In this document: positions 1-64,000 of the stretch, in pieces
Numbering within the stretch: position 1 is the stretch's first letter
How the letters are laid out: every line of letters begins with the position of its first letter
Source: Branchiostoma floridae
Lineage: Eukaryota > Chordata > Leptocardii > Amphioxiformes > Branchiostomatidae
Direction of reading: 5' to 3'
Length of the DNA stretch: 64,000 bases
Assembly: GCF_000003815.2 (NCBI RefSeq)
Contig: NC_049982.1
Coordinates: 23,394,169 to 23,458,168, forward strand
Translations under genes and position numbers: made by a program
Notes under the pieces: generated by a model
What the model saw: only the letters and a program-made list of their open reading frames with translations
What the model was told of the DNA's origin: nothing
Database searches by the model: none

Positions 1-3000
1 AAGAGAAAGGGATTAACATTTAAAAAACCGACTGGAAGAAGCATGTAAGATAGGCGTGCGTAATTCCAGAAATTGGTAAAATGTTGCGGAAAGTGTTTAC
101 CCCGGTTTTAAAGATCTGTACCACCCCGTTCCTAAATGTCTGTAACACCCCCCCCCCTCCACACACACACACATGCACAGACGGTTTCTAAAAGTCTACA
201 TCAGTATTCCTAGATGTCTGTACCGCCCAGTTTCTAAGGGTCTGCAAAGCCTCCCCTGTCTAAATGTTTGTACCCCCCCCCCATTTCTATTAGTCGATAC
301 CGTTCCCGTCCTGAATTATATGTCGAAAGCAGAGGGCATAAAAAATGGCACAACTTCAATTGAATAATAAAGTATACCATTGCTCGCTGTGTAAGAACTT
401 CTTTGAGATAAGGCAGCATTTTCTCCGGAACAATTGTCACACACAGCAGAGGTTCGTGTTTGTTGACGACATCTCTGTACACAAGGTCGGGATCCATGGC
501 CAGTTCATCTGCAAGATCTTGATGCTTGCTCTTCCTCAGCCCCTCCAGGAACTGTGTGTACCAGTCAGGTCCGCATCGCGTCACGCGGTCTATGAGAGTG
601 ATCAGGGCTCGTATGTTTCCATAGCTACGGTTTTCTGCCTCGATTTTCTCCTGTAAAACACATTGTTAGGGGTCAGACAATGCAGATCATTTCGTCCGTA
701 ATCATCTGCATGCAGACACATGCAGGTACATTGTACAAATCTTAGAATAAATTCGTTGTCGTTACTAGCAACAGTTGTGCCAAATATAAGTATGTCGAAA
801 AATAAATTCAATACTGTGTAAACGCTAGTACCTTGTCCTGCTCTGACAGACAGGGAAGGTGTGGCAGCATCTCCATGGCGACGACCACCTGCAGTTGCGG
901 CGCCAACAGCTGTAGGAGGCGATTCAAACCAGTCATATCCTGGATTGTCTCTCGGTCCTCCATGATAGTCTTGATATGACTATACCCTGTTGGATACACA
1001 ACCTTCAAGGTAATTTTTCGGGCATAAGAATCACTTGAAATATGACGAATAAACATCCGCAATTGGCTTTTGCTTCGAATTCCATTTACTATTAGAAACC
1101 ACACTGCTCACCTGACTTGTCCAGAGAATCTAGAAATGCCTGAAACCATCCCGGCTGTTCACATGTCTGTAGTTTCACCAGCAGTGTCTGCATTGCCTCA
1201 GCTGGTCCCTTGTTTCTCTCGTCAGCAATGACGGCTTTGACAAACGCTAAACCTACAGAACAGCAAAATAGAATTGTTTACAGTTTACACCTTTCACCGT
1301 AGAGGCCAGTGTCCGAATAGAATATCCTCCTCAGTTTTCTATGTCTTTGTCTTCCGGCTATTGAGTGAAAAGCATTTTCAACTTGAGAACTAGTATTAGT
1401 ACATTAGTTTCTGAATGCAGTGCTTGGCATAATTTTTTGTTCATATTTTCAACAAAATGGATTGTATTTGCTTGTATCAATATAGTTCATGCCAGTGTTT
1501 TTTTTTCAAATTGAACTGATAAAGCAATGTTACATAAAGGATCTAGTGAAAAGCTACGCCCTTTATAAGACATGAAGTCACGTTTGATATCGCTCTCCGA
1601 TCATGATTTTTAATTATGCAGATATAAGTATCTCAATGCGTGCATAAATATCCTTATGGAGACTTTATTGTGTTTGAAACTTGATTCTTATTGATAACGC
1701 TTATATTAGCTTCGAAGTTTTGATCGTATGTACTAGATCCCAGCAAAAAATATTTTTTAGTAATAATATATTGTTCATATATAATCCATACAAATAACGT
1801 ACGTATGGGTAACACTTGATGATGTTGTCAGACCCATACAGGTAAAAACACAACTTACTACCGTCAAAGTAAGCCATCAAGTGGATGATGATGTTGCCGG
1901 GGATGACCGTCTCCTTCAGAAGCGGTCCGAACGCCTCCAGGAGGGCCATTCCCAGCTCGTCCCCGGTCGGAATGGGCTCTGACGTGATGTCTGTGTCGAC
2001 TGCTCCTGGCAATACGTCAGCAGTATGTGTTTGAGAGTAAAATTGTCAGTCAAAAGCATGTCAAATCTTTCCTATAAAACAAATAGAACCTTAACCCTAT
2101 CCAGACTGGGCCTTTTGGGCATTCCCTGGCCTGGCCTCTCCCCTTCCTAATTTCAAAACGGCTTACTGTACGATCACCAAATTTGCAGGGGGTGATATGC
2201 TTGTCAAGTTTTATAATTATTAAAATCTTTGTATCATTATGACGTAATATGACGTACTTATGACGTCATTAATTGATTTTTACCTGACGTAATTATGACG
2301 TCATCTGTAGTTTAGCTATCCACCATCTTGGATTGTTAACCTTAAATGTCTTAAGATACATCTTTTTCAACATATAACGCTAAAACCCCATGAAAACGGA
2401 TTGAAGACGTTCACAGTAATGTTTTCAATAAAAAAAATACCAAGTAGTGATGAAATCTGAGTGAAAATAAGCTGGTTATACTTTTCATCATGATATTGTC
2501 GGCCATCTTGAATTTTGACCGATTACGTCATAACATTAGCATATTTATGAATATCTACTTGTAAATGTCACACTAAGATGTGTTAAATATTAACGATATA
2601 TGACAAGAAGTACCCTTTCAGAACCCCCCCTCCCCCAGTCTGAATAGGGTTAAACGAATTCGTGTTTGACATAAGCTGTTTCGAGGTCTACGTGAAGTCG
2701 CTTTTTACCTCGCAATGGTCTGAAGCATTACATGTTTCTAATTGCATAAAATGCAAATGTATTTATTTCTATGCGTGCATAACCTTATAGAACAGGTACT
2801 ATAAACTTAGAATTACCTGTTGGTTCCCTCGTGTCCTCCAGAAGGGCCAGCTTGTTCTCAAGCTTCAGGATTTGTGATTGAAGTGTTTCAGTCCTTTCCT
2901 GCATTGACTTTTTGTCCTTCTCAAGGCTCTCTATGTATTCCTGATTTTCTTTCAGTTTAATTGTCAATTGTTCTTTGGTTTTCAGAAGTTCATCTTTCAT

Positions 3001-6000
3001 CGAGTCTTTCTTTTCTGACATGTCTAACAGGCGCCTGACTTCCACTTTCAGACCGAGGCATTCGTCGGCTTTTTCACTTTCTTGGTTCTTAGCTATTTCC
3101 AGTTTGGCCATCAGTTGACGCTTTTTCTGGGCACTTTGTTGCAGCAGTTTTGCCATGTCGGATTCCCATCCGTTGAACATCTTACCACGAGGAGAAGAAG
3201 CCAAGTTCAGTGCGTCAATGCACTTACTGAGACATGTGCGTGACGTTTTCTTTGGTTTAATGCTGTACTGCAAGCTTTCCAGGGATGTTGATCGAACAAG
3301 ACCTGAATTGACAAAAATACATTTTTCAGCCATGGTGTATTGTGAAGTTCACAGAGAACACAAGAGAAAATTATAGGCTCCTCTTTACAATTTATAATTG
3401 GCAATCCCTCTTACTTTAAAGGCAAGTTTTCTGATTATGTTCAATCAGACTGCGTAATCAAGATCTAGTTGTGCTTAACTTCAAATCTACAAAACAAATG
3501 TCGGTTTAAGCTGTTTAAGCTTTCAGAGAGAATTAAAATCAACCAGTTTGGCACTCAATATCTCCCGTGTTATAATCACATGAAAACTGTAACAGTTGGA
3601 TAAAAATGATTTTTAGATATCCATCATGTACCTTTCCTGAGTCTCTTCCTAATAGCCTGGTAGTCTTCGTGATCCACATGAATTCGCACTGACAGTCGTT
3701 CAACATTTCGTTCGCCAATGACGGAGGCAAACTGTTTTGATACCAGTACTTTCGACAGTTCTACCGACAAACTCCCAGGTTCAGTCCTGGAGTATGTGTG
3801 ATAGAATCTTTCAACATCGCTGATGCGGAAAAACGACAGCAGCAGAGAGCCCACACCGGTCTTCAGTATCACTGCAGAATGCCCGAGAAATGTTTTGAAG
3901 ATTTGACGATATATCTGTGGATCACTTAGGACCAGTTTCCTTTCTACTTCCGCAATCCTTTCTGCTGCCTCGGATCTCACGTCGTGTGAGTTGATGATCA
4001 GCTGTAGTCTTGCTTTCAGCTCTAAAATCAACACAACATCAATCGTTCTAAGTCTGAAATGTTAATCCAAGCCATCGTTAGTGTGTGATAAGGCGTCTTA
4101 TTGTTCATGAAACATAATTCCCTGGTCCTGTGTTAAAACTAGATACCTAAGGAACCTGCCAGACATTTTACGTCATAGTAGTACTATACAAGGTACTCAT
4201 GATATACAAACAACTGCATGAAACATGTTTGGTAACGAATACATTTAAAAAATCAGAGAGAAACCATTAATGATACTAGAAATGCTACAAAACATAGCTC
4301 CGTAGTGAAATGTGCCCCAGATGTACGGATGACAGTTAAGCATCGTTGGAAATATACTCTGTTCAATCTAGTCACTAAATGCATTCAAAAATATTCAATG
4401 GTCTCACCTGGCAATACCCAAGGAATATCTGTGTCAGTTCCTTGACCTGCCATATCCTCTTTCACATTGTCTGAAATGGAAACATGTATATTTTGCCATT
4501 AAGTGAGTAATGATAAACAACTTGGTCATCTAGTGCGTGTGGAATTGTATTTAGAAGTGTATTTAAAGATATCTATATTTAGTTACATGTAGAAGTAGGT
4601 CTTACGCGGCTTTATGCACAGTCTTCGTGGAGGTGAACGTTACTTGATTTAAGTTCACTTACAACCCGCTTATATCTTACTTACCATATTATATTATATC
4701 GAAATGCAACTGTCAAAAAAGCACCTGTTTTCTGGAAATATCTTTTCCACTGCCGGTACTGCTCTTCCAGTATGATGACTCGCACCATTAAGTCTTTGCC
4801 GACAACTGTTCGCATCTCATCCGTGAGTAGATAGTCAGAGAAGTTAATACTGAGCTGCCCAGACTTATAGTCTCTCCAAAACATGTCTAAAGCTGCTACG
4901 CTGTCTGGGACTAGGTGAACGATGGCACAGCCCATCTTAACCTTAAGGATGCGCAGACTGTACTGAGAAAGGTTGTCTAACATGTCCTCTGTCTTTCTTA
5001 CAATCATTTCTCTTGGCAGAAGGCTTTCCGCATCCTTTAACCACTGTATCTGCATCCCTCCGACTTTTCCAAGCAGTTCTATGTGCTTTTCCTTTTCATC
5101 CTTGAGTTTGTCCTCGATCTGCTGCTCGTCGGTAACCCCTGCCGAACACGTGTCTTGGTCTTTGATGCTATCGTCTTCATCTGAGGATCCGGAATCGGTT
5201 GGGAACGGGGAAGGTGCCAGGCAAAGTAGTGTTTGTATTGCTGCAAGAAAGGTAGACACGGTCGATGAATATAACCAATGCCGCTTTCATGAAGACATCA
5301 ACATGTTTCTTAGTGATAAATACAGGACAAAAATCATGTTTGTAAGCAAACATATAAGCATATGTTTGCAATTGATAATCATTTACGCCGCCCCGTATAT
5401 CACAGATAAACAAATTACATATTCAATCAACTATTTACACACGAAAGTTATTCATTTCATCAGTTTTTGTTAATCAAATAGTTGCGTTATGAAAATGATT
5501 CAATTTTAAAAAATAATCGTGTTTGCAACCTGTGGGCTTCGGAATGCCTCTTTCCAATGTAGACAGCCGCTGTAGGACCTCTGTAGCGATGTTTGGCAGT
5601 TCCTCGGTAACGTTGTCTCTCTTCACACGTCGGGCACTCAGCTGTTTCAACGTGGGTGAGTACTTTCCGACTAGTTCACTGAATGCCTTAAAGTTGTCAT
5701 TGTTGGCATCAACCCAAATGGGGAATATTCGTTTGTTGTTTTTCAGACATGTTTCATACTCCAGTTTAGGCCAGTAGGGTTTGTTAAGAAATGATGTACT
5801 AACAACAATGACAGCAAGTTCTAAAGTTTGACTTGATAGCGTTGAAAGTATTCTTTCCCTTATGACGTCACCAGGTTTGATGGACACGTCATCGAAGAAA
5901 ATGTCTTTCTCGGCCAAACCCTTTTGCTGAAGTTTGGTGACAAGTGGACGGACAAATGGTTCTTTGTCTTCTCCTGCATGGATGATGAACACACGTGGTT

Positions 6001-7737
6001 CTAGAAAAGCACAAAGATAAAGATGATCACTTGGCGCTAAACACATAATCAGACTTTCATGTAACGTTACATCGAGAACATTAATACCGGTCAGTGAAAT
6101 GTATTATATGAGGGTTATGAGAATACCTGTTATCATGTAAGCAAGATTCTCTAGTTAAGGTTACTTATTGTTAAACCAAGACCTTAATATACCACGAAGC
6201 AATGGCTCAATTGAGGATTAGTAATCACCCCCTTCAAATTGAAGTAGGAAGATACTCCTCCAAGCAAGGACGTTACATCAAGCAAGGGCGTTATATCTCG
6301 TTGAAGAGATTCATTAGGCACATATTAATACAGTTGATAGAATATTTCTCAATCAGTGACTCTTTGAAAGGCGTATACTAGACACGTACCTCCGTACATC
6401 TTGTTCATGGAGTGACCTAGTCTCGCGAGAGTACTAGACTAGGTCCGAGACTTTGCCAGAGACTTGGTCACTCTGTGAACAACATGTACTGACCAGACAT
6501 TGAAACGTTTTTACGCCTTTGAAAGATTCACTGGTTGGGGGATATTCTAATAACCGAAGTCCATTTTGTATTAGAATGTACACTGTACAGTGACTTAATT
6601 CTACATACACGATTTAAACAGACGAACCATTTGTACATATACCATCCTCTGACAACATTGTACTACAACAACTCATATACACCTGTATAATGAAATGGAA
6701 GAGACATATGCATGGTTTGTTTTAAACTATTTGTTTTGTCCCACTGAGACTGTTCAGGACTGCTACGTTACTTAATGATTTGCTTTACCGTTGCTACATT
6801 TAGCCCATGGGAAAGAACGTGCATGTGCAAATAAAGATGATAAAGTGGGGTTATCCGCATTTGTGCTGAAGCAAAGGTTCACAAGAGCACCTATACGAAA
6901 AAGTACTATATGAGGGATATAAGAATACAAAATAGATTTACATGTACTCCGTGAAAAGTACAAAATAGTGGTTATGATAATATTCGTTTGAAACAAGCAC
7001 TACATGGGGGTCATAGAAATACCTAAAAGTGAAAACTACAATAAAGGTTTATGAGAACACCTGTCACTGAAACTGACTATATGCCGGTTATCAGAATACA
7101 TGTGAAAAGTACTATATGAGGATTGTAAATCTAGATGTATTCAAGAGCAATCCATTTTTCCATCCCTCTTGATTACCACCGTTGACAATATGTCTAAGGC
7201 CTACGTCACATTTCCACACCGGGGCCTGGCCGGGCAGCTTTTGGGAGCGAAAATAATGATATAAAAGACATCAAAATACGCAAAATGTCAAGAAAAGATT
7301 CATGGGCATAATTTGTGTATATTTTTAGATATACAATCTAATTTTTGCTTCTTTAAACATCCCGACCGGGCCCCGGTTTGGAAATGTGACCTAAGCCTAA
7401 CGGGTAACTTTAATCTAATTTGATCAATGATTTCTAAAGATGTACATATGTACTGCATACCTGTGGGCGGCTCATCCTGTAAGACCCGTGCCAGATGCGG
7501 GTAGCTGTTCTTCAAGGCATCCCGAAACACCGAGAATGCATTCGGTCCTCTGGTCGGGAGAACGTCCAGCAAAGCTTTGACTTCATCTTCACGTGATTCA
7601 TGATTTTCTATCTCGTCAAGATCAGCACCGTTCAGGATCCCATGGTCTATAAGATGTCGTCGAATGTTCCTAAACCGTAGATCGCTTGTTATCTCCAGTC
7701 GTTTGGCGAGAAGGAGGGCCTTGTGTCTCTGTTCCAT
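1..7737 (-). CDS. Chimeric CARD-TIR-TRADD-N-coiled coil-CARD-CARD-(MAVS CARD) protein, 3' end outside window
   Basis: Ten coding exons on the minus strand: 7737-7461, 6000-5530, 5240-4725, 4470-4408, 4021-3632, 3302-2817, 2005-1859, 1252-1112, 986-832 and 650-378. All have GT..AG borders, and the phases (1 for the first eight junctions, then 0) agree, giving 2919 nt or 973 codons with no stop. The ATG at 7737 has A at -3 and G at +4. Residues 1-92 form a CARD like that of RAIDD/CRADD (LLDVLPTRGPNAF). Residues 93-249 carry a TIR. About 345-415 and 490-560 are two related TRADD-N-like domains. About 625-730 is a coiled coil. Residues 735-933 are two CARDs close to those of the neighbouring RIG-I-like receptor. 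Residues 934-973 are the first half of a MAVS CARD. The last intron runs off the left edge, so the C-terminus is unseen. The protein is presumably a cytosolic signalling adaptor. Alternatively it is two genes, splitting after 2785. Confidence 0.75.
378..497 (-). other. MAVS-CARD first-exon copy fused to receptor CARD2
   Basis: Forty codons that start at the position of a MAVS methionine and end at the same phase-0 donor as MAVS exon 1 (28144-28254). Thirty-three of the 37 aligned residues are identical, with a three-residue insertion after MDP. It is fused without an intron to receptor CARD2 sequence (QDLADELA|MDPD). The second half of the CARD would need an exon to the left of position 1. 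Confidence 0.85.
498..2005 (-). other. Copied RIG-I-like-receptor tandem CARD module in the chimeric gene
   Basis: Exons 2005-1859, 1252-1112 and 986-832 and the first 153 nt of 650-378 are counterparts of exons 1-4 of the receptor gene at 10180-24617, with the same lengths and phases apart from one extra codon in the third. The second exon matches at 39 of 47 residues and the fourth part at 43 of 51. The receptor's start ATG is TTG here (2010-2012), so the module cannot begin translation at the ancestral site. The following CCAG (2009-2006) is a phase-correct acceptor. Confidence 0.85.
2091..2653. mobile_element. TTAA-flanked inverted-repeat element in the chimera's junction intron
   Basis: The ends are TTAACCCTATCCAGACTGG and the inverse of CAGTCTGAATAGGGTTAA, so a TTAA lies at both edges (2091-2094 and 2650-2653), as for TTAA-inserting transposons. 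No transposase frame is present, so it is non-autonomous. It carries two perfect TGACGTCA sites (2261-2268, 2296-2303). It sits between the coiled-coil exon and the first receptor-derived CARD exon. Confidence 0.7.
2817..3302 (-). other. Coiled-coil exon of the chimeric gene, with possible alternative 3' end
   Basis: The exon encodes 162 residues. The C-terminal two thirds is a Lys/Glu/Leu-rich heptad-like helix (KLEIAKNQESEKADEC, LKTKEQLTIKLKENQEY, QILKLENKLALLEDT), expected to oligomerise. The exon ends ACAG|GTAATT, in phase with the CARD exon at 2005. If the donor is not used, the frame continues ten codons to a stop at about 2785, and an AATAAA lies on this strand at 2767-2762. A short CARD-TIR-TRADD-N isoform by intronic polyadenylation is therefore possible. 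Confidence 0.7.
3632..5240 (-). other. Two TRADD-N-like domains of the chimeric gene (three exons)
   Basis: Exons 5240-4725 and 4021-3632 each end in the same kind of segment: a hydrophobic strand (CAIVHLVPDSVAALDMFW; VGSLLLSFFRISDVERFY), a helix, LSINFSDYLL or LSVELSKVLV, then a final strand with VRVIILEEQYRQW or VRIHVDHEDYQAI. This matches my recollection of TRADD N-terminal-like domains found in invertebrate signalling proteins. The first exon also holds an acidic, Ser-rich linker. A 63-nt exon (4470-4408) between them encodes a linker. The family assignment is from pattern memory and is moderate. Confidence 0.55.
5530..6000 (-). other. TIR domain exon of the chimeric gene
   Basis: A single exon encodes the whole TIR domain, entered and left in phase 1. 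It opens with RVFIIHAGEDKEPFVRPL (strand A and helix A), then has FFDDVSIKPGD, typical of the box-2/BB-loop region in TIR_2-type domains, and VSTSFLNKPYWPKLEYE. The Glu four residues after Trp (about residue 173) sits where NAD-cleaving TIRs have their catalytic glutamate (W-x3-E, as in plant TIRs). Whether it is enzymatic or only a scaffold cannot be decided from sequence alone. Confidence 0.85.
6338..6549. mobile_element. Imperfect inverted-repeat (hairpin) element
   Basis: The left arm from 6338 (TAGAATATTTCTCAATCAGT, CTTTGAAAGGCGTA) is matched in reverse complement by the right arm ending at 6549. The centre includes a second inverted segment around TCTCGCGAGA (6421-6430). No coding capacity. 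It lies in the first coding intron of the chimeric gene. Confidence 0.6.
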
Positions 7738-8258
7738 GATTTGCTGAATATCATTGATATTTTCTCTGCAGCTCGTACGGATTCAGTATTCTACCTGACT
7801 GATGGTGTGACGGGTTCCGTCGTTACTGCTCTCTTGGGTTAAAACTGTGCATTGGCTTCAAATCTCGTACTGTGGACAAAGCAACAGGGCTTTATGTATC
7901 AAATCGTAGCAAGCTTTGCCAACAAATTTAGGATCATTTCCTGAATATTGTACTGTGCACGTGTGTTAACCGTTCCTACATCTGTTTGTCTGCGTATCTT
8001 TACTGTACAGAATATTTGCAAGTGACCATTGAGAGAGCTGTAGCTACACGCTGGTTATTTGCTTAAGGTATCGTTTGTATTTACTTCCGCATTACCTTCG
8101 CTACACCTGATCCAGAATTTTAAAACTTGGAAAACAATTAGTCTATTTTGGGCAATATGTACTTGTGATATGCTAATCAAAGGTCTAACTAGGGTAGGAC
8201 TTGCTTACCTCAGCTTGGCCTTACGTGCCGCGTAGTGGAGAAGTCTGCAGGGATTCGA

Positions 8259-8267
8259 CTATTTATA
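8259..8267 (-). promoter_or_regulatory. TATA box upstream of the chimeric gene
   Basis: On the minus strand the sequence reads TATAAATAG. About 40 bases downstream is a good splice donor, GAG|GTAAGC (exon end 8219), which would make a very short non-coding leader exon spliced to the coding exon starting at 7737. Possible acceptors are TGCAG or TTCAG just above 7737. The position is plausible but unproven. Confidence 0.4.
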
Positions 8268-9049
8268 CCTAGCGTCACCTGAACACAGGTGAACAACGGT
8301 CAACCATCAAAACGAGGCTAACCACAGAACACAAAGGTATATAATGTAACTGGATGAAAGTCCTACTGGTCATGAGTAGACGTGCTTAGACGACAAATGA
8401 CTGTTTTACTGTTTAGGAAAATTACCTAGGTGGCACCGCGAACTCGTTTATGAATGTTATGATATTGGCTACGTAAGCAACAGCTTTTTTCTGCTTCAGG
8501 CGAGTTTAAAGGTCAGAGTTCACATACTACCCTTGCAATCAGTGGGTTTCGGAGATTTATCTAAAATTGAGGTATACTTTTTGGCTCCGTTTGCCATGTA
8601 TGTATTTAACGTTATCTGTATATGTGTATTCGTATACAAATATCTTAGGAATTTCCAAATGAATTGCGAACAAACATGTTTTGTATGTGTGCAGGTGCTG
8701 TGGATACAAAAGCCCCGTGGCGGCTGACCTTGGAATTGCATCAGAACTTTTTTAGTACTAAACATACTATGGAACTGTGGTCTTGATCTTTTGCAGCTTT
8801 TGATAACAGGATTCTTGTAGGTTTGGACAACTTGCTGTGGAGCTGCAGGTTCACGATATGTACACTGTATTAAATTTGTTACTTTGATAACTGTCAGGCC
8901 TTTTCTAATGGCTATTGCAATACACAGTGGACTGGATGCCACGCTTGAAACCATTCTCAATAATTTGCTCGAATGGCACCTCTGCGTATAGCTAGTGAAG
9001 GTGAAAGCGATCAGAAACCAGTATAGTTAAGCTTACTGAAGACCTATTT

Positions 9050-9385
9050 TTCCACTGCATAAAGGTTCAAATAAACAAACGCTTGTCTTGACAGAGAATA
9101 CACTACATTGCCCATACCCCTAGGGGTACCGAACAAGAAGAAGATGACACACAGTATGTACAGTTTTAACAGGTTCATTGTACCGGAAAATTCCCCTAGC
9201 TCTTTTCGAAAAACAGTGAACAGTGGACCACGACATGACTTCCCGTCCCATTTAGGACGGCACCCCTTTTCGGTAGAGCGAATGTCGGGCAATGTCGGGT
9301 GAGCGACACAGACCGGATCGAACCGACGGCTTCTAGTTCCAGAAGCAGTGCCGGTAACCATTGGGTTAAGCACGCTACATTAGTT
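9050..9385 (-). mobile_element. tRNA-derived SINE-like repeat
   Basis: On the minus strand, from about 9385, there is an A-box-like TAACCCAATGGTTACCG and, about 40 bases on, the B box GGTTCGATCC (9324-9315 region), as in a tRNA head. A non-tRNA body follows. No acceptor-stem pairing or cloverleaf survives, so it is a SINE head and not a functional tRNA. The adjacent 9432-9460 resembles 57928-57957 (CAACTTGAGA..GGTCAGA), a repeat shared within the window. Confidence 0.5.
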
Positions 9386-9693
9386 GCATCATTATTCAAA
9401 TTTGTAGATTGTCATTGGCACCGGGTTATTTCAACTTGAGACGGGTCAGAAGACTGACGGAATCATTTTTTTTTGCTACTTAAGCGCGTTACATTGTCGC
9501 TGTGTAGGGATATAGCGTGTAAAACTTTTACTAATACTCTTCGTATTGGGGGGGGGGGGGTACTAGAGTCATTGCTTAAACTCTGTACCAAAAACACGTT
9601 CTCCTATGGCTAAGAAATTATACATCTATCTCCATACATGTCCTACCCAGATAGTACGTTAAGCGTTAGTTGTGGTGCATATCATTAGCGCAT

Positions 9694-9699
9694 TTTATT
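9694..9699 (-). terminator. Possible polyadenylation signal of the receptor gene
   Basis: TTTATT on the plus strand is AATAAA on the minus strand, about 480 bases past the receptor stop codon. No closer canonical signal was seen. Moderate to weak support. Confidence 0.35.
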
Positions 9700-9957
9700 C
9701 ATTCGGTATACAGACGAATATTACATAAATCCAATATACATACTTACGACATAATACATCCAAGCTAATAAGCGTCTCATCAACACATCAGGACGATTGA
9801 CCGATCCCGATACCATACATATGTAACGTTATACCTTAAGTAATATAGGTCCCTCTACAATATATTCTGCTTACGCTGGGAAGTAATTCTAAAAGTTTTC
9901 TCAAAGCAGCAGCAAAGTAGTTGTACAAATACGTCATTGTACATAGCTTTTTACTTC

Positions 9958-9978
9958 ATTATCATTATCATTATTATT

Positions 9979-10011
<33 letters not shown>

Positions 10012-10013
10012 GC
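9958..10013. repeat. ATT/ATC microsatellite
   Basis: A run of ATT units interrupted by ATC, just beyond the receptor stop codon. Confidence 0.9.
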
Positions 10014-10179
10014 ATATTACCTGTGACTTATTACTGTAACCTTCATAGCATCTGAATTCATAGCGATTCTGGAATTCGTATTTAAGCTGGTGAACACTGA
10101 CATCCTCACTCTGCAGACTGGGAACTGGGTGTGGGTATAGTACAGCTATAGTTAAAGTTCCATAAGGGGTACAACAATT

Positions 10180-13100
10180 CTAATATGCATCCTCCTCTTC
10201 CGGCGTCCCCAGCATCCCGGAAATGTCGTCAGGGGTGATGTCCTCGACGTCAAAGGGTGCGTTTTTCCACTTCCGGCAGGTCAGCCTCGATCCGTCCGGT
10301 TTCTCCAGGACGAAAGACTCGATCTTCAGAGTGGGGAAGCTGGCCTGTCTGTACACCATCTGTATTCCCCAGTCTTGTCTGCAGTTCCTGTGACGAAATA
10401 CGTACAACTGTAATTTCTTCAGAATGGGGTGGAGTATTGTTTTGGGGGTGTCTGTGTGTGCGAGTGCGTGTGCAAATCCCGATGTGCAAGAGGTGTTTCG
10501 ATTTCATGGGGGAGGGGTTTTCGAGGGAGCGGAGCCACCAAGGGGTGTGGAAAGGGCCTCGTTTCTCGTTGTGTATTTATAGAGAATTGTACGGTTAGGA
10601 TGGGGTCTAATTACCGTCAGACAGGTCACAGTTAAAGACTGTGGCTACGTGTGACCTAATAGCAACTTGTATGCTAGTCAAAGTATCTGCTCCCCGAGGA
10701 TAAGGGGCACAAAGCACCCTTCTTCCCCTCTTTAAGGAAACCTTGCGGCATTACCATGTACTCGTATGCACTGTAAAGTGTGCTAGGTGTTTTCTTGATG
10801 ATACAGGAAAGGTCGCAAAGTAGCAAGGGTAAGGATGGGAAATCTAATATCTCTGATTGCCTCGTTACTGCTCTACACATGGTGTGATAGGAAAAAAATT
10901 AATGGTACCTCAACTGGTAAGAAGTGAGCATGTGTACAAGGTGTCTCTTGTACGAATTTGTAATAGTTTTCTTAAATTGTTGGAAAGACGTCAGAAGTTT
11001 GTTGCTATTCTCACTGTTTGATCATCTAAAATTCATCGTACCGGGAAATGAGTCCTATTACCTGCAGTACACTTTTCCATTCATTTCCCAGTCGTCAATC
11101 TTCTTGGGTGGGTGTGGTCTGATGATGATCCGCTGGGGGAAGACTTTGTCCACCACTACGTGATGGTTCTCCTTGATCTTGCGGAAATCGCTGACATTGC
11201 AGGCAAACTCCTTGCATTTCACACAGAGGAGCTTCATGCCCATTCCATGGATTTTCCTAAGTCGAAAAAGACAGCACATTAAAGCATCGTTACCGCTCAA
11301 TTTATAACGCTATGAACCGAAGGATTGAAAGGCAGATGACATATTGAAAGTTAAAACATTATGTCTAATTAATTATTTCAATTGGAAACATTTATCAAAT
11401 TTTTGGGCCCTTTGCAGATGTTTTATTGGTATAAGGACATCATCATATGTTCGTTGACGACAATTTTAAAACTACAAGATTGATTTAGTTCCACCTTCTA
11501 TGAAGTGCATTTCTAACAATAGCTAGGCTTCTATGATTCTGCATCTTACTTAGTTTTCCTGTGCAATTCCTTCAGCGCTTGCGCGAGATCTCTCTCCTTC
11601 TTAGACTCTTCTTGCAGACGTTGGACCTCCTTCATGAAGTCTGTATGTTTCTCCCTCTGCATGTGCCACACCTGCAGCATGGCCTTCTCCATCAGCTTTT
11701 CACGAATGGTGTTCAACTGGAAATTGAAGATGGTTGACGTTATATGTTTGGTCTACGGATATTATTTTGTCATATAGTTCTTTCAGCTCGTGTGAGAGGA
11801 TTCACTGCTGAATAATGTATTATTGTGGAAGATCGATTCCACTTCCTTATATCATAGTGTTCAGTTTTGATTTTGCACTACTTTTGCACATTATTCCCCA
11901 TAGAAAAAAACGTCACTCTTATAGACAATAGCAGCATGTTTTAGTCGTTTGTCAATGCAGTTTCAAGACATAACTGTTAATACGTGATTCAAGCTGACTG
12001 TAGTGACATAGCCATTGTACCTTCTCCTTCAGGACATTTCCGCCTTCCCTTCCAGCAATCAGTACGGACTTACTGCCCTCCGCGCGACCACGTCCTGTAC
12101 AGAAGGAAATAGATGTGTTTGACACAAGTTACTTGGGCCAAAATGCATCAATATTTTGACCAATGATAGACCAGTGTACAAATTCAATATTTCCTCTCAA
12201 TTTTACTAATCTTAGAATTGACCAGCCATCTTTTGCTCAGATTTTTGGATGTTGATGTTTATCTGATAATTAGAGAGAATGTGTATCCAAATGTAGTGCA
12301 ATTACCTCTGGTCTGCACTTTGCCTATCTCATTGCCCACATAGTCATAGCGGAACACGAAGTTGCACTTGGCGATGTCTATGCCTTCCTCTGCCACAGAG
12401 GTGGAGATGACAATCTTGTTGCCTCCGGTGGTGAACATTTCCAACAGCTCCACCTGCTGGTTTTGGGTCATACCTGCAGCATAAGAGGCATAATGTGTTC
12501 AATTTGGAAAGAACAATATTGGAAAATTCAAGACTTTCATCCACCCCTCCTCATATACTTTCTTACAGACTGTATAACAAGATAGAAATGCGCCCTATAA
12601 CATTCTGGACTAAACAAATGCTGATGATGTGGAACCTGAATGACATGTATCGTACAAATCTTCATGCGAAGGGACACAGTAAACACTGCAAAAAAGGAAC
12701 AGTGATTGACCAACTGCTCACCTCCTGTACTCTCACTGGCCCCAGCGCCCACGAGTCTTCCCGGGTTGAGCTTGCGGAGGGCCTGGTCCTCCTGCATCCA
12801 CGTGAGCAGGGCGATGGTGAGAGCTCGGGTCTTACAGAACAGCAGGCAGCGGGAGTCGGGCTTCTCTGCGTACGCCTGGAGGATCATGTACTTCAGCTGG
12901 TCCAGCTTCGGGTTGGAGTACTTCTCATCTGCAGCATATTCCTGAAGCCTCTCTTTTGCCTCTAACAACGACGATAAAGGTACGCGTCAACTTATAAAAA
13001 CGTACCAATGATTAGGTTTAAAATCAAAATGGGGCACACGTGTATTTGCAAGTTGTTGAGTGTAATGATGCATCGACACAGATTCTCTGCAATTTCTGAT

Positions 13101-16100
13101 ACAGATTATGCTTTCCAGTGGTAAGCTTTATGATTGTAGCTATTGTGTCATGTTTGCATTCAGGGCATGTGCTTTTAGGAAAACTATCTATGCTATACAG
13201 ATTTGAAGTATATAGAACTCTAAGACTAAACACGGCGGCCTAGAGTACCTGTGAAGTGCTTCACCAGATCTTCATCAGTTTCGTCAAACCCAGCCTCTTG
13301 CAAACCCGTCACGAACTTATCCAGGTACTGCAGAGCATCTTTGGTTCTGGCGTCAGCGTTGATGGCGAGGGCATCAAAGTACTTCTGCAGTGATTACAAC
13401 GTACTGTACATTGAGATTTCTATATATTTGATATAAGATTCGAGAGGAGTCAAGTGCAAGAGTACGTATTGTTTGGAAATTCAAATCTATTTCAATTTTG
13501 TATTTGACTATTTGGCCGATGACGTTGCAGTGAAGTTACGTGTGAAAGCCAGGGGACATTATTCTATTTTTTTTTATAAAACCTACGTATACTCACTGTA
13601 TACGTAGGGTCTGTGATAGACATTACGGAAACCACGGCCACGTTTGCATATTTCCTGGTTCAATGCAATGATTCTAGGAGATGGCAAAACTTACTCTGAG
13701 GTGTGTTGTAGCAGCATGAATGGCTCGGCTGACTCTCTTATTCTTGAGTATTGCACCCTTCCTAGCTAGGGTCACCACCCACTGTTCATACGCCTGCTTC
13801 TCTCTTTGCCGCGGTGGCTTCAGCTCTGCTGTGGTCAGATGCTCTGAAGCTGTAGAAACGAGAAGAATTATTATGGACCACATCACCATATCATAATCAT
13901 GTTGTTGCCAACGAAATCGATCGTTACTCCACTGACCCTTTGCTAATCATAAATCTCTTTGGTTTCTCGTTTTACCTACATGTTGACATTAACATTTTTT
14001 TTTCAATCTATCTGTCGTTCCAAATTAGATAATTGAATATTATCCACTCTCCTTGGAATTTGCTAGTGGTAGCAAAGCGAACCTATCTCACCCTCTATTG
14101 CCAGAGTTCCCTCAATGTCCTCCATGATCATGTTTATCATATCTGCAAACGGGTCTTCACTTCGTCCACTCACAGGCTTCACTTCTGCAAAATAAAAGTG
14201 ATGGTGAAGCACTTTCCAGAAATGCCAACTACAGAAATGGCAGATTACACTGTTACAGTAGAAGCTATCTAAGGAATCAACAGTGGAATGGTACACAGGA
14301 CAGAAGAGATATAACGTTATCTACCTTCGTCTGGTTTCTGGTTGTATTTCCGCAGTTCGTCTTTGTGCTCCACAACCTGAGAAATCCACGCTGCGTCCAG
14401 GTTAGCGCACGCCCCCAGGATATGTTCCACAGCTTCTTTCTGGCCCTTTGCCTTCCCCACACCCAGAGAAGCAGTCAGGCCGATGATCTACAAAAATATA
14501 AAAAATGGGACAACATAATTCTTGCAGCTGACCATTTGATTGATTAATTAAATGTGAGTAGACCCATTACATTTTAGTTTTTGTTCATCAAGGAACCTTG
14601 TGCCATGTTGGAAAATGCCATATTTAAGTTTCAAATGTAGCTTCTTGTAGATATGTGATACCATTGTACATAATTGAATTGAAATATGCAAAAAATGGCA
14701 AAATGTGACTGTGCAACAGTAGTAGATATGATGATCCAATGCATATGAACAACGTTTTTGATCATCCATGTACAACCTGGCGTTATTGTCACTCCCAACG
14801 ACAGAATTGTTTGGGGCTTGTCTATCTCTATGATTGTCTATTTGTTGCCATACATCATATGTTTTGCTACTATTGTATGACTGCAATACCTTACCTGTGG
14901 CAGACTGATGCTGCTCTTCATCTCCACCTTCTGCTTGATGTACCTGGTCATGATGGCGTTGTACGGATCGTTTTTCTGGCAGTGGTGACACTCGTCAAAG
15001 ATCAGCATGGAGAACGTGTCCAGGGAGATCAGCTCGTCTCTCAGTGCGTTCTCCAGAACCTGTGCCGTCAGGATGATGACGTCGTAATCTGGGAGTGTCT
15101 CCCCAACCGGGATGTCGGCGGCAGTTTCACCACTCAGAGGCAAAATGTCGTACCTGGAGAAAAAGAAACAAGTCTAACTTGCCATAGAAACTAAACCATT
15201 GGCTGCTATACTGCCCAACACTTGGAACATGTACATGCATGGTGTGATTTGTCTATGCTTCTCTGAGGGTCAAACATCCAACTTCAACCACGATGCGCCA
15301 CGATGATCGCTACGCTCGCACGGTGGTTTATTTGGTGCTATAGGAACTACGCAGGTCTTATATCACACTATCTATTTATCTTTCGATGGCAGCAGCCACG
15401 CCTACAAAAAACATCGATGTAACTATATATATGACAATGGATGTCAGTGAATGACTCACTTGGGACTCAGGTATTCGCTGAATGCTTTGTACTGCTGTTC
15501 CACTAGAGGCACCTTGTTGACCAGGAACACCACACGCCGCCGTGCATCCACACCTGCTGCCACTTTAGAAACATGGGAAGAGGCGCATCTCTGTTAGATA
15601 GATTTTTTATAAGAGAAGCGGAAGATGTTCGTGGCTTACAAGTACAAAGAAAAAGGAAAATAAGCTGGGGGAGAGGTGGAGAGGATACAGATGAGAACAA
15701 TGTGTAAGAGGCTATTGAGCTACATCGTTACAGCGTGCAACTCTTTCTTTAGTCCTTTTATTTCTTCCTAGAAGTCTTTATCACCGCCATTATTATCAAA
15801 TAAAACTAAATGGAGTAATCACCGAAGGCGGCACCACCTTCTAGATGATCCCGAGTAATTTTGATGGCCACGCGAGTCTTGCCACTACCGGTAGGTGCAC
15901 AGATGATGGTGTTCCGGCCTTGTAGTGCCTGCTCTGCCAGCTCCATCTGGTAGCCTCGCATGGGGATGTCCTTCAGTTCACTTTGTTCGAGAGGCGGTTT
16001 GGCGGCTTGTAGAGGCGTCATCTTTTCGCATCCTGTATGAAAACGGCATGGATGTTCTAGTAAGTTCAGATTAGATTTAGGAGTCACCATAGTGCCGTCG

Positions 16101-19100
16101 GTACTTTTTAGACCATTGACAAAGTCTCGAAAGAGCAAAATCCAGGAAAAGTGTAATGATATGACAAGGTTCTGTGTAGGTAATGGTGACATTACAATCA
16201 TTAATACTGTAATTACTGATTTTGACAATTAATCATAAGTTATATTTTCATCCATAACAGGAAAAGGAAAATGAGTTTACAAAAGAAAGTGGTATCTGTT
16301 GACTTAATACTTTGTGTATTAGTTCACCTTCATCCTCCTGTTTCTCAGCAACATCGTCAGTGCAGAGGTTTTGTAGGGCCACTGCTAACGGTTGTTCCCC
16401 GTTAGATGCGTCCAGTCCATTAGTGGTCGGTGCTTCCACAGAGATGACACATGTATGGTCTTCTGAATCTGAGTCTGCTGCTGTAATACGATTAATATAC
16501 AACTGTCATCTTCATATGAATGTACCGACGAGGATCAACAAAATTGTCGGTAAAAGTGCTTAAGCTTGCGAAAGACATTCAGAAGGTTAAAGAGATAAAG
16601 CCCATGCTATCTGAATACAATGACTGAACAACAGATTTTGGTGCTAAGCGTGCATTGTTTTTGATTATGTATTTCGTGTAATCTCTATTGTTTGAACTAA
16701 ATTTCATAGTCTTCATCTCAAAAGCATGTGCCTGTTTACAGTGTTTGTGAACGCGACGACAATATAATAGCAGCACTACCTATTACGTTCCTATTATCCT
16801 AGTTTGACTCTTGTCGTCTAAGCAGGATTTTAGTTTGGCCTTTGAATAGAGCTAAAAGAATCTCCACCCTTAGTAGCTTAATGACAAATAAAGGAATGTT
16901 TTTTTTTAAATTTTCATACAGCCTGTTGAATCTGATCCGGCGCCCTTCTTATGCTCGTCGTCCTTCTCTCTGCCATCCTTGTCGCCAGGATGGATGTCCA
17001 GATCCGGGACAACGTCCTCTTCTATTCATGTAACATTGGGAATAAATTCTATCTGAGATGTTGACGGTGCAATCATAATTGAATCCAACACCATTGGTAT
17101 AAAGTCACTAAAATCTGACGAAGTTGTTTTTTTTTTCTTTAATTGTAGTATCGTCACCTAGTATAGTGCTGATTGCTAAACTATTAACAGTTTAAACCGT
17201 GCATAATTCATTCACCTTACGAATACATATAAGACCCTGGAAAGTCTGATGCAGTATTTGTTCTGTTTAATACATTTTGTGATCAGGCAGTATGTGCGAC
17301 AACGTTACAGGCTCATAGGACTGACAACGTTGCAAAACTCTCGGTGCCATTCGGTAAAAAGAGGAGTTCAATGCATCTGAGCAGGTACAGGTGTTTTCCT
17401 CATACTCAACTCTTCTAGATCCCTTACCTCTCTTTATGTCTCCCAGCTCAGTTGCAAGATCTTGATGCTTGCTCCTCCTCAGCCCCTCCAGGAACTGTGT
17501 GTACCAGCCGGGTCCGCATCGCGTCACACGGTCTATGAGGGTGATCAGGGCTCGTGTGTTTCCATGGCTACGGTTGTCGGCTTCAATTTGTTCCTACAAG
17601 AAGAAAAAACGTGAAAATTGTGATAACATATATTTTCTCGGCTCGTTAAAAAAAAGAGATTGAGCCGGATTCATACATCTGCCAAAATCAAATGGGGTAG
17701 ATAGACAAATTTTGTTCGGTAATTCCGTTTAAGAACTGATGATTGCTGATTTAACAATTGCTAAATCAATGACGCTATGCCTTTCCCTGAATTGAATGGA
17801 GAAATGGGTTGTCTGAGGGTTCCAAGATGGCCAAAACCTGACGTCACAACTTAAAAGGGCGGTGCCCATTGACCCAATGGTAAACAGAAGAAGTTTTCGC
17901 CATATAAAACCTGTAAAAAGTACATATAATGCAACAAGGACAAATGCCCGTACCTTGTCCTGATCCGACAGACAGGGAAGGTGAGGCAGCATCTCCATGG
18001 CGACGACCACCTGCAGTTGCGGCGCCCACAGCTGTAGGAGGCGCTTGAAACCAGTCATGTCCTGGATCTCTCGACCCTCAATGATGTTCTTAATGTAACC
18101 GTACCCTGAATAGTAAACATTCCTGAATTTCAGAAGGAGCAAGATGGGCACCAAACAAAGCATGCGGTGTGAGAGGGACGCTTCAAAGAGTACTTTAACC
18201 GGTTATCTTCACCAATGTGTTTTGATCAAGCTAGACACATGTACATACCAAATAAATATCACTAGGTTCCATCCACAACTTGTCGATTTATGCTGACCTC
18301 AAACAAGCAAGCAAACCAGTACCGGTGGGCTAAACTTGGTATCGTTAGAAAAGTCCCTTGGTAGGTAATTGTAATCTGCAAACCGCTTTGAAAGATTGTG
18401 CTCTGTTGCCGAGATATTCTCGGTCATAGGTTCCCCCTTAACTAACCGCTAACAAACCCTATGGCTAGAAAAAGCGCAATCTCAAAGCATCTTCCGGTGA
18501 GTTAAACTTTGTATCCTTTGAAAGGTCCCTTGGAAGGTAGTTTTAATCCGCGCACAAACCGCTTTCATAGGTTCCCCCCTTAACCACTAAATAACCCTAT
18601 GGCTAGCTAAGAGAGTCTGACTTCAATTTGATATGTAACCCAGATACCGGACACTACAGCCATGTATACCCAAGTGTTGGTTCATTGGGATTTAAAGACA
18701 TATGGAAAGAACAGAAAAATTCCAAAGTTGACAAGAAATATAGCAATAAGTAGGGAAAAGTACAATCTTGAAGAGAAACAGGCAGATTGCCATGTGAATT
18801 GAGAGGGGAAAGGGTAGAGACCACTTGAAAATGAGGAAAATCAGAAGTCAGCATGAAGACAGGTCATATCATGCACCGAAAATGCGCAATCATGCACCGA
18901 AAATGCGCAATCCTATCTTCTGGTGAATTAGACTGTGTATCCTTGGAAAGGTCCCTTGGTAGGTAATTATAATCCGCAAACCGCTTTTATAGGTTCCCCT
19001 CTTAACTAACCGCTAATCATATATAAATAACCCTATGGCTAGCTAACAGATTCTGACTGCAATTTGATGTGTATTCCAGATACCGGACACCACAATCATG

Positions 19101-22100
19101 TATACCCACGTGTTGGGTCATAGGGATTCAAAAACATATGGAAAGAACAGAAAAATTCCAAAGTTGACAAGAAATACAGCAATAAGTAGGGAAAAGTACA
19201 ATCTTGAAGAGGAACAGAAAGATTACCATGTGAATTGAGAGGGAAAAGTGTAGAGAGCACTTGAAAATGAGGAAAATCAGAAGTCAGCATGAAGACAGGT
19301 CATGCACTGAAAATGCGCAATCCTAAAGCATCATCTGGTAGAGTAAACTTTGTATCCTTGGAAAGGTCCCTTGGTAGGTAATTATAATCCGCGCACAAAC
19401 CGCTTTCATAGGTTCCCCTCTTAACTAACCGCTAAATAACCCAATGGCTAGCTAAGATATTCTGACTGCAATTTGATGTGTAACCCAGCTACCGGACACT
19501 ACAGTCATGTATACCCAAGTGTTGGTTCATTGGGATTCAAAGACATATGGAAAGAACAGAAAAATTCCAAAGTTGACAAGAAATATAGCAATAAGTAGGG
19601 AAAAGTACAATATTAAAGAGGAACAGAAAGGTTACCCTGTGAATTGAGAGGGAAAAGTGTAGAGAGCACTTGAAAATGAGGAAAATCAGAAGTCAGCATG
19701 AAGACAGGTCATGCACCGAAAATGCGCAATCCTATCTTCTGGTGGATTAAACTTTGCATCCTTGGAAAAGGTCCCTTAGTAAGTAATTGTAATCCGCAAA
19801 CCCCTTTCATAGGTTCCCCTCTTAACTAACCGCTAAATAACCCAATGGCTAGCTAAGAGTTTCTGACTGAAATTTGATTCAATTTGATGTGAAACCCAGC
19901 TACCGGACACTACAGTCATGTATACCCAAGTGTTGGTTCATTGGGATTCAAAGACATATGGAAAGAGCAGAAAAATTCCAAAGTTGACAAGAAATAAAGC
20001 AATAGTACAATCTTGAAGAGAAACAAAAAGATTACCATGTGAATTGAGAGGGAAAAGTGTAGAGAGCACTTAAAGATGAGAAAAATCAGAAGTCAGCATG
20101 AAGACAGGTCATGCACCGAAAATGCGCAATCATGCACCGAAAATGCGCAATCATGCACTGAAAATGCGCAATCCTAAAGCATCATCTGGTAGAGTAAACT
20201 TTGTATCCTTTGAAAGGTCCCTTGGTAGGTAATTATAATCCACAAATCGCTTTCATAGGTTCCCCTCTTAACTAACCGCTAAATAACCCAATGGCTAGCT
20301 AACAGATTCTGACTTCAATTTGATGTGCAACCCAGATACCGGACACTACAGCCATGTATACCCACGTGTTGGGTCATTGGGATTCAAAGACATATGGAAA
20401 GAATAGAAAAATTCCAAAGTTGACAAGAAATATAGCAATAAGTAGGGAAACGTACAAGCTTCAAGAGAAACAGACAGATTACCATGTGAATTGAGAGGGA
20501 AAAGTGTAGAGAGCACTTGAAAATGAGGAAAATCAGAAGTCAGCATGAAGACAGGTCATGCACTGAAAATGCGCAATCCTAAAGCATCATCTGGTAGAGT
20601 AAACTTTGTATCCTTGGAAAGGTCCCTTGGTAGCTTATATACCTGTATAGGTAATTATAATCCGCAAACCGCTTTCATAGGTTCCCCTCTTAACTAACCG
20701 CTAAATAACCCAATGGCTAGCTAACAGATTCTGACTTCAATTTGATGTGCAACCCAGATACCGGACACTACAGCCATGTATACCCACGTGTTGGTAGGGA
20801 TTCAAAGACATATGGAAAGAACAGAAAAATTCCAAAGTTGACAAGAAATATAGCAATAAGTAGGGAAAAGTACAATCTTGAAGAGGAACAGAAAGATTAC
20901 CATGTGAATTGAGAGCGAAAAGTGTAGAGACCACTTGAAAATGAGGAAAATCAGACGTCAACATGAAGACAGGTGCCTGGCTGGAAAACTAATCAGCTGG
21001 AAGTTACTCATGAGGCCGCTCTCATGTCAGAGGGAAGGGCTTAAAGTCTTGGAAAGACAGCTGTTTAGGAGTGATTAATGATCCTAGGCTCCACAAACAC
21101 CCTAGTTACAAGGCTAAACAACTGGTTGCTGTGGTATTGTAAGAGGATCTCGCGCTGTCATGCTGGGGCTTCTCTCGCGAGAGTATGATAATGAGGCTAT
21201 ATACAGGAAGCCCATGCATAAAATTCTGATTGACCAGGGATGCTATTGGGTCACATGTGACCAGTGTGATTTGTACTTACAAACGAAAATCAATGCAATG
21301 CGCACAGATGTCAGTGTAGCCTTAGTCGTGCAAATGGAGTCATAGTTTATACTCAGCATGTTCACAGGGGCCCTCCCTACACGAGCAACCCAATCCGCCC
21401 CATCATCCATCACAAATTAAAGCCATCATAAATTGATAAAACTTTTGAATCATCCTGTAAACTTTGAAACCATACATTAAATTCATCAGGGGCAATAATC
21501 CTTTTGATGTAGATAACAATTATGCGTTCACGACCATAAAAACTATACGTTCACTAACAACTGTATCTCTGTTATATATATATACGTTGTCTGACCCTTG
21601 CCTCTTCCCTCAATGAAAATCGGCATGAATAAACAAAGTTCAAACTAGAGTTCCACGAACACATACCTTTGCCAAATAAACTAGGTTTGTTATGTAGAAA
21701 GATGTCTGTAGACATAAAAATTTTATTTTATATGCTATGTTAAGTCACACGAACTCTTATCAACTAGAGTTTGGTGACCTTATACCTCCATGAAATAGTA
21801 AGAACTTGTGTAAATTTAATGCCAATGACTTACAAGGGGCCCAAAATCTAATCATTAGTCTTTGTAGGGAGGGCGGAGAGGTACATGTGCACAGGTTTTT
21901 ATTGTTGTAATATTTTAACGAAAGAAAGTTTGCAAGTTCTTGCCCGAGGACTAATTACAACATGGAACATACAGAATACTAAACACACAGAAAATAAAAG
22001 ACTTTGGTATAGATAACAATGGTGACAAGTAGAGACAAGTGGCTATTCTAGTAATGATATGTACTACTGAGAGCTACAATCTAAGCATATTGGGTTTGAC

Positions 22101-24617
22101 TTCTTTCTGGAAGCAGTGGAAGGTGACCCACTTTTTCTGTAATGAGTGGGTTATGTGATGTTAACAGGTTATAGTTTTGTTTCCGTCAGTAAAAGTTTGG
22201 AACTTTTGCAGGCCTCTTCGAATAGCTCTTTACTTTCCTGGTCATTAGGGAGGCAGTTTGAAATAAAACGTAGTTTGTCTTCCTCTGGTTTTGAAATACA
22301 ACAGGTACAGATTCTTTCACATACAAGTACCTTTTTGTACCACCCTTTCTCAATTGCAAGGGGGTGGGTGCTAATTCTAAGTTTATGCACAAAGCCCACC
22401 ATACCTCATATTTATCTAGAAAATTTTAAATAATTTTCCATGGAATATCCCTTCTTTAGTTTTTTGTAGACAGTCTATGAAAAAATGTACCTCTACCTAA
22501 AATGTACCTAAAATGGCCTTTACAAGATTTTTGCGAGGAAAGCTCAATTTCAGACCATGTAGTGAAAGGGGAAGGGGAGATGACAGTGTACCTACCTTTC
22601 AGGAGTAGAATTCAGACTAAGATTGTTGTTATGTACATATGCCCTTACTTTTAGCATGACAAACTGATCATATGGCCTAAGGCTCAACTGACAGATGCAA
22701 TGTCTGACCTTTACTCCTCTAGAGTATCAGATTTCTCACAGCACTGCCACTGGTGGAATCAACCAAACCAGGCTGGGGGGTTGTAATGCTTCAGAAGTTT
22801 TTGACAAGAATGCCCCGGCTATCCCTAACTAGCTGCTAGGGGGCCCAAACTTATGTCCCTAACTCCTGAGCTCAAGAGCTATCTAACACCCAAAATTCGT
22901 GACCATAACATGTTTAGAAGATGAGAAAACACACCCGGAAGTTGCGCTGCAGTACCAAGGGAAGCCGCTAGGGGGCCCATCATCGTACTCCCCCTCCGTT
23001 TTCCAGACCCCTACCCACCCACCAAATATCATCAGCGTCCGTCGAACTCTTCTCGAGTTATACTGTCCACGGACAAAAGTTTGCAAGTAAACCGGCGCCT
23101 GCACTTCCAACAAAGCCGCTAGGGGGCCCAAACTCGCAGCAATCACTCTCTGCTTTAAGGGCTCCCTACCGCTCAAAAATCACGACCGCAGCATGTCCAG
23201 AACGCGAGATATCAAGCATGGAAGTTCCGCTGCAGTACCTTAGCAAGCCGCTAGGGGGCCCATTATCGAACTCCCCCTTCGTTCTCCAAACCCCTACCCA
23301 CCCACCAAATATCAGCTGCATTCGTCGCAGTCTTCTCGAGTTATGCTGTTCACAAACGGGGAAAACATACAACCGGACCGAAAGTATAACCTTATGCCAT
23401 TCTGGCAAAGGTAACAAACAAACCATCGCGACCTCATCTGTCCCCTATCGAGATGCAGATCAACTGCAACTTGCAGTAAATGTCAAGCAAGGGAGATTCC
23501 CCGTAACGTTAAGTGGGAATCATGGAAGTCCCCAGGTAGACTATGCATGATACTGTCGGGGGTTCCCCGTATTCAAACCACCTAAATTCTGCCTAGAGAT
23601 AACATAACTAGAAACCATAAGGCTATATGTAAACGTACACATTGTGATGCAAGAAAAGAACACTGTTGTTAACCATTCTATCTACATTGGATGACTGAAA
23701 CTAAGATACATCTCCATTACTTATATCTGAACAATACGTTGAAGGAAACTGTATCGTGTACCTGAGTTGGCTAGTGCATTCAGGAAAGCTTGAAACCATC
23801 CCGGCTGTTCACACGTCTGTAGTTTCACCAGCAGTGTCTGCATTGCCTCAGCTGATCCCTTGTTTTGCTCGTCAGCAATGACGGTTCTGACAAACGCTAA
23901 ACCTAAACACAGAACAGGGCAATCATAGATTACCCACACTGTTTTTCGACCCTCCATTGACAAATATAACAGTGCTGAGGATATATGGCAATGCTGTGTA
24001 TATTGAGAATAGAAAGTAACACACACTCGGGGGGGGGGGGGAGAGTAATAAAATCATAGCCTGGTATCCAGCCGTAATATAGCTCCCGAGACTCGGGAGC
24101 TATAATACGGCTGGATACCAGGCTAACAAAATCAGAGCATTAACTTTCCTTGTTTCGCTGGGGACATCGACGGTACCATGCGTACATGTGTATAATCAAC
24201 ATTCTCAAACGCTAACGTTAACGTTGCATGGAAATGGCAGGAATGGTTGTTGGACGAAGGCAAAGGGCTCAGGTAGATTCAGGCAATATGTTGTGGTCTA
24301 TAATGGTGTAATATTACATCTAAATGTACCGATGCTATAACCTAGCATGTAATGTAAACACAACGCCGCATTCATGTAACGTTTTAACCCGGAAGAGGAG
24401 CTTCAGGAAAGGTAAAACATTAACTACTTGTCCACACAGGAAAAACACAAAACTTACCGTTGTCAAAGTAACCCATAAGGTGGACGATGATGTTGCCAGG
24501 GATGACGGTCTCTTTCAGCAGCGGGGCGAACGCCTCCAGAAGGGCCTTTCCCAGTTCGTCCCCGGTCGGTACGGCCTCCGGTTGGACGTCCGTCCCGGCT
24601 GCACCTGCACCTGGCAT
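10180..24617 (-). CDS. RIG-I-like receptor (CARD-CARD-DECH helicase-zinc RD), complete
   Basis: Eighteen exons: 24617-24458, 23902-23762, 18105-17954, 17593-17428, 16480-16328, 16032-15823, 15556-15460, 15153-14895, 14487-14325, 14184-14092, 13849-13695, 13384-13249, 12961-12722, 12473-12306, 12094-12021, 11716-11550, 11256-11062 and 10387-10180. All phases agree; 2937 nt encode 978 aa. CARD1 is residues 12-100 and CARD2 101-205. Walker A APTGSGKT is about 303-310, DECH 413-416, LTAS 450-453, [11 protein letters not shown] about 732-742, and QTRGRGRA is motif VI. The C-terminal domain has the zinc cysteines C856, C859, C909 and C912 and ends KIESFV..KW. The family senses viral double-stranded or 5'-triphosphate RNA in the cytosol, hydrolyses ATP, and signals through CARDs to MAVS. 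Helicase blocks look closest to MDA5/LGP2 ([25 protein letters not shown]), with some RIG-I-like features, so one vertebrate name is not justified. Confidence 0.95.
18300..20975. repeat. Tandem array of about 400-440-base units in receptor intron 2
   Basis: The phrase AGTCAGCATGAAGACAGGTC recurs near 18849, 19285, 19699, 20099, 20543 and 20961 (the last slightly changed), giving six units plus a partial one at the left. Within units a short repeat CATGCACCGAAAATGCGCAAT occurs twice (from 18869) or three times (from about 20109). A frame of about 65 codons on the minus strand is kept in four units but broken in others, so it is not taken as coding. Confidence 0.9.
21890..22440 (-). mobile_element. 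5'-truncated LINE 3' end
   Basis: The minus-strand frame at 22402-22169 has [17 protein letters not shown], then ERICTCC, then FISNC, the residue pattern of the C-terminal region of non-LTR retrotransposon polymerases. The same sequence family appears at 32030-32410. Only the 3' end is present. It lies in receptor intron 2. Confidence 0.65.
22960..23370. repeat. Two copies of a GCCGCTAGGGGGCCCA-containing repeat
   Basis: The segments 22960-23075 and 23240-23350 align closely: GCCGCTAGGGGGCCCAT, then a C-rich stretch with CCTACCCACCCACCAAATAT, then TTCTCGAGTTAT. A third GCCGCTAGGGGGCCCA lies at about 23114-23129. No domain is recognised. Confidence 0.75.
24029..24043. repeat. G homopolymer in receptor intron 1
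   Basis: A run of G next to the hairpin. Similar G or C runs occur at 279-290, 9547-9558 and 58675-58687. Confidence 0.8.
24058..24124. repeat. Near-perfect hairpin in receptor intron 1
   Basis: Two 33-base arms (AGCCTGGTATCCAGCCGTA...) are reverse complements with one mismatch and a single-base loop. A transcript would form a long stem. Probably a tiny MITE. Confidence 0.85.
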
Positions 24618-24821
24618 CGTACCTGTTACTTCCTGCTTTCACCGTACTGTAGAGCTCGGAACTTGGTGTCAGACTGTAACGTCAGCCACCTCTCTTTAAC
24701 AACAGCCTGAGCTGAGTACGCCGACTATATGTTACGTTAAAAAGATCGATATGTATGTATTATTGATGTTTGAAGGCGTGGACCGAAACTGTAGCGGAGA
24801 ACCCCACATTACAGGGCACCT

Positions 24822-24830
24822 TTATTTATA
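24822..24830 (-). promoter_or_regulatory. TATA box of the receptor gene
   Basis: The minus strand reads TATAAATAAA about 205 bases upstream of the start ATG, predicting a start site near 24800 and a 5' leader of about 180 nt. Confidence 0.55.
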
Positions 24831-24887
24831 GATCTTTAAAGCTCAGACAGCTCTGCTGGGCGCTGGTTGGTTAGACCTTTGACCGAA

Positions 24888-24944
24888 TTACGTCATTCTT
24901 ACAGGTGGGACAACATAATAGGCGACCTTTCAGGATTGCGCAAT
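24888..24944. promoter_or_regulatory. ATF-like and C/EBP sites upstream of the receptor TATA box
   Basis: TTACGTCA (24888-24895, ATF/CREB-like) and the palindrome ATTGCGCAAT (24935-24944, a consensus C/EBP site) lie about 60 and 105 bases upstream of the TATA box. These are sequence matches only. Confidence 0.4.
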
Positions 24945-25383
24945 TGTCTCTAGAGGGTGTCCAAACAAAGCCCGCAATGTAATACTACATACCTCTATGC
25001 AAATTGATCTGTTGGTGAGGGACCGATCACTTGATACTTCTGCTATTGTATCTTGGTTATCTCTATTATACTTTTAGGCCATGGCTACAGTTATGAAAAG
25101 CACATGTCTTCTTGTGGTTTCAGTGATAACAAAGTATTCATATTACCCAAGCTTTCCTTCCAACCGAATGACAATATGTATCTACACAGTACAATGATAT
25201 AGGCTAGGGGAATGCCGCAGCTATATATATTGTGGCTGAGGTTTCGATGACAGGTTTCGGTTTCCATTGCGTCATTGCTACCGTGAGATCTATATGCGTG
25301 TGACAGTATTAACAATGCATGGGCCTTTCTCAGTGGTGGGGAAAAGGATATTTACTTGCATTATATTACTGACTCTCTATTGC

Positions 25384-25455
25384 TACATGTTATGTTATAT
25401 TATGTTATGTTCTGTTGTGTCGTGTTGTGTTGTGTTGTGTTATGTTATGTTATCA
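25384..25455. repeat. TATGT/TGTGT microsatellite
   Basis: Imperfect five-base tandem repeat between the receptor and MAVS genes. Confidence 0.85.
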
Positions 25456-27340
25456 TAGCGTACAAACACAAGGATAGCTATAACGTTAAAATGTTTCGTG
25501 CACAGGGCTACAGCTACAGCACTGCTCCTGTGACGTACCGTAGTATACGTCAACGTGAATGAAGTATTTAAGACCCTGGACCTCAACACTACGCTGTCGA
25601 ATATCTTCTACAGGCGATGACACCCGTAGTTAGCGAGACAGGTGGATTTATGAGTTAGATATCAATGATTTACAATATAGATACTAGTAAAGGCCACAAC
25701 TTGTGGCTCTCCCATTAGAAGTCTTGTTATTCCTATTCACAGCAAAAACGTCCAGAAAATTCGAGAGATGTCAATTGGCAACATGACAGCGGGGACTCTC
25801 ACCCTGCCTACGACCGGGAATACTTCATCCTGAAAATAGCAGTTTTGGACCCGCCCAAACGTTTTGCGCGCCAACATCAAAGCTTCATATTGAAGACAAA
25901 TGTACTTGTGTGTACTTCATTGTACTTCATTGGCTAATTCTACATTCTACATTCGGAGCCTCTGTCCACAAGGTGAAATGACCCAACTCCGCTCTACTTC
26001 CAACATCACTGGCGTTCCTTCGGACTCCTATGATATACTAGACATGTACTTGCAGAAAATAGGCAATATTCATTAAAATCTAAAATGACGATGCTTCAGC
26101 TGGAGACTTGACAAATGAACTTCAGAGAGGTGTCAGAACACGGGTAATCGTCCCACTTCTTCCTATAAAATGTTACGGATGTATTGGAAATTTAAGCTGC
26201 AAAACAGGTTATTCGGTCGCCATCATAGTAGAAGCGCTACAGAACCTACTAACGCACCTGAACGCACCCAGCTATTAAACGCAAGGTGCAAAGGTCATAG
26301 TGCACCAGGGCACAGCCATCATATGGCATTGAGCATTTAGTCCAGTCAAGATCGAGGGATACGAAACTCAGGTACAGTCCCCAATAAGGTAATGTGTTGA
26401 TCATGAAACTATACTTTCACCACATCAATGCGAGCTGTCGTTTTCATGAGTCATAGGGGAATACCCTGGAACTGAAAAGCGCCTACGTACCACGAAAGGG
26501 ATTTTTATCGTGTCAGTGTGTTGTGTACGTTGTCTGGGGGGAAATCGGCGGTTGGGCCAACAACTCACAGCAGGTCACAGCGGCACAGGTGGGTTTTCTC
26601 ACTCTCACCTGTGTGAGTTAATCTGTGTGAGAACCCCAGATGGTGGCCAGACTATGTTAAAGGAACGCTAGTGGTTTTTACAGGTATGTTAGTGTAGTGC
26701 AGTGTGGTGAAGTTTTCACATGATCACTCGGTATCATTAAGTCTATTTACTTACAGTATTATACGTAAGGGCAGACGAACGAATGACTTTGGTGGTTGAA
26801 TAATAAGTTCCTGTATACAAGTCTAGAGTATATGATTGTGACATGCAACCCTCATTGTAAGGGATATACATAGTTTTGGAATTATGCCCAAATCTTAGTT
26901 TATCAAAGGATCTCTACTACTATACTGTTGCGTTGAGTATGTCACGATGTCACTAGCTAGGTCATCGGTACCATACATATGCATGTTAGGTTGTATAGCT
27001 TTATTACGGACATCAAGGATGGTGATATCCCACATCAATATGTAGAAATTGGCACAGTTTACTCCAATGAAGCTAAGGGCACACATGTATCAGTACCAAT
27101 ATGAATGTGAGATTAGATTGGGGGAACTTCGGGCGAACAGTTTTCATTCGAGAACGTTCGTGCCAACTTTATTTCCTGCTTGATCTGTCTAACTACATAA
27201 CGTTAACTTCATGACAGCTGTATCGATATGGTAACACACTGGAAACGTGTACTTTGGCTTGGTGTGACGTATGGGATGACAGTCGTAGTGATGTTAGCTC
27301 CCTAGTTCGAGGTTTGGAGGAACTGCGTCCTACGATTTTC

Positions 27341-27384
27341 GAACTTCCGGGTTCCAAATACTTTTAGGGAACTTCCGGGTTCCA
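27341..27384. promoter_or_regulatory. Pair of ETS-like sites in a direct repeat
   Basis: GAACTTCCGGGTTCCA occurs at 27341-27356 and again at 27369-27384. Each contains ACTTCCGG, the ETS/GABP consensus on the reverse strand. They lie about 0.8 kb upstream of the MAVS start. Confidence 0.35.
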
Positions 27385-28054
27385 GGTTTTCACATAGCTC
27401 AGACTAAAGATGGAGGTCACATTTCTCTCCCCGTGTCGTGAGATTGGTCAGTTATTGATTACAGATATGTGTTTGCCCTGCCCAGTATTGATTGTTTTGT
27501 GTGGCCCAGGGTATTGTTTACACGTGAAAAACATGAAGGGGGAGGGGGGCTTCTGCAGTAAGTCCACAAATTGTGGTGAATGGATTGTGATGATCTGTTT
27601 GGGCTTCTTGTGGCTATTCTTGGCACTGCAGCAGAACTTCCGTTTTTTGGCATCTTCTGTCATGCACACACCATGATCTTGTCTTTAATATGAAGGAACC
27701 AAATGTGTTTCGACGCCAAAACTGAAATACGTTTTTCACCTGCCTATGTGTCCTATTGAGTGGGCGGGTAGTTGTCAGGGTGGTCAAGGCTACCCGTCAG
27801 CACGGCTCAAGTATTAGCTGTACGAACCGTCTAATAGAAGAACAAAGTACAAGTTTAAGCCATGTATTTTCTTAAAGTTAACATATGTAAGAGACCAGCT
27901 GAGCATTATTTGTACGTATAGTATACCATGACCTCAAGCACCAGAAACAGGAAGAGATAAGAAGCAGGGCTACATCATTCTCACACGAACGCTTGTTCCG
28001 CCTAAATGTCTTAACATGCGGTAAACGTTTCGTGTCTCAACGGAAGTAACTTCA

Positions 28055-28121
28055 TATATACAACACACATAACGATGTATGTTACAGCTACTGACCACAC
28101 TCTGACGTAGTAGTGACGTCA
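28055..28121 (+). promoter_or_regulatory. Putative MAVS core promoter: TATATA and CRE
   Basis: TATATA (28055-28060) lies 71 bases before the ATG, with an ETS-like CGGAAGT just upstream at 28041. The perfect CRE palindrome TGACGTCA (28114-28121) lies 11 bases before the ATG, in the predicted leader. Confidence 0.4.
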
Positions 28122-28131
28122 CGGGCAGAAC

Positions 28132-31122
28132 ATGGTTGGCTTCATGGATCCGTACAAAGATGTTGTCAACAAACACGAGCCTCTGCTGTGTGAGACGATC
28201 GTGCCCGAGGAAATGCTACCTTACCTCAAAGAAGTTCTTACACAACGAGCTGTGGTATGTCTTATTATTCAATGAATGTTGTGCCATTTTATGCCATCTA
28301 CTTCTGACATGTGCTTCAGAACGGGGACAATATCGACTTTCAGACACGGGGGGGCGGTACAAACATTTGGAAAGGGGAGGAGCTTTACAGACCTGTGGAA
28401 TCGGGGGTAGAAAAATACTTTTAGAAACGGGAGCGATACAGACTTTCAGTAAAAGGCTATGGTACAATCTGTGTGGAACTCTGGGGGTGGAGGGTAGGTG
28501 AGTACTATAAGGAACATGCCCCTAACTTACATGATACTTCCAGGTGGTATCTAAGGTTAAAGCTTTTCTCTTTCTTGTTGTTTTTCCAACAATAGGAAAC
28601 GATCACATGCGAGCAGAGGAACTACGGCGCCAGCACAGCGGTAAGTAAGCTGTTGTGGGAGCTGAAGAGGAAGAAAGACTGGTTTCCTGCCCTCATCCGG
28701 GCACTTCTAGCTCTCGGACACGACGATGTAGCCGATAAACTGGACCCCTATCACAAAGGTATAGTCTTAAAAATTCGAATGAAAGTTCTCCTGTGACGAT
28801 GATTAAGATTTTACACGGTATATTTCCCGTATACAATATAAAGTGCTTTACCAACAAGCTTTCAACCTGTCCTTTGATCCTTTTGTCAAGTTGAAATGAC
28901 CAGAAGCCTATGTCTCGTGAACTGAACGGAATTGTGACGTCAGTAACGGGCCAACGCAGTTGGTATCGACTCCCGTCTTGGTTGATTGATAACCTCTGAT
29001 GTATGGCTTCTTTCACTCCTTTCAAAATATGATACTGTTTAGTGCCCACTATGATAACGTTATCCATGTCCTGGAGATTTATCATGAATACATTGGGAAA
29101 CCCCAGAGTTCGCTGACTTCATGTTCTAAGAAGGTGGTCTAAGAAACCTGTTAGAGTCATACATACAAAGTCTTTGATTGACAGATAGATTGATCTGTCA
29201 TAACATGTCTTTCCCGCCACAGTTCCCAGGCCGACGTCTGGAGCAGCTGCAGGGCCGACCGGACAGAACTCACCGTCTGGGACGGCGGCAGGACAACAAG
29301 TCCCGCAGGTAACATCGTGGTCTCAGGGTCTGAACATGGTAGTGGGATTACACTTCAGCAGATTATGTATGTAGCCATAGCATCCGTGATCTAGCTTTGG
29401 GACTGACTGAAAGGGATTCAGTGAGTAAGTGTTAGGAAGAAGGTTTACAAATACGCCATTTTGTTCTTGCGCCATAGTAAAATGTTGACTGCTATTCTTG
29501 TGGTCGAGCACTGCTGTTCGTTGTTAATGAGATCATGAGATGATAAGCAATAAACATGTCAACCACTTTCTTTCTATCGGTTCCCTCATGTGGAGACTTT
29601 GTACTATGTACAATGTGTAGCGTGATCTTTATTGTTGCTTAACCGTATAGGTTTCCTTTAAAACAATGCCCTCTCCTATTCTAAAAGGTGTTGTTTCCTC
29701 CTTAAGGGCCCCGGTCCATCACGACAGGGACGCACGGCTGGTCAACCCCCAGCAGACCCCCAGGTCGAACCCTTCTCTGTGGTGGCCCAGGACACCCAGC
29801 CCCACCAGCGGCCTGACCACGGACAGGTAGCCGTGGTGTTGGAGGAAGAGGGCGGAGAAAAGAAAGATGGCGGTGACGATAGACATGATAAGGATGAAGA
29901 AATGCCTTCAATGGAAGGTTGCAGCATCAATAGTACGGAGTTCGTCAGAAGAAGGATGGAGGACGACCACAGGGCGCCAGGACGCACGTATGCAGATGGA
30001 GATGTGGAGGAAAACCCGACGGAGGGTGCCGAACACGGCGCGATAGAAGAGCAGCCGACTGCCTTCTTCGAGGAAGCGGAGGATGATCACCTGGACGGGT
30101 CGCCTCAACATGTACAGCCGGGAGCGCTGATAAGGGAACTCGAGGAAGAAAACATGCAGAAGATCAGGATAAAGGATGCGCTCCTCGAGGAGGTGAAGTC
30201 TGAGGCTCAGGATGAAGCTGACAGGGGGCGCTCAGGCACACCCATCCCATACCTAATGCAGAAAGAGCACGATGCCAGAGGAGCAGAGGGCAATCGCTCA
30301 GACGGGGAGAAAGATGAAGGAGGAAGTTCCGGCTCGAGTTTCGAACTCCCACCTGGCTTTGAAGACTCCATGGAAGAGCATTGGAACCTCGGCGGAGATG
30401 AATTAGCACCTCCGAACAACGAGCTAACCTCCCCTCCCCACAGAGCCGAATCCGAATCACTCCAAAAGATCGACAACATCACAAGAGCGGAGAAGCAAGG
30501 GAAATCTGAGAAAGAACCTCCAGGCCTAGGACCGACAAATGTGGCCTTCATATCAGGAGCTGGAAAGCGTACGTCTGCGGTGACCGTTTGTGACGGAAGG
30601 GAAAACGAGCTAGCCACGGAGCCCAAAGACGTGGTGCAGCCGACTGACAACGGCGACGGCGTCCACGACGACGGTATGAACGACTACGTCTCGAAAGCAC
30701 CTCTCGCGACTATAAGCGGTACTATAACATCAACTGCTCCGAAAGATACCAAAGATGCCGCCAGCCCCACAGATCCAAAATCCACAGATTTCCCAACGCA
30801 TTCCAAAGCGCCTACTCCAAACAAACCAAAAGCGCGGGAACCTGCTTCAAAACCCAGCCAGGACAACAAAACCCGACCAACAGACACCTGTCCGCGCAAA
30901 CCACCTGTTACGAAGCGCCCCCATACCGTTCCCGAGCGTACTGCAGACGAAAACAACGGCCAGAACGCCAACAGAGATACCGAGCAAAAACCCTCAATGC
31001 AGAAGGACGCAGACGGTGGAGGAGTGGGCAGTTGGTCTGGGTGGCGCGTGGCTGGAGGTGTAGCGGTAGCTGCTGCTGGAGGTCTAGCGGTAGCCGGCAT
31101 AATCAGGATGCGATTCATGTAG
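28132..31122 (+). CDS. MAVS: MAVS (IPS-1/VISA/Cardif) homologue, complete
   Basis: Four exons: 28132-28254, 28596-28758, 29223-29308 and 29707-31122, phases 0, 1, 0; 595 aa, close to the 540 aa of human MAVS. Residues 1-95 form a single CARD (ETIVPEEMLPYLKEVL, then KDWFPALIRALLALG, DDVADKL). Residues 96-560 are low-complexity and acidic, then Pro/Thr/Lys-rich, as in MAVS. A C-terminal membrane segment (about 572-590, VAGGVAVAAAGGLAVAGI) is followed by IRMRFM, a short basic tail typical of outer mitochondrial membrane tail anchors. The ATG has A at -3 and G at +4. MAVS receives CARD signals from RIG-I-like receptors and nucleates filaments that activate IRF and NF-kB pathways. I see a TRAF6-like P-T-E-G-A-E but no pLxIS motif. 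A CARD-plus-tail-anchor protein of another lineage is the alternative. Confidence 0.88.
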
Positions 31123-31198
31123 ATAGATGAACTTCTTACGTGCATCTGACATCAAAGGGGCACTGGGAAGTTATTGATTCATAATCGGAGGCTTATAC

Positions 31199-31204
31199 AA
31201 TAAA
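31199..31204 (+). terminator. MAVS: MAVS polyadenylation signal
   Basis: AATAAA 77 bases after the MAVS stop codon. A second AATAAA lies at 31502-31507. Confidence 0.6.
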
Positions 31205-31879
31205 GTTGTGTTTTAAGAATAGTTTGTGGGACATTTTGATACATATGTGGTTTGGAGCTTTGAATCTGATTGAACTGTCCTACACATGAAACCTTTAATG
31301 TACATATTTTTTACAATCCCCAATATGACCCTGCGTTTTGAAAGTTCTATTCCATCCTTGACTGCCAAATTCTGTGGTATTCTTTGATATCGTACCTCTA
31401 TAACCTCTGTCAGGTTTGATTTTCATCATACGAAGGAGATGCTGATATTAGCTGTTTAATAATGTTCTGATTCCCTTACAATGTGCTTTTTCTCGTTGAT
31501 CAATAAAGCAGACTTGTTCTCAATATAAAAGCTACTCAAGTATCTAAACAAAATTTCCGGCAGCATCCATTGTTTTTCGTCAGCGTATTATGTATCTATA
31601 TATGATTTATATCTAATGTAAATATTCTCTTATGCATTAACCTATTTGCATACTATAAAGTGCTTATCTTCTGGGAACAGCTACTCACAGAGTATACTTA
31701 AAATTACCTCACGATCAAATGTGTTAAACTCTTTTGAGTAAGCTAGATGATAATTATTTTTACTGCTTATCTTTTTTAATCATCCATGAATGATGAAATG
31801 ATGTTTATTTATAATCATATTTGGAACGAACTTGTAGTTACGGGCAAGTTAACAATAGCTTCCAATGATGATATCACTT

Positions 31880-33890
31880 GCTTTTCACCCACTGGCCTGC
31901 GGTCGAAGATTACGTCTTTTGTTTCTTGTTTCCGTTGGCATTTTTGGACATGGCGTTCCACACGGCGATGTCTCTCATTCGATTTTGTTCAAACGTGTGA
32001 TAATTCCTTGATAATAAATAGATAAATAAGTTTTATTGCAAATTCTTGCTCGAGGGCTAATTGCAAGTGACTTACAAATAATGGTACTATACAAATACAA
32101 ATAACAGTATAGTAAGCGACTACTTTAGTCTAACTTAAACTAGTTAAAGATGTAACTTAAAAGGAGAGTAGTTTTCTTTTTGTCTGTAAACGTGGAGATG
32201 TTAGGATAGAATTTGGTGGCCTCTTTTAAGAGCTCTTTTCCTTCTTGATCATAGAAGGGGCAGTTTGAGATAAAATGTATTTCGTCTTCTACCATATCTA
32301 ACGTACAGTATTTACAAGTTCTTCGTACACGGGTAGCTTCTTATATCGCTCTTTTTCTATTTCAAGGGGGTGGGCACTAATTCTGATTTTACTAATAGCA
32401 CAACGCAGATCAAAAATATCTAGATATTTTTCCATGGTGTACGATGTCTTACATGTCTTGTAAAAAAATTAAACCTTAACTTACCGGTATCAATACTCAA
32501 ATTATGACAGAATGTTTGGATATACATATCAGATAGTCTAGACTTTAACATTGTACATACACCTCTAATCGGAGTCAGAGCCTGGTACAAGATTACGACA
32601 CGCCCATAATTACGTTCCACAAGGCGACGTCTCTTATTCTTGATCGAACATTCTATAGTGTGATATCGATATTTCTTGATAATGAACACGTGCCTACGTA
32701 CGTATCAACCTCTAAGGAAAGTCAGAGCCTAGTACTACACGCCCGGTCTGTCTTTTTTCCCTGTACCTGCCATGGTATCATTTTTCTGCTGGCCCTTTCG
32801 GACACTAAATGACGATTTTTTTCTCTTTAATTGTCCAAACATTTTATCGCGTGATATTTCTTGATAGTGAACCTAACGTATCCACCTCTATTCGGAGTCA
32901 GAGCCCGGCACAAGATTGTGACACGCCCAATTAAAGTCTATGTTTCTTTCCTCCGTACGTGGTACCATTTTTCCGTTGGCCTGTTCGGGCATTTAACTAA
33001 TTACGTTCCATGGGGATAAGTCTCTTAAAGTCTTGTTATTTTTAGGTGTGATATTCCTTGATAATGAACCTACGTATTCACCTCTGCTTGGAATCAGAGC
33101 CTGGTACAATATTACGACATGCCCGTGTTTCTTTCCTCCGTACCTGGTACCATTTGTCTGCTGAACCTTTTGGATATATGATTACATTCCACAGGGCGAT
33201 ATCTCTTTACGTCTTGTGCGAACATTTTATCGTGTGATATTCCTTGCTAATGAACCTACGTATCTACGTCTATTCGGAATCAGAGTCTGGTACAAGATTG
33301 CGACGCGCCCGGTTATAGTCTATATTTCTTTCCTCTGTACCTGGTACCATTTTTTCAGTTGGCCTTTCGGACACATAAGTGTGTTCTACAGGACAAACTC
33401 TCTTTAAGCCTTATTCAAACATTTTCTCATGTGATATTTCTTGATAATGAACCTGGGCGTATCCACCTCGAGCTCTGCTTGGAGTAGGAACATGGTACAA
33501 GATTGCGACACGCTCGCTTAAAGTCTATGCTTCTTTCTCCTCTCCTGGTACCATTTTCCGTTGACTTTTTCTTGACACTTAATTGCGTTCTACGGTCGAT
33601 GTCGATATTGTGTGGTTATTCTTGATAATGAACCTACATATCCACCTCTGCTTGGAGTCAGAGCCTGGTACAAGATTACGACACGCCAGGTTAAAGTCTG
33701 TGTTTCTTTGAAGTACCTGGTACCATTTTTCGTTGTTGTGTCTGGTTCCATCTTACGTACCATACGGTGATGTCTCTTTAAGTCTTGTTCAAACATTTTT
33801 TATCGTGTGATATTCTTAATAATGAACCTACGTATCTACGTCTATTCGGAGTCAGAGCCTGGTACAAGATTAGGGCACGCCCACCATTGT
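31880..33890. repeat. Diverged tandem array of about 190-base units
   Basis: The landmark GAGTCAGAGCCTGGTACAAG recurs with changes near 32571, 32718, 32898, 33091, 33278, 33481, 33655 and 33848. Each unit also has a GTGATATTCCTTGATAATGAACC block and a GGTACCATTT block. A partial unit at about 31890-32020 lies left of a LINE fragment. Units are well diverged, so the array is old. Confidence 0.85.
32030..32410 (-). mobile_element. Degenerate LINE 3' end, related to that at 21890-22440
   Basis: On the minus strand KIRISAHPLEIEKERYKKL, a frameshift, then CKYC and EIHFISNCPFYDQEGKELL match the retrotransposon-like fragment in receptor intron 2. The 3' end AATTGCAAGTG..TTGC is also shared. It sits inside the tandem array. 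Confidence 0.65.
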
Positions 33891-34819
33891 TAACACATGT
33901 ATTTGCGGTGCTGTCGGGTACTTGAGTCGGGCCTGCAGGTCAACCACGACCAGCGGTGTCGTCATCCTACGTGCCCATTGTGTGTCCTTGTTCAAACACA
34001 CAGACATGGTGGCTCGCACGTAGACCATGGGTCCCTTGCCATTGCTTACTGCTGCACACGATAGATCGCGCGTTTACTTTTTGACTATCCCTCAATGGGA
34101 GGGTATGTCAGGGGTTTTATACAACAACATAACGTATATACTGGCGTCTCTGAGGAGAAAGAGGCTTTACCAAGACGTTTAATCAATTTTTGCACCATAT
34201 TTTACATAATTTCACAAACATAACAACGTTGCTGAATGGAAAACATTTACGCTTATTGAACAATTTACATTTATTAAGGAACTCGAAGCCCCCCTTTTAA
34301 GAAGTCAGCTGACCACTTAAAGATACATTTACATGTTCCCGGTTGGTAGGGCCACAGTAAGTAAATTCTATGGATAACGTCCTCTGCAGCCTCCCAATCT
34401 GATGCGAGAGTGCGAAATAAAAAGCAGGATATCAAATCATATCATATCATCGTATAGGAGGCAGTGATGAAAAAGAAGATGGAAAAGAAAAAGAAAAAAA
34501 ATATTCCCAGATTCAAGAAATGCACGAAGTGACACTAATGTATCAGCACCGCTTACTAATTTGACAAGTGTACTGTATTGAATGCTATCACACTAGCTGC
34601 TGTCGCTTCTACAAGTGCAATCAAGATTTATCACAACTCTGGCTTTCTCATCTTCGTTATTTTCTTATCATGTTGAAGAGAAAAAGATTTTCTACCCATT
34701 TCCTTCCATATCAGGCGAAAATTAATGCACGTAGTTGATGTTACCCATACAATTTAGATCCTGCGGCCTAACCGGTGCAAACAGGTCGTTGTGTCAACTT
34801 GCCGATAAGCAGGTTACAA

Positions 34820-34941
34820 AGGCGAAGTTCCCGGCCCGGCCGGCTCTCTTGCCGGGTTGACATTCGGAGAGGGAGGTCGGTGGGAAAAATCTGAACGGTC
34901 CAACCTAACAGCGTGCCGGCCGGTGTTTTCTGTAAACTACG
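34820..34941 (+). promoter_or_regulatory. GC-rich promoter-like stretch before the tail-anchored gene
   Basis: A locally GC-rich block (GGCCCGGCCGGCTC, GAGAGGGAGGTCGG) directly before the proposed first exon, in otherwise AT-rich DNA. No TATA box was seen. Confidence 0.35.
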
Positions 34942-37900
34942 ATGTGTAAAGTGTGCTCTTCTATCAATGGTGAGTTCGGCTTTCTTACTTGATATTCATC
35001 AAAAATACACGAGTCTTGACGTATTTTTTTCTTTAGACGCAAAATTACAATGCTGAACACTTAACACTGTTTATGTTATTGTTTATGTTTACAGTTTCTA
35101 GTACATTTTTCAGTGTTGGATAAGAAATGTTCTGTATCGTAGACTGGCCGCTGTCGAACCCTACTGAATAAAATTACCTTATTAATAAGGTACATGTATG
35201 TAGGTACGTGACCCTATTGCCTAATCGTCACTTATACACGCCTATATTTGTTCAGTAATAGACATATGAAATACGTGTGAGCTAGCGGTCGGAATGGGAC
35301 GGCGGGTCACACAGAAAAGAAGGAATAAAACTAGTACTGACGTATCAGCAATATAGAATAAGCAACTTGTTAGATTTTTCATGCCATTTTCTGTGTTATT
35401 CCCACACAAAACCGGTGTTGGACCATACTTACAGGGTGGGGGCTTTTTACTCTCCAAGCAGAAATTAGGCACTGGCTTGTTATGGTCGGCAAATGTAAAG
35501 AAAGAAAAACAGAGAAAAATTGAAAGGCAAAAAACGACAACAAGAAAAACGCCAAACTACCTGTGCTTGGAGAATAGCGTGTAGATTATAACCGGTCTAA
35601 ATTGGAAATAGTAATTTGAGGTTTAACAAGAAGACCGGGTCTACTACATGTTTCGACATGTTTCAGAATGAAGGTACAATACGTTTAGTTGCTATACAGT
35701 CAAACCTGTATTAGGGGCCACCTCTACCTGTCCATAGTGGCCACTTTTTGTCGGTCCCTTGGGTATTTTATCTACAAGTTGCCACCTCTATACAGAGGCC
35801 ACCTGTCTATAGTGGCCAAATTTGCCCGGTCCCTTGAGTGGTCGCTATAGACAGGTTTGACTGTACTTAGCGTACATTTTGCACCACCTTGACTTTGTAA
35901 CCTCTTGTGTGAAAAAATCTTTTAAAAACCTTAAACCTTCAGCAAGAGTCACGACACGACCTTCCATGCTTCAAGGTCTGACTATAGTTAATGATTCAAA
36001 GAGAACTGCCAAGCTCTGGTTGCGCAGCTGTATTTTCTAACCGTGAACTTGACAATCCCGGCAGAGGCCGACACGAGAAACAAACATAAGGGCTTAGTCG
36101 TATATACAATGTATAGAACCCCTTTTCTACTGTATTCACTTTACATAATTTGTTTCAGTTTTGTATATCTGATTTCTTGTGCCACATGAAAACGTTAACG
36201 GCAACAAAAACGTACTCTCCGAGCAGATGTTAGGCTCTGACTGTTCTTTGACGCGGCCGCGAGACATAGAATACGGTACAAAATAAAAACGATAAAAATG
36301 TTCCCAAAAAAACGTTCAAAAATAGCCGGAGCCTAAGCTTTGCTTGGAAAGTAGGCAAAATGTGCAATTATATCGAGATCTTATTCAGACCGGCGCTTTA
36401 CAAAACACGGCACAATGTCAATGTTTGACGGCACGGCACAAAGTCGGCGCCCGTACTAGTGTGCGTCACTGACCTTCACACATATCCGGGTGATGGCTAA
36501 ACAGAAGCCGCTACCCCGGCAACTGATGATGTTGAGAACACCGGTAGCGTATATTCTTTTATTCTCCAAGTAGAGGTTTCAGTCGTAGGGATAGTAGTAG
36601 TCGGAAATTTTCACGTCTTCTGGGAAGGAGGCAGCCGTAAGAATTCTCAGCCAGTACTACACATACCCCACTCATCCACCCCGACTGAAACCTTTGCTTG
36701 GAGAATTATACTCGTTAGAAAGTTGATCTAAAAATGGATTACCATCACACATGACTTTGCCAAGATAAAAACACAGCAGAAGTGATACACAATTCAGTAG
36801 CTTGATGGTCAGTCGGACGCTGTCCTATCATCTATATCTTTGTTTGATTAGGCCACTTTTTTGACGCAGGCTATTTGGACTGAACTGCGCACATGTAAAT
36901 TATGCTTCGCTCGGGAGTAGGATTGGTGAGAGACTATATAGCATATATATATGGACTTTATATGTATATATAAAGAACCTTAAAGAGTCAATTTGCGTTT
37001 TCCTTCTGTTCCTATTGTATCCATTCCCAAATGATATTATTACTTCAAATATACACAAATTGAATTCAAAGGAAGGGTTGATTCCCTTTTACCTCCATTA
37101 ATATTTTATGCACTAATGGATGTACTACTCGATGGGGTGTAGGGTTTTACAATTATTGCGCAATGTTGTTTGTTTTGGGTCAACATTTACTCTCTAATAT
37201 ATCTTACCGTTGGTAATGGTCTTACTAATGGCTGACGTCTAAGGGTGGCCGCTGGGCCTATTCAATTTCACATATATCAGTTCAATAGAATGAAACTAAC
37301 TTGTAAACATGGATTCTATTACAACTTTGCTTTCTTCGATGGTACAATAAAGTGACCCCCATGTTTTCAAGGTCGTTTACGTTAAAGGCCGCTTGTGTCT
37401 ATGGGGAAATTTTTCGGGCCAAAAAAAGTGGCCGTTATGGCCAGGTGACCGCGCCGGTTTGAAGAGGTGGCCACTTGCGAAAGTTGAACTATATGTTTAG
37501 TTACCTTCTCTTGTTATATTTCGATTGAAACGTGACTTTAAAACGGGTCACGTTTGTCGCACGATTGTCGTGCGATCCCAAACTGAGGGTCTTCTTGAGA
37601 CAGTCGTACATGTGTCGTACAAAATTCAGCTGTCTTCTTACGGGAACGACTGCCTTACATACATCTTAGCTCTTTGTCGGCGGTTGGTTCTTTCCCAGCC
37701 TTCTTGAAGATTGCACATAATCATAATATCGTGATGAAACAACGACATAGGATAAAGTAGCACAGGGAAACAATAACTTCTTGGTTTGCGCGGTGTTTTT
37801 GCACGGACACTTACCAAAACAAGGGCATGGCACAACGTCTAGAAATATACGAGAGGACTGTGACCCCCATATTTCAAAAATAGATGATTACCAAGTGTTC

Positions 37901-39627
37901 TAACGGACCTCAACTTTATGTAGAATTCTGGGAATGTAACATACTAGCGCTACCTGCCCCTCGTGAATCAACATGACTTTGGCTCGACAGTTCAGCTATA
38001 TGAGACTTGTACATATCATGGAACGATCTCTGGCTGTCTGGCGTTGATGTACGTGACAGTAACAAGTTTCCAAAAATAAGGCTTACAAGATTATTTTTCT
38101 TCGCATGCAGGACGGGGAGAAGCAGAGGTCCGAGGATGGAAGGGTCCCGGTCCATGTGCCCCCACGACTGACCACCTCTACCACCCACAAGCCATGTCAG
38201 CAAAAGATCTGAGCACAGACACCGAAGAAGACGATTTACCAGGCTGCCTGCCGCCCTTCAGTCCGCCAAAGAAACCAACTGGCCCGCTCTCTGAGGAAGA
38301 AGAATTCGAACTGATCGCGAAATGGCAGGCGGGCGGGCTAACACTGGGCCAGCCCAAATCATCAGCCATCACCGATGTCACGGTCAAGTACAAGTCTCGG
38401 GAAGACCTGGACAACCTCGGCTTCGACACGCACGACGAAGTAACCGGAGAGGAATACGATGTGCTGTACGACCTCTACGCCACGATGGATGACGTAGACC
38501 AGACATGCGACCGTCTTGAAGACGACTTCACGGCCTTGGCTCCGGCGATGGAAGGAGACCATTTCTTCTTCTACGACGAGGAGAATGAGTGTGGCCCGAA
38601 CTTCCACGACGACGAGATGGCTGAAGAGGAGAGCTGGAACCAATACGAGTACCAAACAACCCTGTACCCGTATACGAAAGAAAACGGAGGGGTGTGGTAC
38701 ACCACAGAAGAAGACGGCCACGGGTTAACTTTCGAAGAAGACGACTCCGACAATTCTGGCTCCTTGGAGCGGCAGCAGCGAGTCAGCTCCGGGTATCTCA
38801 GCGCCGACCTGTCCTTCGAGCAGTCCTCTCGGGACGACAGCACTCAGTACTCCGACAGTGTCTACATCCCGAAGGGCTGGGAGAAATTCCCGAGAGAAAT
38901 CGCCAAGCAAAAGTTTGACCTGAAGAAGGACCCGGCCCTGCCGAGTCTGAAAGTGCCGCCCGTGGAGGAGGAACCACCGAGACAGTACCGGAGAGCTCGG
39001 TCGGAGAGAGGAGAGGAAGAGCAGTGGGAGGTGTCCCTGGCAGATGAAATTCTGCAGGCTGAAGGCTTTAGGTCCGGTTCTCACCGTCACTCGCGGAGGT
39101 CGTCAAGGGACCACCATCGTCCGCGCATCCTGGACCTCCGCCGGCGCAGCCGCCACGACAGCGGGCCCATTCCCGGGTCCGTCCGCATGCCGTCCCTGAG
39201 GGACAAGCTGGAGGAGTACCAACGGGAGCTGGAAGTGCACGGCCCTCGTCGGTCGGAGCCGCAGTCTCGTCGGTCAAGCCTGGCCACCACGATGACGGGC
39301 TGGGACCTGACGTCGATGAGCTACTCGCAATCACAAGCTGACATGTCCTGCACGGAGGATGCCTGGGCGGGCGGCAGGCGCAGGAGATCCGCGCACCATC
39401 ACCACCGTTCCCGGCGGGAGAGTCGCGTTGTCTCCGCCGCCACGACACCCAGACCGTCCCGCCCGTCCAGCGGGCGTTCCCACAAACATCGACACGGAAA
39501 GAACAAGGACAGTGATCGCGAGTGGAAGATCGTGACTGTTGTGGGTTGCGTGATCGCAATAGGCGTCCTCATATGGGGCCTGTACGGACATGGTAGCACC
39601 AAGACCACCGCTATAAGAATGGAATAA
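34942..39627 (+). CDS. Acidic, Arg/Ser/His-rich tail-anchored protein, unrecognised
   Basis: The main exon (38111-39627) encodes 477 aa from the ATG at 38194 (G at -3). The frame stays open upstream to the acceptor GCATGCAG at 38110. A possible first exon, 34942-34969 (ATG, then ATG|GTGAGT donor), joins in phase and would add 37 residues to give 514 aa. The first 200 residues are strongly acidic. Residues about 280-440 are basic and rich in Arg, Ser and His (RRSSRDHHRPR, HHHHRSRRE). A single membrane segment (VTVVGCVIAIGVLIWGLYG) lies near the C-terminus, leaving a short tail, so it should be tail-anchored with the bulk in the cytosol. I recognise no CARD, KASH, BH or other named domain. It is the next gene after MAVS on the same strand, but no functional link is shown. 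Confidence 0.7.
35448..35576. mobile_element. MITE with CTCCAAGCA ends (copy 1)
   Basis: Left end TACTCTCCAAGCAGAAATTA; right end TGCTTGGAGAATA is its inverse. No coding capacity. It lies in the intron before 38111. Confidence 0.6.
35695..35865. mobile_element. MITE with 15-base perfect ends TACAGTCAAACCTGT
   Basis: The terminal 15 bases are exact inverted repeats. The interior repeats GGCCACC and TAGTGGCCA. The element at 47920-48091 belongs to the same family. Confidence 0.8.
36213..36353. mobile_element. MITE with CTCCAAGCA-type ends (copy 2)
   Basis: Left end TACTCTCCGAGCAGATGTTA and right end the inverse (AAGCTTTGCTTGGAAAGTA). Confidence 0.55.
36560..36708. mobile_element. MITE with CTCCAAGCA-type ends (copy 3)
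   Basis: Left end ATTCTCCAAGTAGAGGTTTC and AGTCG; right end CGACTGAAACCTTTGCTTGG and AGAAT. Inverted repeats of about 25 bases. Confidence 0.65.
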
Positions 39628-42403
39628 GAACAGACCGTAGAATCCTTCACAGTCATCTTTTGAGTCTCAGTTGGAAGAAAGAACACAAACGCTGAGCGAC
39701 TGAAGTCGTCTTCTCGCAAGGAATAGCTTATGTCACCGGCATATTCCTGACCTGGAAATTCCTGCATACGCTGTTGTGATTTCAGCGCACATTGTGGCTT
39801 GAAAGCGCCAAGTGTGAAACAACATGAACTTGACTCATGCGACTATAAATTGATCCGCGCTTTTTGAACCACGATGAACTCTTTGAGTGTGGTCAAACGA
39901 GTGAGGACTACGAATCAACTGTGCGACTTTAACGTCGTAGTTAACGCATCTTAAAATGTTGCTCATTTTGCTGACTTGTCATAATTTATTATCCGTAGAA
40001 GGACATCATTTGAAGGCAGTGTTATAAAAAGAAAACAAATATGTGGAACAAGTGTGGATGTAATATGTGTAGTGTTCGTCATGTACCATAGAAATGTTGT
40101 GGTACATCATCAGAACTTGATGTGCTGTTGCAGTTTTAATCTGACCCCAATCATGATCTTAATTTAACGTGTACGTATGTACTTCATGTACGTATAGCCA
40201 AGCGTTTTAAAACAATGGGCCAGATTCGTTTGTAAGACCCCACTGTTGTCAGTGCAAATCAGGCTTATGTCTATACATGTTACACGGCATCAATACATTT
40301 TAAAACACTGACATGCTCTTAAAAACTAATCATGTTCTGCAGTTCTGTTTGCTCAATTTGCTAAAATATGATGTGATAACCGTTTTGATTGCACAAATAC
40401 TGTGGCCCGATTTATGCCAATCATTGGGAAAACCTAGAGAAGAATGGTACACAACAAGACTATGTTCCTGCAAGCTTCTTTATTGAACTTTAAAACATAA
40501 CATCGAATGTACATTAAATAGAACACTTTCTCTTGATTAGAAGTTAATGCATTAGTTGTTCTCTCACATATTACAATAAGTACAGTCCTTAGCAAAGTAT
40601 AACACTGTCACAAAGAAGTCATGTTCACAGTGTATGAGTGTAAACAGTCTACGTAACAGATTTGCTGCTAGAAAACAAAAACACATTTTCAGTGGCTGTT
40701 TTACATTTATGATTTACAGTTTTGACTTCTTTTGGCAGAGTTTGGCTGCATCGCAGCATGTTATTGTGCTATACATCAGTATGGAAGCTGTATTGTAACA
40801 CTGACAATGGAGGCAAAAAAAAGAAATGTTGAGAAAAATTTACAGATTGCAAAAATAAAATTTTATGACAATACATTTTGTACAAAGTTATTATTTCTTA
40901 CAATTTCTACTTAACATTAGGTTATAGTTACATGTATGAGATCTCTCACAGCTTTTCCATAATTTCTCTGGTTGAGAAAAATCATAACCGAGAAGTTTTG
41001 CAAAATTGTTATGATTTGGGCAATGCATATCACCTCAAAATTTGTGGAAAAGCTTTGTTTGTGGCTTCTTAGTGTTACATGTATATCTGACAGGACAAAA
41101 ACAGGCACTTTGATATAATCTCATCAACATGATACAATTGCACACATGATGAATGGATGGGCTCGCTCCCTGAGAGCATTGCCAAAAACATCAGGTTTCC
41201 ACAATAATACATTTACACACAATTATGTGCCCCAATCCTTACAAAACAAAGCTTTGAGGATTTTTCAACACGCTAGGGCTTAACATTAGGTCCAAGACAT
41301 CTTGAAAATTTAAGCTTCAAAGCATAAGCAGAAACAATTGAGACTCCTGTTTGTACATACATTCTGAAAGAGGCGAAAAGTACAAAATATCAATTTTCTT
41401 TCTACATTACGACATCTATTTGTTATGGTTACCTTTGCTATCTAAATTGTGTCAATTGTTTTTAAACTAGCACCTCAGTATAAAGCACTTGAATAGCAAC
41501 AAAATACATGTACTCTAAATGTTCACATATCAAAGGTGAGCATATTTGCTGTTGGGAGTTTGCCTGAGATACAGCACTCCATGCTCTCCAATAACCCTTT
41601 CATAGCCTTTGCTTCACTAACTCGTACATCATATCAACAGTGTCATTCTTTATCATATAAACAAGGCGATCCTGATCATAAATGATTTATTTTTCAATAA
41701 AGGAAGTTTTACTAATGTGAATTTCTCTGCTGCCAGTGGTCTTGTGTGTTTTATTGTTAGCGCACCTGTATGTTTACACTAACGACTATATGAGAACAAA
41801 GGCAAAATGCAAAACAAGCACTTTTTCAGAGGGAGCACTCTTTGTGGTGGGGGCGGTTCAAAAGTTCACTTTGACAAAGACAAAACAAACTTGGCCAAAT
41901 GTTCAGGTTGTTATTTGTCCTTTGGCGCCTGGTTTTGCTGGTGCGCAATTCTCCAAAAGTCAAAGTCCTGTGAGAATTACATTTGGATATCTTTCATAAT
42001 TTATCATCTAGAATAATAAGACAATACATGTGACACTTTTTGTGATGATGGGGAAGTTGAAAGAAATACAAAACCAGACATTGGAGTTAGGAGGTATGAA
42101 CTGAGATGCTACAAAAAAATTTAGACCTGTCTGACTTTTTTTCTTAATTTTTTACATGAGGCGTTCACAATCCAAAATTCTGCACTCCTGTACAAATTAT
42201 GATGTATCAAAGAATATCTGGAAAACGTCTCTTTTTTTATATTGTACAGAATCAAATGCTAAATTGAGAGAAAAAACAATCTTATGCCCTTCACTTATAT
42301 TGCTGACACATCAAGGTTCAAAAGTGCAGCTTTATAGTCCAAAATCTGAGGTCAAGACTTTTGAATGAAGGGTAAACTTTATAGACTGATTGTACCTGTG
42401 TGA
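39628..42403. other. Convergent 3' untranslated regions
   Basis: The plus-strand tail-anchored gene stops at 39627 and the minus-strand rhotekin at 42404. No conserved coding frame lies between. A good minus-strand signal (AATAAA at 40484-40479, then a GT-rich stretch) suggests a rhotekin 3' end near 40460. An ATTAAA at about 40513 could serve the plus-strand gene, in which case the two transcripts overlap. Confidence 0.45.
40479..40484 (-). terminator. RTKN: Rhotekin polyadenylation signal
   Basis: AATAAA on the minus strand, followed by TTGTTGTGT about 20-35 bases downstream, the usual GT-rich element. Confidence 0.5.
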
Positions 42404-45400
42404 CTACCTATCTCCAGTAGACCCCCCGGCCAGCCTGGGAGGTTTAGGAGGTGGGTTTGTAGTGCCAGATCCACTCGAGATACTCCCTCTGCCACTCGAG
42501 CCGTCATCAGACGACTCCGACCCGGAGACCTTCCCTCCCCGCTCCTGCGGTCTGGGGAGCTTAGCGGCTGTCTCCGAGGTCTGCTCTGCTCCTGATGGTC
42601 AAAGTCAATGGTCAAACTTTATTGCACAACATTTGTTAAACGGGTAAAATGTAAGGCGAATTTAGGTACTTTGTATCAGACAACTAGTTACTGTAAATGC
42701 ATCTAAGTTTGCGGGGATTTAATTTTAGTGGTAGCTGGAAAAAGAACAGTTCGCGGTGGTTTAAAGTTCGCGGCAGCACCATTCACTGTCGTCTCTTACT
42801 GCAATGGAGAAAAGCTCGCGGTGGTTTTAAGTTTGCGGTGAACTGCGAACATCAAAACACAGCGAAAGTTTCTGCATTTACAGTATATAGTATAATTAGC
42901 TTAATAATAATAACCTGACAATAGATGTAGATTGAGGGCAATGCAATATTCGAAGAAACACAGTTTACAGTGTGAAGCAAATCCAGAATGTTGTAACAGA
43001 CTACTTGCTCATAACATAAATCTAGTACCTGATGACTCTGACCCTGAGGACGTCCCCCTGCCCTGTCGTTTCGCTGGTACAGGCTTCTCCCTTGGGGTTC
43101 CCCCCGACTCCTGTGAGGATGCTGAGCCTGTGGTCACCTTGTTGGAGCGAGGGGACGGCACGGGTTTGACCACTGGGAGGGAGTCACTGCTACTGGTGGA
43201 GTCTGTCCTGGCCTGCTGGACAAGTCTTCTCTCAGCTGGGATGGGCTTGGTACTGACCTCGGCTGAGTCATCGGAAGCTGCGTTGGGTTTGGTCACTTTG
43301 ATGGCCTTGCCCTGTGAGAAGTACAGATGCAGAATTGAAAATCATCCTAAAAGTATACTACAGTAACTACATGTACAATGGGTATAACAACCACTTGATA
43401 CATACACACACATGCTAACACAACAGAAACTAACACTGAAAATAAACTATCGTTTGCTCAAGATCAGAGTCATTTGATGATAATGGCACTTCCCTAAATT
43501 CATGGTTAAGTATCTTAAAGTAACAAGATTTTGATCTTCAATATTCAAACCTTCAGTCAAGTGGCAACATTCAAGACAAAATACAAAATACAAGATGCTG
43601 TTTTTACATATCTACTATCCATCACAATTCCATACACACCTATTGGACTTAATATGTTCAATGCAATACTAGTAACTTTAATGGCCATCACAAGAGAAAG
43701 AAAATTCTGCAAAGTACTGACAAAAGAAGCTGAAGTCAATTGTAACACCTGCCTAGAGATAAAGAAAAAGAACTAATAGTGTACCTGGAAGAGCAGTGCC
43801 CATGGTGGTGCCATCATCATTTCTGAAGTGTTGAAGACTTCGTCCCCCGACCCTCGGGAGCCCAGGGAACTCTGGGATATCCGATCATCCTCACTGGAGA
43901 ATTCCACGGAATCTTTGGTGGGTGAGTCCACAGCTGGGGTAGGGGGTAAGGTCATACTATAAAATTTCCACTCAGTCTACATAATTATACGGGTACAAAT
44001 GTACAGGAGTGAAGTTTTGGTTGTGTTTGTTTCCGATCTATGTGAAGGGGCGAAGTCTGCCATCTCTTTTGATTACCTTATTTAGCACAACCAGAGCCTT
44101 TGTTGACAATTCAGACATGCTGAGTGAAGCAATTTGTACGAGGGGTCAGTGACTTTTGTTATGTCTGACAGACCTGCGGTACAAACAAATGAAAGCGAGG
44201 TAGCTAGTCAAGCCAACTAACCAAAAATGGCTTAGTAGCTAAAGGCTGAATTGCATATTGTTGCACAAAGCACCATTGCAAAGGTGTAATTATAGTTGAT
44301 TCAAAATTCTTGATTGAACATGAAGAATTACATGCATGTTACAATACCTGCCACTCAAAATACTTTTTTTTTCAGTCAGGTTGTTCAGGCAGCAACCTAG
44401 CAACCTGCGTCAAAATCCATCTTTGCGCCATCAACATTTCAGGTTGCCCCACTTCCAAGCCATCACTTTCTTAAAATCTCCTAATTTATCCGTCATTTTT
44501 TCTTCCAGTTACATTTCAGGTTGCACACTGCGCTATCTGGGTTTAAAATTATATTGCACCAAGCAAAATGTGGTTGCATTTACAAGTGTGCAAGTGGGTA
44601 TTTCAAGCACTGCATTAGCATAGTCTGAACTGGTTAAAGTAACACACTAAAATAACAAAATGTACAATGTCATGTAGGTTACTTTTCTGAAAATACCACA
44701 GGACTGTCCATGCTAAGATATGTACTCACACAGATCATCATACAGCGATCCCTTCCTGAGGAAAGCCGGCAGCTTGCAGGGTGTGGGGACGTGGATGGGC
44801 ATCATACAGTGGTACGCCTGCTGCCATGCTTCTGTACAACACAAACACACAGGGAGATTTAATGACACTGGCAAGGCCTTTTAGATACTGTCAGAAGCTC
44901 TTCTAATTGCTCCACACCAGCTTTTACTATATCACATGCATTGTATGAAAATTGAAAGAACAGTAGGGAGTTAAGCAACACCCATTTTCAGGAGCAAAAG
45001 ATGTTTGTGACTTCCAAAATTGAAATAATGTCAGATAAATATATAAGTGAGTGAAATATATACATTGTGAATCATACAAACTGGGCAAATCAATTCACTG
45101 GACATTTGGAAAATGCAAATAAATCATCAAATATTTTACTGTAAATTACATTACTGTACTGTATTTGTTCTCATTATTTTCATTTATTGCTTCAACTTGA
45201 TGATTGAGTATGGCAGAGAATTAGCATTTCACATTTCAACTCAACTGATTTTGCCTTCTACTTTTTGTAGGCCTGGGGGACTGATCTCTATGACTTGATT
45301 TTCTATGGCAACAAGAAAAATACACAACACAGCTGATTTACTTTCAATCGACAGGTCAGAAAAAGTAAGTTACCTGCATGAGCGAAGTGCCGCTGGAATG

Positions 45401-48400
45401 CCTGTACCCAGGTGTCCCTGTCCTCCTTGGTGTCAGCAGCAAAGATGTGGGGCTGGTCCTCTCCTGACACTCGGGTGATCACGTCAAAACTGTTCGGTCT
45501 CTTCATCGTCATCTTGTCAACCTCAACCACTCTGGTGTCCTGATAGAGAAGGTTTGTTGTTAGCCCAAATACTTGCTTTTCAGTTTACAAGAAAAATATC
45601 TTTTTCAAAATTCTTTTGAATCCTGTTAATAAGCAATGCCCAGATGCATTAGTTTCTGTGTTTTGTTAAAAAGCACTATAAGTTTAACAATGAGATGGTA
45701 TTATCATATATAGAGTACTACACAGTAATATTTTCTAACACCAGTAAAGGTACTAGACGGACAAAAGGGTTACTGTGTGTTGTGTTCTTTTTTCATATCA
45801 TATCCATCGAGACAACATGCAAAATGTGCAAGAAGTTGTGAAACAAAAATTGTAAGAACATCAATTCCAAAGTTCTAATGCAGAATTTTGACAACTGTGC
45901 ACTTGAATGATTGTATAGAAGCCAGTGTGACACAAGGCCCAGGAATGACATAGGAGCTAGTTCATGATAAATAGGGAAACAGCAACATAAGAGGTCTTGA
46001 ACATTAAAAGTTATCTCCCAAACATTCTGATACAACTGTTACAGTGTGTTCTGGACATGACAGCTTCTGAATTACTGATTAGGATAGTAGTGTCCTTCTG
46101 ACAGTTGAGCAAAGCCACAGGATACCCCTACCTGTCTGATGTGTAGTGACAGGAGTGGTTCTTTCTCCTCCATCTCCTCAGGGTAAGCCCAGGTCCTGAG
46201 GTACGGCCCCTTCAGTACACACCACCTCCTGGTCCAGTTGGGCAGGCCACCCACCATCTCCTGTACCAGCAAAACAACACACATTTCTTCACATGTTTCT
46301 ACAAACTCTTCTACCCTGGAAATCAGACTTTCAGCCAGGGCTGGCAGAGAATCTGTTCGGCAGCAACGACAGGTCTTCCCGAGGATCTTAGAAGAGCACA
46401 CCCAGGCAAACTCAACCTGCATGATAAATCCCTGGAGTGCTTATCTTAGGTCCTCGGGAAGACCTACCTTCAAGTTAGCTGACAAACAGATAAAAGTCTG
46501 GTTTCGGGGGTAAAACCCCCCTAAGCAAGCATTCGTAACCAAACCAACCCACTGCAAACCATGCATTACACATCTGAACACATGCACAACCTGTTGTAGG
46601 TTAAATCTTTCAAAAGTTTCCACGACCGTTTCAGGTCTAAGTGAAGTGTTTTTCATTGTTAAAAGGAATTTGAAAGTGTGAGTGAAATGTATTTCTTTTC
46701 TGCTACACAGAATTTGCTTCTGATGCTGCTTCTCATGAACGCGAATGGGAAACATCATCATAAGCAACATTCTTTGACTACATCTACAGAAGACACTCCA
46801 TATTCACATCACTGTAAAAGTGGATCCACTCAGGGGCTTATTCTATAGCATGTCAGTAAAACACTGCAAGGCAAGTCTCATCATGCAGGAACACTGAAAT
46901 GGGCCTTTACCTCATTTGGTAGTTCCTTTGTAAAGCAAGGAAAAGGGGGAGAAAAAAATTGGTCATTACAGTATACCAGATTGTTGACAACTTAAGAAAA
47001 AGCAATGGCACCAAAAATCTGCACAGATAGAAAATACAACATGGTGTAAAAATACAGGCCAGCATAAAACATTATCAATGCTTGACTATGACAAAGGATC
47101 TAATAAAAACACTCAAAAATGACTATTCTGTAACAATGGATTATGCCTAACAGTCTTTTTGTGTCAGGTTAATTGGCAATGTACAAGCTCCATCTGTCAG
47201 ATTATAGAAAGTGCAATTTACTAGTGTATACCTAACAACTGTACTTTCTGCTTGGGAGAACAAATCCCAGGTATCGTTGAATGATGAACTGAAGTTCTTC
47301 CATTCTACTAACAACAGTCATACTGGGAGAACACAAATCAAGGGAAAGCACCTGGCAGTGAAGAAACACCAAGAGAGAGGAAAGCTGCAGTACCTGTAAG
47401 TTGAGGAAGCCAGCAGCACATTCCTCCACCATGCACCTGGGCTGGACGGCCAGCCGGCAACAAAGATTCCCATACAGGGAGATGTGGCTACTACTGTCTG
47501 CAGGGCACAAGCAAACAGATAGGGGGCATCACTGATAAGACCACTCAACAACTTTGGGCACTGCATCATGGCATTGTGTAAGATTTCCATCTTTGTGTGC
47601 TTTCCATTGAAAACGAATTTTCTACACAAGTGACACATGCAGTAGTGCCCCTGTGCCTTTAAGAACAACATTTGAAAGTTTTCTAAAAGCTTACAAGAAG
47701 ATAACGTGTTCTTCAAACCTTTTCTTCTGTCAATTGTCCATGAAAAGCATGCTGGGACAGAAGCAAAGTCACAAAAATTGTATATATATATAACAGCAGT
47801 GCAGTAGAAAGTGGTGCAAGGTACAGCTCAAAGAGTAAAAAGCATATCCTTCACCAGAAATGAGTGTATATATGTCATACATATCATTGAAGTGAATAGT
47901 TCACAATACATTATAAGTATACAGTCAAAACTGTCCAAAAGAAATACTCAGGGGACCAATACAATGTGGTCTATGTAGACAGGTTGTCACTATAGAGAGA
48001 ATTCTTAATGCTTGTGTCAGTGGGAAAAAATTTCTTTGAGGGACCACCAAAAAGTGGTCCTTACATGGTAACTTCTACAGGTTTGACAGTACATGTTTTA
48101 ACTTGTCTGTGATCAACAAATTTGCACCCTCCCAAACAAGGTATTATATTTTAATATAAAAGTCTAATTTTTACTATTATTCCACATTATAAACTTTGAG
48201 GATTTCTCTGCAATGCAACAATCAAACAATGGCATTGACCTTAACATGTGATAAGCATCCTCAACAAACAAGTACATGTATTGCATATCAACAAAGACCA
48301 GGAAGTGTACATGTTCAGGTCACGCAGCCATGAGTTTGGCAACTGCTTTCAGCAAGAGCCTATTTTTGGAAGAGTTGTGGCATTTTTGTACTGTAAAAGT

Positions 48401-51400
48401 TGAAACTTTGGTAGTGGTTTCTGTGATGGCCTCTATCTCTACTGCAAATTCAGGATGCCACAGACATGCATTTCCAATATATTTCTATTGCAATACAAAA
48501 TGTTGAAACAAAGCAAAACATCCTTTCCTCTTAGTCTACTCATATGAAATAAAACCACCGCAGAGGTAAATGAATCTCCAGATGTAACTGTTGTTGGGGG
48601 ATCCTATAGCAAAACTGTCAGAATGACCCACCTTTTGAGCCCACACTGAGGTCATGTGTTCTGATGGAGTCACTGGCATCTCGGAGACTGAGTTCAACAC
48701 TAGCAGCAAGGTGGAACTTGGGACCTCTGGAGATTGTGGGAGAGGAGACATTATTAATCTGTTTTTCTTAGCCAGGAGAAAGGTATGATTAGTCTGTAAC
48801 CTTTACTATTGGCTTCTCGAAAGAGAGATGTTTACTTACATGTTACAAGGGTTGGATCCTGGAGCAGAGTCTGATCTTTCCTGAAAGTAAAATGAACAGG
48901 AAAACTTTAAAGCAAAGTATCACTCAAGTTTTATGCTACCAAAAAACAGATCTATAACATGTTAAACAAATATACAGTAAGTCCCAGGCCTGACAATTTC
49001 AATTCAAAGAGTTTTTGGCAAAGACCGTTGCAAAGAAGGTTATGTCTTTAGACGTGTTTGTATGTACAATATATATATATATATATCATATGTATGTGGA
49101 TGAACATTACAACATAACTCAAGAAGGCCAGAATGGATTGTCTTGAAGTCATACTTGCTATATGGGCAGGTCTTGACGAGACCTCACAATCATTATATTT
49201 TGGGTCTCCTAAAGTCCTAGTGGCTTGTTTATCTATTTATTCATTTCATCGCAAGACAATTGGGTTTACCCCTTCAACTTATAAAGGCTGGTTTCCAAGA
49301 ACAAGACATTAATTGGAACAAATAAAACATACTTGATATGTCAGGGCTCGAAGTTATCTATGTCCCGATGTCCCGGGGCCACTAAAATTTAGGCCGGGAC
49401 AACTGAAAAATCTTTTTGGGACACTTTTGGGACAATAGGAAAATAATCAACGAATCAACATCAGAATGTCCGATCTCCCCGCGGTTGTCAGGCGTGCGTA
49501 CTCTGACTTACAGTTGTTGTAATACATAATTTCTGAAAATAGGGTTGGGACAGGCCATCCTCACTTCGGGACAGTTGAAATTTATTTTTGGGACAATGCT
49601 GGGACAGTAGGGAAAAAAGTTAACTTTGAGGCCTGTATGTCAAGATAAAATCGTTGTCCCTAACTCAAATTTATGAGTACGTAACTCTAACTCTATAGCC
49701 CAACTCACCAAATAAGCCTGTACTTTCTTGCCCATAGACTTGCCTATGGAGGCAGACATGCTGTTGATCTTGTGTTTGATTTTCCTGGGTGTGCTGGCGA
49801 AGGCCAGGTCATCCTCCAACACTGTGTAGTACACCTCTACTGTCAGCGAGAAGTCATGCACAACATCCTCACTGGGAAGGAAAACACATGTAACACATGA
49901 AAATACAACCAATACGACAGATAGCAAACAAATTTCTTACATTCATGTATTGTAACAACTCTCAAAGAAATTGAGCTACTGAAAACAACATATGTCATAT
50001 ATAATTTTCTTTAATATGTCATACAGTATATAAATGATTGGGTGGGAAACTTTGGGGTTTTATCAATCTTGGCCAACATGTCACTTCAAACATCCACTTC
50101 TGAAGATGACACATGGACATTTCAATGATACCCACAAATGTGTAATTACTGTGAATGTATGTACTTTTTATTCCATTTCATGGTAGAACTGAAAAGGAAG
50201 CCTTTTCAGTGTGTTTTTTCGTTACAGTTGAAATAATTACTGTACATGTAGTTATACAATTTTGCGGTAAGAAGTCTTTGCAAATATAATACAATTTAAC
50301 AGTAATGAGAGATTGAATGTTAGACAAAGATGCAATTGCATACATATAGCTATAAGAGGATAGACTCACAAAACAATGATGTCATCAAAGGTGATGTCTG
50401 TCATGGTCCTGTCCACATGCACCAGCTGTGTGTCCTGTATGTTCAGCCCCTGCTTCAGCACACAGAACACTGCACACCTCCGCCCCTCTCCACGGGTCTT
50501 AGACAGCTCAGGCTCACGCCACATCAGGGGGATACGAATGTCTGCAGGGGGAAGGGAAAATGAAAAAATATGACGAAGTCACAATTAGAATTTTTTTCCT
50601 AAGACCAGATTGTGAGGGCTACTATAAATTTGTTTGTTTCTGCAATTAGTCTTCAATCCATAGAAGGAGAGCTTATTTACAGTTTTTAAAGTTGGAAACA
50701 ATACTGTAGTACAGCAGTAATAAAATAATACTGTAATATGGTAGTAATGGAATAGAAAGTAACAAATATTTGTGGTGCTATGATTCTGTGGCGGAATGGA
50801 TACCGCAAGAAAAAAAAAACATCACTAAAAACATTATGAGATTTACATTATCAGGATGGAAAGTAATACTATATTCAAATTGTAATCAATTAGCAATACA
50901 AAGTTTAAAGTTTTAGTCTACCAATCATCTCAACCACAGCATTAAGTTGAAGAAAGACGTCTGAAAGATGTCAAATACTTTCATCTATTGCTCTTTTCAA
51001 TCTTGCAAACTGAAGTATTATGAGAGTTAACTGAAGAAAACTAAAAGATGGATAATTTGTTAACCAGTACATTCTTGTTAGTACAATGTTTAGAACTAAA
51101 ATGTTCTACACAAAGCTTTTACCTGATACTGCAACCTTGGCTTTACATGGCTCCCTGGCCTGATGACCGTTGGTTGCTTCTGAGTTCTCCTTCCCCATCA
51201 CCTCTGCTGTCTTACGTCTCTGTAGCTCACTCATGTACGCCATCATTCTGATCAGAACCAAAGGGAAATACGAGGATAATAAGTAGCACATCAAAAAGTA
51301 TACGAAGAGGACTTGTTGAAATGTTTGCTGTGGGGGAAATATATTTCCATCACAGTATACAGTCATCTGATGTTTTAAAAAATGTGTTGAGATGCACAGA

Positions 51401-54400
51401 AGTTAAATTTTCCAGATATGAACCTTGCTTCTCTTGGTTATCATTGTCTTACATTAACTTGACTTGTAAGGAACATACTTAACAGAGTTCACATACTCTC
51501 AAAACTTTTCTCAGATATTTGATAGACCGGAAGATTTGACAATGATCCATGGAGCACTCTGCAGTCTTAAAATGGTGAAACACCAGCTAATGATTAGGCA
51601 TGTCACACAGTCAACAAGTTCTGCCATATTTCTTGATCACCAGAAGGTCACCAATTTAAAAAACTTAAAAAAGGTTCTGGCAAAGATGGCTGAAAATCTA
51701 CTGCATCACATTAGACAAGGCTGCAACATCAACAGATGTCTAAAATCGTTATATGAGAGAGAAAACACAGGGACTTTTACTGCCAGAAATGTCATTTAGA
51801 GCTTGACTCTTGACAGATCAATTTTCCTGACAGGGGCTGATGAAGCCTGACAGATATCCCACTGAGAGCTGGCTCACCTTGTGTTGGAGGTGAGCAGGTT
51901 CTTGGCAGCCTCCACAGCCTGGGCCTCGTGCTTGCAGGCCTGCAGCAGTTTGGTGGTGCCGTCTCGCATCTTGATCTCAAAATCCAACTTCTGCTGGAGA
52001 TCGGCATCCTGAGGTGGAAACAAAGTCATCAGTTAAACATTGTTGTAACTAATGGTCTCAACTACTGTAAACTCATTTACTTTCATGGTGGTCTGATTTT
52101 GCACCTGGAGGGTCAAGGAGGCATTTCAAATCTGTGCGGGATACAAATTCTGCAGTACACTGGAAACTGGAAATACTTTTTTCAGCCAGGTTGTCCAAGT
52201 GGCAACCTGAGTCAAAAGCCAGGTTGTACCATCAACATTTCAGGTTGCCCCACTTTCAAGTTGTTACTTTCTTCAAATCAGCTACTTATCCATTATCTTT
52301 TCTTCCAGTTATATGTAACTATGTAATATGTTTCATGTTATCAAAAAATAAATACAAAAGCTTATGCATGTAGGTGGGGAAAAAGCAGTGTTCCAACTGC
52401 AAAATTTCAGGTTGCGCAGTGTGCAACCTGGGTTTAAAAGTAAGTTGCACAAAGCAAAATGTGGTTGCATTTTCAAGTGGGCAAGTGGGTATTTCGAGCC
52501 CTGCAGGTGTAAAGATTTCACTGTAGTGGGATTACAGAGTTCAAAGAAAACTACCACAAGTTTCAAGATTTACAGTAAATCTCATCAATCAAACTGATCA
52601 TGATATACTGTAGTTTACTCAAACTTCAGTGTACCATATGTTCCAAACAGTCCTGGTGGACAAAAATGTTCTATACGATAAGTGAAATGTATGATTCAGC
52701 TGGAAAACTCCACAACTTTTTGGGGAGTGTTTTGATGAAGAATAGCATGGATGAGTCCACCTGTTGGAAAGGTTTGAGATGCCATCTGTACAGATGACCA
52801 AATGTTTTTGCTATCCTAAAGAACCCACTTGTACATGGGTTACTGAACATGGGTGTGTATGTCATGATAGCTGATCTTTTCATGCTATCTGAATATTGGT
52901 GAAGTTAAAAGTGTATGTATATAAGCCACATACATGTATGTATACAGTGTGAGCAAACAAAATTACCGGTACAGATATATTTCTGGAAAAGTTATCATCC
53001 AGAAATTCCTGACGCAGAAGTTCAAACAGATTCCTGTTACTGTTGTTTTCCAGTGACCTAGTTTACAGAGCTTCATATCAAAGCCTACTCTTTCATGTCA
53101 CAGAACTGAACAAATAAAGTGTTTGAAGTACAAGCATTTGCTCAAGAGCTTTTATCTTGAAAATTGGGTGCCTGAAACTAAACAGGCTGGAATATTTTGA
53201 AGGCTTGTAGTTGTATGTGTTAAATGTAGTACAAGGAAGAAAATTGAAGTCTCCGTGTTCTGTACACAGTGTGGGCAAATATCTTTTGAAGGAAATATCA
53301 TACATGTACAATTACATAATACATAATGTCAACATTAATATCATCAGTCCCATTTCTATCGCAAAGTCAGCTTGAATATGATACCCAATCATCTATTGAG
53401 ATACAAATTTGAAAATGTACATGACTTTTTTGTCCAGATGGCAGATGTAGGACAGAAATATGAAATTAGCAGAAATAGTTTCAAGAAAATTTGCAGCAAA
53501 ACAAGTGTAAGTTACAAGACAAGGTCAATATGAATCAAATATTATAGGTGATACTAATACTAATACTAGAAAAATTTAGGAAAAGTATTGCCTTTTCCAA
53601 GCCTATAGGATGATTGCTACAAGTAAGTAGTACACTATCAAAAGCCATCCTGTCCATGAATACAATGGTCATTTCCTTTACACTGTGATCCTTTCATAAG
53701 AAACAGCCTATCTATCTAGAACACTGGCATTTTAGTTTTATAATTGTTTGAGCCATTTGGTCCTATAGTATAGCACATTCTGTACACAATATATGATTAC
53801 ACTGTAGATTACACAATACACAAAGTACTTGCAGGGGATAAAAAGATCACCGTATCTAGACATGTGATACTTTTGGAATGAATGTGGAGCAACAGACATG
53901 GACAGTAGACCAATCACCAAAGGGCTGCATCAATTGAATTAACTGTTTCTCAGCAATTGAACTGCATGAAATAAGACAAAGAAGTATGTATAGCTATAGC
54001 AAAGGACCTGCACCAAAAATGGTACACTAGTATATGTATATCACTGTATGAGTGCATTTACTAAGGAAGAATATTTTCTTTTTTGAAAAATTTCTTTTCT
54101 TATACCTATGAATGATGTTGGTATCACATGTACTATAACTAGTATGAATTCAGCATAAATCAATTGTTCTCTTGAAAAAATTGCAAAGGCCCTCACTGCA
54201 AATGAAAAGAAGTGTTAGATTAACCTCATCAAAAATATCATGAAAAGCTTTTTCCGAACATAATCAACCGCTCAATCGGTTGCATGCCAATTGTTGAATA
54301 ATTTATCGTTATTGGAAATTCGCAAATGGTCCTATATGCTCTGGTAAACAAAGAAAAAAAAGAGCTCTCGTACATTCTTGGTTGGTGACAACATTGCTAA

Positions 54401-57400
54401 TTTTACATTACAGTCAAGTGCACTACCATTGCAGTGAACATAACATGATTACATGTAATGAACAATTGGCTCAATTTCCATATGTTTCCTGCCATTATGA
54501 ATGCAGGCAGCTACAATGTATTATCAAATGGGGAAAACACTAATCATGGTACAAACCATTTGAAAGCTGGTGGTAGTTATTTGGATGCAAATGTTTTACA
54601 GGAGACATTGCCTTTCCTTTTGGCAATGACTTTGCACAATTAAACCCTTTGTGGCAATTTCCATGCCACTTTAACAATCACACACTATACGTTGATAACA
54701 TGTTATTTTGCAATATCTAGACAGTGACATCAAATATTTATCATGTCTCAGTACAGCCACAATATGGGGGATTTTGGTAACAACTAAATAAGGCAAGGCA
54801 GCAGAGGTCTGTACCATCAACTATGTGCAGAGATGGTTTAGATATATTATAGCTATCTCTTACTGAACTGGGTATCTGAGCACATGTTCATCCTTGGGAA
54901 ATCCCTTTTTACTGCAATGGTAGCCTTGAAATTATACATGGATATCTTGTATTGTCTGTCAAAAATGATCTCTTCATCTGTTACACGGTCTACTAGCAAA
55001 AACAACACAACCAAACAGGGAAATGGGGCTGTCTGGTATCATTTGTAAGATCATATGGAAAGGAAGAGTGAACAGGCTTGTGTCTATATTACATATGCAA
55101 TTAAACCCAATTATTTTATAATTATCATATCAAATTTATACCAACAGTAAGTGTAATTGTGCAAGTATGGACATGTTATTTTCAGTGCCTTATAAAAAGC
55201 AGTCACACACTGGAAATATTTTCGAGTTATTCTGGGCACACACTGATCACTGACAGTAAAAGCAACTGGAATACCCAATTCTGGACAATTTTGTGATAGA
55301 TCAATACATACATGATGGCTTTTAGTTCTACGCCACAATATCCAAAATAGTACCAGTGACTCAACCATGGTGGGGACAAGTCTCAGTTTTCACAACATGT
55401 GGCAGTTGGAGCAGAACAATGGCAAAACTGCCATCTATGTCAACAGCACTGTGGCATCCCTGCTCTATACTCCATTCAGAAACTGTTGGAGGAAAATCGG
55501 GACTGCATACTCACACATTTGGGAAGCTTCACCGTCCCGTGTTGCAGATGCATGGCCATTGGGTCCAGCAGCTTTGGTTTTCAGTGGTGAAATCTCAGAC
55601 CCTTTCAAACAGATGTATGCTGCTGCATCTTGGCAGATTTCCTGGCCAACCTCCTGGCCTGTCCATGATCATGCCTTTACTCATGCTGGACTCAACCATT
55701 CACAGAGGAGGGGGTGGGGATGGCATGGATCAGTGGGTTGTGTCCTTGCAAACTGGGAGATTCCATTCCCACAGCAGACAATGATTCATCAACCCACAAG
55801 CAGGGATGCTGAAGTCTGACTCATGACTGGTTTTGGGGACTAAATTTGAATTTTTAAGCCAACACTGGCAGAAGGATAGATATTTTCTTTGTTGAGAAGC
55901 CAGTAGACCAGACCAGAAGCTGGCTACTATCTATTCCTGCCACCACTTCCTCTGCTGGAGGAGGAAAATTACTTCTGTGGCTGGGCGCTGACATCATCCT
56001 TCCTGAGAGGCAGTCTGCTTGTAAGGACAGCCGCCGTAACCGATACCTCCCCTGGGATCCCATGCAGGCTGATTTCTATGCAGGCAAGCAAGCAGGCTTC
56101 AAAACATCACTTCAGTATTCTCTGGGTTCAACCATAGTACAGCATAGGAGGGGGCATGTGAACAATTCAGTTTCTCCATCACCCCCATCCCCCCAAAACA
56201 ACAAATCACTGCCATTTCAATTCATTTTTGGGCCATTAAATTTTAACAAAGACAAAAAGTAACACCCCCCATTTATTTACTTCTATGTAATAATTCGTAA
56301 AGCAGTTTTGACATCTGATAGAAAATGCCAACTGCAGAACGATGTCAAAAATTTGGGTCAAGCAAGTGGAGGGATTACAAGTGACATGTAATTATGTGGG
56401 AAACAGCTTCTAGATGATCGTTATCTAAACCACTGGGATATTTGATTCTTGTTCCCACACTTTCCGCTTCTCACATATTCTAACACTTAAGAAAAAAAAA
56501 GAGGAATTACGTACTGAAAAAAATATGTATTCCCTTTGTTTGCATATCATTTCCTTCATTTAACCAATATTACTACATACATATGAGACAGAAATCTGAA
56601 TGCATGTACCAGTGGTAGCCTGTGTTTATGTTAATTCGTTCCAGCTAATCCCCATGTACAGTGCAATGACATAGGGTTGGCCTTTTAAGAAGGTGCCATT
56701 ATGGCCTAATTACCTTAAGTGGTTTCTGCTGTAACCTTCATACCAGATGCGTTTCAGAGATTACTACCTCTTTGCCCTCAACTTAGGGAATAAAACAGAG
56801 AAGAAAACATTGAATACTAGTCAGGGCTCGAAATACTGGGTGCATGTGCACCCAGGTGAACCCAAAATTTGAACTGTGCACCCAATTTTTTTCAGTGGGT
56901 GCACAGGGTGCACGCGCACCCAAATATTTTATTAGGTTTATGTATGGAAAGATATAGAGTATACTAGAATACATCATATTCTTGACATCTAAGTGTTAGA
57001 AAGATCATAAAATGTCTGTCATGTTACTTGTTTAAGAATTTGATAGCTTGTAACTAAGTTTTGTTATTAGGGTTTTTTTTTTGACATTCTACTTAAATTT
57101 AAGTGGTGCACCCAAAAAATGTTTGGTGGACCCAATTTTTAAAGCTGGGTGCACCAGTACCCAAAATGAATTTCGAGCCCTGCTAGTAATATATGAATTA
57201 TTGTTTCGTCTTTTGCTACCGATATCATCAGAGAACGAACCTCAACCTCATTGATCTGTTGTTCTCTTGACATCAAGAATACACATTTTGAGCTATACAT
57301 ATAAGTTACTAGTGTCCTTTTCTCAAAACACTTCTTGATAACTGAACTCTAAACACAATTTCATATCAAGTTTAAATCTTATTCTTCTTATTGAATAGCT

Positions 57401-60400
57401 AGATGTATGTAAATTCAGTTATGTATACCACGCTGTTTGCAATTAGCCTTTGGGCATGAACTTGCAATAAAGATTCTATGCCTACTGAGAAAATAATTTG
57501 CATCATGCTTTTATAACATCTACATATGTATCAGTGTAGGGGATACAGGCTGAGTCAGAATATGGAAGGGTTCCCAGAAAGACTGTAATTATCCCAGGAA
57601 ACAGTCTGGCTGGGGACATCTGTGCTTCCTGCTCCATTCATCACTTTTGGAATAAAGGCAGTGAAGGTGAAATAATTTGGATTGAACAGGATTGAATCAA
57701 TAAATGTCCCAAAAATCATGATCTTGAGAAGAAGAGTGGTGAGTGCAGTGTGTTGGTTATTTAGCCAGAGCAGTTACTGTGGATGCTGACTACTTATCAC
57801 ATTCATTGTATGGACAATGAAAGGGAACACTTGAAGAAAACCTTGAGAAAGCTAAATGCTTAAAATTGTGTACATTTGTATTACAATGCTCTAGTTTCCA
57901 AATTCCATTGAAAAACATAACCATTTTCAACTTGAGAGGGATCAGAGGACTGATCGAAAGCTTGTTGGTAAGCGCTTCATTTTGTGCACGGAATTGTAAC
58001 ATAACATAACATAGCCATTTCATTGTTTCTTTCCTAAAATGACTTCTAATCATTTCTGTTGACCTTATCATAAAATGTGTTTAGCCTAAGACAAATTTAT
58101 CGGTCAATCCAACTCAAAATTGTAATGGAATTTGCAGCGCTAATTGTCACAGCTATTTCATTATGGCAGCATGCACCTGCCAAAGAAATGTATGCTAATG
58201 ACTTCATTAGAGGTAAAGTGGGCATTTATGACAGCTATATTAAGTACATTTGTCACATAAATCACACATAGCCAGCATAATCTAATTTGTTTTCCTTCAG
58301 TTCACACATCCCCAGAAAATAGCATTATCCTCTAAACAGGTGATTGTGTCCCCTGGGACAAGTAACGCCAATAAATGGGGTCAGCAGCAATATTACAAAT
58401 GCCGCTGGGAATATGAGAGTCCATAAACTCTGTTCTCTTTTGTACAGGTAATCAATCATGGTACAGATAATCAAAGCACTGGGGGAATGTCTTAGCACTC
58501 TGTGCTGCATCTGGGCCAAGAGATAGCCATAGCTATACAGGCAGTGGTAAGGCACGTGGCATGCCCCCTTGTGTCTGGGTACCAAACTGCAGTCTACAAA
58601 AGATATCAAAGGCTTAAGTAGATCCATACTGTAAAATCATTTAAATTTTGCGGGAATTTAATTTTGAGTAAGCGGGGGGGGGGGGGGATGGAGTTTTTGC
58701 AGTGGTTTTAAGTTCTTGGTAGCGCCATAGACTGTAGTCTGAAACTATCATGAAAAAACAACATAAAACCAACGTGAACATTTCTGTATCTACAAATTAC
58801 AGTAAATCTTTTGGTACAAAAGATACTTCACATTGGGATCATAAGATTAAATCTTAAATCTTCTTCTTCTTCTTTGTGTCATCACTATCCTTATCTATAT
58901 CTTAAATGAATATAGATAAGGACTAAGTTAGTTTACACAAAACCAACAAAACAAAGTCACAAAACACTGATAGCACAGGCCTGTTCCTCATTGAACATGA
59001 AAGGAACTTGAGAGAACACTTGTGCAAACATGAGGAGAAAGCAGGGCACAGTAATGGAGCACATGTTTCTGATAAATCCAGGAAACTGTATACTGGAGAA
59101 CAGAAACTGGGTCTAGGATTTCAAAGGCCATGATGTAACCACAAGAGAGAGTTCCTTATTATTGGGACCAGACTTGACATTTTGTGTCATCACTAGCAAA
59201 TTCAGTGGGATGTGTGGGAGGAGTTTACAAGTTCAAGATCAGAGAATACAATATCCATGGGGAACCTTTAGCCCTCCACCCTTTTTTTCCTGCCATATAA
59301 TTTATCATGGAGTCCCCATTGTAATTACTACTAGCTGTATTACTGAATTATGAGAGAAAGGTGTACTCCTTGTACACATGGTCGATGATGGAGGAAACAA
59401 CGGCAAATTCCCTACATATTCTTGTTTTGATATGCAGTTATAACTATATCATGTAGCAACTTTTGGAACCCATTTTTTAGTGTTTAATCATTCAGTAAAA
59501 AATTCATGGCACAAGCCCACGACACATAGGATTATTCAACTTCAAGCTTCGAGTATGAATTTCAAGCTTTGTCTCAAGTGAATGTCAATATTTTGGAGAG
59601 CGGGGAGGTCATGTTTGCTTGTACTCTAAACAAGGTTCTATGAGACCCTGAAACACTATCCTGGAAGCCATATAATAGTATAGTACAATGATACGATTGT
59701 ACTGTTACACCATTTGTGTCCGGTTTATAGGACATATCAGACACAAACATAACCTTAGTTGCCAAACCATTTATCTTTTCATCATCTGTTATTGCAGGGA
59801 AACCTCTGATGAATTGGAGAATGATCCCCTTACTACTGGTTCTGAGACAGACTTACCCAAACCAGATGGTCCTTCCCAGTATGGGAGCTGTCTAGATCTG
59901 ATAAAAGGTACCTAAGAAATTGCTTTTACTTGTATGTGATAAAAAGATAAGGTCAATCTCCAACATGCTTTCTATACTTTCAATATTGCTGGTGCTGCCT
60001 GACTAGTTCGTAAAAACATACCGGTTCCTGGAGTAAATAGTCAAGCCTTGCTTACTGTAACCTAATTAAGTGATCTTAATTAGAATGACAATCAATGTTT
60101 TGGGTGGTCTTCACACCTCATGAACTCTCACAAATAGGTAACAATAACAGCTGTAGAGTGGAGGACAAGTGTCTGTATTGTGTGAGGTTTGACCCTGACC
60201 TCGTACACAGGTGATCAAACAGGTCCGTATTGTCTGCATGTCAGGCTCCAGGTGGGACTATTGTCAGACACAGGATGTAAAACTATTCACCTGGGGCAAG
60301 ACCCAGCTAGACAGGTGTGTATATCACAACAGTAAAACTGTAACACAAGAAAGCAAAGGTGTAAAAGAACTGGGCAAAGGTGAATTCCAACATGGCATCC

Positions 60401-61911
60401 AATTTCAAAACATTTGCACTATAAAAATTGTCTTTCTTACAAGCTGGGAACTTAAGATATTTATGTACTTCACATAAAACTCTTTATGACTTGAAGCCAT
60501 GTGTATACGCTTCTCTCAATCACGAAAGCACGCCAAACCGGAACACGACACGACGTGCGGGTCACCCTCGGTAAACAGCGACAAGTGGGCAAGTCAACCG
60601 TTTATTTGTTGGCTGGAGGGCCGTATCACAAAGCCGGCTCGCCAATAACCGACCCACAGGAAACCACCCTCTGTCCAAGTGATTTCCGTTCTGTCTTGTA
60701 CTAGGCTGACTTCCCATAGATAACGTGACCCATCAATTTTGCTCAGGTAACACACAATTTTTCACATCGTGGATCATCAAAAAAGTCAGCATTCCTAATC
60801 TACTTCACACAAATCAAGGGGCTGTTGACGCCACAAATACTCCTTGTGGACACAAATGCCGGGAATTACCAGAAAAACACTTGCTACGTCCGCAGATTAC
60901 CTGCTTGTTAGGCAGGGGTAAATAATTGTACAAGAGAGATAAACAGAGAAGGGGGATTCTATCAAGGGAATTATAAATCTAATTGCCAATGGGGAAGGTA
61001 AGCAGGGTGTACAGACTATTGAGTTATTTCTATATCTGCATTGCTAAGGTATTTCTGACTTCTACGTTGACACGAAATCCCCCAAAAGTAGCGAATGCAG
61101 GGATAAGTAAGACAATGTGAAGTTTCAGATCTGTGCGATGTGGTAACCCGAGATTGCTGATCAAACGGAATGTTTGAAATAGTCCCACAGTGTCAATAAC
61201 AGTGGGAACAACAGGTCCATGGAGGGAGAGAACAGATGTGGAATGTTCTCCACACAACTGGGTGGATTATCTGCTATCTTGTGTTGCACATTCAAGTACT
61301 GATATGTTACACTAGAGAACTGAATAGAATACTCTTCTATCTTCGTGGTTTAACGCAATTTCATTTGACTGTCAGTGTTACTAAATGTTACTTTGTTAGT
61401 TCTAAACGTCTTTGTACGATGTAATAACAGGGTAAAAACGCTACACACACAGCTCAAAAATTATGTCAAATCAATAATGTTGTAACAACCACATTCAAAA
61501 GTTCACAAAATCCAGAAAAAAAATCCTACTTTACATCGGCAGCTACATACTTTTTCAAGTCCAAGAAACAGTTCACATCAAAGTTGATAATGAAAAAAAA
61601 AAGTACACAGTACTATAAAAAGTTTAGTACATAATAGTAGTCTTGTACAGAAGTTCTATCAAAACTTGACTACAACTCTTTTTAAAAGCTCCTAATTGCT
61701 ACAACAGAAACGGATGGTAAAACTTTTGTCATTAGTAATTCATTATGATATTCACTCTCTGCAATAAAAAAAAATCATCAATTTTTAAGATGGGCTTTAC
61801 CTGAATGCTTGCAGCCAATTGTCTGTAGTAGTACTCATTCAAGTCTTCCATGATGAAAACAGAATCCATGATTGCAAGCCTTGCTTGTCTTGCCTCCAAA
61901 AACCCTGGCAT
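42404..61911 (-). CDS. RTKN: Rhotekin, complete
   Basis: Fourteen exons: 61911-61801, 52008-51878, 51247-51123, 50541-50370, 49871-49709, 48880-48840, 48726-48632, 47497-47394, 46260-46132, 45539-45374, 44831-44730, 43933-43785, 43311-43029 and 42591-42404. All phases agree; 652 aa (human RTKN 563). The N-terminal Rho-binding HR1-type region is DLQQKLDFEIKMRDGTTKLL and MAYMSELQRRK. The anillin-like middle domain has IRIPLMWREPE and LVHVDRTMTDITFDD. The PH domain runs from LYGNLCCRLAVQP through WTRRWCVLKG to IFAADTKEDRDTWVQAF. LRKGSLYDDL and APPWALLF match the vertebrate C-terminal landmarks. The tail is Ser/Pro-rich and ends PPKPPRLAGGSTGDR. The family binds GTP-Rho and inhibits its GTPase, acting at the cortex and with septins. 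The first exon joins in phase 0; ATGs at 61869 and 61851 are alternative starts. Confidence 0.93.
42689..42885. mobile_element. MITE with 13-base perfect ends TACTGTAAATGCA
   Basis: Exact 13-base inverted ends. The interior has GTTCGCGGTGG-type repeats. A diverged member is at 58627-58804. Confidence 0.75.
44347..44612. mobile_element. Diverged element with GGTTGC/GCAACC interior
   Basis: Interior phrases (CATCAACATTTCAGGTTGCC, GCAAAATGTGGTTGCATTT) are shared with 52155-52503. The right end TATTTCAAGCACTG is a decayed form of TATTTCGAGCCCTG. Confidence 0.6.
47920..48091. mobile_element. Second member of the TACAGTCAAACCTGT MITE family
   Basis: Ends TACAGTCAAAACTGT and ACAGGTTTGACAGTA, inverted with small changes. 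The interior again carries GTGGTC and CACTATAG phrases. Confidence 0.7.
49067..49086. repeat. AT dinucleotide microsatellite
   Basis: A run of about ten AT units in a rhotekin intron. Confidence 0.85.
49342..49635. mobile_element. CAGGGCTCGAA-ended element, GGGACA interior, 5-base target duplication
   Basis: Starts CAGGGCTCGAAGTTA, ends TTGAGGCCTG, and is flanked by TATGT on both sides (49337-49341, 49636-49640). The interior has repeated TTTTTGGGACA phrases. Confidence 0.65.
52155..52503. mobile_element. CAGGGCTCGAAATA-type element, GGTTGC interior
   Basis: The right end GGTATTTCGAGCCCTG is intact and the left end has decayed. The interior matches 44347-44612. It lies at the rhotekin-exon-2 end of intron 1. 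Confidence 0.6.
56822..57182. mobile_element. CAGGGCTCGAAATA element, GTGCACCCA interior, 5-base target duplication
   Basis: Begins CAGGGCTCGAAATA and ends TTTCGAGCCCTG, flanked by CTAGT on both sides (56817-56821, 57183-57187). The interior is rich in GTGCACCCA and its complement. Non-autonomous. Confidence 0.8.
57928..58015. mobile_element. Retroelement 3' end with AACAT tail
   Basis: CAACTTGAGAGGGATCAGAG and ACTGATCGAAAGC, then a short AACAT/TAACA repeat, as at LINE or SINE ends. The first part resembles 9432-9460. Confidence 0.4.
58627..58804. mobile_element. Diverged TACTGTAAA-ended MITE
   Basis: Ends TACTGTAAAATCA and ATTACAGTA. Shares GCGGGAATTTAATTTT and GTGGTTTTAAGTTC with 42689-42885. 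Contains a run of G. Confidence 0.6.
59798..59907 (+). CDS. Exon-like segment on the opposite strand of rhotekin intron 1
   Basis: TTATTGCAG acceptor, a 110-nt open segment (SDELENDPLTTGSETDLPKP, then SQYGSCLDLIK), and a GTACCT donor. The composition (acidic, Ser/Pro) looks coding, unlike the flanks. No partner exons were identified on the plus strand and no family is recognised. It could be a nested gene's exon or chance. Confidence 0.3.
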
Positions 61912-61924
61912 AACAGATGAGCGC

Positions 61925-62365
61925 TTGTACAACCAGTCCAACACAAGCTTGTGCTCACACTCACAGGAACCTTCGGGGACCAATTTTCCAATACAACTCA
62001 GACAGAGAAGTCTGAAACTTCCCCTCTGACTGACAGTCAACACTTGTCACTGGCAGACTCGTCCCTGTCTGTAGCTATTAAACTCACAACTGTCTGTTTT
62101 GATCAACTTCCCGCTCCTTTTTGCTCCAGATGATGAGTGCTAGTACAACCAGTCCAACACAAGCTTGTGCTCACACTCACAGGAACCTTTGGGGACCAAT
62201 TTTCCAATACAACTCAGACAGAGAAGTCAGAAACTTCCTCTGACAACACTTGTCACTGGCTAGTGTCCCTGTCTGTAGCTAACTCCCAACTGTCTGGTTC
62301 CATCAAGGAGGTTGAATATTCAACCTCCTTGGTTCCATCCACTTCCCGCTCCTTTTTGCTCTAGC
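61925..62365. repeat. Tandem duplication at the 5' end of rhotekin exon 1
   Basis: The sequence TACAACCAGTCCAACACAAG and the following 200 bases (CACTCACAGGAACCTT, GGGGACCAATTTTCCAATAC, CTTCCCGCTCCTTTTTGCTC) occur twice, from about 61927 and from about 62145. The first copy runs into the frame upstream of the chosen rhotekin ATG, so that stretch is probably untranslated leader. Confidence 0.85.
62304..62331. repeat. 28-base perfect palindrome AAGGAGGTTGAAT...
   Basis: CAAGGAGGTTGAAT followed directly by its reverse complement. A related inverted repeat with AAGGAGGTT ends is at 63963-63994. Confidence 0.85.
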
Positions 62366-63399
62366 TGACTGGGTCTGTATGCAAACACTGGCCCTCCATG
62401 TGGCGGGAGCGTGGGCGGGGAGTCTATTGTTAGCACAATGAGACCAATGGTGAGGAATGCCCCCAACAGGAAGCCCCTCTAGGAGAGGGTGTTATGTTAC
62501 CAGCTGGAGATGTCCAATGGGGGGTTCCCTTATCATGATGTCATGTTTTCATTTGTTTTTATGGCTTGAATAGGTGATAAGTGGATTGCTAATTGCTGTT
62601 TGATGAACTAAGACCTTTATGATGCTAATGAACCTGGGGTGTTAGTGTAGGGAAGTGTGAAGAACAGATCGACACTTGATGTCAGGGAAAACATGCTCTC
62701 TGCTCAGCAGTAGACTGGATCTATTTTTCCGCCCACAGACTTCATCATACTCACAGGGAACTCAAACCAAGCAGACCAACATGAAAGAAGTAGGACTACT
62801 AGAAGTTAATCCTGAGGACATATTGTGCCAATGAAAAGCTGCCTTACCATCACGTTGCTAAATTTAGTGATCTGAGTCCAAACCTGTGGGAAAGGCACAC
62901 AGGGAGTGGAAGGGAACTGGGCTGGCACATGGCTGAGAAGTGGAAACAGGGAAGTGTCAAGTTGTGAACTGCAACAGGGTCACATATGTCTTGAGTTGAG
63001 GTAAGGTTTCCCAGAGCATGTCATATTGATTTTGGTGGTCCTTCCATTGCATGATAACTGACCTTATTTTCCTCCCAGTACTAGTATCAAAGGTAAGATT
63101 ATGGAATTGTATGTAGTATATGTCTTCAATTCAAATACTACGAACAAACATGTGTCACAGGGTATACCAAATGCATCAAGTCTCTAAATAGTACAAAGAC
63201 TAGAGACTTTATGGGGAAAATTATCCAGTTGTTTGATGAATTGTTTTGAAGAATATACATTGCACTGTATATTCTGGATGTTTGGTCTAACCTTCAAAGG
63301 CAGTACTAGCAAGGAGCTTTTATCAAAGGCTCACCTTAGTACTAGTAACTACTATGACTATATGTATAAGCATTTAGAATCAAGAGCGTATATCCCAGT

Positions 63400-63877
63400 C
63401 AGGGATCGAAATACTTTTTTTTTGCTTCATGCAAAATTGCAAGTTGGCAAAAATTTTACGTGCAATTTGAAACATTTACATACAAAATACAACTAGTCTG
63501 CAACGTTCTAGTCAGCATCCATCATTCTGTCCTTCGGCCGAATTTTGCTGCACGGGATAGATAAGAATTTTGACCATTCTGTCACTTTTGACGAACTGAA
63601 ATCAGCGCATGAAAATATAGACAGAACTTCAAATTTTGGAAAGATATCCACATAATCAGAATGTAAGTTTGCAGCAAAACCAAATTTGATTGTTTATAAC
63701 ACTTACTGACGACCGGTGACGATCCCCGTCAGACAAACAAAGGCATCATGGCCTCAGTATTTTTACTATAGGGCAGGTATTTTCAACATGCAAGATTGCA
63801 AGTTCAAAATATTTTTATGTGCAAATCTCAAAAACTACGTGCAAATTGCAAGTTAAGTATGTGTATTTCGAACCCTG
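63400..63877. mobile_element. CAGGG-TCGAAATA element, GCAAATTGCAAG interior
   Basis: Begins CAGGGATCGAAATAC and ends GTATTTCGAACCCTG. The interior repeats GCAAATTGCAAG, CTCATGCAAAATTGC-like and ACGTGCAA phrases. No target duplication was seen. Confidence 0.7.
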
Positions 63878-63962
63878 CCTATTATAATGTTAAGAAATTA
63901 ATGGATGATAATGTATCCTAGTCTGATTCCTAGCGAAGGAGATGGCAAGACAAAATCATATC

Positions 63963-63994
63963 AAGGAGGTTATATAACTCTATATAACCTCCTT
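63963..63994. repeat. Inverted repeat AAGGAGGTTATATA
   Basis: Fourteen-base arms with a four-base loop at the right edge of the window. Confidence 0.85.
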
Positions 63995-64000
63995 TGTCAG

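Follow-up and report, generated by a model that had tools for sequence, protein, structure and literature searches.

Do the immunity-type exons at one edge of a lancelet genome window form a single gene, and if so, what kind of protein does it encode? Vertebrate innate immunity keeps RIG-I-like receptors (RLRs) and TIR proteins in distinct branches. The window, which is the whole stretch of 64,000 nucleotides of Branchiostoma floridae analysed here (C4:23394169-23458168), carries on its minus strand exons of both sorts, and the sequence-only reading had joined ten of them in frame into one chimeric gene. The genome searched for related sequences comprises 513 Mb in 431 contigs. All coordinates are those of the window, and negative positions lie to the left of it (C4 = 23394168 + x). 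The features of this chain, the front half of a gene that we call RLR-B, are the following.

7461..7737, minus strand: exon 1, ATG start and CARD0 (PF00619, best stretch residues 8-88)
5530..6000, minus strand: exon 2, TIR domain of the TIR_2 type, phase 1-1 (PF13676, E 2.4e-10)
4725..5240, minus strand: exon 3, TRADD-N-like domain 1 (PF20694 matches among family members)
4408..4470, minus strand: exon 4, short linker exon (GT-AG, phase 1-1)
3632..4021, minus strand: exon 5, TRADD-N-like domain 2 (10-sequence family; hhalign to domain 1)
2817..3302, minus strand: exon 6, coiled-coil exon, second part common to RLR-C ("coiled coil" by eye)
2762..2767, minus strand: AATAAA hexamer within the intron that follows exon 6; a short form may be polyadenylated here
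1862..2005, minus strand: exon 7, receptor CARD1, first half (RIG-I CARD match; acceptor TTGCCAG followed by GAG, by eye)
1112..1252, minus strand: exon 8, receptor CARD1, second half (RIG-I CARD match)
832..986, minus strand: exon 9, receptor CARD2, first half (RIG-I CARD match)
378..650, minus strand: exon 10, receptor CARD2, second half, and first half of a MAVS-type CARD (phase 0 end)

The ten exons, separated by GT-AG introns, join into a stop-free chain of 2,916 nt. The proposed in-frame join was thus confirmed, with a count of 972 codons and not 973. Introns 1-8 are in phase 1 and intron 9 is in phase 0; phase 0 is also found at the end of the last exon, since this exon includes the initial half of a MAVS-type CARD. 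Pfam analysis of the chain detected CARD (PF00619, E 1.6e-19), TIR_2 (PF13676, E 2.4e-10) and three stretches of CARD_2 (PF16739, E 5.1e-32), and TRADD-like_N (PF20694) below its own cut-off (E 0.009). Among PDB sequences, the top match of exons 2005-378 is to the CARDs of RIG-I (DDX58; 4nqk, E 1.7e-12, query residues 22-175), and the second CARD of these exons also matches MAVS (best E 8.3e-7). By these alignments, RLR-B carries tandem CARDs of the RIG-I type.

An extension of the assembly past position 1 had been named as a check of the chimera. Directly left of this position, a run of 1,451 N lies between exon 650-378 and RIG-I-like helicase and RD exons, which continue on the same minus strand. 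Twelve of them, from -1728 to -7120, were chained into 655 codons with conflict-free phases from 1 to 0 and a single terminal stop. Their edges were chosen by homology and GT-AG, and the chain leaves out two blocks conserved between RLR-B and the neighbouring RLR-A (in RLR-B -5583 to -5630 and -6533 to -6628). Pfam matches to RIG-I_C (PF18119, E 5.2e-34), Helicase_C (PF00271, E 9.1e-16), DEAD (PF00270, E 3.1e-7) and, at the C-terminus, RIG-I_C-RD (PF11648, E 1.3e-30), the latter with the two CxxC pairs CVKC and CRNC, identify a RIG-I insertion domain, a helicase core and a C-terminal RD in RLR-B. Since the strand continues into helicase and RD exons, exons 2005-378 are the tandem CARDs of a receptor. 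For the same reason the suggested link between TIR and RNA-sensing pathways gains strength. A stand-alone CARD decoy, considered earlier as a function of the chain, is rejected, as a RIG-I-like helicase and RD lie downstream of the CARD exons.

RLR-B sits in a tandem cluster with the helicase sets of RLR-A, RLR-C/D and RLR-E, as listed here.

24617 to about 10180, minus strand: RLR-A, classical tandem-CARD RIG-I-like receptor with its own ATG at 24617 and without a TIR module upstream
about -8850 to -25560: RLR-C/D (L009 to L011), CARD-TIR-coiled coil-CARD-CARD, then a second CARD set and helicase
about -28640 to -36000: RLR-E (L011 and L037), CARD-TIR-linker-helicase order

The exons of RLR-A were taken from conservation with RLR-B, and its chain is joined only in part. 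The helicase and RD exons of RLR-B match those of RLR-A block for block, and the N run takes, by position, the place of the linker and Walker-A exons of RLR-A. Walker A (motif I) is seen in RLR-A, RLR-D and RLR-E; the RLR-B counterpart would fall inside the N run, together with the linker exon and a phase 0-to-1 exon. Motif II reads DEYH in RLR-B versus DECH in RLR-A, RLR-D and RLR-E. An intron of RLR-A contains tandem repeats of roughly 410-430 bp (window 18468-20974), and the first intron a near-perfect 69-bp palindrome (window 24057-24125).

The upstream exons of RLR-C encode a CARD (PF00619, E 9.6e-11), a TIR (TIR_2, E 5.3e-9) and a coiled coil. In RLR-E, the CARD and TIR exons are related to RLR-B by tblastn (E 3.5e-16 and 1.1e-46), and the receptor-CARD search of the genome gave no match at this locus. 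The assembly of RLR-C/D is doubtful and possibly wrong, because its helicase lacks the part matching RLR-A 14320-12116 and a 100-N gap lies inside a CARD exon. An RLR-E helicase exon shows a one-base deletion relative to RLR-A and RLR-B, so that the helicases of both neighbours look damaged. These lesions would suit a decayed or recently scrambled locus, that is, a genomic fusion from which a working receptor is no longer made, and so would the over-representation of TIR PF13676 among dispensable lancelet genes, as described in the text of a 2025 pangenome paper (PMC12373286). However, the exons of RLR-B are open on either side of the N run, its splice sites are in place and its dN/dS values are low, and we regard decay of RLR-B as highly improbable.

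A genome search with the coiled-coil exon of RLR-C returned two matches, RLR-C itself and RLR-B, both located before receptor CARD1 exons, and the alignment of the two reached a score of 210 versus a maximum of 70 in 1,000 shuffles. Where RLR-A starts with ATGCCAG (the ATG at 24617, then CCAG), RLR-B and RLR-D read TTGCCAG by eye, with the exon directly after. The end of the RLR-B intron before CARD1 matches the sequence before CARD1 of RLR-D over 75 bp (83%), and RLR-C has a pyrimidine-rich AG acceptor at this place. Similarity between the introns before CARD1 of RLR-B and RLR-C is below detection, and the sequence before exon 7 of RLR-B is not shared with that before the start of RLR-A. In RLR-E, the TIR donor and the linker acceptor are both in phase 1 and lie about 0.5 kb apart. 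The linker exon is stop-free, has whole-codon indels and shows pN 0.36 < pS 0.55 versus RLR-A (significance not tested); from these features, it is probably spliced to an upstream exon.

Fusion is the best reading because of the junction sequences, the shared coiled coil, the arrangement in RLR-C and RLR-E and the RLR-E linker taken together. RLR-B is probably an N-terminally extended RIG-I-like receptor of shuffled phase-1 exons, expressed as a single transcript, and one chimeric gene with CARD, TIR, two TRADD-N domains, coiled coil and receptor CARDs, as originally suggested, accounts best for the window. Two neighbouring genes duplicated as a pair would be another way to obtain this order: one for a CARD-TIR-TRADD-N-coiled-coil adaptor whose end lies near 2785, the other for a receptor with its own promoter starting from the ATG of exon 7. 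Read-through of the exon 6 donor indeed leads to a stop at 2785, with AATAAA at 2767-2762, and RLR-C also has a stop soon after its coiled-coil donor and an AATAAA within 60 nt. The chance of this hexamer is about 0.02 per 60 nt (nine on the minus strand in window 1-25000), and the coincidence was noticed after the fact. As possible receptor starts, exon 7 of RLR-B holds an in-frame ATG (GGGAATGG) in good context by eye, which would allow a nearly complete CARD1, an in-frame ATG also precedes the CARD1 acceptor of RLR-C, and Met codons lie within the RLR-E helicase ahead of its Walker A. However, RLR-C reads AAG at the position of the CARD1 ATG of RLR-B, and its upstream ATG precedes the pyrimidine-rich AG acceptor. 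The difference between the sequences upstream of exon 7 and of the RLR-A start, the fitting junction phases and the RLR-E linker exon, which looks coding and contains no Met ahead of the helicase, likewise argue against separate genes. Co-duplicated neighbours would leave some identical traces, for example a coiled coil before both CARD sets; all in all, we consider two genes unlikely.

A form of the fusion reading, and one compatible with it, is a single gene with alternative ends. Here, intronic polyadenylation after exon 6 would yield a soluble CARD-TIR-TRADD-N-coiled-coil form and splicing to exon 7 the long receptor. The AATAAA found after the coiled-coil donor in both RLR-B and RLR-C, alongside the evidence for fusion, is in line with such a short form, whereas the two hexamers lie at non-homologous positions by eye and the pattern was noted after the fact. 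We therefore take alternative ends as a conceivable but rather doubtful addition to the fused gene.

A further element of the chain is the MAVS-type CARD. At the end of exon 650-378, 37 residues are 91% identical in protein to an exon on the plus strand at 28144, which belongs to the following gene.

28144..31122, plus strand: MAVS-like gene, CARD exons 28144-28254 and 28596-28758 (edges by eye), ORF 29662-31122

The two CARD exons of this gene, joined by hand, match CARD_2 with E 1.6e-14. By reading, its second CARD exon begins in phase 0 and ends in phase 1, as RLR-B requires next, and we predict such a phase 0-to-1 exon in the N run of RLR-B. Of the MAVS CARD that the sequence-only reading had placed in the chain, the first half is thus present at the end of exon 650-378; a complete CARD is not seen, with the rest behind the 1,451 N. 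Among MAVS features, the RLR-B chain shows this half CARD and ends after the RD, and neither a full MAVS-type CARD nor a C-terminal membrane anchor was found in it. The MAVS-like gene adjoins the receptor cluster, with its start about 20 kb away from exon 1 of RLR-B. Its ORF encodes 486 aa with a hydrophobic C-terminus by eye, and the Pfam search of this plus-strand frame (29665-31119) gave no match. A second open frame on the plus strand (38080-39627) encodes 515 aa with an acidic N-terminal region and, by eye, a hydrophobic C-terminal tail; here too, Pfam gave no match (38083-39624).

TIR domains in related proteins break down the cell fuel NAD. A profile of 13 TIRs (alignment A1), compared with PDB sequences, ranks bacterial TIRs first and matches AbTIR, named as NAD(+) hydrolase, with E 1.1e-14. 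E80 is invariant in all 13 TIRs and aligns with the E of WTNYE, a W-x-x-x-E stretch, in AbTIR, which we take to be the catalytic residue of that enzyme. The TIR of RLR-B is NADase-like, retains the key glutamate and may be active as an NADase. The structure model of this domain (pLDDT 81.8) gave 1,179 matches at E<=10 in a fold search, three of which reach E 0.001, namely the TIR proteins SpbK and SPARTA, and EF-Tu; RPS4, TLR15 and MAL follow lower, interspersed with non-TIR folds. The identity of the TIR is better supported by the sequence profile than by these fold matches.

The assignment of the TRADD-N-like domains depends on paralogues, because the chain in the window scores below the PF20694 cut-off. 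In the alignment of the first domain, nine of ten members reach E<=1 with PF20694 (7.9e-6 in the best case), and the window member, at E 0.0012, is below the cut-off. None of the ten members of the second alignment matches PF20694; domain 2 may be tied to domain 1 by profile comparison only (hhalign probability 90%, P 1.7e-6), and a PDB sequence search with it gave no match at E<=5. Domain 1 has a K-x-G-C/S turn by eye. With regard to the RRM-like fold of the TRADD-N superfamily, its structure model is poor (pLDDT 61.5), and the fold search with this model returned no matches at E<=0.001.

Selection was analysed on eight of the 13 TIRs, all six CARD0 exons found and six of the ten TRADD-N1 sequences of alignment A2. 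For the TIR of RLR-B, dN/dS is 0.07, 0.07, 0.18, 0.14 and 0.13 versus five of the ten paralogues outside the cluster; comparisons with the TIRs of RLR-C and RLR-E are saturated, and these two differ from each other with dN/dS 0.16 at dS 0.29. The TIR exons are under strong constraint. Values for CARD0 range from 0.07 to 0.34 in the four unsaturated of five RLR-B pairs, for TRADD-N1 from 0.26 to 0.33 in five RLR-B pairs, and for the receptor CARD exons from 0.12 to 0.62 over the tested pairs. Chance ORFs as the source of the exons are ruled out by protein paralogues elsewhere with dN/dS well below 1.

Where do these exons come from? Matches to either TRADD-N domain number 52 in the genome. The TRADD-N query delivered 12 loci, two in the window and ten elsewhere, and in all ten of the latter a TIR exon lies just upstream of TRADD-N. 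A CARD0 exon is present as well in three of the ten (L019, L021 and L024), within the 3.5 kb covered; paralogues of this exon, 37-73% identical, occur at five other loci. By reading of the inspected loci, TIR and TRADD-N1 exons have phase 1 on both sides. The downstream parts vary: chromosomes 12 and 14 have long exons there, for which Pfam gave no match (one was tested), and the C7 locus has, by eye, a P-loop exon. For L018, a paralogue on chromosome 12, a downstream exon had no Pfam match, and for L023 it had only matches below the cut-off. The TIR of RLR-B is not sister to those of RLR-C and RLR-E and groups among paralogues of chromosomes 12, 14, 4 and 7; for the C/E type, the nearest relative is a TIR on contig C223. 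We conclude from this that the front-end was swapped or gained on more than one occasion. The C223 locus (L047, C223:168001-176000) shows, by eye, a death-like exon, a TIR exon, a TRADD-N exon and a P-loop exon. At the DNA level, its TIR exon is 88.7-89.7% identical to the TIR exons of RLR-E and RLR-C and thus appears to have been exchanged between receptors of different kinds.

RLR-B shares tandem CARDs, a helicase with the RIG-I insertion domain and an RD with two CxxC pairs with RIG-I, MDA5 and LGP2. It differs from RIG-I-like receptors by CARD0, TIR, two TRADD-N domains and the coiled coil in front, by a third, half CARD and by DEYH. The text of an eLife paper of 2021 (PMC8195603) describes DEDD2-clade TRADD-N proteins of marine invertebrates, in which a constant part (death-fold and TRADD-N) is combined with variable partners; in cnidarians and brachiopods, these partners include RLR-like receptors. 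The TRADD-N turn given there, with a conserved tiny residue and Ser, sometimes Cys, is a further likeness to the lancelet domain. As far as that text goes, the lancelet TIR/TRADD-N loci follow the same constant-plus-variable pattern, whereas RLR-B differs by a TIR between CARD and TRADD-N, by the receptor CARDs kept and by its occurrence in a lancelet. A TIR-TRADD-N-RLR protein is not named there, source data aside. For amphioxus, the text of a study in Genome Biol. 2008 (PMC2575513) lists 28 TIR combinations, 20 of them amphioxus-specific, with hybrids such as TIR-NACHT, TIR-NB-ARC-WD40, TIR-SAM and TIR-Laminin; "RIG-I" and "helicase" have no occurrence in its main text. RLR-B resembles these hybrids, as presented there, in having a TIR in a lancelet-specific combination, and differs in the partner domains. 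According to the text of Yao et al. 2022 (PMC8998645), seven RLRs are annotated in B. floridae, and lophotrochozoan RLRs show N-terminal domain grafting by exon changes, with death, DED, IG, CASc and SAM domains grafted. The grafting is alike in RLR-B, and TIR is absent among the grafts named in that text. A TIR-RLR in print was not recognised in the literature searched, the scope of which excludes supplementary tables and most subscription journals. The claim that the domain combination is unknown from any described protein holds for the exact combination within this literature; lancelet TIR hybrids (PMC2575513) and cnidarian and brachiopod TRADD-N/RLR fusions (PMC8195603) have been published, as the texts of these papers show.

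RLR-B would be a cytosolic protein with the order CARD0, TIR, TRADD-N, TRADD-N, coiled coil, CARD1, CARD2, a MAVS-type CARD of which at least half is present, helicase with insertion domain and RD. Symmetric phase-1 exon cassettes were probably added to a receptor duplicated in tandem, in front of its CARD1 exon. By homology, helicase and RD would recognise viral RNA and form multimers along it, and the receptor CARDs would nucleate the CARD filament of MAVS. The clustered TIRs might then assemble and either hydrolyse NAD+ or recruit TIR/TRAF-type partners, with the coiled coil aiding oligomerisation. SPARTA, a bacterial TIR-APAZ with a short Argonaute, couples nucleic-acid sensing to TIR, and SPARTA TIRs appear among the fold matches of the TIR model. 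Its sensor is unrelated, its proteins are separate and it is bacterial, so the likeness to RLR-B would be a functional one only. It seems possible, though short of likely, that RNA-triggered clustering switches on the TIR NADase of RLR-B itself in addition to MAVS. This would make RLR-B a single-chain animal RNA sensor with a TIR effector, parallel in function to bacterial TIR defence, and the product of a lancelet phase-1 shuffling engine that plugs CARD/death, TIR and TRADD-N cassettes onto different sensors.

RLR-B is surprising to a specialist, yet no new kind of system. With RLR-A beside the extended receptors, the cluster offers a natural control for the added front-end. If the proposal is true, RNA sensing would be wired to TIR chemistry inside one chordate chain.
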